DNA from: Deltaproteobacteria bacterium | GTDB taxonomy: Bacteria; UBA10199; JACPAL01; JACOUP01 | DNA: 64,000 nt | Assembly (NCBI GenBank): GCA_016177765.1 | Contig: JACOUP010000001.1 | Coordinates: 62,001 to 126,000, forward strand | Reading direction: 5' to 3' | Shown here: positions 1-64,000 of the stretch, in pieces | How positions within the stretch are numbered: position 1 is the stretch's first letter | Layout of the letters: each line of letters starts with the position of its first letter | Notes under the pieces: model-generated | Databases searched by the model: none | What the model was told of the DNA's origin: nothing | Seen by the model: the letters and a program-made list of their open reading frames with translations, nothing else | Made by a program: the position numbers and the translations under genes

Positions 1-2
1 TT

Positions 3-566
3 AACAAGTTTCCCGGAGTAGACACCCTCTTGGGCCCGGAGATGAAATCGACCGGCGAGGTGATGGGAATCAACCATTCTTTTGGGGCCGCCTTCGCCAA
101 GTCCCAGCTCGCCGCCTTTAATGCCTTGCCAGCCAAGGGGAAGGTTTTCCTGAGTATCCGAAATTCGGATAAAGGGGAATCGATCCTTCAAACCGCCAGA
201 ACTTTTCACAAACTCAACTTTGCAATCACAGCAACCCGCGGAACGGCCAAATTCCTCAAAACCAACGGCATCCCCTCCGCAACCATGAACAAGGTGAAAG
301 AAGGAAGCCCGCACATCGTGGATGCCCTCAAAGGGGGAGAAATAGCGATGGTCATCAATACCGTCGAAGGGAGGGAATCGGCCGAGGATTCCTATTCCAT
401 CCGGAGGACGACACTTCTCTGCAACATCCCGTATTTCACAACCACCTCAGCCGCGCACGCCGCCTCCGAGGCGATCCGCGAGCTGAAGAAAACAGGATTG
501 GATGTCCGGTCCTTGCAGGAATATCATTTAAAAAAGAAGTTGAATTCAAAAGAGATTCATAGTTAG
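3..566 (+). CDS. carB: Carbamoyl-phosphate synthase large subunit, C-terminal part
   Basis: This is the 3' end of carB; the gene enters from the left edge. The visible 187 residues begin in the second ATP-grasp half (PGVDTLLGPEMKSTGEVMGI) and run into the MGS-like allosteric domain (KGKVFLSIRNSDK; later IAMVINTVEG and YSIRRTTLLCNIPYFTT). CarB makes carbamoyl phosphate from bicarbonate, ATP and ammonia delivered by CarA, for pyrimidine and arginine synthesis in the cytoplasm. An internal ATG at 30 is in frame but is not the gene start, because conserved CarB sequence continues upstream of it. The C-terminal regulatory domain looks intact, with no frameshift. Confidence 0.97.
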   Translation, partial: NKFPGVDTLLGPEMKSTGEVMGINHSFGAAFAKSQLAAFNALPAKGKVFLSIRNSDKGESILQTARTFHKLNFAITATRGTAKFLKTNGIPSATMNKVKEGSPHIVDALKGGEIAMVINTVEGRESAEDSYSIRRTTLLCNIPYFTTTSAAHAASEAIRELKKTGLDVRSLQEYHLKKKLNSKEIHS

Positions 567-596
567 ACTCAGGGCCTCAAACACAAGGAGGGGGAA

Positions 597-749
597 ATGG
601 GCGAAAAAGGATATTGCGTCAAATGCAAGGCGAAGCGGGATATGGGGGATGCCAAGAAGGTGACGATGAAAAATAAGAGGCAGGCCCTCAAGGGGAAATG
701 CACCAAATGCGGCACCGGGATGTACAAAATTCTCGGCCTCAAGAAGTAA
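597..749 (+). CDS. DUF5679-type zinc-ribbon small protein
   Basis: A 50-residue protein starting MGEKGYCVKCKAKRDMGDAK and ending KCTKCGTGMYKILGLKK. Two CxxC pairs (YCVKCK and KCTKCG) form a probable zinc ribbon, and the central VTMKNKRQALKGKC matches the DUF5679 pattern as I know it. It starts 30 nt after carB, behind a strong Shine-Dalgarno (AGGAGGGGGAA), so it may be co-transcribed. The family has no established function; many members are thought to bind nucleic acid or metal, which is inference here. Length is normal for the family. Confidence 0.85.
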   Translation: MGEKGYCVKCKAKRDMGDAKKVTMKNKRQALKGKCTKCGTGMYKILGLKK

Positions 750-827
750 GAATTTAACTTCTTAGAAGTTCATCAATCGGATTAAATAACTTCTATAAGT
801 CATTTAGATTTAGTATTAATTTTTAGT

Positions 828-856
828 TTGCGGCTTAGCCTTATCTTCAGTATAAT
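828..856 (+). promoter_or_regulatory. sigma70-like promoter of the MEDS-domain gene
   Basis: TTGCGG at 828-833, a 17-nt spacer, and a perfect TATAAT at 851-856. The -10 box ends 8 nt before the TTG start at 865, so transcription would begin at or next to that start codon. Confidence 0.6.
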
Positions 857-864
857 GGCGAGGC

Positions 865-1434
865 TTGACACCGCCATCCCGCCACGAATCATTGGATCGC
901 CTGAGCTGGGGGGCTCATCTCTGCCAGTTCTACCACGGTTCTTCTGACTGGCTGGATCTCTTGACCCGTTTTTTTCTGAACGGTTTAAACCAAAACCAGT
1001 TTTGTCTCTGGATCCTGCCACCGGTCATCAAACGTCGGGACTTTGACGAGATGATCAATAAAACCAGGGTCTTTAAAGAAGCGTTCACTTCAGGGCAGAT
1101 GGAAGTAGCGACAGCGACTCGTTGGTATTCCCTCAAGACAGGGTTTGATCCCCACAAGGCCTCTCAACGGCTCCACCTCAAGTATCAGGAATCACTCAAG
1201 AGGGGGTTTGAAGGGATACGGGTGGCAGGGGGACCCCATCATATCAAGGAGAAGATGGTTTGGAAACGGTTCGCCGATTACGAAAAGAGGGTCCATCAGG
1301 AGATAGGGTCCCGCAAGATCATCGCCCTCTGCACCCACTCCTTCACAGAATGCCCGTTGGGCACCATGAACTCCCTCATTCAGTCCCACGACCGGACCCT
1401 CATCCAAAGGAGCGGGCAGTGGGAAGTCCTCTGA
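865..1434 (+). CDS. MEDS domain-containing protein
   Basis: A 189-residue cytoplasmic protein with the MEDS (methanogen/methylotroph DcmR sensory) pattern: WGAHLCQFYHGSSDWLDLLTRFFLNGLNQNQFCLWI near the N terminus, GFEGIRVAGGP in the middle and an IIALCTHSFTECPL segment near the end. MEDS domains occur alone or with histidine kinases and are proposed to sense small ligands. The start is uncertain: TTG at 865 would be leaderless behind the promoter at 828-856, while TTG at 892 (LDRLSWGAHLCQ) is the other option; neither has a Shine-Dalgarno. It stands alone, convergent with speA. Confidence 0.75.
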   Translation: MTPPSRHESLDRLSWGAHLCQFYHGSSDWLDLLTRFFLNGLNQNQFCLWILPPVIKRRDFDEMINKTRVFKEAFTSGQMEVATATRWYSLKTGFDPHKASQRLHLKYQESLKRGFEGIRVAGGPHHIKEKMVWKRFADYEKRVHQEIGSRKIIALCTHSFTECPLGTMNSLIQSHDRTLIQRSGQWEVL

Positions 1435-1465
1435 CATAACGTCGTATAATATATATTATGTAATG

Positions 1466-3493
1466 TTAGCTATTAGGAGGAAGGAGGTCACGGTCTGACA
1501 GATAGGTATAATCCGACAATGCCTTCCGGTAGTCATCCAGGAGCTTCATCCCGAGTGTCGGCTTGATCCGATCCTCCTTAATAGCGGTATCCACCACCCT
1601 CTTGAAGTTCCGGATCAGATCATTCGGGTCATACTGGGTACTCTGAAGGACCTGTTCAATGGTAGAACCCCGGATCACCTCTTCCAGGTAAAACCCGGAT
1701 TCCTCGTCCGGATCCAGAAAGACATGGACCTCATTGGTCCGGCCAAAAAGGTTGTGTTCGTCCCCCATGATATCCTGATAGGCCCCGGAGAGAAAAATCC
1801 CCAGGTAATAGGGATCCTTGCCGATCGGATGGAGCGGCAGGAACTCCCGGACATCCTTGAGGTCGATAAACTCATCGATTTTCCCTTCGGAGTCGCAGGT
1901 AATATCCACCAGCGTCGCCCGATTGGAGGGCTCCTCATTCAATCGGTGGATCGGGATTATGGGAAAAAGCTGACCGATCGCCCAGTTATCCAGTAAGGAC
2001 TGAAAGATGGAAAAATTGCAGACATACTGGTCCGACAGGCTGTTTTCCAACTCCAAAATCTCTTCCGGAATATGCCCGTTGGCCCGGAACTTGTTCACAA
2101 TCTGTTCGGCAATCTGCCAGTAGAGATTTTCCACCTTCGCCTTGACCACCAGATCGAGCAGGCCGACATCAAAGAGACGGATCGACTCCTCCTTGATCTG
2201 TTGCAAGGCATGGTAGACCTCCAGCAGGTTCTTTTTATGGGGAATCTTTCTCCTCAGTGACAAGATGTCCCGGATGATCTTGTGTTCCTTGTCCGAATCG
2301 CTAACCTTCATCAGTTTTGATTCGTGACTCTTCTCCACATTGGCAAATGCCTCAACCACCAGCACGCTGTGATGGGCCACGGTAGACCGGCCGCTCTCCG
2401 AAACAATCACCGGTGGAGGAACCTTCTCATCCTCGCAGATATCCTTGATGTTATAAACGATGGTACTCGCATATTCATCCAGCGAGTAGTTCATGGAGGA
2501 ATGAAAAGAGGTCCCGCTCCCGTCGTAGTCGATCGCCAGCCCCCCTCCCACATCCAGGTATTCCAGTTTTGCGCCGAGTTGAATGAACTTGGCATAGTAC
2601 CGGGTCGCCTCACGGGTCGCCTGCTTGATGTTCATGATATCCGGTACCTGAGAGCCGATATGGAAATGGATCATCTGGAGACAATGCTCCAGCTTGTTTT
2701 CCTGCAGATACTCCCAGGCCTCCAGCGCCTCCGAGGCGGTCAGCCCGAATTTGGCGTCGTCTCCGCTGGAGTCAGCCCATTTTCCGGACCCCTTGCTGGA
2801 AAGCCGGACCCGGATGCCGATGGTTGGCTCGATCTCCATCTGTTGGCTGATCTGGATGATCCGCTCCACCTCATCCACCTTCTCCACCACCAGAATGATC
2901 CTCCGTCCCACCTTCTGCCCGAGCAAGGCCAGACGGATAAAGGCGTTATCCTTATAACCGTTGCAGATAATCAGGCTCTCCGGATTGTCATTGAGGGCCA
3001 GACCGGCCACCAGTTCCGGCTTGCTCCCCACCTCAAGCCCATGGGAAAACTCCCTGCCGGCATCCAGTATCTCATCCACAACCTCTCTTAACTGATTAAC
3101 TTTTATAGGAAATACCCCTTTAAAATGGCCCTTGTATTCGTGTTCCTCGATCGCATTCTTAAAAGCCAGATTGATCGATCGAACCCTGTGCCGGATGATA
3201 TCCTGAAACCGGATCTGAAGCGGAAACCCAAGCCCCATCTCCTTGGCCTCCTGAATGACCGCCATCAAGGAGAGACTCGCCCCCTCCTGGGGCAACGGGG
3301 AACAGATCACCTCCCCTTTTTCATTGACTGAGAAATAACCGGAACCCCAGCTGTTGATGTTATAGACCCGGAGGGAGTCGGCCACCGTCCAGACTTTTTC
3401 CGGCTTTGCCGAAGAATCGTTTTTTGTCGTGCCGTTTTCGACGTTGTTCGCAGAATGACGGGCAGGAACTTCCTTCAAAATCGGCTGTGCCAT
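1466..3493 (-). CDS. speA: Biosynthetic arginine decarboxylase
   Basis: 675 residues, close to the 630-660 typical of SpeA. It decarboxylates arginine to agmatine with PLP, the first step of the agmatine route to putrescine. Visible signatures are the PLP-lysine segment GVFPIKVNQ, the glycine-rich HIGSQVPD, LDVGGGLAIDYDGS, and VSESGRSTVAHH. The first 35 residues (to KPEKVWTVADSLRVYNI) are a low-conservation extension. The ATG at 3493 has no Shine-Dalgarno but lies just below a promoter at 3508-3536. It is downstream of a lipoprotein gene on the same strand (69-nt gap) and has its own promoter, so it is probably a separate unit. Confidence 0.97.
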   Translation of the reverse strand: MAQPILKEVPARHSANNVENGTTKNDSSAKPEKVWTVADSLRVYNINSWGSGYFSVNEKGEVICSPLPQEGASLSLMAVIQEAKEMGLGFPLQIRFQDIIRHRVRSINLAFKNAIEEHEYKGHFKGVFPIKVNQLREVVDEILDAGREFSHGLEVGSKPELVAGLALNDNPESLIICNGYKDNAFIRLALLGQKVGRRIILVVEKVDEVERIIQISQQMEIEPTIGIRVRLSSKGSGKWADSSGDDAKFGLTASEALEAWEYLQENKLEHCLQMIHFHIGSQVPDIMNIKQATREATRYYAKFIQLGAKLEYLDVGGGLAIDYDGSGTSFHSSMNYSLDEYASTIVYNIKDICEDEKVPPPVIVSESGRSTVAHHSVLVVEAFANVEKSHESKLMKVSDSDKEHKIIRDILSLRRKIPHKKNLLEVYHALQQIKEESIRLFDVGLLDLVVKAKVENLYWQIAEQIVNKFRANGHIPEEILELENSLSDQYVCNFSIFQSLLDNWAIGQLFPIIPIHRLNEEPSNRATLVDITCDSEGKIDEFIDLKDVREFLPLHPIGKDPYYLGIFLSGAYQDIMGDEHNLFGRTNEVHVFLDPDEESGFYLEEVIRGSTIEQVLQSTQYDPNDLIRNFKRVVDTAIKEDRIKPTLGMKLLDDYRKALSDYTYLSDRDLLPPNS

Positions 3494-3507
3494 GGAACTT
3501 GAAAAAC

Positions 3508-3536
3508 CATCTAGAACTTTTTTGGCCAGCCGTCAA
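3508..3536 (-). promoter_or_regulatory. sigma70-like promoter of speA
   Basis: On the minus strand: TTGACG (3536-3531), a 17-nt spacer, TAGATG (3513-3508). The start codon at 3493 is 15 nt below the -10 box, giving a leader of about 8 nt without a Shine-Dalgarno. Confidence 0.45.
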
Positions 3537-3562
3537 ACAATTTCGATCTTTAGAGGAGAATT

Positions 3563-4765
3563 TTATTTGGCCACAAGCATCATGTCTGTTGAATAGTCGG
3601 CAGAGGTGATGTTTGGCGCCCCCGACGCAAAGGTATTTCCTGATGGAGCCGGATCGGTTGATATTTTTTTGCACTTGAGTTGCGTCGTCTGGTTGAGCAC
3701 CGTTAATTGGGGCATGCTGAACTCCGCCGCATAAGTAGTCCACTTGTTATCGGTTGGGACTGCCCAACCTAAAACACCATTAGAATCCAGCCCCAAGTAC
3801 CCACCCAAGGTATTATCATTGGGGGGGCCGTTGATGGCACCAGAGACTCCAATAGGGCTACAACTGTCAGGGGTGCCATTGAGTCCCAAAACGAGAAATG
3901 TGGGGGTGGTCGCTGATGAAAAATAGGTGCTAACCGATGTGATCCCTGTCGCCCCTGCCGTACTGCTATTATAACTAAGGGCTGTACCAATCTTGGGGGC
4001 GACATAAAAACCGAGGCTGGCTGGGGCCGTGACGGAAGCGGTCATGTCGGGGCGAAATGGGTCGCTCGAGCCGGAAGAGCCGAGACCGACAGTGCCACCA
4101 CTGACATTCACACGGAAGAACTGAAGACCGCTGATGACAATACTCAACGTCACTGTATCCCCTTTCGCAATCGTGAGAGGCGATGCCAAGTAACTGGTGT
4201 TTCCAAACGTGCTGCCAGAGCTGGTGGTTGTCACCGTCAAATTTTGAGCTCCTCCGGATGGAGACGCACCGGTTGTTATACCAGACGATGTGGTATAAAA
4301 TCCGTTGGTAGAGTCACTGATCAAAATTTGGTAAGTCGCATCGAAATACAGAATAATCGATGCGTAAGTTCCCGGGTCTACCGTAAAGGGACAATCGACA
4401 AGTTTCGCCAGACCAACCTGGCTTCTGTCATACGTGATGGTGCAGGTCGTATTTGAAAGAGCACCCGAGTTGGAGCCAGAACTTGTGACTAAACCGATTG
4501 AGGTGAGCGTGAGGATCATTTTGTCCGGTGAAAGGAGCCAGTTTCCATCGCTCGGAGTCACCGCCGCCTGGCCCAGAGTGACACCTGTTAAAGCTCCGGC
4601 CGAACCAGTAGCAGGTGTAGCGCCATTTAAGAAACTGGCAGTGCCACTGATTGTATCTACACTATCATCACTACTGCTACTACTCGATCCACATCCGCCT
4701 GATGTAAAAAATAAAACGGCTAAAAACAGGCCGCTGACCCCCAGCAATCCGATTTTGCCCTTCAT
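3563..4765 (-). CDS. Secreted lipoprotein of unknown function
   Basis: 400 residues. The N terminus is a lipoprotein-type signal (MKGKIGLLGVSGLFLAVLFF then TSGGC), followed by a Ser/Asp linker (CGSSSSSSDDS). The lipobox is atypical at the -3 position but otherwise convincing. The rest is rich in Thr, Ser and Gly and probably beta-sheet. A segment PDKMILTLTSIGLV resembles short strands also seen in the lipoproteins at 25072 and 47660. A good Shine-Dalgarno (AGGAGG) precedes the ATG. I do not recognise a catalytic motif and assign no function; the likely location is the outer membrane. Confidence 0.75.
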   Translation of the reverse strand: MKGKIGLLGVSGLFLAVLFFTSGGCGSSSSSSDDSVDTISGTASFLNGATPATGSAGALTGVTLGQAAVTPSDGNWLLSPDKMILTLTSIGLVTSSGSNSGALSNTTCTITYDRSQVGLAKLVDCPFTVDPGTYASIILYFDATYQILISDSTNGFYTTSSGITTGASPSGGAQNLTVTTTSSGSTFGNTSYLASPLTIAKGDTVTLSIVISGLQFFRVNVSGGTVGLGSSGSSDPFRPDMTASVTAPASLGFYVAPKIGTALSYNSSTAGATGITSVSTYFSSATTPTFLVLGLNGTPDSCSPIGVSGAINGPPNDNTLGGYLGLDSNGVLGWAVPTDNKWTTYAAEFSMPQLTVLNQTTQLKCKKISTDPAPSGNTFASGAPNITSADYSTDMMLVAK

Positions 4766-4775
4766 GCTTCCTCCT

Positions 4776-4799
4776 TTTTTGTAGCGGGGGTGGGATTTG
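4776..4799. repeat. Direct copy of the initiator-tRNA 3' end
   Basis: 24 bases here (TTTTTGTAGCGGGG...) are identical to 4961-4984, which cover the last 18 bases of the tRNA-fMet gene plus 6 flanking bases. The two copies are 185 bp apart. The last ten bases of this copy (4790-4799, GTGGGATTTG) also pair with CAAATCCCAC at 4908-4917, enclosing a 128-bp GC-rich segment that could fold as a long hairpin. Confidence 0.7.
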
Positions 4800-4930
4800 T
4801 TTCTCCCCCGTCGCTTCGCTCCTCCTCCGAAACCCGGCCGTCCTTGCTGTCGTTCTCCGCCTCAGGCGGATCACTTCTCGTCCGCTGGCGGCGCTTCGGA
4901 TCGGCTTCAAATCCCACTCACACCCATAAA

Positions 4931-4961
4931 ATAGCAAAGGCCCCAATGGGGCCTTTGCTAT
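4931..4961 (-). terminator. Rho-independent terminator after tRNA-fMet
   Basis: A perfect palindrome, ATAGCAAAGGCCCCA paired with TGGGGCCTTTGCTAT, lies 6 nt below the 3' end of the tRNA. On the minus strand it is followed by a short T-rich stretch (TATTTTAT). T residues also flank it on the other side, so it could act in both directions. Confidence 0.8.
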
Positions 4962-4966
4962 TTTTG

Positions 4967-5040
<74 letters not shown>

Positions 5041-5057
5041 GTTTAGGTTCGCGAGGT

Positions 5058-5816
5058 TTAAGGGTTCCCCTCCGCTTTGTCAAGGGGTGTTCCACCCGAG
5101 GGCGTTCCACCCGCCGGCTCCAACCCCTTCTCTACCTCCTTCAACTCCTGCAAACCTTTCTCCAAGAGATCAAGCGCCTCCCTCTCCTCGTCACCAAGAT
5201 CGGCGAGCCGAAGCGCCATTTCAGCCGTATCTTCAAACAACCCCTCCCCCTTTTCCTCCCTTTCCTCCGCCGCGGCGGCATTTTCTGCGGCGGCCTTCTC
5301 CTCAAAATCCTTCAGTGACGGCATGTCGGAGAGGTCCCTCAAACCAAAGAGGGCCAGAAATTCCGGTGTTGTGGCGTAAATCAAAGGACGCCCCGGTTCA
5401 TCCTTCTTCCCGACCACACGGATGAAACGACGCTCCAAGAGCCCCTTCAACACCGCCCCGGAATCGACCCCACGGATATGCTCCACCTCCGGGCGGGTCA
5501 CCGGCTGGCGATAGGCGATGATCGCCAAGCTCTCCAGCGCTGGTGAAGAAAGCCTCGGCGGCCGTCTCTGCTCCAGCTTCTGGACCCATGCGGCAAATTC
5601 GGGCTTCGTCCGAAGCTGATACCCCCCCGAAATCTCTTCGAGCCCAAACCCCCTCCCCTGTTCTTCATATTCCTTCTTCAGGGAGTCCAGGACCTCATGG
5701 ATGACCCCGCCGGAGATCTCCTCATCAAAGACCGCCTGGATCTCTTTAGCCGTCAGCGGTCTGCCGGAGGCAAACAAGAGGGATTCAATAACCTTCTTCA
5801 GCTCTGTATGTTCCAT
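5058..5816 (-). CDS. scpB: Segregation and condensation protein B
   Basis: 252 residues from ATG 5816 (MEHTELKKVIESLLFASGRP). ScpB is the winged-helix kleisin partner that works with ScpA and SMC in chromosome condensation. Motifs: SSPALESLAIIAYRQPVTRPEVEHIRGVDS and DEPGRPLIYATTPEFLALFGL. I chose 5816 because GGAGG lies 10 nt upstream, inside the last codons of scpA; an in-frame start at 5852 would overlap scpA. After residue 180 the tail is acidic and low complexity. Near its end lie two tandem copies of the family-A palindrome (GGTPSGGTP). Confidence 0.93.
   Translation of the reverse strand: MEHTELKKVIESLLFASGRPLTAKEIQAVFDEEISGGVIHEVLDSLKKEYEEQGRGFGLEEISGGYQLRTKPEFAAWVQKLEQRRPPRLSSPALESLAIIAYRQPVTRPEVEHIRGVDSGAVLKGLLERRFIRVVGKKDEPGRPLIYATTPEFLALFGLRDLSDMPSLKDFEEKAAAENAAAAEEREEKGEGLFEDTAEMALRLADLGDEEREALDLLEKGLQELKEVEKGLEPAGGTPSGGTPLDKAEGNP
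5085..5112. repeat. Family-A mini-palindromes (two tandem copies) in scpB
   Basis: GGGTGTTCCACCC at 5085-5097 and GGGCGTTCCACCC at 5100-5112, spaced 15 bp. They encode GGTPSGGTP in frame at the ScpB C terminus. Confidence 0.75.
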
Positions 5817-5821
5817 AGATT

Positions 5822-6541
5822 TTAAGCCTCCATTAACTGCGAGTGGATCCAAATTTCGCCATAGGCACTTTTCTGGGCAACGCGGATCATCTTTAGCTTT
5901 GCCATCTCCAAGATCGCCAGAAATGTCACGACAAGGGTTTCCCGTGTCTTGGCCTCGTTAAAAAAAGCCCTCCACTCGATCTCTTTCTTCCCTTTCAGTT
6001 GATCGACCAGCTCCACCATCCGTTCCGAAACCGAGAGCCGATCCACCTTCACCTCATGCATCCTGTCCTTGGGGAGACGGTTCCAGACCCTCTGAAAGGC
6101 GGAGAGCAACGCTGAGAGATCAACCTCGAGCTCCTCCTCATCCTCAGTCCCAGCCTGAAACCGTTCGGTCGGGTGCCCAAAAACTTCGCGGTCCAGGAGC
6201 GGTTTCTTCTCAAGCCACTGGGAGGCCCTTTTATATTTTTCGTATTCAATCAGCCGCTGGACAAGATCGGCGCGCGGGTCCGGTCCCTCATCCTCCTCCT
6301 CCGAGGCCTCCGGAGGCAAGAGCATTCTGGACTTGATGTAAGCCAGTTCGGAGGCGGTATAGATAAACTCACCGGCCAGATCGACATTCAACTCTTCCGC
6401 CCTGGAGAGGTATTCGAGATACCGGTCCAGAATGAAGGCGATCGGGATATCATGGATATCGATGTCACTCTTGCGGATCAGGTGGAGCAGGAGGTCCAGC
6501 GGCCCTTCAAAACGATCGACTTCAATGGTGTAGTTCTCCAT
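5822..6541 (-). CDS. scpA: Segregation and condensation protein A
   Basis: About 239 residues (MENYTIEVDRFEGPLDLLLHLIRKSDIDIHDIPIAFILD), the kleisin subunit that bridges SMC heads. The opening FEGPLDLLLHLI and LAGEFIYTASELAYIKSRMLLP are family signatures, and the C-terminal winged helix (RETLVVTFLAILEMAKLKMIRVAQ) is present. Start choice: ATG 6541 has AAGG 7 nt upstream, whereas ATG 6547 overlaps the trpS stop (ATGA) with no room for a ribosome site. Translation is probably coupled to trpS. Gene order trpS-scpA-scpB is common. Confidence 0.95.
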   Translation of the reverse strand: MENYTIEVDRFEGPLDLLLHLIRKSDIDIHDIPIAFILDRYLEYLSRAEELNVDLAGEFIYTASELAYIKSRMLLPPEASEEEDEGPDPRADLVQRLIEYEKYKRASQWLEKKPLLDREVFGHPTERFQAGTEDEEELEVDLSALLSAFQRVWNRLPKDRMHEVKVDRLSVSERMVELVDQLKGKKEIEWRAFFNEAKTRETLVVTFLAILEMAKLKMIRVAQKSAYGEIWIHSQLMEA

Positions 6542-6543
6542 CT

Positions 6544-7554
6544 TCATACCTTCATCGCCTTTCGGACCTTCTCCATCGTATTCTGGGCAAGGGCCCTCGC
6601 CTTCTTGGCCCCCTCATCGACCATTTCATCCAGACGGCTCCCCTGTTTCAAGACTTCTTCCCTTTTTCTGCGTATCGGGTCCAGAAATTGATTGATCGTG
6701 GCCACCATCCTCTTTTTATCCTCCACGCAACCGATCTTGGCCTGACGACATTCGGCATCCACCTTCTCCACAACATCCTTGGGGGAGTGGAGTTTGTGAT
6801 AATCAAAGATAAGGCAGATATCCGGGTTCCCGGGATCTTCACGCCTCATCCGGGCCGGGTCGGTAACCGCCGACATTACCTTTTTTTCAATCGTCCCGGC
6901 ATCATCAGAAAGGTAGAGACAATTGTCATAACTCTTGCTCATCTTCCGCCGATCCATCCCCAACAGTTTGGGGGCCTCTGTCAGAAGCGGTTTCGGTTCG
7001 ACAAAAGTTTCACCATAAAGATGATTGAACCGCCGGACGACCTCGCGGGCCAGTTCGATATGGGGGACCTGATCGATCCCGACCGGGACCTTGCCCGCGT
7101 TATAAAGAATAATATCGGCCGTCTGCAGGAGCGGATAACCCAAAAAGCCGTAGGTCGAGAGGTCTTTCGTGGTCAGCTCCTGTTGCATCTCCTTGTAGGA
7201 AGGGACCCTTTCCAGCCAGGGAACAGGGGTTATCATCGAGAGCAACAGATGAAGTTCGGCATGCTCCTTGACATCCGACTGGACAAAAATTGTCGCCTTC
7301 TTCGGGTCCAAACCAACCGCCAGCCAGTCGGCCAGGATTTCCCGCCGGGATTGTCTCAATCCCTCGGGGGAGCTGTATTCCGTGGTCAATCCGTGCCAGT
7401 CGGCGATAAAAAAGAGACAGTCGTACTGGTCTTGCAGTTTCAGCCAGTTTTTCAGGACGCCATGGTAGTGACCCAGGTGGAGTCTCCCTGTTGGGCGCAT
7501 CCCTGAGACGATTCTTTCTTTGGGTGTAACACCCTTGGGTGTAACACCCTTCAT
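6544..7554 (-). CDS. trpS: Tryptophanyl-tRNA synthetase
   Basis: 336 residues, a class I synthetase that charges tRNA-Trp. HIGH-type motif HLGH at residues 26-29 and the KMSKS loop (RKMSKSYDN) near residue 208 are intact. The N terminus is odd: MKGVTPKGVTPK is encoded by two tandem family-A palindromes placed between the ATG (which overlaps the stop of the M50 gene as ATGA) and the normal beginning ERIVSGMRPTGRLHLGH. So the repeat supplied the first 12 codons or was inserted directly after the start. Function should be unaffected, as the extension precedes the Rossmann fold. Confidence 0.97.
   Translation of the reverse strand: MKGVTPKGVTPKERIVSGMRPTGRLHLGHYHGVLKNWLKLQDQYDCLFFIADWHGLTTEYSSPEGLRQSRREILADWLAVGLDPKKATIFVQSDVKEHAELHLLLSMITPVPWLERVPSYKEMQQELTTKDLSTYGFLGYPLLQTADIILYNAGKVPVGIDQVPHIELAREVVRRFNHLYGETFVEPKPLLTEAPKLLGMDRRKMSKSYDNCLYLSDDAGTIEKKVMSAVTDPARMRREDPGNPDICLIFDYHKLHSPKDVVEKVDAECRQAKIGCVEDKKRMVATINQFLDPIRRKREEVLKQGSRLDEMVDEGAKKARALAQNTMEKVRKAMKV
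7522..7549. repeat. Family-A mini-palindromes (two tandem copies) at the trpS start
   Basis: GGGTGTAACACCC at 7522-7534 and again at 7537-7549, an exact 15-bp period. Read in frame as GVTPKGVTPK directly after the first codons of trpS. Confidence 0.85.
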
Positions 7555-8183
7555 GAGAGTAGAACCCCTGCCAAGAGTTGAACTGGTATCATCAGAAATC
7601 GCAGCACCCCCAGATAAAAGGCGGCAATCAGGATCAGAAACCCATAACGCCCGATCTTATGGTAGGTTTCAAGATATTTTTCAGGCAGGATCCCCTCAAG
7701 GACTCCGCCGCCATCCAATGGGTGCAAAGGGATCAGATTAAAGAAACAGAGCATCAGATTCAGATAAACTCCCACCTGCAACATTTCGCCGATAATCAGA
7801 AACGACTTGCCGGGTGAAGGGATTTGTAAAAGAAGTTGAAAAAAACCGGCAAAGAGAAAAGCGAGAAGGAGGTTGGATAAGGGGCCAGCCGCCGCCACAC
7901 GAAGATGCCCTTTTCTCCCTCCCCTCAAATTCCGTGGGTCGACCGGCACCGGTTTGGCCCACCCGAAGGGGATCAGCCCCGGGACCAGAAACATCATGAG
8001 GGGAAAAAGGATCGTCCCGACCAGATCGATGTGGGCCAAGGGGTTGAGCGTGAGCCGCCCCATCAGCCTGGCAGTATTGTCCCCCAGTTTGTTGGCCATA
8101 AAGGCGTGGGAACTTTCGTGAAACGAGAGTGAAAAGAGAAAAACGGGGAGAAAAACGATAAAAAGCCTGATTTTTTCCGTCAT
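7551..8183 (-). CDS. Site-2 protease family (M50) membrane protein
   Basis: 210 residues with about five membrane segments. The zinc motif is HESSH at residues 22-26 and the second metal-binding motif is NLIPLHPLDGGGVL near residue 150. AAAGPLSNLLLAF is the conserved segment between them. These features match the short M50 group that is often adjacent to trpS-scpA-scpB in bacteria. The group presumably cleaves membrane-embedded substrates; the actual substrate is unknown. Its stop overlaps the trpS start (ATGA), so it heads a four-gene operon. The first residues MTEKIRLFIVFLPVFLF form a membrane anchor. Confidence 0.93.
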   Translation of the reverse strand: MTEKIRLFIVFLPVFLFSLSFHESSHAFMANKLGDNTARLMGRLTLNPLAHIDLVGTILFPLMMFLVPGLIPFGWAKPVPVDPRNLRGGRKGHLRVAAAGPLSNLLLAFLFAGFFQLLLQIPSPGKSFLIIGEMLQVGVYLNLMLCFFNLIPLHPLDGGGVLEGILPEKYLETYHKIGRYGFLILIAAFYLGVLRFLMIPVQLLAGVLLS

Positions 8184-8346
8184 TTCGGGGCAATATAACG
8201 GTGCCCCTGCCGCTTGTCAAACCGGATTAATGTGTCAAAACTCCGACGCTTGAGTCTCTCAAAATGAGAAAAACCGGTCTGTCACAGGGGGACAGCCAGA
8301 CGGCCAGGAATTGCCTGAGGTCTTAGACTTCTTTGTAATTCAACAA

Positions 8347-8366
8347 GTTATACGCGTACCTGGCAC
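8347..8366. repeat. GTGCCTGGCAC-type repeat (related to 36479-36499)
   Basis: GTTATACGCGTACCTGGCAC here resembles GTTATACTCGTGCCTGGCAC at 36480-36499 (18 of 20 bases). The surrounding 280 bp (8184-8463), between divergent genes, holds no other gene; a TATAAT box lies at 8406-8411 without a clear -35. Confidence 0.5.
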
Positions 8367-8463
8367 GAATCAGGGATTTCTTTCCAATGGCACACCACTT
8401 GCTTGTATAATAGGGGGAGGTGGTCACTCGCAACTTAAGGGATCTACGGGAACGAAAATAACC

Positions 8464-11049
8464 ATGGTGACAAAAAATAGAACCCCCCTGATTTTGGCCT
8501 TTTGCCTCTCCCTCTTTCTCCTCTCCTGTTCGGATGACAAGAAGGAGGAAGGAACGCCGGGACCGAAACCGGTTGTCCCTGGTGTTGTCGTCCCTTCCCC
8601 TCCCGGCGGTGAAGGAGATGATGATTTGTCTCCGGGAGGCGGTGGTGGTGGAACAATCCCCCCTCCCCCTGTTGAGGATTGCGAAATTGAGGGGGATGAA
8701 AACGGCAACGGTCTTGCCGATTGCGCCGATCCGGCCTGTACTGCAAACATTGTCTGCCAGAACCCTGGTGACGAACCGGGTGACGGTGGTGAAGGGGATG
8801 GGGGTGATGGAGATGATGGGATCGCCGGGGATGGACCCGCTGTCCCAGGACTTGGCAGTTTTGCCAACAGTTTCGCAAGCCAGTTTCAAAATATCGCCAA
8901 TCAGTTTGCCAGCATCTTTGGAGTGGGCCAACCGGGTGGTGGAGCTGGGGGTGGTGGAACCCCGGCACCGCATGATTGCGATGCCCCCTTAAGTTTAGGA
9001 ACCGAGTTTGAGATTGTTAACGGTGAGGCAAGCGCCATCACCCAGGGGGGAGCCAACTCCTCTGTCGCCGCTTCCCCCCCCCTCTCGATCATCATCTGGC
9101 CCCTTCTGGACGGGGAGAGGATCGCCAGGGCAGACTCACAATACCAATATCAATGGAGTCAGAACGGCGCCGTCGTCAGCACGATGAGGGCCCCCGGTTT
9201 TAGTTACACCGACAGCCATGTCGGCCATTTTGTTTACAATCTGCAAATAACCGACACCGCCTGCGGTAACAGGATCGCCACGGACACCCCAACTGTCGAC
9301 ATCTATGGAGTGGGTGGTGCGGCAGGACAAGGGGGGGCTGGCGGAGGAGGAATCCCCCCCCCTGGAGAGGCGGCGGTGTGTGACGTCCTGAACGGTGTTG
9401 ACCTGAGGGCCGAGGTTACCAGCGGGACGCCACTGGATCCCGATCCCGGATACACTGTCGGCTCGGGATCGATCAGAGTCCGGTTCGACGCCTACGTGAA
9501 AAAGAACGGCTCTTCCAATTGGACCCTCAACCAGGGGAATTTCAACTACGTCTGGAGGAGAGCCGGCAGGACTATTCAAAACAACCCTGCGGCTCAATAC
9601 GAGAGTCTGTTTTCCGATCCGGGAACCTATGAGATCGAGGTGACCGTTTCTGATCGATGTGCCCGACCAACAACAAAGTGGATGCGACGTTTTGTCATCG
9701 TCCGGGAGCCACAGACCGGGGCCGGTGGTGGGACAGGATCCGGAAGCAGTCGTGGTTCTTCCCAGGAAACCGGGGAGACACTCGACTTCGGCGGCGGCCC
9801 TGTTGATGAATTTGCCGGGGCCACCGGCGGAGATATCGCTGTTGCGGTCAAGATCCGCAACTCCATCGTCTCTTACAAAATTTACCAGACGGTCCCTCAA
9901 AGTTTCCGTGACGGTTGGACCCGCTTAAGCGAACTCCACGAGCACTTAGGGGGGTGTGGTCGCGGAGAAGACCTGAAGCTCACCTCCCCTTCCGTGGCGA
10001 TAACCCCGAATGGCCAGAGGATCCTCATTGCGCTCCATAAAAAATGCCTTAAAAATAATGAGGTCAAATCCCAAAATGTCGTCCACCAGGAGATCTGGTA
10101 CAAAGATGGCCAATTTAGGGAGCGTTATGACACCGATCGGGGGATCACGATGGATCAGACCGGCCAAAAATGGTCCCCCAAGGCGATCTGTCTTGCCTCC
10201 GGAGACTGCGCCATCGGTTACGTTCGTTACAAGGACGAGGGGAGGCTCCCGGCATGGGAGGAACAGTCCATCTTCGGAGACACCAGGAGAGCCGGTTCCT
10301 ATTTCAAGCATCTGACGACAAAAAAGGTTTACTACAAGATCTTCCCGAAAGAGGGAGATGCCCGAGGTCCCTTCAGGGTTAATGCGAGCCAAGACTCCAT
10401 CCCCGGTGAATGGAGACAAAACATTATTGCGAGGGACCGGGAAACCCAGCTGACAGCCGTCTCCTGTGGCAACGACTTCTGCTTTAGCTTCATCCGGGAG
10501 CGGAGAGGTGAAGCAAACGACGTTCTCAGTCAGTCTGAATGGTTCCTCCGGATGGGAACGAATGGCGAGAGACGAAAGGACACAATTGAACATGATGTTT
10601 TAGAGGCCCCCGATGCGATGTTTGAATTGAAATTCACAAGCGGCGACAATCTGGTAAAGGTTTACAGGATCCCACCGTCCCAAGAAAGGTCGTTTGACGG
10701 GTCGTTAGTCGTCACACAGGTCACCTTGAATAATACAGAAAGGTTCAGGTATGATATGCCAAGTGGCACGGAGTGGTTGGCTCACGACCGTTTCTTTTTC
10801 AGTGTCAATGGCCAATTATACGAGATTCAGGAAACAGGGAGTTTCAGTGTAACCGTTTCCCGCGTCACCTGGAATGGAAACTTACTCGTCGAATCCCCCT
10901 TGGAATCCTTTGTCACTAATTGGGGGAGTCGCCAGAACAACTCTTTTTCCTACATGAACACCACTCCTGATAACAGCACCGGGCACTATTTCATCCTTTG
11001 GCGGGGGACAGACGGAGACCTGCACGGGGTTATCAGAGACCTACCATAA
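8464..11049 (+). CDS. Large secreted lipoprotein with Ig/PKD-like domains
   Basis: 861 residues from ATG 8464. That start places a clean lipoprotein signal at the N terminus (RTPLILAFCLSLFLLSC), whereas the open frame back to 8311 has no signal. After a Pro/Gly/Asp-rich linker comes a Cys-rich segment (CEIEGDENGNGLADCADPAC), a pattern common in Myxococcota secreted proteins. Two Ig/PKD-like stretches follow (QYQWSQNG...GHFVYNLQITDTAC; YVWRRAGRT...PGTYEIEVTVSDRC), joined by Gly-rich linkers. The last 390 residues are beta-rich (SPSVAITPNGQRILIALHKKC) and could be a propeller, which is inference. The 3' end overlaps the convergent TSP3 gene by 9 bp. Function unknown; likely cell surface. Confidence 0.85.
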   Translation: MVTKNRTPLILAFCLSLFLLSCSDDKKEEGTPGPKPVVPGVVVPSPPGGEGDDDLSPGGGGGGTIPPPPVEDCEIEGDENGNGLADCADPACTANIVCQNPGDEPGDGGEGDGGDGDDGIAGDGPAVPGLGSFANSFASQFQNIANQFASIFGVGQPGGGAGGGGTPAPHDCDAPLSLGTEFEIVNGEASAITQGGANSSVAASPPLSIIIWPLLDGERIARADSQYQYQWSQNGAVVSTMRAPGFSYTDSHVGHFVYNLQITDTACGNRIATDTPTVDIYGVGGAAGQGGAGGGGIPPPGEAAVCDVLNGVDLRAEVTSGTPLDPDPGYTVGSGSIRVRFDAYVKKNGSSNWTLNQGNFNYVWRRAGRTIQNNPAAQYESLFSDPGTYEIEVTVSDRCARPTTKWMRRFVIVREPQTGAGGGTGSGSSRGSSQETGETLDFGGGPVDEFAGATGGDIAVAVKIRNSIVSYKIYQTVPQSFRDGWTRLSELHEHLGGCGRGEDLKLTSPSVAITPNGQRILIALHKKCLKNNEVKSQNVVHQEIWYKDGQFRERYDTDRGITMDQTGQKWSPKAICLASGDCAIGYVRYKDEGRLPAWEEQSIFGDTRRAGSYFKHLTTKKVYYKIFPKEGDARGPFRVNASQDSIPGEWRQNIIARDRETQLTAVSCGNDFCFSFIRERRGEANDVLSQSEWFLRMGTNGERRKDTIEHDVLEAPDAMFELKFTSGDNLVKVYRIPPSQERSFDGSLVVTQVTLNNTERFRYDMPSGTEWLAHDRFFFSVNGQLYEIQETGSFSVTVSRVTWNGNLLVESPLESFVTNWGSRQNNSFSYMNTTPDNSTGHYFILWRGTDGDLHGVIRDLP

Positions 11050-11976
11050 TTCCTCAGGGGCCAAACTACACCCTCCCCCACCGCCGCCAACCTGGTCAAT
11101 ACTGCTTCCGGAACCTGAGGGGTCCTCAACAACACCACCGCCGTTAGGGGTCTCCCCCGCACCACTCCCCTCTTCCGGGCCCTTCGAGGAGGTCGTTGAG
11201 GCCGACCCACAGACCCCATCCCCATCCTTGTCATTGTCAGGATCCAGGACACAGGCGTCGCAGGCATCCCCGATCCCATCCTGATCGGAATCTTTCTGAT
11301 CGGCATTGGCCACAGCCCGGCAATTGTCCAGATTCCCGCAGACCCCGTCCCCCTCCTGATCATTCTCTGGGTCGGAGGGACAACTGTCGCAGGAATTCCC
11401 CTGGCCGTCACTATCCAGATCGGCCTGATCGGCATTGGCCAAATTCAGGCAGTTGTCGCCGCCGTCACAAACGCCATCCCCATCCGAATCATTGAGGGCA
11501 TCCACGGGACAAACGTCACAGTCATTACCAAAGGTATCACCATCGTCATTGGCCTGATCCGCGTTGGCATTTGTCGGGCAGTTGTCAACGTCCCCACAGA
11601 CCCCATCCCCATCGGCGTCGTTGGCCGCATCATTCGGGCAGTCGTCACACTCATCCCCGATACCATCGCCATCCGTATCGGTCTGATCGTCGTTCCAGTC
11701 GTCATCACAATTGTCACAGGCGTCTCCCAGATCATCCGTATCGTTATTCGCCTGATCCTGATTGGAAACAGTCACACAATTATCACAGAGATCGCCGCGG
11801 CTATCGGCATCGGAGTTGGCCTGATCCGGATTGGCTTCACTGGGACAGTTATCGACGTTGTTGGCAAAGCCATCCCCATCAGTATCCGGGGGAGGGGCAA
11901 ACGCCTTTGGCAAAAAGAGAAACTGAAGGGAAAAAAAGACGACAACCGCTGGCTTTAGGCAGTTCTGTTTCAACAA
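11041..11976 (-). CDS. Thrombospondin type 3 repeat secreted protein
   Basis: 311 residues: signal peptide (AVVVFFSLQFLFLPKAFA) followed by seven to eight calcium-binding TSP3-like repeats (DTDGDG, DNCPSEANPDQANSDAD and so on), each with Asp ladders and Cys pairs. These proteins fold around calcium at the cell surface. The tail is Ser/Gly-rich and ends GGGGGGCSLAPEELW. A Gly run followed by Cys resembles the start of a Cys-containing C-terminal sorting signal, but the usual membrane helix and Arg cluster are missing because the frame stops inside the 3' end of the convergent lipoprotein gene. Adjacent to, and perhaps functionally linked with, that surface protein. Confidence 0.9.
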   Translation of the reverse strand: MLKQNCLKPAVVVFFSLQFLFLPKAFAPPPDTDGDGFANNVDNCPSEANPDQANSDADSRGDLCDNCVTVSNQDQANNDTDDLGDACDNCDDDWNDDQTDTDGDGIGDECDDCPNDAANDADGDGVCGDVDNCPTNANADQANDDGDTFGNDCDVCPVDALNDSDGDGVCDGGDNCLNLANADQADLDSDGQGNSCDSCPSDPENDQEGDGVCGNLDNCRAVANADQKDSDQDGIGDACDACVLDPDNDKDGDGVCGSASTTSSKGPEEGSGAGETPNGGGVVEDPSGSGSSIDQVGGGGGGCSLAPEELW

Positions 11977-12024
11977 GTTAACAACCTTTTACACTAAACC
12001 GGCTGATCTGACAAGATTAATCCA

Positions 12025-12984
12025 TTACGCCCGTGGGTGAAACTTTTTGTAGAGATCCTTGAGGTGCTTCATGCTGACATGGGTGTAGATCTCCGTTGTG
12101 GCGATATCGGCATGGCCGAGCAAGGTCTGGACCGCCCGGAGATCGGCCCCCCTTTCCAGCAGATGGGTCGCAAACGAGTGGCGGAGGGTGTGTGGTGAAA
12201 CTTTTTTGTGGATCGAACTGACCAGGGCATACCTTCTCAAAGACTGCCAAACCGCCTGACGGGTCAAACCTGTTCCCCTTTTTGAAAGAAAAATGTACGG
12301 GGACGTAGGGGCGGTTCGCGAACCGCCCTTACACTTAGCCCACCCGGTACGAACCTGTTCCAAGTAGAGCCGAACCGAATCCAGTGCCTTCCGTCCCACC
12401 GGGACAAGCCTCTCTTTATTCCCTTTTCCCAAAACAATGAGATACCCTTTTTCAAAATTGATGTCGGTCATTTTCAGGTGGACCAGTTCGGAGATCCGGA
12501 GACCGCAGGCGTAGAGGAGTTCCAGCAAGGCCCGGTCCCGGATCCCCTCCTTTTTCTGATCGGGAGGGAGGGCCAGCAATTCCTCCATTTCCGGATAAGA
12601 GAGGAGGTTCGGCAGGCGGCGGCCAATTTTGGGGAAGAGGATCGACTCGGCCGGATTTTTCTTTAAAAATTTTTCGGCGATACAATAATCAAAAAACTGA
12701 CGGAGGCTAACCAGCTTTCTTGCCAAAGAACGGGACTTGATCCCCTTTCTGGAAAGCCCAAGGAGGTATTCGGTCAGTTTTTTTTCCCCAACGGCCACGA
12801 TGGAGCCAATTTTTTTGGCCTTGGGTGAATCACCCTGGAGGAAGGAAAAGAAATGGACAAGGTCACTGGAGTAGGAGGAAACAGTATTCCAAGAGAGCCC
12901 TTTTTCGACCCGGAGATGATTGAGATAACCGTCGAGAAGAGTATCCATAGGGCTCGGGTGAATCACCCTTGAAATTGGGTTCAT
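12025..12984 (-). CDS. xerD: Tyrosine recombinase XerC/XerD
   Basis: 319 residues. XerC/D resolve chromosome dimers at dif. The SAM-like N-terminal domain (LDGYLNHLRVEKGLSWNTVSSYSSDL) and the catalytic domain are complete: Arg in LLYACGLRISELVHLK, Lys in VLGKGNKER, HTLRHSFATHLLERGADLRAVQ, GHADIATTEIYTHV with the tyrosine nucleophile. Start is uncertain: ATG 12984 includes a family-A palindrome in the leader (SRVIHPSP), ATG 12945 starts just after it. Inside the gene sit another family-A copy (QGDSPKAKK) and a family-B element (CKGGSRTAPT) in a loop before the active-site region. I cannot separate XerC from XerD. Confidence 0.93.
   Translation of the reverse strand: MNPISRVIHPSPMDTLLDGYLNHLRVEKGLSWNTVSSYSSDLVHFFSFLQGDSPKAKKIGSIVAVGEKKLTEYLLGLSRKGIKSRSLARKLVSLRQFFDYCIAEKFLKKNPAESILFPKIGRRLPNLLSYPEMEELLALPPDQKKEGIRDRALLELLYACGLRISELVHLKMTDINFEKGYLIVLGKGNKERLVPVGRKALDSVRLYLEQVRTGWAKCKGGSRTAPTSPYIFLSKRGTGLTRQAVWQSLRRYALVSSIHKKVSPHTLRHSFATHLLERGADLRAVQTLLGHADIATTEIYTHVSMKHLKDLYKKFHPRA
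12305..12332. repeat. Family-B palindrome inside xerD
   Basis: 28 bp with arms GTAGGGGCGGTTCG and CGAACCGCCCTTAC (one mismatch). It is read in frame as K-GGSRTAPT in the loop between WAKC and SPYIFLSKRG, where typical XerC/D proteins have a short variable loop. Confidence 0.75.
12823..12835. repeat. Family-A mini-palindrome in xerD
   Basis: GGGTGAATCACCC, read on the minus strand as GDSP within LQGDSPKAKK in the N-terminal domain. Confidence 0.75.
12956..12968. repeat. Family-A mini-palindrome at the xerD N terminus
   Basis: GGGTGAATCACCC, read as VIHP in SRVIHPSP between the two candidate start codons; it also lies directly upstream of the trmB promoter on the other strand. Confidence 0.75.
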
Positions 12985-12997
12985 CCTACTCTAAGTT
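12969..12997 (+). promoter_or_regulatory. sigma70-like promoter of trmB
   Basis: TTGAAA at 12969-12974, 17-nt spacer, TAAGTT at 12992-12997. The ATG at 13005 sits 8 nt below the box, at the expected transcription start, and has no Shine-Dalgarno. Confidence 0.5.
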
Positions 12998-13004
12998 CTC
13001 TGCC

Positions 13005-13568
13005 ATGTCTATGGTTTCGACCGAACCGATTTTTGAGTTTTACCCAAGCCAGGAATTCCGTAATCACTCCTCCCTTCTTCTGGAGATCGGCCCGGGCCGG
13101 GGGGATTTTTTGTTTCACCTCTCTCAAGAAAACCCAAACCAGCCGATTGTGGCGATTGAGTACAAACGAAAGCGGTTTGAAAAATTGATCGAAAGGACAC
13201 GGAAAAAAGAACGGGGCAACATCTCTCTGATCCTCGGGGATGCCAGGGAGGCCTTGCCCCTTTTCTTTCACGAAGAGCAGTTGGAGAAAATCTTTATCTT
13301 CCATCCGGATCCCTGGCCGAAGAGGCGCCATGCCAAACACCGGTTGATCCAGCCGGACTTTTTAAAAATTCTGGCGGGAAAGATGAAAAAAGGGGGGCTC
13401 CTCACCATCCAGACCGATGACGCCCCTTATGCCGCCTGGATCGAATCCTCCCTGAAAACGATTGACTGTTGGGTTTCCTCAGAAGCCCCACAAAGATCGG
13501 TCAGGACCCTTTATGAGGAAAAGATGCAAGGGAAACTGATCTTTACATTTACATTAAAGAAATGTTAG
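13005..13568 (+). CDS. trmB: tRNA (guanine-N7-)-methyltransferase
   Basis: 187 residues. TrmB adds m7G at position 46 of tRNA using S-adenosylmethionine. The SAM motif LEIGPGRGDFLFHLS, the catalytic region FIFHPDPWPKRRHAKHRLIQPDFL and QTDDAPYAAWI are all present. I chose ATG 13005 over the TTG at 12969: family members begin shortly before the SAM motif, and a promoter places the transcript start at this ATG, suggesting a leaderless mRNA. Divergent from xerD with about 20 bp between starts; queF follows 9 nt downstream. Confidence 0.95.
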   Translation: MSMVSTEPIFEFYPSQEFRNHSSLLLEIGPGRGDFLFHLSQENPNQPIVAIEYKRKRFEKLIERTRKKERGNISLILGDAREALPLFFHEEQLEKIFIFHPDPWPKRRHAKHRLIQPDFLKILAGKMKKGGLLTIQTDDAPYAAWIESSLKTIDCWVSSEAPQRSVRTLYEEKMQGKLIFTFTLKKC

Positions 13569-13577
13569 GGGGCACGG

Positions 13578-13940
13578 GTGTCCACTAAACCTTCCAAAGA
13601 ATTGGAAACCTTCCCAAACCCAAAACCGGATCGGGACTATGAGATCTTTTTCGATTGCCCGGAATTCACCAGCCTTTGCCCCAAAACCGGTCAGCCTGAT
13701 TTTGCAACAATCCGGATCCGCTATATCCCGGACAAACTCTGCATCGAAATGAAATCCCTCAAGCTCTACCTCTGGTCCTTTCGGAATGAAGGGCATTTCT
13801 ACGAGAAGGCCACGAACCGGATCCTCGATGATCTCGTCCAGGCCTGCCAGCCGCGCTGGATGGAGGTGATTGGAGATTTCAATGTTCGGGGTGGAATGAA
13901 GGGGATTGTCACGGCGACGTTCGGAAAAAAACCTACCTGA
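13578..13940 (+). CDS. queF: NADPH-dependent 7-cyano-7-deazaguanine reductase (short type)
   Basis: 120 residues, the length of the unimodular QueF class. It reduces preQ0 to preQ1 in queuosine synthesis. The active-site cysteine is C34 in [41 protein letters not shown] is the substrate-binding helix. GTG start at 13578 with GGGGG upstream. It follows trmB by 9 nt, so two tRNA modification genes form an operon. The 3' end overlaps convergent folE by 8 bp; both enzymes handle pterin-like chemistry (T-fold family), and FolE product feeds preQ0 synthesis. Confidence 0.95.
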
Positions 13941-14541
13941 TCAAATTCATAAATTCCTGCCGGGTTTCCTGTCTCTTTCGAAAGGCGCCGAGCATGGCGG
14001 AGGTCACCACTACCGATCCCCTCTTCTGGACCCCTCGCATCTGCATGCAGAGGTGCTCCGCTTCAATAACAACAGCCACCCCCATCGGGTCCAGGACCTC
14101 TTGCAAGGTATCGGCAATCTGATTGGTCATTCGTTCCTGGACCTGAAGACGTCGGGCAAACATATCGACCAGCCGGGCGAGTTTGCTAATCCCCAGGATT
14201 TTTTTACTGGGGATATAGGCGATGTGGCATTTTCCAAAAAAGGGAAGGAGGTGATGCTCACACAGACTGTAGAGGGCGATATCCTTCATCGTCACCATCT
14301 CTTCGTGGTCTTCGGTAAAGAGGGCCCCGTTGATGATCTCTTCCAGATTCTCGTGATACCCTTTTGTCAAAAACTGGAGGGCCTTGGCAACCCGTTTTGG
14401 GGTTTTGAGGAGCCCTTCCCTCTCCGGATTCTCGCCCAAAAGGGAGAGGATCCGGTCGACAGAACCCTCCAACTCCTTTTGCCGATCTGGATGAAGCCTG
14501 TCGTAGGATAGCTCGATAATCTTGTTTTTCTTCTGAGGCAT
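13933..14541 (-). CDS. folE: GTP cyclohydrolase I
   Basis: 202 residues. FolE turns GTP into dihydroneopterin triphosphate, the entry to folate and to the 7-deazaguanine pathway that QueF finishes. Zinc ligands are visible in [22 protein letters not shown] and in [12 protein letters not shown]; the QVQERMT-type helix ([16 protein letters not shown]) is present. No Shine-Dalgarno; the promoter at 14548-14576 places transcription start at the ATG. The gene lies just below dsbD, whose last codons overlap this promoter. Confidence 0.97.
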
Positions 14542-14547
14542 GGTAAA

Positions 14548-14576
14548 GATCTACCGTATCTGATGGATTTCGTCAA
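14548..14576 (-). promoter_or_regulatory. sigma70-like promoter of folE
   Basis: Minus strand TTGACG (14576-14571), 17-nt spacer, TAGATC (14553-14548), then 6 nt to the ATG at 14541. Overlaps the end of dsbD. Confidence 0.5.
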
Positions 14577-16095
14577 CGATTCTTAAAAACTTCTTCGGGT
14601 CGAACTGCTCGCCGACGAGGCTCTTCCCTTTCAGCCAATTCCCCTGAGAGTCAAAGAAAAGGAGTGTTGGCCAGCCGACAACTTGATAGCGTGAGGTCTG
14701 CTCACGACATTGTGGGGTTTCCTGGGTGCAATCGATCTTGACGAGGACAAAAGATTTCAGCGCTTCACGAACCTCCGGATCGGCAAAGAGTGTCCTGTCC
14801 ATCTGGAGGCAAGGAAGGCACCAGGTCGCCCAAAAATCGAGGAGGAGCGGCCTTTCCTCCCTTTTGGCTTGTGCGAAACCGGCCTTGGCATCGAGAACCC
14901 AGGGGAGACCGGTCTCGTGGAGTTGGGATGTTGATTTGTTCCACTGATGAAAAACGACCGAACCATAGTAGAAGGCGGGGATCAGGAGAACGAGGCCAAG
15001 AATTTTTTTGACCCAGTTTCCAAACGGACCCCACGAAAAGAGACGAACCGTCCCGAAGAAGGTCCCAACCACCAGAAACGGAAAGCCCATCCCGAGACCG
15101 AAGGCGAGCAGGAGGAGGAACCCGATGACGAGATCCCGGGTCTGCGTCACATAAAGAAGGAGTGACCCGATGACAGGTCCGACACAAGGGGCGGCCAGAA
15201 ACCCGAGCGTCGCGCCAGCCAGGAGTGAACCGAAGATCCCCTCCCCTCCCGTCTTGGCCAGACGGTTGCGCAGGAAGAGAGGCATCTGGATTTCAAAGAG
15301 GCCCAACATCGAAAGGGCCATCAGGAAAAAGAGAAGGGTAAAAATTAGGAGGATCCAGACATTCTGAAAAAGAAACCCGAGACCCTGGCCGAGACTCGCC
15401 GCCAGGACCCCGAGCAGGGCATAGACAACCGCCATGCCGAAAACCAGGGCGAGGCTCAAGCGAAAATTACGGCGGAGCCTCTTTTCTTTTCGGATCCCGA
15501 TGAAGGCGAGCGTGATCGGAATGAGCGGCAGGACGCAGGGGGTAAAATCGGTTACCACGCCGCCAAGGAAGGCCAACCCTCCCGCCAAGATTTTCTTTTC
15601 TTTGACAAGGGCTTCAAAATCACCTTCAAAAAAACCTTTTTTGACAAAACCGTCCCCCCTAAAATGAAGCAGAAACAGCTTCTCCTGTTGCCGGAAGCAA
15701 AAGGAGCCGGAACAACCTTGATACCTCAAGAGTCCTTTGACTTCTTCTCCGGGCTTCACCCGTTTGATAACTGCCGGAACGGTGACACCCCCTTCGTAGA
15801 TCTCCAGTTCCTTGCCTGAGAATTTGTCGTGCTTGAAAACTGCCGCCGGAAATTGAAGCCGGACCAGTTGAACAGGCGAGTCTTCGGGAAATAAAATCTC
15901 TATTTTATCTTTGTAAAGGAAGTGTCCCGGTGGAACATTAAAGACGATCAGGAAAGAGGCTTCCCCAACCGCCGAAAACTCCTGGTTCGTCTGCTGGACC
16001 TCCCAGCCAAACGGGTCATCCAGCGAGAACAAGGGAAGAGTGAAAAGAAAAAACAGCAGAGCGGCAAATAACTGTAACCGTTTCATCAGATTCAT
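14551..16095 (-). CDS. dsbD: Thiol:disulfide interchange protein DsbD
   Basis: About 514 residues. DsbD carries electrons from cytoplasmic thioredoxin across the membrane to periplasmic thiols. Domains in order: signal peptide (MKRLQLFAALLFFLFTLPLF); N-terminal DsbD-alpha Ig-like domain with Cys pair in YQGCSGSFCF; eight-helix beta domain with cysteines in FTPCVLPLIPITLAFIG and AAPCVGPVIGS; C-terminal thioredoxin domain with WATWCLPC. The start is either ATG 16095 or ATG 16086 (MKRLQL); the open frame back to 16215 is ignored because it puts 40 residues before the signal. Divergent from the diadenylate cyclase gene, with a shared TTGACAA core at 16117-16123. Confidence 0.95.
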   Translation of the reverse strand: MNLMKRLQLFAALLFFLFTLPLFSLDDPFGWEVQQTNQEFSAVGEASFLIVFNVPPGHFLYKDKIEILFPEDSPVQLVRLQFPAAVFKHDKFSGKELEIYEGGVTVPAVIKRVKPGEEVKGLLRYQGCSGSFCFRQQEKLFLLHFRGDGFVKKGFFEGDFEALVKEKKILAGGLAFLGGVVTDFTPCVLPLIPITLAFIGIRKEKRLRRNFRLSLALVFGMAVVYALLGVLAASLGQGLGFLFQNVWILLIFTLLFFLMALSMLGLFEIQMPLFLRNRLAKTGGEGIFGSLLAGATLGFLAAPCVGPVIGSLLLYVTQTRDLVIGFLLLLAFGLGMGFPFLVVGTFFGTVRLFSWGPFGNWVKKILGLVLLIPAFYYGSVVFHQWNKSTSQLHETGLPWVLDAKAGFAQAKREERPLLLDFWATWCLPCLQMDRTLFADPEVREALKSFVLVKIDCTQETPQCREQTSRYQVVGWPTLLFFDSQGNWLKGKSLVGEQFDPKKFLRIVDEIHQIR

Positions 16096-16150
16096 GGTAC
16101 AATAGACCCCAAGTTCTTGACAAGAGATTTGAATTAGGTAGCCCTTACCC

Positions 16151-17041
16151 ATGAAATCAACGAATAAGGTCATGCTGGAAAATGCCTGTCGGGTTGCCAA
16201 ATCGGCGAGGGCCAAGGCGGTCTTTGTCCTTGTCGATGCCCTCGATCATATCGTTTTGGATGTCGAGGCTCCCAAAGGGTGTCCTTTCATTCCGGTCACG
16301 CGCCGTGGCCCGGATGAAATCCGTGAAAGTTTTCCGGAAGAGTTGAGAGGAATGCTGGACCGAACCATCCATATCCCAAAAATTGACATGACACGGATGG
16401 GAACAATCAAGATCGGCGTCATGCTCGCCCTCTCCAAACGTCTGATCAAACTGGGGGACAAGATTGTCTTTCTCACCGGCTCGACTGAAATGGCCACCCT
16501 GGACAGTATCCTCATCATCGACACGGCCCGGGAGACCGAGATCCTCACAACACAGGCGATCGGCGGGATTGCCGACAATGTCAAATCGGAGGTCTTTCAG
16601 GAGGCGTTGAATCTCTCCATCGAACTGGCCAGCCGGGGACGTGAAGGGAAACCGATCGGCACCATCTTCGTCCTCGGGGATGAGGACAAGGTCATGCAAC
16701 TCTCAAAACAGATGATCATCAACCCCTTCAAGGGGTATACCGAGGAGGAAAGAAATATCCTCAACCCGACCCTCAAGGAAACACTCCGAGAGTTCTCAGC
16801 CATCGACGGGGCCTTCGTCATCTCTGGCGACGGTCTGGTGTTGACCGCTGGTCGTTACCTGAGCACCGCCGGTGACAACGAAAGCCTGCCGCAGGGTCTC
16901 GGCGCCCGCCATATCGCCGCCGCAGGAATAACAGCCTTGACAAGGGCGATCACGATTGCCATATCAGAGTCCACCGGTGATGTCCGGATCTTCAAGGATG
17001 GCAAGATCTTGATGGAGATTGAGAAACCGGTTCGAGTGTAA
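16151..17041 (+). CDS. Diadenylate cyclase, DacZ/CdaZ-like (N-terminal PK-C-like domain plus DAC)
   Basis: 296 residues with two domains. Residues 1-185 resemble the pyruvate-kinase-C-like fold (KSARAKAVFVLVDALDHI; STEMATLDSILIIDTARE), and the C-terminal DAC domain has DGA at 219-221 (SAIDGAFVISGDGLVLTAGRYL) and GARH at 251-254 (LPQGLGARHIAAAGITALT). This order matches archaeal DacZ/CdaZ proteins, not DisA or CdaA. The expected product is c-di-AMP from two ATP. The third residue of the usual RHR motif is Ile (RHI), as I recall for CdaZ types. TTGACA lies 34 nt before the ATG. The 59-residue gene 16 nt downstream is probably co-transcribed. Confidence 0.85.
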   Translation: MKSTNKVMLENACRVAKSARAKAVFVLVDALDHIVLDVEAPKGCPFIPVTRRGPDEIRESFPEELRGMLDRTIHIPKIDMTRMGTIKIGVMLALSKRLIKLGDKIVFLTGSTEMATLDSILIIDTARETEILTTQAIGGIADNVKSEVFQEALNLSIELASRGREGKPIGTIFVLGDEDKVMQLSKQMIINPFKGYTEEERNILNPTLKETLREFSAIDGAFVISGDGLVLTAGRYLSTAGDNESLPQGLGARHIAAAGITALTRAITIAISESTGDVRIFKDGKILMEIEKPVRV

Positions 17042-17057
17042 ATTCAAGGAGAGTCCA

Positions 17058-17237
17058 ATGACCAAGGAACCCGGCAAAGAAGAAAAATATTTTGACATCC
17101 GTACCGTCGAAAAAAACTTGAAGAGGGGTCTGGTCACCAAGCAGGAGCTCGACAAATTCGTCAAGGGACTGGATGACTCCAAGGATCATTGTGCCGAGAT
17201 TCAGGTCTTCGAAGAAACCAAAGATAATAATACCTAG
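17058..17237 (+). CDS. Small conserved-looking hypothetical protein
   Basis: 59 residues, MTKEPGKEEKYFDIRTVEKN..., charged, without Cys or membrane segments. AAGGAGA precedes the ATG at 17058 by 6 nt, and the gene starts 16 nt after the diadenylate cyclase. The short helix RTVEKNLKRGLVTKQELDKFVKGLDDS looks like a helical hairpin. I do not recognise a family. Its position suggests a transcript shared with c-di-AMP synthesis; a functional link is only inference. Confidence 0.65.
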   Translation: MTKEPGKEEKYFDIRTVEKNLKRGLVTKQELDKFVKGLDDSKDHCAEIQVFEETKDNNT

Positions 17238-18304
17238 TAGTAAACCTCTTCGGTAATTTGGTGGGCCCCCTTCCACTCCTTGAGAAAGGGGCGCGGTTTT
17301 TCCCCTTCCCACTCGACATAGGCATAGGTCAAGCGAACGGTCCGTCCCAAAAAGGGGGGGTCCAGATTCACCTTCTCATTCCACAAACCGGTATTGATAT
17401 AAACCTTGTCCGCGAGGAATTGTCTGAAAACATACTGGTGCGTGTGACCACAGATCACGACATGGCAATCCTTTCGGGTCAGCAGGATCTTCTTGGCCTG
17501 CCGGTCCAGCTCCGGGGCCATCGCCATCTCCTTGAGGATTTTTAGGGTCTGTAAAAAAGGGGACCGACGGGAGGGATCCTTGGTAAACCGAAAAGTAATA
17601 AAATAGTGAAGGATCCGAATGATCGACTTGATCGCAAAACGGGTGTCATGCACGAGGGCCCAGCGGATATAATGCTCCGTGGGATAGACCTTGTCAAAAT
17701 AGGGACGTTCCTTTTTCACCCGGCTCAAGTAATGAATCACGAAAAGAGAGCCCCACGGCAGGTTGACGATTGGCTCCGGGAGATTCTGCCTCAGAAAAAG
17801 ATGTTTTGCGTCAAAGGCGCTGTCGGCAAAAAAGCGGTGCCCGTGTTCAATATGAACCCCCCCTTCAAAGTAGGGCTCCAGCCGGACCTCGACATTATCG
17901 GCAAGATTTTGTTTTAAAAAGGCCGCCACAGCGGGCCAGAGGAGGCCCGGGTCATGATTCCCAAGCATAAAAAGGACACGATGCCCGGGGGTTCGTGTAA
18001 AACTCCTCATCTCCCCGAAGAGTTCCGGATGCCCTTTGAAAATCTGCTCCATCCTCCAAACAGCTGATTTCTCGGAAATCATGTCGGGATTGACAATCGA
18101 CATGTCCAGATTCAGGTGGTTAAAAAAGTCCCCGTTACAGACCAGTTCGACCTCCGCCTTTTCAAATTCTCCGGTCCGGTAATATTTCATGAATTCGACA
18201 AACTGCTTGTCATAAAAGAAATCTTCAAGATGGTTAAAACTCCCGTCCGGCAGGAGTTTCCCTTTCCCGATATGAAAGTCACTTACCACAAGTCTAATTT
18301 TCAT
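17234..18304 (-). CDS. Calcineurin-like metallophosphoesterase
   Basis: 356 residues. The dimetal phosphoesterase motifs are complete and ordered: SDFHIG (8-13), NGDFF, GNHD (LFMLGNHDPG), IEHGHRF and CGHTH (VVICGHTHQYVF). The architecture resembles UDP-2,3-diacylglucosamine hydrolase-type enzymes but is longer, with a helical insert (IRWALVHDTRFAIKSIIRILHYFITFRF). The substrate cannot be named from sequence. Its stop overlaps the convergent small gene by 4 bp, and its start overlaps the end of pgsA, so pgsA and this gene are likely translationally coupled. Confidence 0.88.
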   Translation of the reverse strand: MKIRLVVSDFHIGKGKLLPDGSFNHLEDFFYDKQFVEFMKYYRTGEFEKAEVELVCNGDFFNHLNLDMSIVNPDMISEKSAVWRMEQIFKGHPELFGEMRSFTRTPGHRVLFMLGNHDPGLLWPAVAAFLKQNLADNVEVRLEPYFEGGVHIEHGHRFFADSAFDAKHLFLRQNLPEPIVNLPWGSLFVIHYLSRVKKERPYFDKVYPTEHYIRWALVHDTRFAIKSIIRILHYFITFRFTKDPSRRSPFLQTLKILKEMAMAPELDRQAKKILLTRKDCHVVICGHTHQYVFRQFLADKVYINTGLWNEKVNLDPPFLGRTVRLTYAYVEWEGEKPRPFLKEWKGAHQITEEVYY

Positions 18305-18878
18305 AAGACCCCGTCCTCAAAATTCTAAGGCCGATCTGATAATACTGAAGCCCGGTCACCAGGGTAAAGAAAAATGCCCCCCCCAGCATGACCGGAAATC
18401 CTTTTATAAAAAACCCGAGATGTTCCGTACTGTTGTTTTCAAGAAAAGAGAGTCCGCGAGGGGCGAGGGCGAAGACGAGGGCAAAGATCTGGAAAAATGT
18501 CGCCATCTTGGAAAGAAAGGTCGGTTTGTAAACGAGCTTGATTCGTTTTGCCTTAAAAATAATGAGGCCAATCACGATCATCAGGTCGCGCAAGAAAACG
18601 ACCAGGGCGAGCCAAAAAGGGATGAGGCGGAGGATCGCCAGCGTGATAAAGGCCGAGGCCATCAGGATTTTATCCGCCATCGGGTCCAGAAAGGCCCCCA
18701 GATTTGACTTCTGTTTGAAAATCCTGGCAATGGAACCATCCACCATATCGGTCACTGCCGCGATGCAGAAAAGGATAAACGCCTCTTTCCAGAACCCTCG
18801 TGCCGCCGCCACAACAAAAAAGGGACAGAGAAAAATCCTGACAAAACATAAGATATTGGGGACCGTAAAACGAGCCAT
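18294..18878 (-). CDS. pgsA: CDP-alcohol phosphatidyltransferase (PgsA-like)
   Basis: 194 residues from ATG 18878 (MARFTVPNILCFVRIFL); an upstream in-frame start at 18908 adds ten non-conserved residues. The signature D-x2-DG-x2-AR-x8-G-x3-D-x3-D is complete in DMVDGSIARIF...LGAFLDPMAD. Five to six membrane segments. Most likely makes phosphatidylglycerol phosphate from CDP-diacylglycerol and glycerol 3-phosphate, but other alcohol substrates are possible. Overlaps the start of the metallophosphoesterase by 11 bp. Confidence 0.9.
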   Translation of the reverse strand: MARFTVPNILCFVRIFLCPFFVVAAARGFWKEAFILFCIAAVTDMVDGSIARIFKQKSNLGAFLDPMADKILMASAFITLAILRLIPFWLALVVFLRDLMIVIGLIIFKAKRIKLVYKPTFLSKMATFFQIFALVFALAPRGLSFLENNSTEHLGFFIKGFPVMLGGAFFFTLVTGLQYYQIGLRILRTGSYEN

Positions 18879-18925
18879 GGGGTCGTGATGATAACGGGGT
18901 TCGCCCATTTGTCAATCGGGAAGAG

Positions 18926-19026
18926 GCCCAACGAATGAATTCGTGGGCTAGTTTAAAATAATTCCTCCGGAATTCCGGAAGGAATTGTCATTGGGTTAGC
19001 CGCCGAATTTATTCGGTCGGCCAATG
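18926..19026. repeat. Cluster of three different palindromes
   Basis: In the pgsA-hflX gap: 18926-18948 (GCCCAACGAAT...ATTCGTGGGC), 18961-18985 (ATTCCTCC...GGAAGGAAT around GGAATTCC) and 18990-19026 (CATTGG...GCCGAATTTATTCGGTCGGC...CCAATG). Each could form a hairpin. None has a T-run, so they look like repeat elements and not terminators. Confidence 0.6.
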
Positions 19027-19061
19027 GGAATGGACATCCTGAGCTAAGTCGAAGGATAAGA

Positions 19062-20303
19062 TTAATCACGATAGAGTGCCAACTGTTTGAACTGTTTCTC
19101 CCCGACCGCCGCCTTGACACGAATCCCTGCCTTGAGATGTTTAACCGACAAGATCCTCCCGTTCTTATAAAGAAGCGCCAGCAGACGACCGGCTGAATGG
19201 GGAAAGAAAAATGAGGTGGTCGTCATCCCCTCGGAAAGACGGTCTTCAATCACTTTTAATAAACGATCCAGTCCCGTTCCCTGTTCTGCCGAGACAGCCA
19301 CCCCTTCCTGAGGGGGTTCTCTCTCCGAAACAAGATCAATCTTGTTATAAACCGTCAGGAGCGGCTTTTTGGAAAGCCGAAAATCCTCCAGAACCTCCTC
19401 CACTGTTCCCTGCTGCCCCTCCCAGACAGGACTGGAAAAATCAACGACATGGAGGAGAAGATCCGCCACGGCCGCCTCCTCAAAGGTGGCGCGGAACGAC
19501 AGGATTAGTTCATGGGGGAGATTCCGGATGAAACCGACGGTATCGGAGAGGAGTACCTGTCGGCCGGAGGGGAGTTTGAGGCGTCGGACGGTCGGGTCCA
19601 GCGTGGCAAATAGTTTATCTTCCACAAAAACTCCCGCCTGGGTGAGCCGGTTCATCAAGGTCGATTTCCCGGCATTGGTGTACCCCACCAGGGCGACAAG
19701 GGGGATCGGCACCTTTTCCCTCTTCCCTCGGTGGATCCCGCGATGCCCCCGGATTTTTTTTAATTCAAGGGATAAACGATGGATCTTTTCACGGGCGCGG
19801 CGGCGATCGATCTCCAGCTTCGTTTCACCCGGCCCCCGGGTCCCGATACCACCAGCCAGACGGGAAAGCGTGATCCCCTTCCCCACCAGCCTCGGAAGGA
19901 GGTAGGAAAGTTGTGCCATCTCGACCTGAATCTTCCCTTCCTTCGTCCGGGCCCGCCGGGCAAAGATGTCCAGGATCAGACCGGTCCTGTCGATCACCTT
20001 TCTCCCCCAGGCCTCTTCGAGATTCCGATTTTGCGTCGGGTTCAACTCCTGGTCAAAGATCACCAAATCAACCCGGTGTTCCTCAAAAACCGGCTTCAAC
20101 CCCTCCACCCTTCCCTCCCCAATCAGCGTCGCCGGGCTCGGCTGCCGAAGCTCAAAAGAAAGTTTGTCGATAACAGAGGCCCCGGCACTCCGGGCCAGAT
20201 GGGCCAGCTCCTCGAGCGAGCCTAACGCCTCCCCTTTCCGATGGCGATTGACATAAGTTCCGATGAGAAAGGCCTTCTCGGCAGGATTACTGAAGGCAGG
20301 CAA
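19062..20303 (-). CDS. hflX: Ribosome-associated GTPase HflX
   Basis: About 413 residues. HflX rescues or splits stalled ribosomes. The N-terminal HflX domain (AFLIGTYVNRHRKGEALGSLEELAHLARSAGA; DLVIFDQELNPTQNRNLE; VIDRTGLILDIFARRARTKEGKIQVEMAQLSYLLPRL) precedes the G domain with GYTNAGKST, DTVGFIRNLPHEL and NKID. The start lies inside the end of dnaE. GGAGG in the dnaE 3' end is 5 nt above TTG 20303; ATG 20306 and GTG 20330 are alternatives. Translation is likely coupled to dnaE. Confidence 0.95.
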   Translation of the reverse strand: MPAFSNPAEKAFLIGTYVNRHRKGEALGSLEELAHLARSAGASVIDKLSFELRQPSPATLIGEGRVEGLKPVFEEHRVDLVIFDQELNPTQNRNLEEAWGRKVIDRTGLILDIFARRARTKEGKIQVEMAQLSYLLPRLVGKGITLSRLAGGIGTRGPGETKLEIDRRRAREKIHRLSLELKKIRGHRGIHRGKREKVPIPLVALVGYTNAGKSTLMNRLTQAGVFVEDKLFATLDPTVRRLKLPSGRQVLLSDTVGFIRNLPHELILSFRATFEEAAVADLLLHVVDFSSPVWEGQQGTVEEVLEDFRLSKKPLLTVYNKIDLVSEREPPQEGVAVSAEQGTGLDRLLKVIEDRLSEGMTTTSFFFPHSAGRLLALLYKNGRILSVKHLKAGIRVKAAVGEKQFKQLALYRD

Positions 20304-23300
20304 CATCACCTCCAAAGAGGGAATTGACACTTTTCAGGAGTTCGTCGGAGGGCTCCACATAAAGATCTTCGGGAAGAGAAAGGATTGTCTCCCCGGAAGC
20401 GGGGTGAATCAGATGAACATACAAAGGACAGCGCCCCCTGAACCGGGCCAGGAGTTTTTTCAGATTTTCCAATTGTTCGCGTCCTGTCGCCGGCGAGGCG
20501 AGACGAATATGAACAGCACGGGAACCGGAATTGGCAACAAGGGGGACAACGTCACGGGCGAGTATCTTGATCTCCTCCTCGCCCAGATCCAGTTCCCCTG
20601 TGGCGATCAACGGTTGTTCCGATTTGAGGAGCGTGATTGTCTTCCGATAAAGTTCAGGGAAGACGATCAGTGTCGCATTCCCGGTTAAATCCTCCAGCGT
20701 CACAAAGGCCATCCGGTCCCCCCCCTTGGTCGTGATCTCCCGGAGTGACGTCACCACCCCACCGACCTTGGCCTCAGTCCCATCCGGTCTGTCAGCAAGA
20801 CGACTGATCTCAAAGGTTCCCTTTCGACGAAGAAGTTCTTCATGTTCTTTGAGAGGGTGTCCGGTAATGTAAAACCCGAGCGACTCCTTCTCAAAGGTCA
20901 GTTTCTCCCGCGTCGGCCACTCCGGACGGGAAGGGGGGGCCTCATTCTCCCCTCCTCCAGTCACCGGGCCAAAGAGACTTTCCTGCCCTGTTGCCTTTTC
21001 CTTCTGGATCTTTGCCGCCTTTTCCAAAAAGAGGGGCAACGCCTCAAAACAGGAGGCGCGGGTCACCCCCATGGAATCAAAAGCGCCGCACTTGATCAGG
21101 CTCTCCAGCACCCGGCGATTGATTTTTCTTAAATCGACGGTCGTGATGAAATGAAAAAAGGAACGGAAGCCTGGTTCAGGCAAGCGCCCTTCTTTTTTAC
21201 GCGTTTCAATCAGGGACTCAATCGCGGCGGTCCCGACATTTTTCACGGCGGCCAGTCCAAAACGGATCTCCGCCGGACCGACCACGGAAAAACCGGTGTA
21301 ACTCTCATTGACATCCGGCGGCAGGACGGAGAGCCCGTGAGCCCTGGCATCCGCGATGAGAAGCATCACCTTGTCACTGTTCCCCATTTCATGGGTCAGG
21401 AGGGCCGCCATATATTCCACCGGAAAGTGGGCCTTGAGATAAGCGGTCTGGTAGGCGATCAGGGCATAAGCGGCGGAATGACTCTTGTTAAAACCATACT
21501 CCGCAAACTTGGCCATCAGGTCAAAAATCTTTTCCGCTTTTTTCGGCGGGATCCTGTTTTCATGCGCCCCCTTCAAAAAACGGTCCCTCTGCTCCGCCAT
21601 AACCTCCGGGTTTTTCTTCCCCATCGCCCTTCGCAGAAGGTCCGCCTCCCCCAGAGAAAAGTTGGCGAGCTTCGAGGCGATCTTCATCACCTGTTCCTGA
21701 TAAACGATGACCCCATAGGTGTCTCTTAAGACCTCCTCAAGTTCGGCGAGTTCGTAACGGACCTGAACCTTGCCATGCTTTCTATTGATAAAATCCTCGA
21801 CCATACCACTGCCAAGCGGTCCCGGACGGTACAGGGCCACCACCGCAATCAGATCGGGAAAGACCGTCGGCTTGAGTTTGGCGAGGAGATCCCTCATCCC
21901 GCTGGACTCCAGCTGGAACACCCCCCAGGTATCCCCCTTCGAAAGCATCGCGTAAACCTCCGGGTCATCCAGGGGGAGATCTCCGACATCCAGATCGAGC
22001 CCGCGCGTCCGTTTGATGATTTTTCTCGTCTCGTCAATAACCGTTAAAGTTTTCAGGCCAAGAAAGTCAAACTTGATCAAGCCGATCTTTTCGATCGCCT
22101 TCATGTCAAACTGGGTGACAATTTCATCATGCTGCCCTTTGTACAGCGGCATGAAGTTGACGAGCGGCTGGTCGGAGATCACAACCCCCGCGGCGTGCGT
22201 TGAGGCATGACGGGTTAGTCCTTCCAGGGAATGGGCCGTCGCAAGAAGCCGTCCGATGGTCGGATTCTTTTGACCAACCTCCGCCAGGCGGGGCTCGCTC
22301 CGAATCGCCTCATCGAGGGTAATATTCAAGGTGTTCGGCACCAGCTTCGCAATCTTGTCGACGTCGCCGTACGGGATCTCCATCACCCTCCCGACATCGC
22401 GGATCACCGCCTTGGCCTTCATCTTTCCAAAGGTGATAATCTGCGAGACGTTGCCGTACTTCTGCTGGACGTAGCGGATCACCTCATCCCGTCCGTAGAT
22501 GCAAAAGTCGATATCCATATCCGGCATGGTAACCCGTTCCGGATTCAGGAACCGCTCAAAGAGGAGGTCATAAGGAATCGGGTCAATGTCGGTAATCTTG
22601 AGGCAATACGCCACGAGACTTCCAGCGGCTGAGCCCCGACCAGGGCCGACCGGGATCTTCTTCTCCTTGGCGTAATTGATGAAATCGGCAACAATCAGGA
22701 AGTAGCCGGCAAATCCCATGTCCTTGATCATCTTCAGTTCCTGATGGACCCTTTCCAGCCTTTGGGCCTTTGACGGCTCTCTCTCTTCAGGCTTGAGCTG
22801 GGCCTCACTCTTCCGCCACCGTTCTTCAAACCCCTCGAGTGTTTTTTCCTCCAGAAACTGGTCTAAGGTTTTTTCTTTGGGTGGTTCAAACTTGGGGAAA
22901 TAATAGGTCTTGAAGTCAAAATCGAAGTTGCATCGTTTGGCCACTTCGACGGTGTTTTGAAGCGCCTCCGGGTGATCGGGAAAATAGCTCCGAACCTCTT
23001 CGGCCGATTTAAAATAAAACTCATCCGAGCCAAACCGCATCCTCCCTTCATCCTTTAAGGTGGTGCCGGTCTGGATACAAAGGAGCGCCTCGTGGGCCCC
23101 GGCATCCTCTTTTTTGAGATAATGACAATCCCCTGTCGCGACCACAGGGATGGAAAGTCTTTTTGCCAGATCAAAGACCGCCTCGTTCACAATCTTTTGG
23201 TTCGGCAGGGAATGGGCCTGAACCTCCAGATAAAACCGGTCCCCAAAAAGGGTGAGGTACTCTTGGGCGATCCTCTCCGCCTCTTCTTTTCGTCCCGCCA

Positions 23301-23754
23301 GAAGAACCCTGGCGATCTCTCCGGAGAGACAACCGGAGGTGGCAATGAGACCGGCATTTTTTTCACGAAGCAGTTCCTTGTCAATCCGCGGTTTGTAGTA
23401 AAACCCCTCGAGGTAGCCGGCGGTGATCAGCTGGCAGAGGTTCCGGTACCCTTCCCTGTTTGTCGCCAGAAGGATCAGATGGTTATACGGCTCATGTTCT
23501 TTCCTGAACTCCTTGGTGAACCGGCTCCCTTTCGATTCGACATAGACCTCGCACCCGATGATCGGCTTGATCCCGGCTGATTCCATCTTCTGATAAAACT
23601 CCACCGCACCGAAGAGATTGCCATGGTCGGTCATCGCCACCGCCGGCATCTTGTACTCCTTGGCCTTCCTGGCCAATGCCTCTACGGTAATCGCGCCGTC
23701 CAGCAGACTGTATTGGGTGTGTAAATGCAGGTGAACAAAATCGGAGTGGTGCAT
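20287..23754 (-). CDS. dnaE: DNA polymerase III alpha subunit
   Basis: 1155 residues, usual DnaE1 length. PHP domain at the N terminus (FVHLHLHTQYSLLDGAI, AVAMTDHGNLFGAVEF), polymerase palm with PDMDIDFCIYGRDEVIRYV and GRGSAAGSLVAYCL, the tandem HhH region (AEYGFNKSHSAAYALIAYQTAYLKAHFP) and a C-terminal OB fold (VGGVVTSLREITTKGGDRMAFVTLEDLTG). It is the replicative polymerase. ATG 23754 has no Shine-Dalgarno and follows a promoter at 23764-23792 closely. The C-terminal end overlaps the hflX start. Confidence 0.98.
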   Translation of the reverse strand: MHHSDFVHLHLHTQYSLLDGAITVEALARKAKEYKMPAVAMTDHGNLFGAVEFYQKMESAGIKPIIGCEVYVESKGSRFTKEFRKEHEPYNHLILLATNREGYRNLCQLITAGYLEGFYYKPRIDKELLREKNAGLIATSGCLSGEIARVLLAGRKEEAERIAQEYLTLFGDRFYLEVQAHSLPNQKIVNEAVFDLAKRLSIPVVATGDCHYLKKEDAGAHEALLCIQTGTTLKDEGRMRFGSDEFYFKSAEEVRSYFPDHPEALQNTVEVAKRCNFDFDFKTYYFPKFEPPKEKTLDQFLEEKTLEGFEERWRKSEAQLKPEEREPSKAQRLERVHQELKMIKDMGFAGYFLIVADFINYAKEKKIPVGPGRGSAAGSLVAYCLKITDIDPIPYDLLFERFLNPERVTMPDMDIDFCIYGRDEVIRYVQQKYGNVSQIITFGKMKAKAVIRDVGRVMEIPYGDVDKIAKLVPNTLNITLDEAIRSEPRLAEVGQKNPTIGRLLATAHSLEGLTRHASTHAAGVVISDQPLVNFMPLYKGQHDEIVTQFDMKAIEKIGLIKFDFLGLKTLTVIDETRKIIKRTRGLDLDVGDLPLDDPEVYAMLSKGDTWGVFQLESSGMRDLLAKLKPTVFPDLIAVVALYRPGPLGSGMVEDFINRKHGKVQVRYELAELEEVLRDTYGVIVYQEQVMKIASKLANFSLGEADLLRRAMGKKNPEVMAEQRDRFLKGAHENRIPPKKAEKIFDLMAKFAEYGFNKSHSAAYALIAYQTAYLKAHFPVEYMAALLTHEMGNSDKVMLLIADARAHGLSVLPPDVNESYTGFSVVGPAEIRFGLAAVKNVGTAAIESLIETRKKEGRLPEPGFRSFFHFITTVDLRKINRRVLESLIKCGAFDSMGVTRASCFEALPLFLEKAAKIQKEKATGQESLFGPVTGGGENEAPPSRPEWPTREKLTFEKESLGFYITGHPLKEHEELLRRKGTFEISRLADRPDGTEAKVGGVVTSLREITTKGGDRMAFVTLEDLTGNATLIVFPELYRKTITLLKSEQPLIATGELDLGEEEIKILARDVVPLVANSGSRAVHIRLASPATGREQLENLKKLLARFRGRCPLYVHLIHPASGETILSLPEDLYVEPSDELLKSVNSLFGGDVACLQ

Positions 23755-23763
23755 CAGTTGTTG

Positions 23764-23792
23764 CTTCTAATCCGGCCTCAACCCTTTGGCAA
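23764..23792 (-). promoter_or_regulatory. sigma70-like promoter of dnaE
   Basis: Minus strand TTGCCA (23792-23787), 17-nt spacer, TAGAAG (23769-23764), then 9 nt to the ATG at 23754. Confidence 0.45.
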
Positions 23793-23858
23793 GTGCGAAT
23801 GAAAAACAAGCCCTAATTAGTTAGCAACCTTCTAGGGCCTCAATCGATATTGGGCGTG

Positions 23859-24959
23859 ATGAGCGTTCCTACTCTTCGCGCCTCTTATAATCATCCTTTT
23901 TTTCAATCCCCTCCCTCTTTTGTCACACAGGGTGGCCCTCCACTGCTTACCCAGGCCGACCGGCTCGACACCAAATATTCCCCGGCAAACGGGGCTGACC
24001 ATTACTCTTTTCATGCCTTGCTCAAAGGAAGCCTCGCCCAGCAAGTCCCCGATCCTAAGCGCCAGGAACAAGCATTGGAAGCACCAGAAACATGGGAACA
24101 GACCTCGGAATATGCCTCAGAAGCATTGCATGATCGAAATCCATGGTTAGCGTGGAGGATTATCTTCATGAGTTCTCAGTCCGATTCAGTAAAAAGCGCG
24201 TGGAGGCAACAGATTCAATGTTCCTTGGTCTGCAATGGTGAAGTGGAAGAAGCGCGGCAAATGGCACCAAAATCTAGCAATGGCGAGCGTATCGAGGTTA
24301 GCCTAGCCCAGTGTGAAGAGCAATTCGGCACATGCGAAACTGCAAGAGATAATTTGTCAAAATCTTTAGTCATTGATGACATGAGAGATGTTAATATTCT
24401 TATTAACAAAGGAGACTATCAAGGTGCTCTCGCCTTGGCGGACCTTTATGGTCGTCCGCAATATCGGTTGGCAGAAATTAAACATCTGTTAATTGTTCAG
24501 GGCCAACATGAACGCAAACAACAGGCAGAATCAAATAGGGCGCGGGAAGAACAAAGTAGACAAGCGGCCTTGAAAAGAAAACAGGACGCTCGAGCACAAG
24601 AAGCAGAAAGAAAGAGAGCGGAAAGAGAAGAAAGAGCGAGGGCGGCAGAGGAGGCACGAGAAAAAGCAATCAAGGCGGATGGTGAACGGAAAGAGGCTTT
24701 TATCCGTTCTCTGGCATCTCTGGGATCTCCCAATTTTGAAGAGGCCGAGCGGCTGAGAAAAACCGGTGGTTGGTCACAAGAAGTTATCCGATCATTGGTA
24801 AACAGGGCCCTTGAAAAAACAACCACCTTCCCAATAGACAACTGTGACAAGGCTAAATTGATTCGCAATGAATACAAATGGGTGGGAGGTCTCTGCACCC
24901 CTGAAAGGACCTCAATAACCGACAAAGGGGATGGCTCTTGTAAGCTAGACTGTCCCTAG
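23859..24959 (+). CDS. Hypothetical coiled-coil protein
   Basis: 366 residues from ATG 23859 (MSVPTLRASYNHPFF); a TTG at 23850 is also in frame. No signal peptide or membrane segment. The middle (roughly 205-285) is a highly charged Arg/Glu/Ala/Lys helix (ERKQQAESNRAREEQSRQAA), a likely coiled coil. The flanks contain scattered Cys (QCSLVCNG, CEEQFGTC) and a C-terminal KLDCP. By eye the gene is more A/T-rich than its neighbours, which could reflect transfer. No family recognised and no Shine-Dalgarno seen. It stands alone between dnaE (divergent) and the lipoprotein gene. Confidence 0.65.
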   Translation: MSVPTLRASYNHPFFQSPPSFVTQGGPPLLTQADRLDTKYSPANGADHYSFHALLKGSLAQQVPDPKRQEQALEAPETWEQTSEYASEALHDRNPWLAWRIIFMSSQSDSVKSAWRQQIQCSLVCNGEVEEARQMAPKSSNGERIEVSLAQCEEQFGTCETARDNLSKSLVIDDMRDVNILINKGDYQGALALADLYGRPQYRLAEIKHLLIVQGQHERKQQAESNRAREEQSRQAALKRKQDARAQEAERKRAEREERARAAEEAREKAIKADGERKEAFIRSLASLGSPNFEEAERLRKTGGWSQEVIRSLVNRALEKTTTFPIDNCDKAKLIRNEYKWVGGLCTPERTSITDKGDGSCKLDCP

Positions 24960-25071
24960 ACCTACTCCCACTCGATCTTATTCCTTTGTGTGAATCACCT
25001 TTCTCTATTATCGAATTCTTATTGCAAGCAAAATTGAAAAAGGTTAGGGCGTTAAACAAAGGGGGTCTTAT

Positions 25072-26148
25072 ATGAGAAGCTTTTACCGCAAAGGGGTAGT
25101 GTTGGTTTTCCTTGTCCCATGGCTGATCGGTTGCGGCGGAGGGGCGAGTGATAGCGGAACCGGAACGAGGGGCGACGTTTCCGGAGACCTCCTCGGCAGC
25201 GGCAACGGAACCGCCTCCCTTTTCGTCAAGGGCAGTGCGCTAAAAAGTCCCTCCATCAGCAAAAAGATCTCGTCGGAGAAAAGAACCGTCAGCTACCAGG
25301 GTGGGACCGTCACCACTTTTGACGTGACCATCAAGAATCTGGTTTTAAAGAACGATAATGGCTCCACCGTTTCCATCGCCGTCAATTCAGCCATAAATCT
25401 GGCTGACCCCGATTACGATGGTGCCATTAATTTTCTGGCCTCGCAGTCGGTGGCAACGGGGAATTACAGCGGTGTGAATGTAGAGTTGGGGACCGTAACC
25501 TTCGTGGCAAGCGGAATCTCACCCGACCCCACAACGACCATTGAGGGGAATTCCAACAAGACCATTTCGGTGGATACCAGTTTCAGCATCAAGGAGGATG
25601 GAGAGCTGGCGATCCCCCTCGTGTTGGACCTGGAAACGATATTATCCAGTGGATTTGGAATGGCCATGGATACCCCCTTTGCTATTCGCGTGTCGGTCCT
25701 CCCCCTGTCTGGAGGTAATTCGATCTGGACAACGGGGGATATGATCGGATTCGCGGACGATTCGGGGCATCTGTACGCCATCACCGACACAGGAATGGGA
25801 ACCCCGGTTGGGACCTACACCGCAACCTCGAGTGCGGGGGGGACGTATGTTTTCACGGCCGGGACCTACATCGGGATCAAGGGAAACTATGAAATCACCC
25901 AGGGAGGCACCTTTTCGGGAGACGCCAACGGTTTCTTTTCACTGAATGGAGATTTTAGCGGTGGCTACTGGGTGGAGAGTAATGGTCTCTATGGGACCTT
26001 CGCCCTGACCAACGGCTGGATACCAGACGGAACGGGGACCTTTGAGGCCTATGATAGTTCCGTTCAAGGGACGATAACACTCAACTCCGAGGCCACCGGC
26101 GGTTCCTGGACCGGCACGGATAGCAACGGTACATTCACGTTGGAGTAA
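25072..26148 (+). CDS. Secreted lipoprotein, DUF4382-like N-terminal part
   Basis: 358 residues. Lipoprotein signal MRSFYRKGVVLVFLVPW followed by LIGC lipobox. Residues 45-205 (TTFDVTIKNLVLKNDNGSTVSIAVN; SGVNVELGTVTFVA; TISVDTSFSIKEDGELAIPLVLDLE) look like the DUF4382 type of beta-sandwich lipoprotein; this is a resemblance, not a firm call. The C-terminal 130 residues are Gly/Thr/Ser-rich strands in irregular repeats (GGTYVFTAGTYIGIKGNYEI; GLYGTFALTNGW). GGGGG precedes the ATG. Convergent with guaA. Function unknown. Confidence 0.8.
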   Translation: MRSFYRKGVVLVFLVPWLIGCGGGASDSGTGTRGDVSGDLLGSGNGTASLFVKGSALKSPSISKKISSEKRTVSYQGGTVTTFDVTIKNLVLKNDNGSTVSIAVNSAINLADPDYDGAINFLASQSVATGNYSGVNVELGTVTFVASGISPDPTTTIEGNSNKTISVDTSFSIKEDGELAIPLVLDLETILSSGFGMAMDTPFAIRVSVLPLSGGNSIWTTGDMIGFADDSGHLYAITDTGMGTPVGTYTATSSAGGTYVFTAGTYIGIKGNYEITQGGTFSGDANGFFSLNGDFSGGYWVESNGLYGTFALTNGWIPDGTGTFEAYDSSVQGTITLNSEATGGSWTGTDSNGTFTLE

Positions 26149-26167
26149 TCAAAACCTAAAAGTAAAA

Positions 26168-29204
<3,037 letters not shown>

Positions 29205-29231
29205 GTAGGGGCGGGGTAACCCCGCCCCTAC
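29205..29231. repeat. Family-B palindrome between bamB and guaB
   Basis: A perfect 27-bp palindrome: GTAGGGGCGGGGT, one central A, ACCCCGCCCCTAC. Its last base is the third base of the bamB stop codon (TAG), and its first base abuts the guaB -35 box. Confidence 0.85.
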
Positions 29232-30478
29232 TAGTAGACTATCTTCAAGGCGTAGAACCGCCCACCATTGGAGAGATAATAGACAATATCCCCGGCAACA
29301 ACCGGGTCGCTAAAAACCCCTTTTTTGGCAAACCGGCCCGCCTTGATATCCCCATTGGCGGTATTGACAAAGTAGACCTGTTTTTCCGTCGAGGCGACAA
29401 TGACTGTCGATTGTGAAACCACCGGCGCCGAGAGCGCCCCCTCCCCCACCTGTTTTTCCCAGACCTTCACCCCTGTTGCCTTGTTCAAGGCATAAAGAGT
29501 GCCGTTGGAACCGGAAACGAAAATCGTCTCCCCTTGAACGGCAAAGGAGACCCCGCTCCCGATCTGTTGTTGCCAAAGAATTTTGGGTGGCACACCCTTA
29601 GGCTCAGCCGATTTCTTCGCCGTTTTTTTGCCGGCAAGGTCAAGGCAGATCAATTCTCCCTGAAAACTGGCGGCGTAGAGACGCCCCTCATCGATCAGAG
29701 GCACCATGTCGACGTCAAAGAACGGCCCTTCGCCAGTTGCCAGATTCTTTTCCCAGAGGGGCAGGCCATCGTTTTCCCTGTAAGCAGCCAGGAGACCATC
29801 GGCAAAACCGATATAAATAACCCCATCATGGATCAAGGGGCCACTATGGTTCCGTATCGTGAATCCCTTTCTCAGGTTCAAAGGATGAGAAGCCTCCCAG
29901 ATTTTTTCCCCGGATTGACGGGAAAGGGCAAACAGTTTTCCTTCCAGCGTTGAAAAATAGACCAGATCCCCCGACACGGCTGGAGCCGCCAGGATTTCAG
30001 AACCGGTCTGGTCAAAGCGCCAAAGTTCTTTGCCATCTTTGATCGTCAACGCATAAAGAACCCCCTTGGTATCGCCAAAGTAGACGACATCATCGTCAAA
30101 GACCGGTATGGAATGGATTGGCCCGGAGGCCTTAAAACGCCAGAGCTTGTGGCCACTCTTCTGCCTCAGGGCGTAAAAGAAACCGTTGTCGGAACCGACA
30201 AAGAGGCGATCCTTGTAGATTCGGGGGGAGGCAAATTCCTTTCTCTTGTACCGGAAGAGCTTTCCCTTCTTGATCTTGCTGACCCATTTGGCCTTGAAGG
30301 GAATTTTATAATAAGGCCCTGTCCCCTTTTTGATGACCTTGACCGCGAAAACGGGCGAAGAAAAAGAGAAGAGCAAAACAAGAAACAGCCGCAGAGCGGC
30401 GTTGAGGGGGAGGCTCCATCGGGCTCTGCCCGTGGAGGGGGCGACGTGAGCCCCTTCTAAAGCCCGGCGCGTAACCAT
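29231..30478 (-). CDS. bamB: PQQ-type beta-propeller, BamB-like
   Basis: About 415 residues with seven or so PQQ/WD-like blades (DGFFYALRQKSGHKLWRFKAS; GVLYALTIKDGKELWRFDQTG; GTLYALNKATGVKVWEKQVG). BamB is the propeller of the outer-membrane protein assembly machine; the pairing with a YfgM-like gene upstream and der nearby supports that role. The signal peptide (LRLFLVLLFSFSSPVFA) is preceded by an unusual 23-residue leader from the ATG at 30478, encoded by GC-rich inverted repeats (GGGGCTCACGTCGCCCC, GGGCAGAGCCC). A family-A copy (PKGVPPK) lies in a loop. No lipobox Cys is seen, unlike E. coli BamB. Confidence 0.82.
   Translation of the reverse strand: MVTRRALEGAHVAPSTGRARWSLPLNAALRLFLVLLFSFSSPVFAVKVIKKGTGPYYKIPFKAKWVSKIKKGKLFRYKRKEFASPRIYKDRLFVGSDNGFFYALRQKSGHKLWRFKASGPIHSIPVFDDDVVYFGDTKGVLYALTIKDGKELWRFDQTGSEILAAPAVSGDLVYFSTLEGKLFALSRQSGEKIWEASHPLNLRKGFTIRNHSGPLIHDGVIYIGFADGLLAAYRENDGLPLWEKNLATGEGPFFDVDMVPLIDEGRLYAASFQGELICLDLAGKKTAKKSAEPKGVPPKILWQQQIGSGVSFAVQGETIFVSGSNGTLYALNKATGVKVWEKQVGEGALSAPVVSQSTVIVASTEKQVYFVNTANGDIKAGRFAKKGVFSDPVVAGDIVYYLSNGGRFYALKIVY
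29585..29597. repeat. Family-A mini-palindrome in bamB
   Basis: GGGTGGCACACCC, read on the minus strand as GVPP in EPKGVPPKILW, in a loop between propeller blades. Confidence 0.7.
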
Positions 30479-30933
30479 AGCTCTTTTTGACGGGCTGTTT
30501 CCTTGAGGCCCGACGATTTTCCTTCTTTAGCAATTTTAGAGTAAAGCTGAATCGCCTCGGCCCTTTTCGTGGAGATTTCGTAACATTCCGCCAGATACAA
30601 CCGGCTTAAGTCGCGGAGGGGATTGTCTTTTTCCTGGACGGCTAGTTGAAAAATGCGGATCGCCTCATCCCATTTCCGCTCCGTCATCGCCTGAGTCCCT
30701 TGGGCATGCCATTGGGAGACCTGTTCCAGCAGATGGGCCATTCTCTCCCTTTGATGGTGCTGCCAGAGAAAAAACCCGCTGAGGACAAGGAGGGTCACAA
30801 CGACCGTTACAGAGAGGATAGCCAGGGACTGTCGGCGCCGGGTGTGTATCCACAAAAGGAGTCTTTCACCAGGAAGGGAGGCCCTGATCTCCTTGATGAA
30901 CGGCTTTCTCGGGAATCTTTTGTAGAGCGGCAT
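30457..30933 (-). CDS. Membrane-anchored TPR protein, YfgM-like
   Basis: 158 residues: cytoplasmic N-terminal 37 residues, one membrane helix (LAILSVTVVVTLLVLSGFFLW), then TPR-like helices (WHAQGTQAMTERKWDEAIRIFQLAVQEKDN; RLYLAECYEISTKRAEAIQLYSKIAKEG). In E. coli yfgM, bamB and der are consecutive; here this gene overlaps the bamB start by 22 bp and der is 0.9 kb away, so I call it YfgM-like. YfgM works with periplasmic chaperones at the Sec translocon. It is shorter than E. coli YfgM (206 aa). Confidence 0.72.
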   Translation of the reverse strand: MPLYKRFPRKPFIKEIRASLPGERLLLWIHTRRRQSLAILSVTVVVTLLVLSGFFLWQHHQRERMAHLLEQVSQWHAQGTQAMTERKWDEAIRIFQLAVQEKDNPLRDLSRLYLAECYEISTKRAEAIQLYSKIAKEGKSSGLKETARQKELWLRAGL

Positions 30934-30942
30934 TGAGGCGGG

Positions 30943-30970
30943 ATTATCGTAAAAAACCGAGTTGTGTCAA
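30943..30970 (-). promoter_or_regulatory. Promoter of the yfgM-like/bamB operon
   Basis: Minus strand TTGACA (30970-30965), 16-nt spacer, GATAAT (30948-30943), and the ATG at 30933 is 9 nt further. No Shine-Dalgarno. Confidence 0.6.
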
Positions 30971-30991
30971 TAAGATATTCCCCTTCGTTCC

Positions 30992-31020
30992 TTGACACAA
31001 TAAGTCATCTTGGGTTACTG
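30992..31020 (+). promoter_or_regulatory. Promoter of the lipase gene
   Basis: TTGACA at 30992-30997, 17-nt spacer, TTACTG at 31015-31020. The ATG at 31036 is 15 nt further. Divergent to the yfgM-like promoter. Confidence 0.5.
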
Positions 31021-31035
31021 TGAGACACGGGAATC

Positions 31036-31797
31036 ATGCCGATCTCTAGATTAAAAAAACTATACCATCAGACGAAACGGGATCTCCTCAATACCGCCAC
31101 CTATGTCCGGATGACCTTGGAGGGAAACAAGGTCCAGAAACTAACCGACTTTGCCAGTTGCCAACACCCCGTTCTTCTCCTCTACGGTTTTGGCGCCACA
31201 CGAAGGACTGTCAGTATTCTGGAACGCCGTCTCCGTCGCGATGGCTTCTGCGTCTTTTCCTTCAACCTTGGCGGGATTTTCAAGACGTTCAACACCCGGT
31301 GCATCGAGGAGGGCGCCGAGTTCATCCAACAAAAGGTCGAACGACTTTGTCAACGGTTCAACTTAAGCAAGATCAGCATTATCGGCCATTCTCAAGGGGG
31401 ACTCATCGGGCGTTACTATGTCAAACGGTTGGGGGGGGCCAAGAGGGTCCGCTCCCTGATCACACTGGCGGCCCCTCATAACGGCAACCACTGGGCGATC
31501 CTTGGTTTGGCAACGCCGCTTGCGCTAATTTCCAAGAGTCTCCGCCAGATGGTGCCGATGTCCCCATTTATCCGAAAATTAAAACAGGGTCCTTTTCCAA
31601 AAAACGTCCGTTTTACATCCATCTATTCCAGGGGTGATCGTGTCTGTTATTACAAGAGCGCCATGCTGGAGATCCGGCCCGAAGACAAGAATCTGAAGAA
31701 CATCGACATCCCGGGCCTCTCCCATTCCGATTTTGTGATCCGGCGGTCCGTTTACAATGTGATCAAACGGGAGTTGGTCGAAGGAGAAAAAGAGTAG
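31036..31797 (+). CDS. Alpha/beta hydrolase, lipase-like
   Basis: 253 residues. Nucleophile elbow GHSQGG at 117-122 with S119; the acid is probably in YSRGDRV and the histidine in GLSHSDFV. Oxyanion region HPVLLLYGFGATRRT. This matches the bacterial triacylglycerol lipase/esterase group, close to class I lipases in the elbow context. No signal peptide is evident, so the substrate may be intracellular or membrane lipid; not determined. It sits as a single inverted gene between bamB and der. Its stop codon (TAG, 31795-31797) is bases 2-4 of a family-B palindrome. Confidence 0.85.
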   Translation: MPISRLKKLYHQTKRDLLNTATYVRMTLEGNKVQKLTDFASCQHPVLLLYGFGATRRTVSILERRLRRDGFCVFSFNLGGIFKTFNTRCIEEGAEFIQQKVERLCQRFNLSKISIIGHSQGGLIGRYYVKRLGGAKRVRSLITLAAPHNGNHWAILGLATPLALISKSLRQMVPMSPFIRKLKQGPFPKNVRFTSIYSRGDRVCYYKSAMLEIRPEDKNLKNIDIPGLSHSDFVIRRSVYNVIKRELVEGEKE

Positions 31798-31820
31798 GGG
31801 CAAGGTTACCTCGCCCCTAC
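31794..31820. repeat. Family-B palindrome at the end of the lipase gene
   Basis: 27 bp with arms GTAGGGGCAAGGT and ACCTCGCCCCTAC around one T. It supplies the lipase stop codon and ends 4 bp before the convergent der stop. It may double as a transcription barrier, but has no T-run. Confidence 0.8.
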
Positions 31821-31824
31821 AAGA

Positions 31825-33147
31825 TCAATTTCCTTTGCGAAATAAAATTCTTAAAGGTCCCCTCTCCAACCCCAATCCTTTTCTGAATTGTGAAAGAAGG
31901 TACCGCTCCATAGAAAAATGGACCGCCTCCGGATGATTGAGATAAACAATCAGTGTCGGCGGGTACTGACCCACCTGTCTCGCCCCCAGATAGATCGGCG
32001 GGTATCCCCGGTACAAAGGGGGCGGGTGTTTCTCCAGGGCCTGAAAAAGAATTTCACCCAGCGTTTCCTTCTCCCAGTTCCTCCCCAGTTCTCCGTAAAG
32101 ACCATCGATCTCCTCCCAGATCTTGGGGATCCCAAAGCCGCTTTTGGCCGAGACAAAAAGGACCGGCGAAAAGGGGACAAACTTGAAAGCAGTCCTAATT
32201 TTTTCAACGTAGGGCTCTTTATTCCCCCGTTCCCGGATGGAGAGGTCCCACTTGTTGACCAGCACGATGATTCCTCGGCCGTTCTCCGCGGCGAATCCGG
32301 CAATAGAGGCTTCCTGCCGGGAAAGACCGGCACCAGCATCAAGGACCAGAAGGCATAGATCAGCACGGCGGATCGCCTTTTCGGCGAGGATGATGCAGGT
32401 TCTCTCCAAAAACGAATCGGACTTTCCCTTCTTCCGGATGCCAGCGGTATCCAGGAGGAGGTATTTCTTGCCATGGAGGGTCACGAGACTATCGATCACA
32501 TCCCGTGTCGTCCCAGGCAGTTCATCAACAACCGCCCTTGGAAAACCGGTGAGGCGATTCAGAAGAGACGACTTGCCGACGTTGGGACGGCCGATCAAGG
32601 CTATCTTGATATCCGCCTTTTCGTCCCCTGAACCACTAGAAGCACCCCTGCTGGCGGTGGGAAGATTTTTAACGACAACATCGAGGAGATCCCCAATCCT
32701 CGCCCCATGTTCGGCCGAAACAGGGTAGAGATCCCGGCCGAGGCCATAAAATTCTGCGATTTTTTCTTCGTGCGAAGGGACGTCAATCTTGTTTACGACA
32801 ATCAGAAAATTTTTGCGGGAACGGCGGAGGCGTTCGGCGATCGTCCGGTCAAAGGGGGTCAGGCCGGTTTGGGCATCGACAATAAAGAGAACTACTGAGG
32901 CCTCTTCGATGGCGAGCAGGATCTGTTCCTCTATCTTCGTTTCTACAGAATCCCCCTTCCCTGCGGGGAAACCACCCGTATCGACACAGAGAAATTCCCT
33001 TCCCTCCCAGAAGGCGGTGGCATAGTGACGATCCCTCGTCACCCCCGGGATATCAAAGGTGATCGCCTTTCTCTTGCCGATGATCCGGTTGAAGAGGGTC
33101 GATTTGCCAACATTGGGGCGGCCGACAAGGGCGACGATTGGTTTCAT
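31825..33147 (-). CDS. der: Ribosome biogenesis GTPase Der (EngA)
   Basis: 440 residues from ATG 33147 (MKPIVALVGRPNVGKST). Two tandem G domains: G1 GRPNVGKST, VTRDRHYA, DTGGF, NKID; then GRPNVGKSS, GTTRDVIDS, DTAGIRKKGK, NKWD; and a C-terminal KH-like domain. Der is needed for 50S assembly. The frame continues upstream into the tRNA-Met gene, but that part cannot be protein. The start is only 12 nt after the tRNA 3' end and lacks a Shine-Dalgarno, so tRNA processing would generate the message 5' end. Confidence 0.97.
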   Translation of the reverse strand: MKPIVALVGRPNVGKSTLFNRIIGKRKAITFDIPGVTRDRHYATAFWEGREFLCVDTGGFPAGKGDSVETKIEEQILLAIEEASVVLFIVDAQTGLTPFDRTIAERLRRSRKNFLIVVNKIDVPSHEEKIAEFYGLGRDLYPVSAEHGARIGDLLDVVVKNLPTASRGASSGSGDEKADIKIALIGRPNVGKSSLLNRLTGFPRAVVDELPGTTRDVIDSLVTLHGKKYLLLDTAGIRKKGKSDSFLERTCIILAEKAIRRADLCLLVLDAGAGLSRQEASIAGFAAENGRGIIVLVNKWDLSIRERGNKEPYVEKIRTAFKFVPFSPVLFVSAKSGFGIPKIWEEIDGLYGELGRNWEKETLGEILFQALEKHPPPLYRGYPPIYLGARQVGQYPPTLIVYLNHPEAVHFSMERYLLSQFRKGLGLERGPLRILFRKGN

Positions 33148-33159
33148 ATAAATAAAATG

Positions 33160-33231
33160 TGGCAGCGGCAGGATTCGAACCTGCGACACGACGGGTATGA
33201 ACCGTCTGCTCTACCACTGAGCTACGCTGCC
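33160..33231 (-). tRNA. tRNA-Met (CAT), elongator
   Basis: Acceptor GGCAGCG/CGCTGCC with A73, D arm GCTC-AGTGGTA-GAGC, anticodon stem-loop GACGG-TTCATAC-CCGTC, T arm GCAGG-TTCGAAT-CCTGC. Position 1-72 pairs, unlike the initiator at 4967-5040. A CAT anticodon could also belong to a lysidine-modified Ile tRNA; the loop sequence favours Met. CCA not encoded. Same strand as der, 12 nt upstream. Confidence 0.92.
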
Positions 33232-33268
33232 TTTGCAAATTGTTACAGAACCTAATCCTGAATGACAA

Positions 33269-34816
33269 TCAAACATTTTTAATCCGAAACATCGCCCCGA
33301 TCAACCGTACCAACGCCCCCGCCCGGCGGATGAGTCCCGGCACAAAAAAGAGATCGGCCAGCGCCTTGAGCACCTTGATCCTCGACTCGTTGTAGGAGTA
33401 CCACCAGAGGTCCTTCATTCCGGCGATCCGGTTGATATGGATATGGCGCGGTTCGACCAGTTCCAGAAATCCCTGCCTCCCATGGGTTCGGCCGATCCCC
33501 GATTCCTTCGGCCCTCCCCATGGGGTTTGCGGGACGGCATAGGTATAGACGTTCTCATTGACCGTCACCGTCCCCGCCTCAATTTTTTGGGCGATCTCGG
33601 TCCCCTTCCGGATATTCTTCGTCCAAACGGAGGCGGTCAGCCCAAAACGGGAATCGTTGGCGAGTCGGATCGCCTCTTCTTCCGTTTTGAAGGTCATGAT
33701 CGGTAAAACAGGCCCGAATGTCTCCTCCTGCATCACCTCCATCCGGTGATGGACGTTGGTCAAGATCGTCGGTGTATAAAAGTAACCGTTCCTGCCGGTA
33801 ACTCTGTTCCCACCAACCAAGACCTTCGCCCCTTCTCTCTTGGCCGATTCGACCTGTTGCTCCACGTTTTTTAGTTGGGATTCATTGGTCAACGGCCCGA
33901 CATCGGTATTTGGATCGATCCCTTCACCGATCCGGAGTTGCCGCGTCTTCTGAACGCATTTTTGAATAAACGATTCGGCGATCGATTCGTGGAGATACAA
34001 CCTTTCAACGGAGGCACAGACCTGACCGCAGTTGGTAAAGGCCCCCCAGACCGCCGCGCTGGAGGCGGTTTCCAGGTCGGCATCCGGCAGGACCACCATC
34101 GGGTCCTTGCCCCCCAGTTCTAGAACCACCGGTGTCAGTGTCTTTGAGGCCATCTCCATCACCTTCCGGCCAACCCCCACACTCCCGGTAAAAATGATTT
34201 TCTGGACGCCGGCCTGGACAAGGGCGGCGCCGGTCTGGGAGTCCCCGGTCACCACGGTCAGAACCCCTTTTGGCAAGCCGACCGCATCAAAGATCTCCTG
34301 GATCTTGAGCCCGATCAGAGAGGTGATCCCGGCCGGTTTTAACACCACCGTATTGCCGGCCGCGAGGGCCATGATCGTTTGGCCGCACGGGATGGAAAAC
34401 GGAAAATTCCAGGGGGCGATGATGCCAACGACCCCCAGCGGGGCAAATTCGATAAAACTTTGTCTCCCCATAAAGTTCCATTTCCCCAGCCAGACCTTCT
34501 CGCGCCTCAAGATTTTTTCCGCATTCCTGGCAAAATAGGTGGCAAGATCCATCACCGGAACGATATCCGCAGAAATTGATTCAGCCAGAGGCTTGCCGTT
34601 TTCTTTTGTAATCACCGCGGCAATCTCATCCCTATGGGTCCCTATATAATCGCGGGCCGCGAGGAGCTGTTTTCCCCTCTCCTTAAAGGAAAGTTTCGAC
34701 CAGAAGGCAAACGCCTCACGGGCCTTGGCCACCGTCCCCCGGACCTCTTCCGGTGTCGTCACCGGGACCTCTCCCAACGATTCTAACGTCGCCGGATTGC
34801 GACAGAGGATCTTCAT
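33269..34816 (-). CDS. NAD(P)-dependent aldehyde dehydrogenase
   Basis: 515 residues from ATG 34816, whose ATGA overlaps the meaB stop. ALDH superfamily: IIAPWNFPFSIPCGQTI (Asn), IIFTGSVGVGRKV (cofactor), catalytic Glu in VVLELGGKDPMVVL and Cys in NCGQVCASVERLYL. C-terminal NENVYTYAVPQTPWGGPKESGIGRTHG is normal. About 50 residues after the fold (WWYSYNESRIKVLKALADLFFVPGLIRRAGALVRLIGAMFRIKNV) form an amphipathic or membrane-associating tail. Closest in style to succinate-semialdehyde and fatty-aldehyde types; substrate not assignable. Co-translated with meaB. Confidence 0.92.
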   Translation of the reverse strand: MKILCRNPATLESLGEVPVTTPEEVRGTVAKAREAFAFWSKLSFKERGKQLLAARDYIGTHRDEIAAVITKENGKPLAESISADIVPVMDLATYFARNAEKILRREKVWLGKWNFMGRQSFIEFAPLGVVGIIAPWNFPFSIPCGQTIMALAAGNTVVLKPAGITSLIGLKIQEIFDAVGLPKGVLTVVTGDSQTGAALVQAGVQKIIFTGSVGVGRKVMEMASKTLTPVVLELGGKDPMVVLPDADLETASSAAVWGAFTNCGQVCASVERLYLHESIAESFIQKCVQKTRQLRIGEGIDPNTDVGPLTNESQLKNVEQQVESAKREGAKVLVGGNRVTGRNGYFYTPTILTNVHHRMEVMQEETFGPVLPIMTFKTEEEAIRLANDSRFGLTASVWTKNIRKGTEIAQKIEAGTVTVNENVYTYAVPQTPWGGPKESGIGRTHGRQGFLELVEPRHIHINRIAGMKDLWWYSYNESRIKVLKALADLFFVPGLIRRAGALVRLIGAMFRIKNV

Positions 34817-35754
34817 AGATTGATCTTGGCGAGGATCTTCGCCACCAACTCGTAAGGGTTCTCCCATACTCCCTCCTTGTTCATCCTCCGTTGCAGGCGG
34901 GGACGCAGTTCATCCAGAAGGATCTCCCTCGCCTCCTCCTGAAAAAGGGCCTTTCTCTTTTTTCCCTTTTCCGGACCCGACCGGCTCTTTTCATGTCTTC
35001 GAATCTCCTGGAGAAGTTCTCCGATCCCGATCTCTTTGGTCGCCTGAACCAGCAAGACAGGAGGTTTCCAGGGTGTGCCACCCGAGGGGGCTTCGCCTCT
35101 TTTCTTTGTTTCCTCACCAAGTTGCAACATCGCCATTAGTTCTGCCTGGATCTGGCCCGCCCCATCCCGGTCTGCCTTGTTGACGACAAAAATATCCGCT
35201 ATTTCTAAAATTCCCGCCTTCATTGTCTGGATCGTATCCCCCGATTCCGGAGTCAAAACAACCAGTGTTGTGTCGGCCACCTCCATAATATCCAGTTCCG
35301 TCTGCCCGACACCGACCGTCTCCACAATCACGATATCCATTCCGAAGGCGTCGTAGAGTTTAACTACCTCACGGGTTGCGCGTGAGAGGCCGCCGCGGCT
35401 CCCGCGGCTTCCGAGACTCCGGATAAAGACTGCCTCATCGGTCGCATGGTCCTGCATCCGGATCCGGTCCCCCAAAACCGCCCCGCCGGAAAAGGGGCTG
35501 GAGGGGTCGATCGCGACGATCCCGATCTTTTTCCCTTCTGCCCGGAGGTTCTTTGTCAGTTTATCAACGAGCGTGCTCTTTCCGGAACCTGGTGGTCCGG
35601 TCACCCCGATGGTGGTGGCCTGGCCACAATGCTTTTGGATCTCTGCCATCAGGGCCAAATGACCGTTCGATCGGTTCTCGACCAGGGTGATCACCCGTGC
35701 CAGCGCCGCCTTGTCACCGGAGAGCATTTTTTTGATCAGTTCCCGCGAGGACAT
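34813..35754 (-). CDS. meaB: MeaB/ArgK-type G3E GTPase (methylmalonyl-CoA mutase chaperone)
   Basis: 313 residues from ATG 35754; the TTG at 35793 is discarded since it lies within the promoter. P-loop GVTGPPGSGKSTLVDKL, AIDPSSPFSGGAVLGDRIRM, ETVGVGQTE, and NKAD identify MeaB, which loads and protects adenosylcobalamin in methylmalonyl-CoA mutase. No mutase gene is in the window. A family-A copy (RGEAPSGGTPWKPPV) is inserted just before the conserved W-x-PPV strand. Downstream ALDH overlaps by 4 nt. Confidence 0.94.
   Translation of the reverse strand: MSSRELIKKMLSGDKAALARVITLVENRSNGHLALMAEIQKHCGQATTIGVTGPPGSGKSTLVDKLTKNLRAEGKKIGIVAIDPSSPFSGGAVLGDRIRMQDHATDEAVFIRSLGSRGSRGGLSRATREVVKLYDAFGMDIVIVETVGVGQTELDIMEVADTTLVVLTPESGDTIQTMKAGILEIADIFVVNKADRDGAGQIQAELMAMLQLGEETKKRGEAPSGGTPWKPPVLLVQATKEIGIGELLQEIRRHEKSRSGPEKGKKRKALFQEEAREILLDELRPRLQRRMNKEGVWENPYELVAKILAKINL
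35071..35083. repeat. Family-A mini-palindrome in meaB
   Basis: GGGTGTGCCACCC, read as GGTP immediately before WKPPVLLVQATKE; MeaB homologues normally run straight into the WxPPV segment. Confidence 0.75.
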
Positions 35755-35764
35755 GGCGACTTTT

Positions 35765-35793
35765 TCTATAATCTCCTTGCCGGACCAACGCAA
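35765..35793 (-). promoter_or_regulatory. Promoter of meaB-ALDH
   Basis: Minus strand TTGCGT (35793-35788), 17-nt spacer, TATAGA (35770-35765); meaB ATG at 35754 follows after 10 nt. It overlaps the divergent promoter at 35777-35806. Confidence 0.5.
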
Positions 35794-35806
35794 ATCAATT
35801 TAAATA
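35777..35806 (+). promoter_or_regulatory. Promoter of the 35812 gene
   Basis: TTGCCG at 35777-35782, 18-nt spacer, TAAATA at 35801-35806, then 5 nt to the ATG at 35812. Confidence 0.4.
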
Positions 35807-35811
35807 CCCCC

Positions 35812-36471
35812 ATGTATCAAACTCTCCTCGATTCCATCTCCCAGATTCCTGGTATCCGGATCATCAAACGTGGCTGGCGTCTCCCGATTTTGATCATTCC
35901 TCCGGAACAGCTCACCATCATCCCCCCCCTTTTTTTACGCCTTGTCTCTCTCTTCATCGATAGCCAAGGGTCACTCCATTACGAACTGAACAGCCCCGGT
36001 TATGCCCGTTTCCCCTGGGGTTTCGAGTTTTGGCGGGTCCTGTTTAACCCCAAGCGGCATTTTCTGAAACTTCCGGAAAAGATGATCCAGACCAGTTTTC
36101 TGAAATCGGAGAAAAATCTGATCGGCGGGGTCCATTTTACCTTTGATCCGAAAACAAGGGGGATTGAGGTCCAGAACATTGGGGTCCTCTCGCGAAAGGA
36201 TTTTGCAAAAAGGTGCCAGGCACCGGAGGAAATAGGGTGGTTCACCCAAAGGGACAAGGCGTTTGCCACACTGCATCAGGAGTTTGACCGATTTTCCCAT
36301 CACGTCGGGGCCCGGTCGGCCATCTGCTCCACCTTGACCATCCCCGCCGAAAAACTGGCCCGGTTTGGCTGGAAAAAGATCAAACTCCTCAGTTTTACCC
36401 AGAAACTTCGTTATGGGTGGTCGTCATTCCCGATTCAGGGGCAAGACCATTACCTAAAAAACTTTATATAA
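35812..36471 (+). CDS. Hypothetical protein
   Basis: 219 residues from ATG 35812 (MYQTLLDSISQIPGIRIIKR); the open frame back to 35446 runs antisense to meaB and is not used. Mixed alpha/beta composition, no membrane segment, no family recognised. Segments such as GFEFWRVLFNPKRHFLKLPEKMIQ and GVHFTFDPKTRGIEVQNIGVL look globular. It carries two repeat-derived inserts close together: GGTGCCAGGCACC (read as RCQAP) and a family-A copy GGGTGGTTCACCC (GWFT). A hairpin at 36487-36526 may end the transcript. Confidence 0.7.
   Translation: MYQTLLDSISQIPGIRIIKRGWRLPILIIPPEQLTIIPPLFLRLVSLFIDSQGSLHYELNSPGYARFPWGFEFWRVLFNPKRHFLKLPEKMIQTSFLKSEKNLIGGVHFTFDPKTRGIEVQNIGVLSRKDFAKRCQAPEEIGWFTQRDKAFATLHQEFDRFSHHVGARSAICSTLTIPAEKLARFGWKKIKLLSFTQKLRYGWSSFPIQGQDHYLKNFI
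36212..36247. repeat. Two different mini-palindromes within the 35812 gene
   Basis: GGTGCCAGGCACC at 36212-36224 and family-A GGGTGGTTCACCC at 36235-36247, both read through in frame (RCQAPEEIGWFTQR). The second is read in the frame where the standard copy would have TGA; here it is TGG. Confidence 0.7.
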
Positions 36472-36486
36472 ATCAGTATGTTATAC

Positions 36487-36526
36487 TCGTGCCTGGCACC
36501 AGCCCTCCCTTTTGTGCCAGGCACGA
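36487..36526. repeat. Inverted pair of GTGCCTGGCAC repeats (hairpin)
   Basis: TCGTGCCTGGCAC (36487-36499) and GTGCCAGGCACGA (36514-36526) pair perfectly over 13 bp with a 14-nt loop. Each arm is itself nearly palindromic. It follows the stop at 36471, so it could stop or stabilise that transcript; no T-run follows. Confidence 0.65.
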
Positions 36527-36636
36527 TTGTAAGTAGCTGAAATGGCTGTATTTTTGAAACCAACCCCCCACCGCAACTCGGCTGGTCTCCCCTCCCGATA
36601 ATAGGGGTGTAAAACGAACCTAAAAAAGGGGGATTT

Positions 36637-37791
36637 ATGGGTGGCATGAAACCTTTACAGATTGTCCTGACGGTCGTCGCGGTTGTGGTGGCGATCGTCG
36701 CGGTTGTCTTGTGGATCCTCTGTCCTCCGGCCGGGGCTGGGGCCTCAGCTGGGGCGATGGCGACCGCTGATGCCGCCGCCGGTACTGCAGCTGTGGCACC
36801 AGCGGCCGGGGCCGGGGCCGCGGCGCCAGCAGCTGGAGCGGCGATAGTGCCAGCCGCGACTGTCCCTGCAGTTCCAGCGGCGACAGCCGGTGCCGCCGGG
36901 GGAACGGCCATGGTACCAGGGACCGCAGTAGCCGTTGCTCCAGGGGCCGCCCCATTAGCGGCTGGTGGTGGTGCTGCTGTCGTTGAAGGGGCCGCCGTTG
37001 CAACTCCCGCTGCCACCTCATTAGCCGCTCCAGCAGCAGCTCCTGCTACTACTACATTAGCGGCCGCTCCGGCAGCTCCTGCTGCGGTACCAGCCGCCGC
37101 CCCAGCTGTAACGACAACTGAAGTTGCTGCTAAAGGAACCGTTGCCACAGTCACCGTAGAAAAAGGGGGTGCCGGAACCGCTATTGCTAGTGGTACCAGC
37201 GGCGGCGGTTCAGGGGCTGTTGCCCCAGGTGGTACTGCCGCTACCAGTAGTGTAAACGGTGGTGGCGAACTGGCGGCCGCCTCAGCACCGGTACCTCCAG
37301 GGGGGGCACCAGTTCCAGCCACGGCCCCAACTCCTGCCGGGGTACCTGCCTCGGCACCGGCGCCAACCGGTCCCGCTTCGGCCACAGGCCCCACAGCCCC
37401 TGGCGGAACACCAACTGCGTCGGCAACTCCTCCTTCAGGGACACCCGCTCCCGGCACCGCGCCGGCAGGGAGTGCCCCAACGACCGGACCAGGCGCCCCT
37501 TATGACAAGGCCCTCAATCCGGGCGGGTACAAAACGGCTTATGGGTACTATGCAAACGGCCCCTCCCAGCTTGGGACATCAACACGGTACACCTTGCAGG
37601 GGGTTGGTGCGTGGGGAGGACTGGTCAGTTCTGGCGGGAATGCCGCCACGGCGCTACAGGGGAGTGAACAGGCCCAGCAACAGGAAGCAGACGCAAGGGC
37701 GGACGGCAAGGTTAAGGATGGTCCTGCCTACGACAGCTTCGCCGTCTCTGACAGGCGTGTCAGTGGTGCCGGCGGGCGCGGCTACGTGTAA
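36637..37791 (+). CDS. Ala/Pro-rich membrane-anchored low-complexity protein
   Basis: 384 residues. One N-terminal membrane helix (IVLTVVAVVVAIVAVVLWI), then about 250 residues dominated by Ala, Pro, Gly, Thr and Val with short quasi-repeats (APAA, AAPA, GGTA), then a Tyr/Gly-containing tail (GGYKTAYGYYANGPSQLG). Start ATG 36637 is supported by GGGGG 4-8 nt upstream. The reverse strand is also open over 36450-37457, but that product lacks a Shine-Dalgarno and is an Ala/Gly/Val shadow. A terminator at 37809 follows. The Pro/Ala stretch may span the envelope as an extended rod; that is inference. Confidence 0.75.
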   Translation: MGGMKPLQIVLTVVAVVVAIVAVVLWILCPPAGAGASAGAMATADAAAGTAAVAPAAGAGAAAPAAGAAIVPAATVPAVPAATAGAAGGTAMVPGTAVAVAPGAAPLAAGGGAAVVEGAAVATPAATSLAAPAAAPATTTLAAAPAAPAAVPAAAPAVTTTEVAAKGTVATVTVEKGGAGTAIASGTSGGGSGAVAPGGTAATSSVNGGGELAAASAPVPPGGAPVPATAPTPAGVPASAPAPTGPASATGPTAPGGTPTASATPPSGTPAPGTAPAGSAPTTGPGAPYDKALNPGGYKTAYGYYANGPSQLGTSTRYTLQGVGAWGGLVSSGGNAATALQGSEQAQQQEADARADGKVKDGPAYDSFAVSDRRVSGAGGRGYV

Positions 37792-37808
37792 ATAAAACGA
37801 ACCTTGGA

Positions 37809-37845
37809 AGGCCCCTTTTCTGTAGAGGAAAGGGGCCTTTTCTTA
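37809..37845 (+). terminator. Rho-independent terminator
   Basis: AGGCCCCTTTT and AAAGGGGCCTTTT form a 10-bp stem with a 10-nt loop followed by TTTTCTTAT, right after the Ala/Pro-rich gene. Confidence 0.85.
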
Positions 37846-37862
37846 TATAATCGAATCGCTCT

Positions 37863-38471
37863 ATGGCGAATCCCCTTCACGAAATCTGGCAAAAGGTCGA
37901 ACCGAAGGTCAAAAAGGGGAATAAAGATTACATTCAATACCTGGAACAGGACCTGATTTTTCTCTACCGCTCGCAGTTTGCCGATAACCGGAAATGCACG
38001 CTGGATGAATGGAAAAAGGGCTTCCGCGACAGCCTCCAAAAAGATGGAACCTATCTCGTTTCTTATGAGCAGTTTTTGGCCAAGGCGCGTTACTACAATG
38101 AAAAGATGCCGACCTCCCCTCCCTTTGATCCCGACTCGATCAAAGAAGGCCCTTGGAAGGAATCCGACCTGGATCAACTTTTTCAGCGGAAAATAAAACC
38201 GGAGACCCTCTACACCGACGAGGAATGGGCCGCCATCAAAGAAAAACTAAGGAAGATGTTTCCCCAAAAAGAGGGGTGGCTCCTGATGAACCCCCTCTTC
38301 AAGAAGGAATTGAAATATATCCTGGAGACCTACCCCTCCGTGATGCGCCAACGGGCGATCAACATCCAAAAAGAAAAGCTATCGGGCGGAAAAAGCAGTT
38401 TTACCCTGGGAACCGACCCGTCAAAGGGAATCGTTCAAAGATTTCGGAAATTCCTTCGCTTCGGAAGCTGA
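37863..38471 (+). CDS. Hypothetical protein
   Basis: 202 residues, MANPLHEIWQKVEPKVKKGN..., mostly helical and strongly charged, with several Tyr/Trp positions (WKKGFRDSLQKDGTYLVSYEQFLAKARYYNEKM). No signal peptide, membrane segment or known motif. A TATAAT box at 37846-37851 lies 12 nt before the ATG, giving a short leader, and no Shine-Dalgarno is visible. The 3' end overlaps the convergent lapA-like gene by 51 bp. Function not assigned. Confidence 0.65.
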   Translation: MANPLHEIWQKVEPKVKKGNKDYIQYLEQDLIFLYRSQFADNRKCTLDEWKKGFRDSLQKDGTYLVSYEQFLAKARYYNEKMPTSPPFDPDSIKEGPWKESDLDQLFQRKIKPETLYTDEEWAAIKEKLRKMFPQKEGWLLMNPLFKKELKYILETYPSVMRQRAINIQKEKLSGGKSSFTLGTDPSKGIVQRFRKFLRFGS

Positions 38472-38789
38472 CCCTATACTCTCGTCCCGCAAAGCCTCCA
38501 CCTCTTTTTCCAAATCCTTAATCCTCTTTCGATGGGCCCGTGTCGCGAGCGACCGGTAAAAGGAAGGAAGGGCCTGGATGAGGGAGAGGGAGACAATCCC
38601 CAGACAAAAAGCGGCAATCATCACAAAACCGGCCGGCAGGGGTACCGACCGGAGGGCGATCAGCCCCGGGATGCTGAATTTAAAGACCATCGGGTAATTG
38701 AAGGTTTCGCTGTCCAGATTGCAGTAGAGAAAATTAAGTGTGGTAAAGACAACCAGCGAGAGGACCAGGGCGAACAGGAATTTTCTCAT
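38421..38789 (-). CDS. LapA-domain (DUF1049) membrane protein
   Basis: 122 residues from ATG 38789, whose ATGA overlaps the stop of the HIT gene. Two membrane helices (FLFALVLSLVVFTTLNFLY and LPAGFVMIAAFCLGIVSLSLIQ) followed by a basic, helical tail (ATRAHRKRIKDLEKEVEALRDE), as in LapA/YciS proteins involved in lipopolysaccharide assembly. The conserved P-x-G-F between the helices fits. Low sequence specificity in the family keeps this moderate. Last gene of the rpsA-sppA-ihfB-HIT series. Confidence 0.75.
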   Translation of the reverse strand: MRKFLFALVLSLVVFTTLNFLYCNLDSETFNYPMVFKFSIPGLIALRSVPLPAGFVMIAAFCLGIVSLSLIQALPSFYRSLATRAHRKRIKDLEKEVEALRDESIGSASEAKEFPKSLNDSL

Positions 38790-39286
38790 CGTCGTCCCCT
38801 CCACTCTCTGGCCAAAAGATCGTAACTCTCTTTAATATGCTGGGGCATCTGTTTCGTGGAGGCCAAGACCGGCATGAAATTGGTATCCGCCTCCCAGCGC
38901 GGAACGATGTGAAAATGAATATGGTCGGCAATCCCGGCCCCTGCCAGTCTTCCCTGGTTGATGCCAATATTGAAACCGTCAGGATGAAGGGTCTTCTTCA
39001 ACCGGACCACCGCCTCCTGGATCGTCTGCGTTACTTCCAGCATTTCATCGTTCCGCAGACCGGTTATTTCCGACAGATGCCGCCGGGGAACGACCATGAG
39101 ATGACCATTATTATAAGGGTACTTGTTCAGGACGACAAAACAGGAGTTCTTGCGGGCCAAGACCAGATTCTTTTTATCCTTTTTTTCACGAACCATCCGG
39201 CAAAAGACACAACCCTTGGGTGAATCACCCCTGGGTTTCTTGCCCAGGATGAACTCCATCCTCCATGGGGCCCAGAGAACTTTCAT
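38786..39286 (-). CDS. HIT-family hydrolase or Ap4A phosphorylase-like protein
   Basis: 166 residues. Histidine triad HIHFHIVPRW at 122-131 and N-terminal LWAPWRMEFI with CVFC zinc pair. The motif set (APWR, H-x-H-x-H, GxNxGxxAGAGIxDHxHxHxVPRW) matches the bacterial APA2/FHIT-like branch that splits dinucleoside polyphosphates or acts as an adenylyltransferase. A family-A palindrome is inserted between KKPR and CVFC (RGDSPKG). It starts 6 nt after ihfB and overlaps lapA by 4 nt. Confidence 0.93.
   Translation of the reverse strand: MKVLWAPWRMEFILGKKPRGDSPKGCVFCRMVREKKDKKNLVLARKNSCFVVLNKYPYNNGHLMVVPRRHLSEITGLRNDEMLEVTQTIQEAVVRLKKTLHPDGFNIGINQGRLAGAGIADHIHFHIVPRWEADTNFMPVLASTKQMPQHIKESYDLLAREWRGRR
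39218..39230. repeat. Family-A mini-palindrome in the HIT gene
   Basis: GGGTGAATCACCC, read as GDSP in KPRGDSPKGCVFC, just before the zinc cysteines. Confidence 0.75.
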
Positions 39287-39291
39287 CGGAT

Positions 39292-39588
39292 TTAACCCTT
39301 GGGGGAACCACCCTTGTTGAGCCGCTCCTTCAGTTCCTTTCCCGCCTTGAAGAAGGGGACCTTGCGGAGATCGATGGAGACCTTGGCGCCGGATTTTGGA
39401 TTTCTCCCAACCCTTGGTTCACGGACCCGGATCTCGAAGGTGCCGAACCCACGAATCTCGATCCGGTCGCCGCCGGAGAGGGCCTCGGTCATCCGGTCAA
39501 AGATGGTGTCAATGATCGTATCGACGTCCCTGTGGGACAGATGAGAGAGCTTCTTGTCGAGACTGTTAACGAGATCGCTTTTGTTCAT
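39292..39588 (-). CDS. ihfB: Integration host factor beta-type subunit
   Basis: 98 residues. IHF/HU fold: MNKSDLVNSLDKKLSHLSHRDVDTIIDTIFDRMTEAL, then RIEIRGFGTFEIRVREPRVGRNPKSGAKVSI. It bends DNA together with IhfA (52032-52313). AGGAG precedes the ATG. The C terminus ends in NKGGSPKG, which is encoded by a family-A copy (GGGGGAACCACCC), so the repeat forms the natural end of the protein. Position next to rpsA-sppA is a common IhfB context. Confidence 0.95.
   Translation of the reverse strand: MNKSDLVNSLDKKLSHLSHRDVDTIIDTIFDRMTEALSGGDRIEIRGFGTFEIRVREPRVGRNPKSGAKVSIDLRKVPFFKAGKELKERLNKGGSPKG
39301..39313. repeat. Family-A mini-palindrome at the ihfB C terminus
   Basis: GGGGGAACCACCC, a diverged copy, read as GGSP in the terminal NKGGSPKG. 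Confidence 0.6.
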
Positions 39589-39609
39589 ACCCAGCTCCTT
39601 TTTAATTTT

Positions 39610-40494
39610 CTACCATTGGTAAACAGGTAAAACTCCTCCAGCCGAGGCCTGCAACAAAGAGCGGTTCAAGACCTGACGGAGTCCGGAGGAAGCGTCACCC
39701 AAGAGATAGTCCAGCAGGCCTTCTTTCTCTTTCGGAACGGTCACCACCTTGGGTTCCCCCTTGATTCCGGCAAGCTCCCCCGCCTTTTTGTAAGCCGCCT
39801 CCAAAGAGCCGAGTTGATCAACCAGTTTTTTCCTCAAAGCCTCCCTGCCGGTAAAGACGCGCCCATCCGCAATCGCCTCCACCTCTTCCGCAGAGAGTCC
39901 CCGCCCCGCCGCCACCGCCTCCTTGAACTGGGCATGCATATCTTTTAAAATAGCCTCCAACATCCCTTTTTCCTCCGGGGTCATCGGACGGATCGGCGAC
40001 CCGATGTCTTTATAGGTCCCACTCTTCAGGGTCTCCCTCTTCAGGCGAACCCACTTGAGGATATCCTCCACATTCAGGTATTCCAGACGAACTCCGATAC
40101 TGCCGGTGATCGTTCCGGGATTGGCCACAATCCAGTCGGCAGGGGCCGCGAGATAATAGCCACCGGAGGCGGCTACTGTTCCCATAGAGATGACAACCTT
40201 TTTCGATTTTTCCCGGAGACGGGAGACGGCATCGTGGATCTCCTGGGAAGCGGCGACTGTCCCTCCGGGGGAATTGACCCGGATCACAACCGCCTTCAGG
40301 TCATCACGGTCGTAAACCTTGGCAAACTGCTTGAGGATCGGTTGCGCTTCATAAAGGGGGCCTTCGATTTCAATGAGCGCCAGATCCCCTCCGAGGGGGA
40401 TAGAAGGACTCCCAAACAAGGCAAAAACGGCCATCCCCAAGACCACAAAGGCCGCCCCCCCCAACAACAGAAACCAGAGCCAGAATTTCTTCAT
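39610..40494 (-). CDS. sppA: Signal peptide peptidase SppA (short type)
   Basis: About 294 residues from ATG 40494 (MKKFWLWFLLLGG). A TTG at 40512 overlapping the rpsA stop is the alternative. N-terminal membrane anchor, then the S49 fold with nucleophile Ser in GTVAASGGYYLAAPAD and general-base Lys in SGTYKDIGSP. It digests cleaved signal peptides at the periplasmic face. Directly behind rpsA, as in many related gene orders. Confidence 0.94.
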   Translation of the reverse strand: MKKFWLWFLLLGGAAFVVLGMAVFALFGSPSIPLGGDLALIEIEGPLYEAQPILKQFAKVYDRDDLKAVVIRVNSPGGTVAASQEIHDAVSRLREKSKKVVISMGTVAASGGYYLAAPADWIVANPGTITGSIGVRLEYLNVEDILKWVRLKRETLKSGTYKDIGSPIRPMTPEEKGMLEAILKDMHAQFKEAVAAGRGLSAEEVEAIADGRVFTGREALRKKLVDQLGSLEAAYKKAGELAGIKGEPKVVTVPKEKEGLLDYLLGDASSGLRQVLNRSLLQASAGGVLPVYQW

Positions 40495-40508
40495 CAAGAG
40501 TGACCCAC

Positions 40509-42167
40509 TCAAGCCTTTTTCCCTTTTACCTTTTTCTTAGCCTCCTCCTTGGACGAACCAGCCCCCTTGCAGTGAAGGCCGAGTGTGATCTTGTGTTCTC
40601 TCTCGTCAAGGGAGTGGACAACAACATCCAGTTTTTCTTTTAACTTAAAATGTTCTTCCGGGTTGGCCTGTTTCTCCTCAGGAAAGTCGGTTTTGGCAAT
40701 GAATCCTTCAACGCCTTCCTGTAATTCCACAATAACCCCTTTTTCCCCGACAGAAACAAGGGTCCCCTTGACCTTTTCTCCGACCGCATATTCCTTCTGG
40801 ACTTGCGGCCAAATATCCTCCGTCAACTGCTTCACCCCCAGGGAGAATCTCTCATTATCCTTGTCAATATTGAGGACCACAACCTCGAGCGTATCCCCCT
40901 TTTTGTAAAGCTCCTGGGGATGCCGCCAAGGCTTGACCCAGGAGAGGTCCGAAATATGGACCAGACCATCAATCTCCTCGGAAAGACCGATAAAGAAACC
41001 AAAGTCGGTGGTGTTTTTGACCTCCCCCTTGAACTTTGTCCCGATCGGGTATTTCTCCGCCAGTGTCTCCCAGGGATTGGGCAACACCTGTTTCATCCCG
41101 AGCGAGATCCGCCGGCCGGCCGGGTCCAGATCCAGGATGACCGCCTCCACGAGATCCCCCAAGGAAAGAATCTTGGAAGGCTGTCTCACCTTCTTGTTCC
41201 AACTCATCTCAGAGACATGAACCAACCCTTCGACCCCTCTCTCCAGTTCAAGAAAGGCGCCGTAATCCGTAAGATTGACCACCTTCCCCTTGATCTTGCC
41301 TCCCTCCACGTACCTCTTCTCAACCCCTTCCCAGGGGTCCGGAAGAAGTTGTTTGAGCCCCAGGGAAACCTTGCCGCTTTCCGGATCCACCTTGAGGATC
41401 TTCACCTTGATCTCGCTCCCGATCTTGCAAACCTCGGAAGGATGACCGATCCGCCCCCAGGTCATGTCGGTGATATGCAAGAGCCCATCGACGCCACCCA
41501 GATCGACGAAGACCCCGTAATCGGTGATATTCTTGACATGACCGGCAACAACCTCCCCCTCACGAACATTCTGGAGAGATTCTTCACGATAGGCCCCCCG
41601 GTCCTGTTCGAGGAGGGCGCGACGGGAGACAATGATGTTCCCCTTCCGTTTGTTCAGTTTCAGAATCTTGAATTTGAATTTTTTGCCGACCAGGCGGTCC
41701 AACTGAGTGACCGGGCGGATATCAATCTGGGAGCCGGGCAGAAACGCCTTCACACCAACATCGACAGAGAGCCCCCCTTTGACCTTGCAGAGAACCGTCC
41801 CTTCCACAACCCCCTCCTTTTCGGAGATCTCAACAAGATTGTCCCAGACCTTCAGCGCATCCGCTTTGGTTTTGGAAAGAACGGCAAGCCCTGTCTCTTC
41901 ATCAATCATCTCAAAGTAGACATCTACCGTATCCCCTTCCTTTAAAGCCACTTCACCACGGGCGCCGGCAAATTCACTCAAAGGAACCGTCCCTTCACAC
42001 TTGTAACTGAAATCAATAACGGCATAATCGGGGGTCATCTTGATCACCGTGCCGGTGACAATGTCCCCCTCCTGGGCCAGTTCCCGTTTGAGACTGTTTT
42101 CAAAGAGCTCCGCAAAATTTTCCTTGGGGGAATCACCCTTACTTTCGAGGGAGTTGTCTGATGTCAT
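40509..42167 (-). CDS. rpsA: 30S ribosomal protein S1
   Basis: 552 residues, normal S1 length, with six S1 RNA-binding domains (for example GDIVTGTVIKMTPDYAVIDF; GEVVAGHVKNITDYGVFVDLGGVDGLLHITDM; GTKFKGEVKNTTDFGFFIGLSEEIDGLVHISDLSW). S1 helps mRNAs load on the small subunit. The N-terminal leader MTSDNSLESKGDSPKENFAEL contains a family-A copy. No Shine-Dalgarno precedes the ATG, and a promoter puts transcription start a few nt above it. The usual neighbour cmk is missing between aroA and rpsA. Confidence 0.98.
   Translation of the reverse strand: MTSDNSLESKGDSPKENFAELFENSLKRELAQEGDIVTGTVIKMTPDYAVIDFSYKCEGTVPLSEFAGARGEVALKEGDTVDVYFEMIDEETGLAVLSKTKADALKVWDNLVEISEKEGVVEGTVLCKVKGGLSVDVGVKAFLPGSQIDIRPVTQLDRLVGKKFKFKILKLNKRKGNIIVSRRALLEQDRGAYREESLQNVREGEVVAGHVKNITDYGVFVDLGGVDGLLHITDMTWGRIGHPSEVCKIGSEIKVKILKVDPESGKVSLGLKQLLPDPWEGVEKRYVEGGKIKGKVVNLTDYGAFLELERGVEGLVHVSEMSWNKKVRQPSKILSLGDLVEAVILDLDPAGRRISLGMKQVLPNPWETLAEKYPIGTKFKGEVKNTTDFGFFIGLSEEIDGLVHISDLSWVKPWRHPQELYKKGDTLEVVVLNIDKDNERFSLGVKQLTEDIWPQVQKEYAVGEKVKGTLVSVGEKGVIVELQEGVEGFIAKTDFPEEKQANPEEHFKLKEKLDVVVHSLDEREHKITLGLHCKGAGSSKEEAKKKVKGKKA
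42126..42138. repeat. Family-A mini-palindrome at the rpsA N terminus
   Basis: GGGGGAATCACCC, read as GDSP in ESKGDSPKENF; lies before the first S1 domain. Confidence 0.7.
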
Positions 42168-42176
42168 GGTTGGTAG

Positions 42177-42205
42177 GGTCTAATATCAACGGGAGGCATT
42201 GTCAA
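42177..42205 (-). promoter_or_regulatory. Promoter of rpsA
   Basis: Minus strand consensus TTGACA (42205-42200), 17-nt spacer, TAGACC (42182-42177), or the overlapping TATTAG with a shorter spacer. The ATG at 42167 follows within 10 nt and has no Shine-Dalgarno. Confidence 0.45.
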
Positions 42206-42274
42206 AGGTTTTTCTTGGTTTTTCATAGGGTTATTTAACAAGGGAGATGGTGAGGCAGGTCGAACCATACCCCT

Positions 42275-43609
42275 CTAGTCCCCAATTTCCCTGACCGAAC
42301 CGGTCAGCCTTCTCAGGAGGGGGACAAATGTGGGGAATGAAGTCCCGATACAATCGGTATCCTGCACCCGCATGATCCCCTCCCCCAACAATCCGGCAAT
42401 GGTCAGTGACATGGCGATTCGGTGATCCCCGTAGCTCTTGACCGGTCTCCCCTTGAAACGACGTTCCCCCCTGATTTTGAGTCCGTCGACAAGTTCTTTC
42501 AGGGCGCCGCCAGCCTTCGGGTGAATCACCCTTGAGAATTCGGTGGCCATCGCCTTGATCCGGTCCGTCTCCTTCACCCTCAATTCGGCCGCATCCTGAA
42601 TGATTGTTTCCCCTTTCGCCATCAGGGCCGCAAGGGCGAGGATCGGAATCTCGTCGATCAACCGGGGGATCAGGGCCCCCCTGATCGCTGTCCCTTTAAG
42701 GACTGAGGGGAAAACCTTCAGATCAGCCATCGGCTCACCCGCCACAATCTTCTGTTTCTCCAACTGGATCCTCCCCCCCATGATTTTAATCACATCCAGA
42801 AAACCGGTACGGGTCGGGTTAATCCCGACGCCGCGGATCGTCAGACTCTTTGTCTTGAACGATTGAAGGAGGGAGGCCACGACAAAAAATGCCGCCGAGG
42901 AGAGATCCCCTGGCACCAAAACCCGGATCCCCTTTAATTTCTGCCCCGCCACGAGTGTTGTTTTTTTTCCCTCTTTCTTCAAAGAGAGTCCGAAGGCGGA
43001 GAGCATTCTTTCGGTATGGTCACGGCTAGGCGTCGGTTCGATCACCGTTGTCGGCCCTGTCGCACAAAGGCCGGCGAGCAGAATGGCGGACTTGAGTTGG
43101 GCCGAGGCAACCGGCAGGGTGTAAGAGATCCCCTTTAAAGGAGATCCCTTGATTCGGATCAGCCGCAAATCATTTTTCTTTTCTTCAACGATCCTGGCCC
43201 CCATCCTTTGAAGAGGTTCAATAACCCTTCCCATCGGCCGCGCATTCAGAGAGGCATCCCCCGTCAGGACCGATTGAAAAGGTTGGCCGGAGAGCAACCC
43301 GGTCATCAAACGAAGGGTTGTCCCTGAATTGCCGCAATAAAGAATCTTTTTGGGGGCCCTCAATCCGCGAAGCCCAACCCCCTTGACCCGCCATTGTCCC
43401 GGTCTCTGTCTTGTAATCGTCACCCCGAGTTCTTTGAGGATCTCCACTGTTTTCATGACATCGTCCGCCTCCAAAAGCCCGGTAATTTGCGTGATCCCTT
43501 CGGCAATCGCGCCAAAGATGAGGGCCCGGTGGGAGATCGATTTATCTCCGGGAACCGTAACAACCCCGGCCATTGGTTTTCTAAGAGGCGAAATAATGAG
43601 TGACTTCAT
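42275..43609 (-). CDS. aroA: 3-phosphoshikimate 1-carboxyvinyltransferase (EPSP synthase)
   Basis: 444 residues. It joins shikimate 3-phosphate and phosphoenolpyruvate. Motifs: VPGDKSISHRALIFGAIAEG, YCGNSGTTLRLMTGLL, the basic ARPMGRVIEPLQRMGA, and RVKETDRIKAMATE. A family-A copy (SRVIHPKAGGAL) lengthens the loop after that last motif. Its ATG overlaps the tyrA stop (ATGA), forming pheA-tyrA-aroA, three shikimate/aromatic steps in one unit. Confidence 0.97.
   Translation of the reverse strand: MKSLIISPLRKPMAGVVTVPGDKSISHRALIFGAIAEGITQITGLLEADDVMKTVEILKELGVTITRQRPGQWRVKGVGLRGLRAPKKILYCGNSGTTLRLMTGLLSGQPFQSVLTGDASLNARPMGRVIEPLQRMGARIVEEKKNDLRLIRIKGSPLKGISYTLPVASAQLKSAILLAGLCATGPTTVIEPTPSRDHTERMLSAFGLSLKKEGKKTTLVAGQKLKGIRVLVPGDLSSAAFFVVASLLQSFKTKSLTIRGVGINPTRTGFLDVIKIMGGRIQLEKQKIVAGEPMADLKVFPSVLKGTAIRGALIPRLIDEIPILALAALMAKGETIIQDAAELRVKETDRIKAMATEFSRVIHPKAGGALKELVDGLKIRGERRFKGRPVKSYGDHRIAMSLTIAGLLGEGIMRVQDTDCIGTSFPTFVPLLRRLTGSVREIGD
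42519..42531. repeat. Family-A mini-palindrome in aroA
   Basis: GGGTGAATCACCC, read as VIHP in FSRVIHPKAGGALKE. Confidence 0.7.
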
Positions 43610-44613
43610 GAGAGTTTCTCTTTCAACTTTTTAACGGAGGCAAAGGTACGCTCTAGCTCCTTCCCTTCTCTTCGAAGAATTTTCTTCTTGAGGAGGGTCA
43701 ACTGTTTTTGAAAGGCCTCTACGGCCTGGACAATGTTTTCACTGTTTTCCACCGAGATATCCCGCCACATCTGCGGGGAGCTGGCAGTCACCCGGGTGGC
43801 GTCACGAAGAGATCCTTGGGTGGCGCACCCTTGGGTGGAACACCCTTGGGTGGCACACCCTTCCAGCCATTGACGGACCTCACTAACACCGCCGATTGAT
43901 TGCGTCACCACCGGCAACAGACTGTAGGCGATCATATGGGGCAGATGGCTCGTGAAGGAAAGGATCCGGTCGTGTTTCTTTGGATTCATCGGTTGAACCG
44001 TGGCCCCGAGACGACGCCAGAGTTTTTCGATGCGATGGAGAACGGCACGGGCTGTTCCTGGGAGTGGCATCAGAAGACACCGCCTTCCTTTAAAGAGCTT
44101 TGGGTCGGCCCCACCAATCCCGACCTTCTCCGTCCCGGCAATCGGGTGGGCCCCAACGTAAAAACTCCTTTTCGGCAGCCCCTTGGCCGCCGCCCGGACG
44201 ATTGTCTCTTTTGTACTCCCGACATCCATGAAGATCAGCCCCTTTTTGCAGGAAATTTTGTTTTTCACCTTCCGCAGATTTTTAAAAAAGAGGCGGATTT
44301 CGGAGACGGGGATGGCGAGAATAATGAGATTGGAAGGTGGGTCCTGGCTCCGGGTCGCCCTGTCCCTCGTGCTCAGGCACTGCCATAAGGTTGAGGGTGT
44401 TACACCCAAGCCTTCGCTTTCGGCCCAGGACTCCCCATCGCCACCCACCTTCGCATCAATCATCCCCAATCTTTTTGCAATCCTCAATGTCTTGGCATCC
44501 CGATCAAGCCCAATGACCTGACGGGCGACCCGATTCTTCTTCAAGGCCCAGGCGATCGATCCGCCAATCTGACCGAGCCCGACCACAACCACTTTATTAA
44601 AAAGAAAATTCAT
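43606..44613 (-). CDS. tyrA: Prephenate dehydrogenase with repeat-derived insertions
   Basis: 335 residues from ATG 44613 (MNFLFNKVVVVGLGQIGGS), 19 nt after pheA. It oxidises prephenate to 4-hydroxyphenylpyruvate in tyrosine synthesis. The NAD motif is GLGQIGGS; VGAHPIAGTEKVGIGGADPKLF and SFTSHLPHMIAYSLLPVV are substrate-site segments. Two regions are unusual. About 25 extra residues after GMIDAK (ESWAESEGLGVTPSTLWQCL and RDRATRSQ) include one family-A copy. Three tandem family-A copies at 15-bp period give GCATQ-GCSTQ-GCATQ in the C-terminal helical domain. The frame stays open through both, so the gene is probably functional. Confidence 0.93.
   Translation of the reverse strand: MNFLFNKVVVVGLGQIGGSIAWALKKNRVARQVIGLDRDAKTLRIAKRLGMIDAKVGGDGESWAESEGLGVTPSTLWQCLSTRDRATRSQDPPSNLIILAIPVSEIRLFFKNLRKVKNKISCKKGLIFMDVGSTKETIVRAAAKGLPKRSFYVGAHPIAGTEKVGIGGADPKLFKGRRCLLMPLPGTARAVLHRIEKLWRRLGATVQPMNPKKHDRILSFTSHLPHMIAYSLLPVVTQSIGGVSEVRQWLEGCATQGCSTQGCATQGSLRDATRVTASSPQMWRDISVENSENIVQAVEAFQKQLTLLKKKILRREGKELERTFASVKKLKEKLS
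43818..43860. repeat. Three tandem family-A mini-palindromes in tyrA
   Basis: GGGTGGCGCACCC, GGGTGGAACACCC and GGGTGGCACACCC, each joined by TT, period 15 bp, encoding three five-residue units (GCATQ, GCSTQ, GCATQ). All three are read in the frame in which the standard copy would carry TGA, but have TGT or TGC instead. Confidence 0.85.
44395..44407. repeat. Family-A mini-palindrome in the tyrA insertion
   Basis: GGGTGTTACACCC, read as GVTP in the extra segment after the first NAD-binding helices. Confidence 0.7.
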
Positions 44614-44632
44614 AAAATATATTTTCCCTGGA

Positions 44633-45733
44633 TTATGAACTCTTGGGATACGAACCAAGAACTTTTAAGAAGTGACATTTCAACTCCAGGGCCCGGATCG
44701 CCTTTTGAATCTTTGTTTCCTTCTGATGTCCCTCGATATCCAGAAAGAAGATATACTCCCATTTTCCGAGCGGCAACCGTCCGCTTTTCAAACGAGCCAA
44801 GGGACGGGATTCAATCTTGGTCAGGTTGATGCCGGCACGGGAAAACGGCTCCAGCATTTTGTAGAGGATGCCGGGCTCGTCCTTGACAGAAAAAAGAAGC
44901 GATGTTTTATCGTGCCCGGAGGGAGACATCACCTTCCGCCCGATCACCAGAAAGCGCGTAAAATTATTGGGGTGATCCTCGATAGAGCGTTTGAGGATTT
45001 TAAGATTGTAAAGTTCCGCGGCATATTCGCTCGCGATAGCGGCGCTTCCTTTTTCTTCAGCCGCCCTTTGAGCCGCCGCGGCGGTGCTTTCCACTTCCCG
45101 AATCATGGCATCGGGACAATTCTCCTCCAACCACTCCCGGCACTGACCGACCGCCTGGGGATGAGAATAAATCCTGCGAATTTCTCCCGAACGGAGACTG
45201 GCCCTGGCCATTAGATGATGGGAAATCGGCAAGGTAATCTCGGCAGAAATTTTGAGGGTTGCACTCAAAAACTGGTCAAGCGTCTGGCCGACAACCCCCT
45301 CTGTGGAATTTTCAATCCCCACGACGCCAAATTCGGCTCTTGAATGCTCAACCTCCTCAAAAACCTTGGCAATGGAGCCTTGGGGCACCAACTCGGCGGA
45401 CCGTCCAAAATGCCGGAGCGCCGCCACGTGCGTGAATGTCGCCGCCGGACCCAGGTAGGCCACCTTCATCGGGGCTTGCATCGCCAGGGAAGCGGAAAAA
45501 ATCTCCTTAAAGACGACGGGAACGGCATGATTCGGAAAAGGCCCCTTGTTTAAACTCTTGAGTCTCTCCAAAATCTTTTTTTCCCGGTTGGGGGAATAGA
45601 ACTCGTCGCTGGTTTCCTTCTTGAAGGAACCTATTTTTTGAACAATCCGGGCCCGGTCGTTGAGGAGTGAAAGGATCTTTTGATCGATCCGGTCAATCGC
45701 CCGGCGCAGTCGAGTCAGTTTCTCTTTGGACAT
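44633..45733 (-). CDS. pheA: Bifunctional chorismate mutase/prephenate dehydratase
   Basis: 366 residues. AroQ chorismate mutase at 1-85 (LTRLRRAIDRIDQKILSLLNDRARIVQKIG), prephenate dehydratase at 90-275 (VAYLGPAATFTHVAAL; GIENSTEGVVGQTLDQF; the catalytic-loop motif NNFTRFLVIG) and a C-terminal ACT domain (KTSLLFSVKDEPGILYKMLEPFSRAGINLTKIESRP), which gives feedback control by phenylalanine in the family. No Shine-Dalgarno; a promoter at 45742-45770 puts transcription start at the ATG. First gene of pheA-tyrA-aroA. Confidence 0.97.
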   Translation of the reverse strand: MSKEKLTRLRRAIDRIDQKILSLLNDRARIVQKIGSFKKETSDEFYSPNREKKILERLKSLNKGPFPNHAVPVVFKEIFSASLAMQAPMKVAYLGPAATFTHVAALRHFGRSAELVPQGSIAKVFEEVEHSRAEFGVVGIENSTEGVVGQTLDQFLSATLKISAEITLPISHHLMARASLRSGEIRRIYSHPQAVGQCREWLEENCPDAMIREVESTAAAAQRAAEEKGSAAIASEYAAELYNLKILKRSIEDHPNNFTRFLVIGRKVMSPSGHDKTSLLFSVKDEPGILYKMLEPFSRAGINLTKIESRPLARLKSGRLPLGKWEYIFFLDIEGHQKETKIQKAIRALELKCHFLKVLGSYPKSS

Positions 45734-45741
45734 GAAAGGGT

Positions 45742-45770
45742 AAGCTAAAGGAAAACCCTTGAAAAATCAA
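45742..45770 (-). promoter_or_regulatory. Promoter of pheA-tyrA-aroA
   Basis: Minus strand TTGATT (45770-45765), 17-nt spacer, TAGCTT (45747-45742), then 8 nt to the ATG at 45733. Confidence 0.45.
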
Positions 45771-45792
45771 CAGGTCTTTTGGCTACCCCCCA

Positions 45793-45820
45793 GGGTGTGT
45801 CACCCAAGGGTGATTCACCC
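45793..45820. repeat. Two family-A mini-palindromes at the end of dedA
   Basis: GGGTGTGTCACCC at 45793-45805 and GGGTGATTCACCC at 45808-45820, 15-bp period. The second supplies the dedA stop codon (TGA, 45817-45815). Confidence 0.85.
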
Positions 45821-46480
45821 AAGGGAGGATTTGAGGAGCCGGATAACGAGTGGGAGGCAGGAAACGAAGATGATCCCGACCACGACAAATTCAAAGTTCC
45901 GTTGGATGACAGGGATGTTGCCAAAATAATACCCCCCCAACAAAAAGGAAAGGACCCAAAACAGCCCGCCCGTGACATTGAAGGTGGCAAACCGGCGGTA
46001 TTCCATTTTCCCAACCCCGGCCACAAAGGGGGCAAAGGTCCGGATGATTGGTAAAAACCGGGCCAGAATAATCGTCTTGCCACCATGTTTTTCGTAAAAA
46101 AGCTGTGTCGCCATAAGGTGCTTTCTGTTCAACCAGCGGCTTGGGCGAATCGCCCTTTCCCTCTGAAAAACCCGCGTCCCGATACGGGACCCCACCGTAT
46201 AGTTGACAGTGTCCCCCAGGATGGCGGCACTGACAAGGACAACGGCAAGAAGGAAAAGATTGAGGGGAGAGTGGTCAAGGGCGGCCAGGGCGCCGACGGC
46301 AAAAAGGAGGGAATCCCCCGGAAGGAACGGCGTCACCACCAGACCGGTCTCACAAAAGACAATGAGGAAGAGCAAGAGGTAGATCCAGGGGCCAAAAAAG
46401 GCGACCCCTTCATTCAGATAAAGGTCCAGATGCCAGAAAAAGCCGACGGCACTCGCCAGGAATTCCCAGAAGGCTTCCAT
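45815..46480 (-). CDS. DedA-family membrane protein
   Basis: 221 residues with four to five membrane helices and the DedA core: FCETGLVVTPFLPGDSLLFAVGALAA, GDTVNYTVGSRIG, FYEKHGGKTIILARFLPIIRTFAPFVAGVGKMEYRRFATFNVTGG. DedA proteins are candidate undecaprenyl- or phospholipid-translocating carriers. A family-A variant (GGGCGAATCGCCC) lies between RVFQRE and WLNRKHL (RAIRPS), and another supplies the stop codon after LLKSSLG. tRNA-Gly lies 19 bp upstream of the start on the same strand. Confidence 0.93.
   Translation of the reverse strand: MEAFWEFLASAVGFFWHLDLYLNEGVAFFGPWIYLLLFLIVFCETGLVVTPFLPGDSLLFAVGALAALDHSPLNLFLLAVVLVSAAILGDTVNYTVGSRIGTRVFQRERAIRPSRWLNRKHLMATQLFYEKHGGKTIILARFLPIIRTFAPFVAGVGKMEYRRFATFNVTGGLFWVLSFLLGGYYFGNIPVIQRNFEFVVVGIIFVSCLPLVIRLLKSSLG
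46143..46155. repeat. Family-A mini-palindrome in dedA
   Basis: GGGCGAATCGCCC, read as AIRP in RERAIRPSRWLNRKHL, in the cytoplasmic loop. Confidence 0.65.
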
Positions 46481-46499
46481 AATCGGAGCGTCTAAAATA

Positions 46500-46571
46500 A
46501 GCGGGAGACGGGATTTGAACCCGCGACTTTCACGTTGGCAACGTGACGCTCTACCCCTGAGCTACTCCCGC
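46500..46571 (-). tRNA. tRNA-Gly (GCC)
   Basis: Acceptor GCGGGAG/CTCCCGC, D arm GCTC-AGGGGTA-GAGC, anticodon TCACG-TTGCCAA-CGTGA, T arm GCGGG-TTCAAAT-CCCGT. CCA not encoded. dedA follows downstream. Confidence 0.95.
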
Positions 46572-46667
46572 ATGTTGAGCAGAGGCTGCTTCATGCAGAC
46601 TCTGTGATTACAAGCGGGGGTCCTGCTTTTCGCTTTGTAGGACTCCCGCATGCTGAGCAGAGGTTGC
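46564..46667. repeat. Duplicated tRNA-Gly 5' end with flank
   Basis: 46564-46589 (first 8 bases of the tRNA plus upstream flank, ACTCCCGCATGTTGAGCAGA...) is repeated at 46642-46667 with 24 of 26 identical bases. The 52 bp between contain short inverted stretches (GCTGCTTCATGCAG). Looks like a partial tRNA-gene duplication or recombination scar. Confidence 0.65.
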
Positions 46668-46756
46668 GAGAAATAAAATTACAATACCCCTCTTGTCAAT
46701 TCCATTCTGTCGGTTTAGAAATCGGATTAAGGTTTTGAAACAGGTTTTTGACGATA

Positions 46757-47242
46757 ATGACACCCACTCAAAACAATCAGCGTCTGGCCTTGACCGTCCA
46801 ACTCGCCATCAAAAACGCGCGGCGAGGGGGTGGCCCCTTTGCCGCCATTGTCACCACTGACAAGGGAAAGATCGTAGCGATCGGCGTCAATCAGGTGATG
46901 ATGAAAAAAGACCCGACCGCCCACGCAGAAATTGTCGCTATCCGCCAAGCCTGCCGGAAGTTGAACACTCATCATCTGAAAGGGTATCGGCTCTACACCA
47001 GCAGTGCCCCCTGTATCCTCTGCTTTGGGGCGATTTATTGGTCCGGACTGAAGAAAATTTATGCCGCTTCGTCCAAGAAAAGGGCGGAAAATTTTGGATT
47101 TGATGAAGGGCCCGTCAGCCCCTCCCTCTGGAAGGCCGCCTTGAGAGAGAAAAGGATCCGTTACACCCTCAAAATACCTCCCGGCATCGATCCCGCTAAA
47201 CCATTCCTGGTCTATAAAAAGGCTGGTGGGAAAGTTTACTAG
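46757..47242 (+). CDS. Nucleoside/guanine deaminase (CDA fold)
   Basis: 161 residues from ATG 46757; TTG 46748 would add three residues. Zinc site HAE at 56-58 and PCILC at 85-89. The C-terminal half (FGFDEGPVSPSLWKAAL, RYTLKIPPGIDPAKPFLVYKK) and the moderate length fit the guanine-deaminase branch rather than tRNA-specific TadA, but I cannot exclude TadA-like activity. No Shine-Dalgarno is obvious. It stands alone between tRNA-Gly and tRNA-Arg. Confidence 0.88.
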   Translation: MTPTQNNQRLALTVQLAIKNARRGGGPFAAIVTTDKGKIVAIGVNQVMMKKDPTAHAEIVAIRQACRKLNTHHLKGYRLYTSSAPCILCFGAIYWSGLKKIYAASSKKRAENFGFDEGPVSPSLWKAALREKRIRYTLKIPPGIDPAKPFLVYKKAGGKVY

Positions 47243-47299
47243 ATTTACCCTCTTTTATTGACTTTTTCCACAAGGAATATAAGTTAACCCCGTTTGCCG

Positions 47300-47371
47300 G
47301 CCCCTGTAGCTCAATGGACAGAGCAGTGCACTCCTAAGGCAAAGATGGCAGTTCGATTCTGCCCGGGGGCA
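47300..47371 (+). tRNA. tRNA-Arg (CCT)
   Basis: Acceptor GCCCCTG/CGGGGGC, D arm GCTC-AATGGACA-GAGC, T arm GGCAG-TTCGATT-CTGCC. Anticodon loop CTCCTAA. The anticodon stem GTGCA/GGCAA has only three good pairs out of five, so the gene may be diverged or the fold unusual. CCA not encoded. Confidence 0.8.
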
Positions 47372-47373
47372 TT

Positions 47374-47494
47374 AGACATCGCAAAAGGTCCATCTACTTC
47401 GTTGGTCCCCTCGGCGGCTCCTCGACGTACCTTCCAGTACGCCTGCGTCGCGTCTCGGGAACCTGCCTCGTATCTGAGGCCTTTTGCGATGTCT
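47374..47494. repeat. 121-bp inverted-repeat element between two tRNA-Arg genes
   Basis: Perfect 15-bp terminal inverted repeats AGACATCGCAAAAGG (47374-47388) and CCTTTTGCGATGTCT (47480-47494), with smaller nested inverted stretches (CGACGTAC, GTACGCCTGCGTCG). It fills the gap between tRNA-Arg genes almost exactly and would fold as one long hairpin. Confidence 0.75.
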
Positions 47495-47500
47495 GAGCAA

Positions 47501-47575
47501 GCCCCCTTAGCTCAATGGACAGAGTGCGAGCCTCCGAAGCTCGAAATGCCGGTTCGATTCCGGCAGGGGGCACCA
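47501..47575 (+). tRNA. tRNA-Arg (CCG)
   Basis: Acceptor GCCCCCT/AGGGGGC, anticodon stem-loop CGAGC-CTCCGAA-GCTCG, T arm GCCGG-TTCGATT-CCGGC. Encodes CCA, unlike the other tRNAs here. Confidence 0.95.
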
Positions 47576-47659
47576 TGATTTTAAAAATCCTAGACACACA
47601 ACCAGCAACGTGGCATGCCTCAGTGGACATTGTGTTATGGACTAAATTAGGGAGGGAGT

Positions 47660-48733
47660 ATGAAAATTTATTCCAAAAAATTCGTTTGGCTAGCGTTGTT
47701 ATCAAGTGCCACACTCTATAATTCCTGCGGAGGAAACGGAACGACTGCCTCAACTGGCATTAGTTTTAAGACAGCCGCGAACTTCAGCGCCTCGGCATCG
47801 GCATCGCTATCCAAGTTTCTGGCAAAAGTGGCAACCACGACCAAAACATGCGCCGAACTGAAAACGGAGCTGGGTGCGGCGATCACACAGGACGATCCTT
47901 CCCTTGCAGACGGTCTCGATTGCGATGGCGACCTTGGAGTCGTTGCCCACGTCACTCCCACCAAATATTCGCTGGCATTTAAGAAAGTGGTATTAAAAGC
48001 TCAAACCGGCGGGACGGATATAAATCTGATAGCCGACACCGGCACACTTGCAAAGTCGGAGGTGGTGGAATTTACATCCACCGATTCATCTAAAAGCGTT
48101 ATCACGATCGCACCGGGAGATCTAACAGCCGGCACATACACCGAAATCGAGGCCGAGTTATATTATTTTCAGATGACGTTTCCGGTGGCTGGCGTTACGC
48201 AAAATGTTCGCATCTATATGAGTGACGACGACTTTGCCGCAGAGGCGGCGGACCGGATAGGCTTGGGAGGGCATCATCAGGGGGATGTCACGCTTGTTGG
48301 CGATGACGGAGTAGAAGAAGGCTGGATTGACTACACATGGACAACAGCAAACCTCATGAAGACGCGGCCGACTGTCATGGGTGGCGCGGCCACTTCTGAT
48401 CCGGAAACCACTCATGACAGAGGATTTTTTGGAGACAATTCTTTCTGGAACACCGCAACGTTGACGCAAGGGGCAAATCAAGATATTTATATTGCCACAT
48501 ATGACTTTGATACCGGTAAGGAATTGGTCATACCCGATCCCACGACGATAACCAATCTCACAACTGTCACTGTGACATTTTCCACGGCAGATACGTTCTT
48601 TTATGAAGATTTCGCTCCGTTCGGCAGTAACGCGAGCTTTCCCGGTTTCTATCCTGACACCGGAGGCGAGGCCACCGCCGCGGGCGAAGCATGGGCGCCA
48701 TTGGCACCAACCGCCACTGTCACGTACAACTAA
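47660..48733 (+). CDS. Secreted lipoprotein of unknown function
   Basis: 357 residues. Lipoprotein signal MKIYSKKFVWLALLSSATLYN with the cysteine in YNSC, followed by GGNGTTASTG. An early Cys/Asp-rich stretch (CAELKTELGAAITQDDPSLADGLDCDGDLG) may bind metal. The rest is beta-rich (YSLAFKKVVLKAQTGGTDINLIAD; YTEIEAELYYFQMTFPVAGVTQNVRIYM). GGGAGGGAG lies upstream of the ATG. The style resembles the lipoproteins at 3563 and 25072, perhaps one paralogous set. No function assigned. Confidence 0.78.
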   Translation: MKIYSKKFVWLALLSSATLYNSCGGNGTTASTGISFKTAANFSASASASLSKFLAKVATTTKTCAELKTELGAAITQDDPSLADGLDCDGDLGVVAHVTPTKYSLAFKKVVLKAQTGGTDINLIADTGTLAKSEVVEFTSTDSSKSVITIAPGDLTAGTYTEIEAELYYFQMTFPVAGVTQNVRIYMSDDDFAAEAADRIGLGGHHQGDVTLVGDDGVEEGWIDYTWTTANLMKTRPTVMGGAATSDPETTHDRGFFGDNSFWNTATLTQGANQDIYIATYDFDTGKELVIPDPTTITNLTTVTVTFSTADTFFYEDFAPFGSNASFPGFYPDTGGEATAAGEAWAPLAPTATVTYN

Positions 48734-48773
48734 TCTTCCAGTGTCTTATTGTGTATGACACAATAAAGAAATT

Positions 48774-49298
48774 TCAGTACCGTATCAGGGAAAAGATCTC
48801 CCGCCTTTTTAGTTTTTCACGGCCTTTCAGAAACCCCAGTTCGATCACAAAGGCGGATTCCACAACCGTCCCGCCACATTTTTCAATGAGCTGGCAGGTC
48901 GCGCTGGCCGTCCCGCCGGTGGCGAGGACGTCATCGACTACCAGCACCCGGCTCCCCTTGGAGACCGCATCCCGGTGCATCTCGATTTTATCCGTTCCGT
49001 ACTCCAGGGCATACTCGACACTTTCCGTCTTGAAGGGAAGTTTTCCCTTCTTCCGGACCGGGACAAAGCCGGCATCAATCCGATAGGCCAAGGCGGCAGC
49101 AAAGATAAAACCACGCGATTCAATCCCGACACAGTAATCGATCTGTCGGGTGGCATACCGCTTGGCCAAGGTGTCGATCACCTGCTGAAAGGCGGTCACA
49201 TCCGCCAAAAGCGGCGTGATATCCTTAAAAACGATTCCTGGTTTGGGAAAGTCCGGAACATCGCGGATTTTGGATTTGAGGTCGATCGGTGTCGTCAT
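48774..49298 (-). CDS. apt: Adenine phosphoribosyltransferase
   Basis: 174 residues. It salvages adenine to AMP using PRPP. The PRPP loop [21 protein letters not shown] and the [17 protein letters not shown] motif are typical. AGGAG 8 nt upstream of the ATG. Upstream lies an A/T-rich 130-bp region with a 60-nt imperfect inverted repeat. Confidence 0.97.
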
Positions 49299-49310
49299 TT
49301 TCTTTCTCCT

Positions 49311-49413
49311 TATAGTATTTCAACTTTTTATTCGTACTATAGTGCGGATAAAAAGTTAGAAATACTTATAGTTTTTAACTCAAATATTACTAACCAAAAG
49401 TTAAAATACTATA
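49311..49413. repeat. A/T-rich inverted repeats upstream of apt
   Basis: TATAGTATTTCAACTTTTTA (49311-49330) pairs with ATAAAAAGTTAGAAATACTT (49348-49367) with two single-base bulges, and a third copy of the motif lies at 49396-49413 (AAAAGTTAAAATACTATA). The stretch is much more A/T-rich than the rest of the window. It may hold the apt promoter or a leader hairpin, or end the nlpD transcript. Confidence 0.6.
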
Positions 49414-49429
49414 AATTAAAAAACCTCTA

Positions 49430-50110
49430 TTACAGCTTGGGCAAAAAGAAAAGGGGATTTCTGGCCACCCTCCCTTTACGGACTTCAAAGTGTAGATGCG
49501 GGCCGGTCGCCCTCCCGGTCGCCCCCACCTTGCCGATCACCTGCCCTTTCTTGACCCTTTTCCCCTTTTTCACCAAATACTGGGAAAGGTGGGCATACGC
49601 AGTAAAAAAACCGTCCTTATGTTTGACCAGGATCAGATGGCCATACCCTCGGAGCCGCTGACTATAGACCACCTGCCCCGCAGAGGCGGCATGGATAGGG
49701 GTCCCGTGGGGGGAGGCGATATCGATCCCATCATGACGGGTCCCGTTCCTCATCCCAAACCGGCTGGTCAGCCGGCCATGAATCGGCCAGGCAAAACGGC
49801 CCCGATCAAACACGATCTTTTCTTCGGCAACCCCCTTGGCAAGCGGTTTGACCGTTTTTGTTTTTCTGGCCCTCGTCGGGATAAAAACGCGGTCCCCCGG
49901 TTTGAGATCCTTGGAATCCTCAATATCGTTAATTTCCGCCAGTTCCTGAACGGTGACCCCATAAGTGCGAGCCAGGGAGGTCAGAGAATCACCCGATTGC
50001 ATCCGGTAGTATAACCCTGTCCGGACATAAACCTTGGCACACCCGGCCATACCCAGGCACAAGAGTCCTGCAAAGACCGCCAATAAAACCGACCTAAGGC
50101 GGGAATCCAT
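49430..50110 (-). CDS. nlpD: LysM/M23 peptidase lipoprotein, NlpD-like
   Basis: 226 residues from ATG 50110 (MDSRLRSVLLAVFAGLLCLGMAGC). Lipobox GMAGC with C24, one LysM domain at about 34-78 (YRMQSGDSLTSLARTYGVTVQELAEIND), and an M23 endopeptidase-like domain with HDGIDI and HLHFEV. E. coli NlpD is catalytically degenerate and activates amidases; here several catalytic positions (H in RHDGIDI and HLHFE) appear kept, so it may be active. It overlaps pcm by 17 nt; surE-pcm-nlpD order is the E. coli one. Confidence 0.92.
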   Translation of the reverse strand: MDSRLRSVLLAVFAGLLCLGMAGCAKVYVRTGLYYRMQSGDSLTSLARTYGVTVQELAEINDIEDSKDLKPGDRVFIPTRARKTKTVKPLAKGVAEEKIVFDRGRFAWPIHGRLTSRFGMRNGTRHDGIDIASPHGTPIHAASAGQVVYSQRLRGYGHLILVKHKDGFFTAYAHLSQYLVKKGKRVKKGQVIGKVGATGRATGPHLHFEVRKGRVARNPLFFLPKL

Positions 50111-50744
50111 GCTGGCCGATAAGTTTGACAAACCGACACCTCCCGAGTGACCGTTGTTGAACACCCTCCTTTGTCTTTTCAAGCAAAGAAAGTTCCTGAC
50201 TCTCTTCATTGCCAAGCGGGATGATCAACCGCCCCCGGAAGGCGAGTTGTTCCACGAGAGATTGCGGAATCTGGGGAGAAGCGGCCGTGACCAGGATGCC
50301 GTCAAAGGGGGCCTCGTCGGCCCACCCCTCCGAACCATCCCCCCCGCGAAGGGTAATGTTCTGGTACCCCATTCGGTGGAGGAGTTGGCGTGCCTTGTTG
50401 GAGAGAGGTGTAATCCTCTCCATGGAGTAAACTTTCCCGGCCAGGGCCGCCAGAATCGCCGTTTGGTACCCACAACCGGTCCCGATCTCCAGAACCTTCT
50501 CGTCCCCTTTCAGAGCGAGGCTCTCCGTCATCAGCCCAACAATGTACGGCTGCGAAATAGTTTGGTGATGGCCGATATTGAGCGGGTGATCGTTGTAGGC
50601 CTGGGGGATGAGCGCCTCCTGGACAAATTCGTGCCGAGGGATCGTCCCCATAATTTCCAGCACCCGTGGGTCGCGAATTCCCCTGGCGATCAACTGCTCC
50701 TCAACCATCTTGCGGCGGGCAACATGGTAGGCGATCTTTGTCAA
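50094..50744 (-). CDS. pcm: Protein-L-isoaspartate O-methyltransferase
   Basis: 216 residues. It methylates isoaspartyl residues for repair. SAM motif VLEIGTGCGYQTAILAALAG, RHEFVQEALIPQAYNDHPLNIGHHQTISQPYIVGLMTE and the post-motif LIIPLGN are typical. The ATG overlaps the surE stop by 4 nt. Confidence 0.96.
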   Translation of the reverse strand: MTKIAYHVARRKMVEEQLIARGIRDPRVLEIMGTIPRHEFVQEALIPQAYNDHPLNIGHHQTISQPYIVGLMTESLALKGDEKVLEIGTGCGYQTAILAALAGKVYSMERITPLSNKARQLLHRMGYQNITLRGGDGSEGWADEAPFDGILVTAASPQIPQSLVEQLAFRGRLIIPLGNEESQELSLLEKTKEGVQQRSLGRCRFVKLIGQHGFPP

Positions 50745-51499
50745 AACCTGAGGCCCCTTAGTTCTTCAAAGAGTGGATAATGAGTCATATCCACCTGCAG
50801 GGGAGTGATGGAGATATGGCCGGCCTGAATCGCATTGCAGTCAGACCCTGGAATGTTAACAAAACTTTTCTCGTTGCCGCCGATCCAGTAGTATTTTTTA
50901 CCGCGCGGATCGATTTTTTCAAAGATAATCTCGCCGTAGTTTCTTTTCCCGAGCTTGGTGATCCGGGCCGCGGAGGCCGAGGGGCGATTGGGAACATTCA
51001 CGTTGAGCATGATCCCCCGTGGTAGATGATAACGGGTGAGTCTCCGGGCGAGCTTGAGGGCAAAACGGGAGGCGGTCCTAAAATAATTTTTCTTTTCACC
51101 CAAGGTGACCAGCGAGAAAGCGGCAGACGGAATCCCCAGTAGGGCCCCTTCCATGGCGGCTGAAACGGTTCCGGAATAATGGACATCATCCCCGAGATTG
51201 GCCCCACAGTTAATTCCGGAAATAATGAGATCCGGTTTCTTGGGTGAACCGCCCTTCCCTTTGAGAATCTCATGAACCCCCAGAGTCACACAATCGGTGG
51301 GCGTCCCGTTGATGGCATAAAGATCCCTGGCCATCCTCACCACACGCAAGGGCCGATGCAATGTGATTGAATGACTGGAGGCACTCTGTTCACCATCCGG
51401 CGCCGCAATCACCACACGCGCCACGGACGAGAGTTCCTTCGCCAGGACCTTGAGTCCTTCGGCATGGATGCCGTCATCATTGGAGAGAAGGATCAGCAA
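50741..51499 (-). CDS. surE: 5'/3'-nucleotidase SurE
   Basis: 252 residues from TTG 51499 (LLILLSNDDGIHAEG). Metal-binding Asp-Asp at 8-9, GTPTDCVTLG, SGINCGANLGDDVHYSGTVSAAMEG. SurE dephosphorylates nucleoside monophosphates, often in stress survival. The frame continues upstream through the tRNA-Pro gene, but that part is not protein. The TTG lies 3 nt after the tRNA 3' end, so the tRNA cut would give an almost leaderless surE mRNA. A family-A copy adds GGSPK in EILKGKGGSPKKPDLIISG, where homologues have a shorter loop. Confidence 0.95.
   Translation of the reverse strand: MLILLSNDDGIHAEGLKVLAKELSSVARVVIAAPDGEQSASSHSITLHRPLRVVRMARDLYAINGTPTDCVTLGVHEILKGKGGSPKKPDLIISGINCGANLGDDVHYSGTVSAAMEGALLGIPSAAFSLVTLGEKKNYFRTASRFALKLARRLTRYHLPRGIMLNVNVPNRPSASAARITKLGKRNYGEIIFEKIDPRGKKYYWIGGNEKSFVNIPGSDCNAIQAGHISITPLQVDMTHYPLFEELRGLRF
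51242..51254. repeat. Family-A mini-palindrome in surE
   Basis: GGGTGAACCGCCC, read as GGSP in GKGGSPKKPDL, in the loop before the catalytic SGIN segment. Confidence 0.65.
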
Positions 51500-51502
51500 A
51501 TG

Positions 51503-51576
51503 TCGGGACGGCGGGATTTGAACCCGCGACCACACGCACCCCAAGCGTGTGCGCTACCAGGCTGCGCTACGTCCCG
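51503..51576 (-). tRNA. tRNA-Pro (GGG)
   Basis: Acceptor CGGGACG/CGTCCCG, anticodon CACGC-TTGGGGT-GCGTG, T arm GCGGG-TTCAAAT-CCCGC. CCA not encoded. surE begins 3 nt after the 3' end and a hairpin abuts the 5' end. Confidence 0.95.
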
Positions 51577-51617
51577 AAATGAAACGATTTTTCTTTTGGG
51601 AAAAGTCGTTTCATTTC
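51576..51617. repeat. Hairpin touching the tRNA-Pro 5' end
   Basis: GAAATGAAACGA (51576-51587) and TCGTTTCATTTC (51606-51617) pair over 12 bp; the stem extends with TTTTC/GAAAA. The first base is the first tRNA base. No T-run, so it is not a standard terminator; it could guide RNase P or protect the merR 3' end. Confidence 0.7.
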
Positions 51618-51662
51618 GAGGATCCCCGAAGCTTTAGCGTAGGGGGCCCCGTACCACAAATA

Positions 51663-52013
51663 TTACCTCAAAATCTTTGCCAGCTCTTCCAATTCGCTCC
51701 GGACCTTCTCAAGGGTCTTTTTGCTAACCCCATCCGCAAAATCGATGTGCATCTGGGGCTGTTTAGCCAGCTCACGAATCCTCCTCCTCGCCCCCTCGAT
51801 GGTAAACCCTTCATCGTAAAGAAGACGACGGATCGTTGAAACCGTCTCCACATCCTTCTTGCGGTAAAGCCGCTGGCCGGCCCGTGATTTGATCGGCTCA
51901 ATCTCCTTGAACTCCGTCTCCCAGTAACGGAGAACATACGGTTCAAGACTGAAGATCTTGGCCACTTCTCCAATCTTGAAGTAGAGCTTGTCCGGAATCT
52001 TTACCTGTCGCAT
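51663..52013 (-). CDS. MerR-family transcriptional regulator
   Basis: 116 residues. Winged helix with FKIGEVAKIFSLEPYVLRYWETEFKEIEPIKSRAGQRLYRKKDVETVSTIRRLL, then a short coiled C-terminal part. No Cys or obvious effector-binding domain. This MerR gene behind ihfA in the pheS-pheT-ihfA order occurs widely; its target is unknown. It starts 18 nt after ihfA. Confidence 0.93.
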   Translation of the reverse strand: MRQVKIPDKLYFKIGEVAKIFSLEPYVLRYWETEFKEIEPIKSRAGQRLYRKKDVETVSTIRRLLYDEGFTIEGARRRIRELAKQPQMHIDFADGVSKKTLEKVRSELEELAKILR

Positions 52014-52031
52014 AGTTTTTCCTCTCCCCGG

Positions 52032-52313
52032 TTATGACTTGTGGTTCAATGCTGATTTCAACACCTGGCTCGGCCGGAAGGTCAGAACTCTCCTGGCTGA
52101 AATCTCAATCTCCTCACCGGTCTGCGGATTTCGTCCGACCCGAGGCCTCTTCTGCCGGACGACAAAATTGCCGAAGCCGGAAATCTTGATTTTTTCCCCT
52201 TTCTCCAAGGTTTCCTTGATCGTATCGAATACCATTTCGACAATCTCAGCCGACTCTTTTTTCGAAAAGCCGATCTTGGAATAGATCGACTCGATGATTT
52301 CAGCCTTGGTCAT
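52032..52313 (-). CDS. ihfA: Integration host factor alpha-type subunit
   Basis: 93 residues, MTKAEIIESIYSKIGFSKKESAEIVEMVFDTIKETL then KIKISGFGNFVVRQKRPRVGRNPQTGEEIEI and SARRVLTFRPSQVLKSALN. IhfA pairs with IhfB (39292-39588). AAGGAGG precedes the ATG. Follows pheT by 38 bp, with a family-A copy in the gap. Confidence 0.96.
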   Translation of the reverse strand: MTKAEIIESIYSKIGFSKKESAEIVEMVFDTIKETLEKGEKIKISGFGNFVVRQKRPRVGRNPQTGEEIEISARRVLTFRPSQVLKSALNHKS

Positions 52314-52325
52314 AGTCCCCTCCTT

Positions 52326-52338
52326 GGGCGAATCGCCC
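52326..52338. repeat. Family-A mini-palindrome in the pheT-ihfA gap
   Basis: GGGCGAATCGCCC, just above the ihfA ribosome site. Confidence 0.65.
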
Positions 52339-52351
52339 TTTTGTTTAGCAG

Positions 52352-54427
52352 TTAACGAATCTCCGCACCCAATTTGTTTCTGGCCCGATCGATCACCTGT
52401 TGATGAAACCGGTTTACCTCTTCATCCGTCAACGTTCGGTCTTTGGCCAAATACCGCACCCGGTAGGCCAGAGACTTTTTCCCCTCAGGAACGGGTGATT
52501 CACCCATCCCCTTCCCCTGATACAGATCAAAAAGGGTAACCTCTTCCAGGGGACAGGCGGTTGTCTCCAGGGCCTTTTGAATCTCCAGTGCCGGGAGGGT
52601 CCGATCCACCAGAAGACAGATATCCCTTTCAACCCAGGGGAAGCGGGAAACCTCCTGAAACAGCCTCCTTGCAGGAATTGCGGCCACCAGAGGGTCAAGA
52701 TCAAATTCAAAAAGATACGGCTCAAACCGTATCCCCATCTCAGCAATCGTCAAAGGATGGAGGGCCCCCAAAAAACCGATCGTTTGATCCTTTAACCTCA
52801 AGTCGGCAGATTTTCCGGGATGGAGAAAAGATTGAGTCCCCTGTTCATAGGAAACATCGGGCGCCCCGATGGTTTTCAGGAGCGACTCGACAACCCCTTT
52901 GAGTTCTCTGAAATCGACCCTTTGTTTTTCTCCCTCAATCTCGACAGGCATCCGCGGACCGGAAAGAATCCCCGCCACCCGTCTGGTCTCCACCACTTTT
53001 TCCCCCTCTTGAGAAAAAACCTTCTGGCACTCAAAGAGTCGAAGCTCACTATTTTGGTGGCTCTGGTTGTACACCAAGGCCTCTACAATTTGAGGGGTTA
53101 GCATCGGGCGAAGGAGCGAGTCTTCCTGGCTGATCGGATTGGCAATAGAAACCGCCTTTGCCGGAAGCCCCGGATTAAACCGCCGAAGGAGGAGAGGAGA
53201 GACAAAACTGAAAGAAACCGCCTCTGAGAATCCAAGGTTTTTGAGTAATTGACGGATTTCCTTTTCAGCAGGCCGCACGGAGAGAAGATTTCTCTTCTGA
53301 GGTTTTAAGACCGGAAGCGTTGTCGGGATTTTTTCATAGCCATGAAAACGGGCCAGTTCTTCAATGAGATCGGTATCCTCGGTCAGATCCGAACGGTAGG
53401 AAGGGACTTGGAAAGTAGGGGCGCGATTAATCACGCCCTTACAAACTAAACCGAGAGCGGACAGTGATTGCCTGATAGAGGCTGGTTTCAAGTCGGTCCC
53501 CAAATAACGATTCACCCTTTCCGGCGTCAGGGAAATAACACGAGATCGCCTTTTCTGATTTTTGACCTCCCCGGCACCCGCAAGAACCCCCCCTCCCCCG
53601 ATCGCACCAATCAGCTGGACAACACGAGTCAGGGCAAGCGGGATCCCTTCAAAATCAACCCCTCTTTCAAACCGAGTGGAGGAATCGCTGATCAAACCCA
53701 ACCGACGGCTGGCCCGACGGACAGTGGAAGGATTAAAAAAGGCGCTTTCCAGGACAATCGTTGTCGTCGCCTCGGTCACGGAAGATTCCTGACCTCCCAT
53801 CACCCCGGCGATCGCCATCGCCCCTTCCTTGTCCGCAATGACAAGATCCTCGCCAAAGAGTTCTCTCGTCTGGTTGTCCAGTGTGAGGATCGCTTCACCG
53901 CCAACAGCATGCCTCACAATAATAGTCTGCCCACGGATCTTATGATAGTCAAAGGCATGCAGGGGTTGACCCCTTTCCATTAAAACATAGTTGGTGGCAT
54001 CGACAACATTGTTGATCGACCGTATCCCGACCAGGGCCAATCGATCCTTGAGCCAGGAAGGACTCGGGGCTATCCGCACCTTTTCGAGAACGGCATAGGC
54101 ATACCGCGGACAATCTTTCTTGGCGAGAACACGGAGTTGTAAGGGCAGACCCATGTGTCTGCCCTGACAAGAAGGGCGGCCACGCGGGACCGCCCCTACC
54201 CTCTTCAGCGGGACCCCGGTTACCGCCGCAACTTCACGCGCAATCCCCAAAATAGAGAGGCAGTCCCCCCGATTGGGGGTGATCGCTATTTCAAGAATCG
54301 TCTCTTCACCGATTTTCTCCAGAGATTCAATTTCAAAACCGGTAGCGGTCAATCTTTCCGACACCTGTGCCGGATTCCAGCGCAGTGAAGGGACAAATTC
54401 TTTGAGCCAGCTATAGGGTATTTTCAT
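52352..54427 (-). CDS. pheT: Phenylalanyl-tRNA synthetase beta subunit, lacking the tRNA-binding OB domain
   Basis: 691 residues against about 790-800 usually. The beginning MKIPYSWLKEFVP...ERLTATGFEIESL goes directly to EIAITPNRGDCLSILGIAREVA, so the EMAP/TRBD OB fold (about residues 40-150 in E. coli) is absent. The B3/B4, B5, core and C-terminal FDX-ACB domains remain (LFDLYQGKGMGESPVPEGKKSLAYRVRYLAKDRTLTDEEV). Three repeat inserts are in frame: two family-B elements at GRPSCQGRHMGLP, one at CKGVINRAPT, and a family-A copy at GESPVP. Start overlaps the pheS stop (TAATG). Confidence 0.95.
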   Translation of the reverse strand: MKIPYSWLKEFVPSLRWNPAQVSERLTATGFEIESLEKIGEETILEIAITPNRGDCLSILGIAREVAAVTGVPLKRVGAVPRGRPSCQGRHMGLPLQLRVLAKKDCPRYAYAVLEKVRIAPSPSWLKDRLALVGIRSINNVVDATNYVLMERGQPLHAFDYHKIRGQTIIVRHAVGGEAILTLDNQTRELFGEDLVIADKEGAMAIAGVMGGQESSVTEATTTIVLESAFFNPSTVRRASRRLGLISDSSTRFERGVDFEGIPLALTRVVQLIGAIGGGGVLAGAGEVKNQKRRSRVISLTPERVNRYLGTDLKPASIRQSLSALGLVCKGVINRAPTFQVPSYRSDLTEDTDLIEELARFHGYEKIPTTLPVLKPQKRNLLSVRPAEKEIRQLLKNLGFSEAVSFSFVSPLLLRRFNPGLPAKAVSIANPISQEDSLLRPMLTPQIVEALVYNQSHQNSELRLFECQKVFSQEGEKVVETRRVAGILSGPRMPVEIEGEKQRVDFRELKGVVESLLKTIGAPDVSYEQGTQSFLHPGKSADLRLKDQTIGFLGALHPLTIAEMGIRFEPYLFEFDLDPLVAAIPARRLFQEVSRFPWVERDICLLVDRTLPALEIQKALETTACPLEEVTLFDLYQGKGMGESPVPEGKKSLAYRVRYLAKDRTLTDEEVNRFHQQVIDRARNKLGAEIR
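52493..52505. repeat. Family-A mini-palindrome in pheT
   Basis: GGGTGATTCACCC, read as GESP in GKGMGESPVPEGKK in the FDX-ACB domain. Confidence 0.7.
53415..53442. repeat. Family-B palindrome in pheT
   Basis: 28 bp, arms GTAGGGGCGCGATT and AATCACGCCCTTAC (two mismatches), read in frame as CKGVINRAPT in the B5 region (LGLVCKGVINRAPTFQVPSYRSD). Confidence 0.75.
54139..54199. repeat. Two adjacent family-B palindromes in pheT
   Basis: 54139-54168 (arms GTAAGGGCAGACCCA/TGTGTCTGCCCTGAC) and 54171-54199 (GAAGGGCGGCCA...GGACCGCCCCTAC), back to back, encoding about 20 residues (VGAVPRGRPSCQGRHMGLP). Confidence 0.8.
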
Positions 54428-55539
54428 TAAAACTGCCTCAAAAAGCGGATATCGTTTTCAAAAAAGAGCCGGATATCATTGATCCCCAGTTTCAACATCG
54501 CCATCCGCTCAATCCCCATCCCGAAGGCGAAACCACTGATCTTCTTCAGGTCATACCCCACCCTGCGAAATACGGCGGGAGAGACCATCCCGCAACCCAT
54601 CACCTCCAACCACCCACTTTTCTTGCAAACCTTACAGGTACGGGCGGACCTCTGTCCGCCTCTACAAAAAATACAGCCGATATCCACCTCCGCTGAGGGT
54701 TCCGTGAAGGGGAAATAGCTAGGCCGGAATCTCAGCCGGACCGAACGGCCAAAAAATTCATTCAGAAAAAGTGTGAGGATCCCTTTGAGATCCGAAAAAC
54801 GGACCCCTTGATCGACCAACAGACCCTCAACCTGGTGAAACATCGGCGTGTGGGAGGCATCCGAATCCCGGCGATAGACCGCCCCCGGCGCAATCATCTG
54901 GATCGGCGGTTTTTGCCTTTCCATCACATGGATCTGCACCGGAGAGGTGTGGGTTCGGAGTAAGTAGGGTGATCCGTGATCACCCTCTCCCTTTGTCCCT
55001 CTCCCCTCGAGGGAGAGGGTGGCCGAAGGCCGGGTGAGGGGGGCCCCTACATAGAAGGTATCTTGCATATCCCGCGCCGGATGATCGGCAGGGATATTCA
55101 GCGCCTCAAAATTGTAATAATCACTCTCCACCTCCGGTCCTTCATGCACCTGAAAACCGATCCCGACAAAGATCTCCTCCACCTCTTCCATCACCTGACG
55201 CACGGGATGGAGATGACCCCTGGGCAGTCCCCTGCCGGGCAAGGTAATATCGGCCCGTTCCCCTTCTGTTTTACGATCAAGGAGCTGTCCCTTGAGCTGA
55301 TCGAGGAGACGACGACACTCTTCCTCAATTTTCCCCTTGAGACTGTTGGCCATCTGTCCCACCTTCGGACGCTCTTCATTGGTCATCTCCCCCATCCGTC
55401 TGAGAATGGAGGAAAGATGCCCCTTCTTGCCAAGGTAATTCGCCTTGACCTGGAGGATCTCGTTCGGATGGCGCAAGGAAACAATCTCCTCCGCAAATCT
55501 TTTCCCAAGATCCTCAATCTCTGTAATCAGAGAACTCAT
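54427..55539 (-). CDS. pheS: Phenylalanyl-tRNA synthetase alpha subunit
   Basis: 370 residues, 25-30 above usual. Class II motifs: YNFEALNIPADHPARDMQDTFYV, LLRTHTSPVQIHVM, PGAVYRRDSDASHTPMFHQVEGLLVD, CIFC...CKVC, GFAFGMGIERMAML. Two inserts are in frame: about 27 residues after FYVGAPL (TRPSATLSLEGRGTKGEG) from a palindromic element (CCCTCTCCC...GGGAGAGGG), and GGQRSART inside the CxxC...CxxC loop from a family-B element. PheS with PheT forms the heterotetramer that charges tRNA-Phe. Confidence 0.97.
   Translation of the reverse strand: MSSLITEIEDLGKRFAEEIVSLRHPNEILQVKANYLGKKGHLSSILRRMGEMTNEERPKVGQMANSLKGKIEEECRRLLDQLKGQLLDRKTEGERADITLPGRGLPRGHLHPVRQVMEEVEEIFVGIGFQVHEGPEVESDYYNFEALNIPADHPARDMQDTFYVGAPLTRPSATLSLEGRGTKGEGDHGSPYLLRTHTSPVQIHVMERQKPPIQMIAPGAVYRRDSDASHTPMFHQVEGLLVDQGVRFSDLKGILTLFLNEFFGRSVRLRFRPSYFPFTEPSAEVDIGCIFCRGGQRSARTCKVCKKSGWLEVMGCGMVSPAVFRRVGYDLKKISGFAFGMGIERMAMLKLGINDIRLFFENDIRFLRQF
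54638..54665. repeat. Family-B palindrome in pheS
   Basis: 28 bp, arms GTACGGGCGGACCT and CTGTCCGCCTCTAC with mismatches, read as RGGQRSART between the two Cys pairs (CIFC...CKVC). Confidence 0.75.
54980..55041. repeat. Palindromic element (CCCTCTCCC type) in pheS
   Basis: Contains CCCTCTCCC-CTCGA-GGGAGAGGG, GGCCGAAGGCC and outer CACCC...GGGTG. Read in frame as the 27-residue insert APLTRPSATLSLEGRG...DHG. Sequences of this type are frequent interspersed repeats in many bacterial genomes. Confidence 0.7.
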
Positions 55540-55890
55540 TTAAGCGGCCTTCGCTATTTCTACCACCCTGGCAAATCCTGCCGGGTCGCCAATCGCCAGA
55601 TCCGAAAGCATCTTCCGATCAAGAGCAACATTGGCTTTTTTAAGCCTTCCCATCAATTGCGAGTAGGAAAAACCGTGCTCGCGAGCCGCCGCCCCGATTC
55701 GGGTGATCCAGAGACTCCGGAAATCCCGCTTACGGACCTTGCGGTCACGCGTGGCATAGGCCAAGGCCCTTTTGACCTTTTCGGAAGCGGTCCGGATCAA
55801 TCTCCCCTGACCTCCCCGAAAGCCCTTGGCCCTTTTGAGGATCTTGTTCCGACGCCGTCTTGCCTTAAAACCCCTTTTTGCTCGTGCCAT
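55540..55890 (-). CDS. rplT: 50S ribosomal protein L20
   Basis: 116 residues, [24 protein letters not shown]..., ending [21 protein letters not shown]. Typical length and RNA-binding N terminus. Between rpmI and pheS in the infC-rpmI-rplT order. GGAGAGA upstream of the ATG. Confidence 0.98.
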
Positions 55891-55904
55891 AGTTCTCTCC
55901 TTTT

Positions 55905-56102
55905 TTAACCGTACGGTAACAACTGCCTGATCGCCCTGACATCACTCTTGGCCACAAGCGCCCCCTGCTTGAGATGCCGTTTTCTCCCCTTCCTCTTGGA
56001 AGTGAGGATATGCCTCAAGAAGGCTTTTTTCCTTTTGATCTTGCCGCTCTTGGTGAAGCGAAATCTTTTCTTCGCCCCCTTATTTGTTTTTAGTTTCGGC
56101 AT
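55905..56102 (-). CDS. rpmI: 50S ribosomal protein L35
   Basis: 65 residues, [20 protein letters not shown]..., basic, with [29 protein letters not shown] lies upstream of the ATG. Starts 13 nt after infC. Confidence 0.98.
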
Positions 56103-56115
56103 TGCTTCTCCTTTT

Positions 56116-56628
56116 TTATACGTGACCCCCCGGGGCTAAAATCATGATTAAGGCCCGCCCATCCATTTTGGGAGGGACTTCAATCTTGGCCTCCGGCCCT
56201 ATCTCGGTCATAATCCTTTGCATCAGAACACGCCCATGGGAGGTGTAGGTAATCTCCCGTCCCTTGAAAACAACGGTCACCTTCGCCTTATTCCCTTCCT
56301 TCAGGAAACGCTTGATGTGGCGCATCTTGAACTGGAAATCATGCTCGTCCGTTACCGGCCGCATCTTGACTTCCTTCAAATGAACAACCACCTGATGCTT
56401 CTTGGCCTCCTGTTCCTTTTTTTTCAAACGGTACTTGAATTTTCCATAATCAATAATTTTACAGACCGGGGGAACGGCACTTGGAGAAATTTCCACCAAA
56501 TCCAGTCCCTGGTCCGTCGCCAACCGGAGCGCCTCAGGGACACCCAAAACCCCAATCAGTTTTCCATCTTCATCCACAACACGAACTTCTTTTGCTCGAA
56601 TACGTTGGTTGATTCTTAACTCTCGGAT
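56116..56628 (-). CDS. infC: Translation initiation factor IF-3 (ATC start)
   Basis: 170 residues beginning at ATC 56628: (M)[20 protein letters not shown]. Perfect AAGGAGG (56643-56637) lies 8 nt above. The first standard start codon, GTG 56577, would cut away the conserved RINxxIRAxEVRVVD beginning. Rare start codons (AUU, AUC, AUA) are the known device by which IF3 limits its own synthesis. N domain [21 protein letters not shown] domain [25 protein letters not shown]. Heads the infC-rpmI-rplT group after thrS. Confidence 0.95.
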
Positions 56629-56652
56629 ATAATCACCTCCTTGGTTTCAAGG

Positions 56653-58398
56653 TTATCTTTTTTCAAAAACTTGCCCATTCACTCTCTTGGCAAAATCTTC
56701 AATGGTCATACTCCCCAAATCCCCATCTTTCTTGCTACGAACACTGACCATCCCCTTTTCCGCCTCCTTGCCACCGATGATCAGCATGTAAGGAACCTTC
56801 TGCACCTCCGCCTCGCGGATCTTTCCCCCCAGTTTCTCGTTGCGAAAATCGGTTTCGACACGAAGCCCGGCCTCCCTCAACGCCGCCAATACTTTTTCGG
56901 CATACGGCACCTGGCCGTCGGTGATCGTGATCAGTACCGCCTGAACCGGCGCCAGCCAGAGGGGAAAGGCTCCGGCATAATGTTCAATCAGGACACCAAA
57001 AAACCGTTCCAGCGACCCCAAAAGGGCCCGATGGACCATGATCGGACGCTCGCGCGCGCCAGTTGGTGAAACGAACTCCATGGCGAAGCGCTCCGGGAGA
57101 TTAAAATCAACTTGAATCGTCGAACATTGCCAGGCCCGTCCCAAGACATCCTTGATCTTGATATCAATCTTCGGGCCGTAAAAGACCCCCTCTCCCGGAT
57201 CAACCTCAAACTTTATCCCCTTTTTAGTCAGCGCCTCGCGGAGCGCCCCCTCGGCATGGGCCCAGTTCTCCTCCGACCCGACATGTTTTTCCGGACGGGT
57301 GGAAAGGTAGATATCAAATTCCTTGAAACCGAAAGAGCCAAGGATGAACAGGGTAAAATCTAAAACCTTGCCGACCTCTTGGGCCAATTGATCGGGACGG
57401 CAAAAAAGATGGGCATCATCCTGCGTGAAACCACGGACACGGAGCAGGCCATGAAGGACACCCGATCGTTCATACCGATAGACGGTCCCCAATTCTGCCC
57501 AACGGAACGGGAGTTCCCGGTAACTCCGCAGTTTCCGTTTGTAAATCTGGATATGAAACGGGCAGTTCATCGGCTTGAGCTGATAATCGGCCCCCTCCAC
57601 CTCCATCGGCGCGTACATATAATCCTTGTAGAAATCGAGGTGGCCGGAGGTTTTCCACAAATCCCGGCGTGCGAGATGGGGTGTAAAGACAATCTCGTAA
57701 CCATTCTTCAGGTGTTCCTCCCGCCAGAAGTCTTCGATGACCTTGCGGATCCGTGCCCCCTTCGGGTGCCAGAGGATTAAGCCCGGCCCCTCTTCCTCCA
57801 TCGTGCTGAAGAGATCCAGTTCACGCCCCAATTTTCGGTGATCCCTCGCCTCGGCTTCTTTCAGGCGATGGAGGTATCCTTCCAGATCTTTTTGGCTCAA
57901 AAAAGCGGTGCCGTAAATCCTTTGGAGCTGTTCCCTCTTTTCATCGCCCCGCCAATAAGCTCCAGCAACTGAGAGAAGTTTGAATGCCTTGATATCTCCT
58001 GTTCGTCCAACATGCGGTCCCTTGCAAAGGTCAATCCAGGGGCCATGCTGGTACAGGGTGATCTTCTCCGCCTCGTTGATCCCTTCAATAATCTCCACCT
58101 TGTACCGTTCCCCCAATTTTTTAAAAAACTCGGTCGCTTCCTTCCGTGAAACCTCTTTGCGCTCGAAGGGGAGATTCGCCTTGATGATCCGCCCCATCTC
58201 CTCTTCGATCTTTTCCAGGTCGGTCGCCGTAAACGGCTTTGAGGCATCAAAATCGTAGAAAAACCCTTCGTCAATCACCGGACCGATCGTCACCTTCGTC
58301 CCCGGAAAAAGCCTCTGCACCGCATCCGCCATGATATGGGCACACGAATGTCTTAATCTCTCCAGCGGATCGTTCTCATGTCCAACTCTACAAACCAT
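56653..58398 (-). CDS. threonyl-tRNA synthetase thrS: Threonyl-tRNA synthetase lacking the TGS domain
   Basis: 581 residues compared with about 640. The protein begins [27 protein letters not shown], so the N-terminal TGS domain is absent while the editing domain ([21 protein letters not shown]) and class II core ([80 protein letters not shown]) and anticodon domain remain. ATG 58398 starts 1 nt after the 3' end of tRNA-Val, so no upstream extension is possible and there is no Shine-Dalgarno. Followed by infC. Confidence 0.95.
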   Translation of the reverse strand: [581 protein letters not shown]

Positions 58399-58399
58399 G

Positions 58400-58473
58400 T
58401 GGGCGCGACAGGGTTCGAACCTGTGACCCCTTCCATGTCAAGGAAGTACTCTGACCAACTGAGCTACGCGCCC
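58400..58473 (-). tRNA. tRNA-Val (GAC)
   Basis: Acceptor GGGCGCG/CGCGCCC, anticodon CTTCC-TTGACAT-GGAAG, T arm ACAGG-TTCGAAC-CCTGT. CCA not encoded. thrS ATG begins 2 nt further on. Confidence 0.95.
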
Positions 58474-58578
58474 TAACATCTAACTCATTGAAACGCCTAG
58501 CAATATTAATAAGCCCTGTCAATAAATAAAGGAGAATTTGGTGAACAGTTAAAGTAGAGATTTAAGGAAGGCTGTTTT

Positions 58579-59832
58579 TTAGTTGTTCCCAAGCTTAAAC
58601 AATTTCTTCACGACCTCCGCGGAGAACGATATCTCCTGCTCTTCCTCCTTGAGGCCGGTGATCGGTTCATGCAGGATCTTGCTGACAATCGCCCGGGTGC
58701 AGGATTCCAGCGCCTCTTTGGCCTCAGGACCAAGATTGGAAAACGAGGCGAGCGTCTTTTGAATTTCAGCCTCACGGATCGCCTCTATTTTTTTGGAAAG
58801 CTCTTTGATCGTCGGGGCAACATCCCTCGTCTGAAGATATTTCTCAAAGGCGGCAACCTCATTCTCAATAATCTCCTCCCCCTTTTTGGCCTCCTTCGCC
58901 CTTTCGGCCAACCCCTCTTCCACAACCCCTTTCAAATCATCCATGTCATAGAGATAGACGTTCGGGATCTTATTCACCCCCGGATCAATATTTCGCGGCA
59001 CCGCAATATCAATCAGAAAGAGCGGACTGTTCTGCCGTTCGGCCATGGCGAGGGCCACTATTTTAGAATCAAGAAAGGGGGAAGAAACCGAGGTGGAGGT
59101 CATGATGATATCAAAAAGAGAGAGATTTTGACACAGAGATTCAAACGGGAGGGTCGCGGCATGAAACCGTTCGGCCAATGCCTTTGCCTTTTCCTCCGTT
59201 CGATTGCTGATTGTCAGATGACAGACCTTTCTCGCCAGAAAATGTTCCGCCGCCAGTTCCGCCATCTCTCCGGCCCCGACGAGCAGGATCTTTTTTTCCC
59301 GCAGAGAACCGAAGATTTTTTCCGCGAGGTTCACCGCCGCATAACTGACCGAAACCGGGTGCAGGGAGATCTCCGTTTCATTCCTCACCCTTTTGGCCGT
59401 CCGGAGGGCGCTATGAGTGAGCTTGTTCACGAAGGGACCCGTCGCGTGCACGGAAGTCGCCTGACTGTAGGCCTCCTTCACCTGTCCTGTAATCTGCGGC
59501 TCCCCAACGACCATTGAATCGAGACTGGAGGTCACACGAAAAAAATGCCGGATCGCCTCCTCATCCCTCTTCCGGTAAAGCACTTTTTCCGGGTTGGGAA
59601 GAGACGACCTTTCATGAAAAAACTTGAAAGCCAGCTGTTCAGCGCAATGCGGATCCGAAGAAACGAGATAAAGCTCGACCCGGTTGCAGGTGGACAGCAA
59701 AAACGCCTCAGTTAACTCCTGGTTTTTCAAGAGTGCCGAAAGGATCTGGCCGATCTCTTCGGGAGGGATCGCAAATTTCTCCCTTAGTTCCAGAGAGGCG
59801 GTCTTATGGGAGAGTCCAACAACCAAAAACAT
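58579..59832 (-). CDS. hemA: Glutamyl-tRNA reductase
   Basis: 417 residues from ATG 59832 (MFLVVGLSHKTASLELREKFA), overlapping the ccsA stop. The frame back to 59985 is ignored. Catalytic Cys C49 in STCNRVELYL, GEPQITGQVKEAYSQA, NADPH motif VGAGEMAELAAEH. First step of tetrapyrrole synthesis by the C5 pathway. Third gene of cysG(N)-ccsA-hemA; a hemC gene does not follow, as tRNA-Val comes next. Confidence 0.97.
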   Translation of the reverse strand: MFLVVGLSHKTASLELREKFAIPPEEIGQILSALLKNQELTEAFLLSTCNRVELYLVSSDPHCAEQLAFKFFHERSSLPNPEKVLYRKRDEEAIRHFFRVTSSLDSMVVGEPQITGQVKEAYSQATSVHATGPFVNKLTHSALRTAKRVRNETEISLHPVSVSYAAVNLAEKIFGSLREKKILLVGAGEMAELAAEHFLARKVCHLTISNRTEEKAKALAERFHAATLPFESLCQNLSLFDIIMTSTSVSSPFLDSKIVALAMAERQNSPLFLIDIAVPRNIDPGVNKIPNVYLYDMDDLKGVVEEGLAERAKEAKKGEEIIENEVAAFEKYLQTRDVAPTIKELSKKIEAIREAEIQKTLASFSNLGPEAKEALESCTRAIVSKILHEPITGLKEEEQEISFSAEVVKKLFKLGNN

Positions 59833-60635
59833 CAGTTCACCCCATGCTTGAAGCCGAGAAAGGTCAGCGCAATCACCGCGACACCCAACAAGGAAAGAAA
59901 AAGTGCGCGACGTCCCCGCCAGCGGGAACGGCTGTGAAGATTTAAGAAAGCCAGATAGACGATCCAGGCGATCCAGGCCCCCCACTGTTTTTGGTCCCCC
60001 ATAAAAAAAGAACCGAGGACCTCCCTGGGTGAATCACCCTTGGAGAGTCCAAAGCCGGCGAGGATCCCCAACGTGAGGAGTCCGAAACCGATCGCCGAGG
60101 TCCGGCTATGCATCTGGTCCAAGGCCTCCAGCGAAGGGAGACGAAGATACGGCGCCTTTTGATTTTTAAGCCTCGCCTGCTGAAGGACAAAGGCGGTCGC
60201 CATGCCGAGGCCGAGAAGAAAGAGGGAAAAGGCCAAAAACATGGCTATGAGGTGGGCCAACGCCCAGGGGCTCTTCAAGACAGTGGCGCTGAAACGGTAC
60301 GCCTCCTGATCCAAAAGGGAGATCAGGTAGAAAAGGAGCGCCGTCGGGATAAAAAGCGGCCCGGCCGCCTCCAACCGGAGTTTTCGTGAAAAAACAAGGA
60401 AGAAAAGCAAGATCACCCAGGAAACAAAATGGAGGGAGTAATTGGCGGAGACAAAAAACGGGTACTGGTTGCGGAACAGGTAATAAAAAAGAAGCAGCGT
60501 GTGGAGCAAGAAGCCGATGGCGAGTATTCGGTAGGCGACGCGGTTAAAATTTTTCTTAAAGATATACTGAAAAAGATAAACCAGGGTCGCCCCCAGATAA
60601 AAGGTCATCACGCCAAGGATGCAGGACAGATGCAT
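59832..60635 (-). CDS. ccsA: Cytochrome c assembly protein CcsA/HemX-like
   Basis: 267 residues with eight membrane helices. HemX/CcsA pattern: FVSANYSLHFVSWVILLFFLVF, LIAMFLAFSLFLLGLGMATAFVLQQARLK, MHSRTSAIGFGLLTLGILAGFG, and WGAWIAWIVYLAFLNLHSR. Predicted to act in haem handling for cytochrome c or in regulating HemA. A family-A copy adds GDSPR in GFGLSKGDSPREVLG, in a loop between helices. Starts 1 nt after the cysG(N) stop and overlaps hemA. Confidence 0.92.
   Translation of the reverse strand: MHLSCILGVMTFYLGATLVYLFQYIFKKNFNRVAYRILAIGFLLHTLLLFYYLFRNQYPFFVSANYSLHFVSWVILLFFLVFSRKLRLEAAGPLFIPTALLFYLISLLDQEAYRFSATVLKSPWALAHLIAMFLAFSLFLLGLGMATAFVLQQARLKNQKAPYLRLPSLEALDQMHSRTSAIGFGLLTLGILAGFGLSKGDSPREVLGSFFMGDQKQWGAWIAWIVYLAFLNLHSRSRWRGRRALFLSLLGVAVIALTFLGFKHGVN
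60027..60039. repeat. Family-A mini-palindrome in ccsA
   Basis: GGGTGAATCACCC, read as GDSP in LSKGDSPREVLG between membrane helices. Confidence 0.75.
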
Positions 60636-60636
60636 G

Positions 60637-61236
60637 TTATTCCCCTAATTGAATTCCCAAACGCTCCAACGAATACCCTTCTCCAAACAACCGCCCCAAC
60701 AACTGATCAATCTTGTCTTTCTCCCCTGCTCGAATCCAACCCAACACCGGGGAATGGACAAACTCCTTAAAGAGCCCCTCCGACCGGTCCCCCCACTGAT
60801 TCTGCACCGGCCTTCTCAAGGCGGACATGATCTTGGTCATGGTTTCATACTCAGGTCCATACTGATTTTCGAGCGCCTCTCTCACTTTTTTGGCAAGCGC
60901 GGGCGAACCCCCTCCGGTGGAAACGGTGATCATGAATTCCCCCCTCTGCAAACGGGAGACAAAGGTGAAATCGCAAAGGTCTGGGTGATCGACAATATTC
61001 AAAAGAACCCTTTTTTCTTGGGCCTCTTTTCTTATCTTTTGATGGATCTCCTGGTCATCGGTGACCACCACCGCGAGAAAAACCGATTCGAGACAACCGG
61101 GCTGATACGCCTCAAGCCTCCTTAACTTCGCCCCTGCCTTAAGAAACCCCTGCCCCTTTTTTTCGGCCACTTGACCACTGCCGATCACCAGAACCGGTTT
61201 TCCCTGAAGATCGAGGTTGATCGGAAAGTAGCGCAT
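60637..61236 (-). CDS. Siroheme synthase N-terminal domain (precorrin-2 dehydrogenase/ferrochelatase)
   Basis: 199 residues from ATG 61236 (MRYFPINLDLQGKPVLVIGSGQVAEKK). NAD motif VIGSGQVAEKKGQG, VVVTDDQEIHQKIRKEAQEKRVLLNIVDHPDLCDFTF and STGGGSPALAKKVREALE define the CysG(N)/Met8/SirC family, which oxidises precorrin-2 and may insert iron. The frame back to 61389 is ignored. Promoter at 61243-61271 puts the start at the ATG. First gene of the haem-related operon; divergent from trxA. Confidence 0.94.
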   Translation of the reverse strand: MRYFPINLDLQGKPVLVIGSGQVAEKKGQGFLKAGAKLRRLEAYQPGCLESVFLAVVVTDDQEIHQKIRKEAQEKRVLLNIVDHPDLCDFTFVSRLQRGEFMITVSTGGGSPALAKKVREALENQYGPEYETMTKIMSALRRPVQNQWGDRSEGLFKEFVHSPVLGWIRAGEKDKIDQLLGRLFGEGYSLERLGIQLGE

Positions 61237-61242
61237 CGGGTT

Positions 61243-61271
61243 GGTATAAAGAACTCCTTGATTTTTGACAA
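61243..61271 (-). promoter_or_regulatory. Promoter of cysG(N)-ccsA-hemA
   Basis: Minus strand TTGTCA (61271-61266), 17-nt spacer, TATACC (61248-61243), then 6 nt to the ATG at 61236. Confidence 0.55.
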
Positions 61272-61382
61272 GGGGCGGGTTATTGCGGCGGGTGGCGAGG
61301 GTCGGGCGCCCGGCCGAGCGGAACGGGTGAGCACGGCTGGGCGGAACCCAAGACAGGACCCGCCGCCACGAGGAGATCGTTG

Positions 61383-61715
61383 ATGTCATCCCCCAAAATC
61401 AAGACCGCGACCGACCAAAATTTTGAAAAGGAGGTTTTGCAGGGCCAGCGCCCGGCGCTCGTTGATTTTTGGGCGGTCTGGTGCGCCCCTTGCCGGGCCT
61501 TGGCCCCGATCGTTGATGAAATCGCCGATCAGTACGATGGCAAGGTGGATGTTTATAAATGCAACGTCGATGAAAACCCGGAAACCCCGGGTCGTTATGG
61601 AGTACGAGGGATTCCGACCATTATTCTCTTTAAGGGAGGACAGGCGGTCGATCAGGTGGTTGGCGCCGTCCCCAAGGCACAGCTTGAAGAATTGATCAAA
61701 CGGGTGGTGGTGTAG
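61383..61715 (+). CDS. trxA: Thioredoxin
   Basis: 110 residues from ATG 61383; AGGAG lies 7 nt above. Active site WCAPC (33-37) in DFWAVWCAPCRALAPIVDEIA, cis-Pro in RGIPTIILFKGG. Probably the general cytoplasmic thioredoxin, and the likely donor for DsbD at 14.5-16.1 kb, which is inference. Convergent with the thioredoxin-fusion gene 4 nt away. Confidence 0.97.
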   Translation: MSSPKIKTATDQNFEKEVLQGQRPALVDFWAVWCAPCRALAPIVDEIADQYDGKVDVYKCNVDENPETPGRYGVRGIPTIILFKGGQAVDQVVGAVPKAQLEELIKRVVV

Positions 61716-61719
61716 GGGA

Positions 61720-63447
61720 TTACTTCTTCTTTTCCAACGTCTCCGGATCAAGCCCCAGGGTCCGGACGACAAAATCTCTGATTACTTCACCCGTCGGCCT
61801 GCCTCTGTCTGTCTTTAAGCTATCCCGCAACAACTCGTTATAGAGACTGTCGATCCCATCTACCTTCTTACCATCGACGAAAATGTTGATCACCGGCACC
61901 TGACCGTTAACAACGTACCGTTCCATCGTTTCCAAGACAAATTGTTCGTCCCCTTTTTTCTCCTCGTCCATCTCGTAACTGTAGAAAACAACCCCTTTTC
62001 CCCTGAATTGCTCCGCAACGACATCAAAGGGTATGGCCATGAGTTGACAGGGGGCGCACCAGGAGGCCCCGTAATCAACAACGACGGGTCCCTTCGATTT
62101 GAGGACCTTTTCTTCATATTCGGCACGCGTATGGATCACACCGGCATATTGAAAACCGCCATACGCCTTAAAAATAGCCAAATCAGCATACCGAAACTTT
62201 TTAACAAATGCAGATTCGAACTGAGGGTCAACAGACCCCACCTTTTTGAGCGTGGAGACGACGTCCCCCTCCATGGCATACAACAAGGGCCTCAGTTGCT
62301 CCCACGAGAGATCCTTCCTCAGGGCTACAAGGATTTGAACAGCCCTTTCAGGATCAACACGGCTGATCTCCCGTAAGAGAAACTCATCCAATGTTATCAT
62401 AATGAGATTGTGACTCCACCGGGCGGTGGCACGAATAAAAGCTGTCTGAGTTTCCAAGTCTGCCCCGATAAGGGCCTGCCACGCAGAGCTACTGATCACC
62501 GGCCCTTTAAAATGATTCACTGTGATCTGAAAATCCAAAAAATGGGGGACACGGATGGCTGACTCGATCGCCTTGAAATCGACAGTCACCGGGGCCTCCG
62601 AAGAGGCCCGGGCGAGCGTTAATCGGGGAACAACATTTTCAAACGCTTTTATTCGCTCGCGGGACGGTTGGAGATCTTCCCCCTTGATCCCCTCCCCCCT
62701 TTTCTCCGTTCCTTTATTACCCTTACTACCCCATTCCCCCTTGCCGGCGGCAAACTGAAAAACCTGACGGAAACCAGCCGTCACAAACTCGGTATCTTCG
62801 CTGCGAAGACCAAAAAGTTGGCCCACCACCCAACCCCCGTCGGACGGATCCCCATTATCATCAAAGACCAGTTCAATCTCTGTCTGGACCCGGCCATTTT
62901 CTCCGGTTTCTACGGTCACAAGAGAATTCTTCTCGTCAAAATGGAGTCCCCTTTTTTCCATTGCGGCAAAGATCGGGGCCTCTAACGGGTCCTCTTTGAT
63001 CCGTTTCCATTGCTCCGGCGTGAGCCAAAAGGAGAGATCCGATTTCTTGGTCAACAGAGAGAGACCGGCCTGGCGTTCCTCGATTTTTCGAATTGAATCC
63101 AGACGAATCCCGCAACTCCCCCCTTTTCCCCGCAGACACTTTTCCTCTTCCGTCTTTAACCGTTGAAGGATCTTCGGATCGATACGCCAAGGGCCAGAGG
63201 CCGCTTCGTGCAGAAATCGGTTAAGGCCGATCAGCCCACCCGTCTCCCACTGATCCAGGATCCGTTTGCCGATCTGGTTCCACTCAGCCACAGTCAGTTG
63301 ATTGTCACTCTTCGCGGCCACAAGAAGGGCGTCATCAATCTCCGTGGCATTCTTCTCTTGCGGATCTTGCGGATCAGTGGCCGGTTCGGCAGGAGTCGCC
63401 CCCACAAAAAGAGAGGGTATTGTAAAGGATATCGCAGGGGAGGCCAT
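61720..63447 (-). CDS. Large protein with C-terminal thioredoxin domain
   Basis: 575 residues. The last about 140 residues are a thioredoxin fold with WCAPC (GPVVVDYGASWCAPCQLMAIPFDVVAEQFRGKGVVFYSYEMD) and a cis-Pro segment (GQVPVINIFVDGKK). The first 400 residues have no family I know: an N-terminal acidic segment, EF-like helical stretch (NQLTVAEWNQIGKRILDQWETGGLIGLNRFLHEAA), a possible beta segment (RVQTEIELVFDDNGDPSDGGW) and a helical part. No clear signal peptide. Convergent with trxA. Perhaps an oxidoreductase acting on a partner bound by the N-terminal part; that is inference. Confidence 0.85.
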   Translation of the reverse strand: MASPAISFTIPSLFVGATPAEPATDPQDPQEKNATEIDDALLVAAKSDNQLTVAEWNQIGKRILDQWETGGLIGLNRFLHEAASGPWRIDPKILQRLKTEEEKCLRGKGGSCGIRLDSIRKIEERQAGLSLLTKKSDLSFWLTPEQWKRIKEDPLEAPIFAAMEKRGLHFDEKNSLVTVETGENGRVQTEIELVFDDNGDPSDGGWVVGQLFGLRSEDTEFVTAGFRQVFQFAAGKGEWGSKGNKGTEKRGEGIKGEDLQPSRERIKAFENVVPRLTLARASSEAPVTVDFKAIESAIRVPHFLDFQITVNHFKGPVISSSAWQALIGADLETQTAFIRATARWSHNLIMITLDEFLLREISRVDPERAVQILVALRKDLSWEQLRPLLYAMEGDVVSTLKKVGSVDPQFESAFVKKFRYADLAIFKAYGGFQYAGVIHTRAEYEEKVLKSKGPVVVDYGASWCAPCQLMAIPFDVVAEQFRGKGVVFYSYEMDEEKKGDEQFVLETMERYVVNGQVPVINIFVDGKKVDGIDSLYNELLRDSLKTDRGRPTGEVIRDFVVRTLGLDPETLEKKK

Positions 63448-63488
63448 GACCCTCTCCTTATCGGTCTAAAAAGAGAATGGTTTCGGGG

Positions 63489-63761
63489 TTATTTTTTGAT
63501 AAGATCCTGATAAATGACCCTGCGAGGGCCCAAAGTCAGGATATCGATCCGCCATTTCGATTCATCCATCTTGTAAATAATTCGGTAATTACGAACCCTC
63601 AGAGAGCGAAGGCCGATAAACTCCCTCTGCAGTGGTTTTCCCAAATAAGGATCATCCTGCAATTCCTCCAAGGCCAAACGAACCTCCTGTTTGAGCAACG
63701 GGTGCAGATGACGAATCCTGGTTTTGGCTTCCCCAGTATAACGAAGGGCAAAAGATCTCAA
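63489..63761 (-). CDS. RelE/ParE-type toxin
   Basis: 90 residues: YTGEAKTRIRHLHPLLKQEVRLALEELQDDPYLGKPLQREFIGLRSLRVRNYRIIYKMDESKWRIDILTLGPRRVIY. This is the RelE/ParE fold, with the conserved GLRSLRVRNYRIIYK. RelE members cut mRNA on the ribosome; ParE members poison gyrase; which applies is not clear. Its ATG overlaps the antitoxin stop (ATGA). Confidence 0.92.
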   Translation of the reverse strand: MRSFALRYTGEAKTRIRHLHPLLKQEVRLALEELQDDPYLGKPLQREFIGLRSLRVRNYRIIYKMDESKWRIDILTLGPRRVIYQDLIKK

Positions 63762-64000
63762 TCGCGGAAGACTTCTTTATGAGAATAAACCTTCCCCTGG
63801 CGGTTCTCCCGAAGGGCACGATTCAGGGAACGAAGGAGTGGAACATCACCTAAGATTTCCAAAGATTCCATAAGACCCTCATATTCTTCGGTAGTCATCA
63901 GCACCCCCGTTGCCCTCCCATCCGTCGTAATAGCCACCACCCCGCCTCGCCTTTTCAAATGCTTAAGAAGCCCCGTGAGTTCTCGCTTGACCTGAGTCAC
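63758..64000 (-). CDS. Phd/YefM-type antitoxin (5' end possibly beyond the window)
   Basis: 80 residues visible: VKRELTGLLKHLKRRGGVVAITTDGRATGVLMTTEEYEGLMESLEILGDVPLL. Phd/YefM family DNA-binding N terminus and a toxin-wrapping C terminus. The first codon seen is GTG at the window edge; family members often start a few residues earlier, so the real start may lie outside. Pairs with the toxin gene by a 4-nt overlap. Confidence 0.88.
   Translation of the reverse strand: MTQVKRELTGLLKHLKRRGGVVAITTDGRATGVLMTTEEYEGLMESLEILGDVPLLRSLNRALRENRQGKVYSHKEVFRD

Follow-up and report, generated by a model that had tools for sequence, protein, structure and literature searches.

The window, a 64,000-nucleotide stretch of DNA, carries the prephenate dehydrogenase gene tyrA, in which three palindromes of the form GGGTG-NNN-CACCC occupy positions 43818-43830, 43833-43845 and 43848-43860. 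They are separated by the spacer TT and follow each other at an exact 15-bp spacing, and the minus strand reads GCATQ-GCSTQ-GCATQ, just as the initial annotation had described. Compared with 29 aligned homologs, TyrA has exactly 15 extra residues at this otherwise ungapped place. The same unit recurs across the window, where 18 exact copies of GGGTGNNNCACCC are found and 0.11 are expected from shuffled sequence. The two copies reported in trpS (7522 and 7537) are present as described. The recurrence claimed for scpB stands in part; the copy at 5085 is perfect, but its partner at 5100 has a mismatch in one arm (GGGCG...CACCC) and the spacer GA instead of TT. The units and their hosts are listed here, with details in parentheses.

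5085-5112, minus strand: a perfect and an imperfect unit at the scpB C-terminus (the family relative has an orthologous array with a paired arm change)
7522-7549, minus strand: two trpS units directly after the start codon, MKGVTPKGVTPK (homology to relatives starts downstream of the units)
12823-12835, minus strand: first unit in a tyrosine recombinase gene (QGDSPK)
12956-12968, minus strand: second unit in the same tyrosine recombinase gene (RVIHPS)
29585-29597, minus strand: unit in a BamB-like beta-propeller gene, KGVPPK (gap in the family relative's ortholog)
35071-35083, minus strand: unit in a MeaB-family gene
36235-36247, no strand assigned: unit outside called genes
39218-39230, minus strand: unit in a HIT-family gene
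42519-42531, minus strand: unit in the EPSP synthase gene (aroA)
43606-44658, minus strand: host gene tyrA, prephenate dehydrogenase (PDH_N and PDH_C families)
43818-43830, minus strand: TyrA insert, unit 3 when counted along the gene, with GGGTGCGCCACCC in the coding strand (sequence, homolog alignment)
43833-43845, minus strand: TyrA insert, unit 2 (sequence, homolog alignment)
43848-43860, minus strand: TyrA insert, unit 1 (sequence, homolog alignment)
44395-44407, minus strand: fourth tyrA unit, LGVTPS (within a 28-residue insertion missing in homologs)
45793-45820, no strand assigned: tandem pair (45793 and 45808) where a VTT/DedA-type gene has its 3′ edge; the stop codon of this gene lies at the array edge
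52493-52505, minus strand: unit in the phenylalanyl-tRNA synthetase beta gene
60027-60039, no strand assigned: unit outside called genes

The 28-residue insertion around 44395 holds a single unit, and its length is not a multiple of five. The initial annotation had passed over this fourth tyrA copy and the tandem pair at 45793/45808.

The TyrA palindromes belong to a genome-wide, 15-base, self-complementary unit with hundreds of insertions, single or in tandem, in one little-known bacterial family. The window's own genome (G000; 1.92 Mb, 96.5% complete) contains 340 exact copies vs. three of a reversed control. The sole family relative compared (G001; 82% complete, from another genus of the family) contains 79. 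Across 58 further relatives the counts are 0-6 per genome, close to their controls; among the genomes counted, only these two carry the unit above background. When 85k genomes were scanned for the tandem pair, three loci came back; records very near the window's genome may be missing from this set. One is in the family relative, from a genome with 79 copies at coordinates identical to those of G001; one, in Lachnospiraceae, is a piece of a longer degenerate repeat; and one, in Alphaproteobacteria, is an isolated array in a genome with six copies in total. The tandem pattern was absent from the viral contigs searched, and we found no mention of GGGTGATTCACCC in the literature searched.

The anatomy of the unit was read directly from 1.37 Mb of the 1.92 Mb of G000, which hold 253 copies. 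The 5-3-5 layout is strict, with 253 copies at a gap of 3 vs. 3-5 copies at gaps of 1, 2 or 4. The oriented consensus is AA-GGGTG-NTT-CACCC-RAGG, and clean single copies have AA on the left flank and RAGG on the right. The orientation of the loop follows that of the flanks; AA_AA occurs with NTT 42 times and with AAN once, and TT_TT occurs with AAN 53 times and with NTT three times. A, G and C all occur at the N of the loop, whereas T is seldom seen there, also outside genes. Many singles have AA on both sides (2-bp flanks match in 27 copies vs. 20.4 expected, P = 0.011), and no target duplications of 3-8 bp were found at the copies. Within the same 1.37 Mb, distances of up to 120 bp between copies are almost entirely 15 bp (61 pairs), 30 bp (20) or 45 bp (3), with only three others. 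A single unit is predicted to fold into a 5-bp hairpin of −7 kcal/mol, and the TyrA array into a structure of about −30 kcal/mol, modestly better than shuffles.

The arms are the most conserved part of the unit. In five units shared by the two genomes, chosen for their resemblance, differences number 3/50 in the arms, 22/83 in the flanks and 6/15 in the loops. The doubly changed form GGGCG...CGCCC occurs 28 times vs. 4.7 for the control, and the two one-sided changes occur nine and four times. This pattern suits either recognition as a palindrome or self-templated correction, between which the data do not separate. Some related structures were seen in the same genome. Several units (G000:C1:129651, C2:15016, C2:28229, C2:44298) have the same CCATTGTGTGA on their outer side, within a neighbouring unit that is degenerate, which suggests a longer related repeat. 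At G000:C1:30847-38867, segments of 600-770 bp are repeated in a row, and two of them carry a unit at the same place. Other 5-3-5 palindromes, e.g., CCGCC...GGCGG, were also noticed.

The evidence for insertion extends from TyrA to the orthologs of the two genomes, compared in 159 pairs with a median identity of 73%. The initial annotation had proposed the insertion of a fixed, frame-preserving unit, and this is borne out both by the 15 additional residues of TyrA and by orthologs that differ at unit sites by 5, 10 or 20 residues. Unit sites fall in ortholog gaps in both directions, and 11 inner gaps are exactly five residues long. At sites, 14 of 30 gaps have a length divisible by five, and away from sites 33 of 289 do (P = 9e−6). 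Roughly half of the site gaps thus have other lengths, for which neighbouring drift and alignment error may be the cause. We take the host proteins at these gaps to include phosphoglycerate kinase, ribosomal proteins, methionyl-tRNA formyltransferase and UMP kinase. Since the orthologs differ by whole units, the repeat family was born by insertion and is not a point-mutation motif. A few units are common to both genera, and these are therefore older; most positions are not shared. Movement of the unit is what we infer from these sequence comparisons.

Most copies lie in genes. Using a simple home-made gene caller, 193 of the 253 copies (about 76%) fall in called genes, with a coding fraction of 0.83. 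The reading frame of 145 of these 193 gives KG(D/G/A)SPK, and the other two frames account for 32 and 16. Copies with an oriented loop are mostly in the sense direction (134 of 178, with 44 antisense, both genomes together), and the first and last tenths of the proteins hold 77 of the 193 in-gene copies. This placement fits insertion followed by the removal of harmful cases, and a target preference may contribute to the frame and strand bias alongside selection. The TyrA array sits in the rarest frame, in which a loop beginning with A would create a stop codon. The RNase P gene was also located, as a possible insertion host.

How the arrays grow is a separate matter. The initial annotation had proposed copy-number expansion by slippage. 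Copy number does change at a shared site, where one ortholog has one unit and the other has two, but slippage is not borne out as the general route. Recent slippage would give neighbouring units like loops, but of 61 neighbouring pairs 12 have identical loops vs. 10.2 expected; common-loop neighbours are as different as random pairs (NTT loops, 9 of 34 identical vs. 10.6). On a fair reading, the arrays reflect mostly separate gains, with some local duplication. Uncommon loops do cluster in neighbouring units (three identical pairs vs. 0.49 expected), and the overall Hamming distance between neighbouring loops is 1.13 vs. 1.37 (P = 0.0018), although a shared reading frame may account for part of the clustering. 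Local duplication may account for a minority of the arrays, the one in trpS perhaps among them. The TyrA loops (TGC, TTC and CGC) are all uncommon, and thus local duplication with drift is possible for this array in particular. We consider it unlikely that tandem slippage or unequal exchange, multiplying one unit per locus in 15-bp steps, explains the family as a whole. The exact period, the clustered uncommon loops and the one-versus-two ortholog pair agree with it, but 145 dispersed single copies are left unexplained, and the G001 sample (305 kb, mostly contigs picked for having sites) is nearly without tandems, with one pair among 49 copies.

The conserved arms and paired arm changes would also be expected of a selected site for protein binding, uptake or chromosome organisation, in which the arms are the recognition sequence, and the lineage-specific abundance resembles that of uptake or HIP-type motifs. 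Motifs of this kind are generally believed to originate chiefly through point mutation, whereas the orthologs here differ by whole inserted units and the two genera share few positions, and we give this explanation little credence. An excision footprint is less probable again. A cut-and-paste transposon with GGGTG...CACCC ends, leaving the loop as filler and AA as a target duplication, would account for the fixed layout with its variable centre and for the matching 2-bp flanks. The loop, however, is not random filler, since NTT predominates and its N is hardly ever T; the flanks are often unequal, with no longer duplication. In 1.37 Mb of G000, self-BLAST and a search for inverted ends recovered neither a parent transposon nor any element bounded by GGGTG-type inverted ends; the inverted pairs recovered were pairs of units themselves. 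Least probable of all is a REP-type element moved by a RAYT (Y1 transposase). The unit is a high-copy, hairpin-forming palindrome and G000 has three Y1_Tnp genes, but no Y1 gene was found in G001 at 82% completeness, and the two G000 genes inspected are flanked by other palindromes, GGTACCSGGTACC and GTGCCTGGCAC, and not by the 15-bp unit (the third is at G000:C8:833546). REPs are also extragenic, in contrast to the mostly intragenic unit. The GGTACCSGGTACC palindrome family, whose copies are separated by TTTTGGCCAAAA-like spacers, flanks the Y1 gene at C3:20333 (G000:C3:20158-21760; also C2:111764-111802), and together they resemble a REP/RAYT pair of the usual sort. The Y1 gene with GTGCCTGGCAC-type palindromes close by is at G000:C8:481451-482100.

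The reading we favor, with a probability of roughly 0.7, is that the unit is an oriented, palindromic insertion element of very small size, consisting of the 13-bp GGGTG-NTT-CACCC and 2 bp that are usually AA (15 bp in all), which has spread through the family. New units would enter at AAGG-like sites. The AAGGG edge of a unit already in place would be one such site, and insertion there would produce head-to-tail arrays with a 15-bp period. Local duplication may also enlarge a minority of arrays. Genes would tolerate the unit since the frame is kept and the commonest frame gives hydrophilic, KGDSPK-like peptides, and selection would purge bad frames, strands and positions. Correction templated by the hairpin might keep the arms palindromic, or the arms might persist through being recognised as a palindrome. 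More doubtful, and proposed only tentatively, is that a dedicated and hitherto undescribed insertion process adds these frame-neutral 15-bp hairpins at AAGG-like sites, some of them beside earlier units, and thereby keeps putting KGDSPK-like peptides into the core proteins of this one family.

The unit can be compared with several known repeats, of which the Rickettsia palindromic elements and the cyanobacterial small dispersed repeats come closest. Rickettsia palindromic elements (RPE) are lineage-restricted, in-frame palindromic inserts in conserved protein genes (PMC10969869, PMC2229807). The 15-bp unit is likewise palindromic and in frame within conserved protein genes, but RPE are about 105-150 bp (PMC2229807, PMC10969869) with a long stem-loop, whereas the unit has a 5-bp stem, is oriented and forms exact 15-bp tandem arrays. 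The cyanobacterial small dispersed repeats (SDR) are described in PMC4390886, which cites Elhai 2008, as very small and considered mobile, with SDR5 entering a target motif at a precise point. The 15-bp unit resembles them as a very small dispersed element gained by insertion. SDR are 21-27 bp long, and neither tandem arrays of 15-bp period nor a habit of coding in frame is known for them. REP and REPIN sequences are short, high-copy, hairpin-forming palindromes, some of them in tandem, that are extragenic and linked to RAYTs (PMC3116915). The unit is also short, high-copy, hairpin-forming and partly tandem; it differs in being mostly intragenic (193/253), and no link to a RAYT was found at the two Y1 genes inspected. 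HIP1 and DNA uptake sequences are short motifs over-represented genome-wide, genes included (PMC4390886), as is the unit, but gain of a unit is a 15-bp insertion that changes length, as seen in TyrA and the ortholog gaps. Palindromic repeats also occur in organelle genomes; the LIMP of Lobosphaera mitochondria, for example, are short and repetitive, keep one loop length and are found in one lineage (PMC4524435). The unit shares the fixed loop length and the confinement to one lineage, but LIMP are always intergenic, with a conserved loop and a variable stem, whereas the unit has a variable loop and a fixed stem. We have filed it as a small palindromic insertion repeat without assigning it to RPE, SDR or REP/REPIN.

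To our knowledge, the 15-base unit is among the smallest insertion-like repeats. If it is an insertion element, its size would be far below that of the best-known palindromic inserts that keep the frame, and it would have spread into core genes (TrpS, TyrA, EPSP synthase, phenylalanyl-tRNA synthetase and others) with their frames uninterrupted. Its copies would offer a testable case of palindromes in which the arms are kept while the loops drift, and would form a natural record of protein sites that tolerate five-residue insertions.
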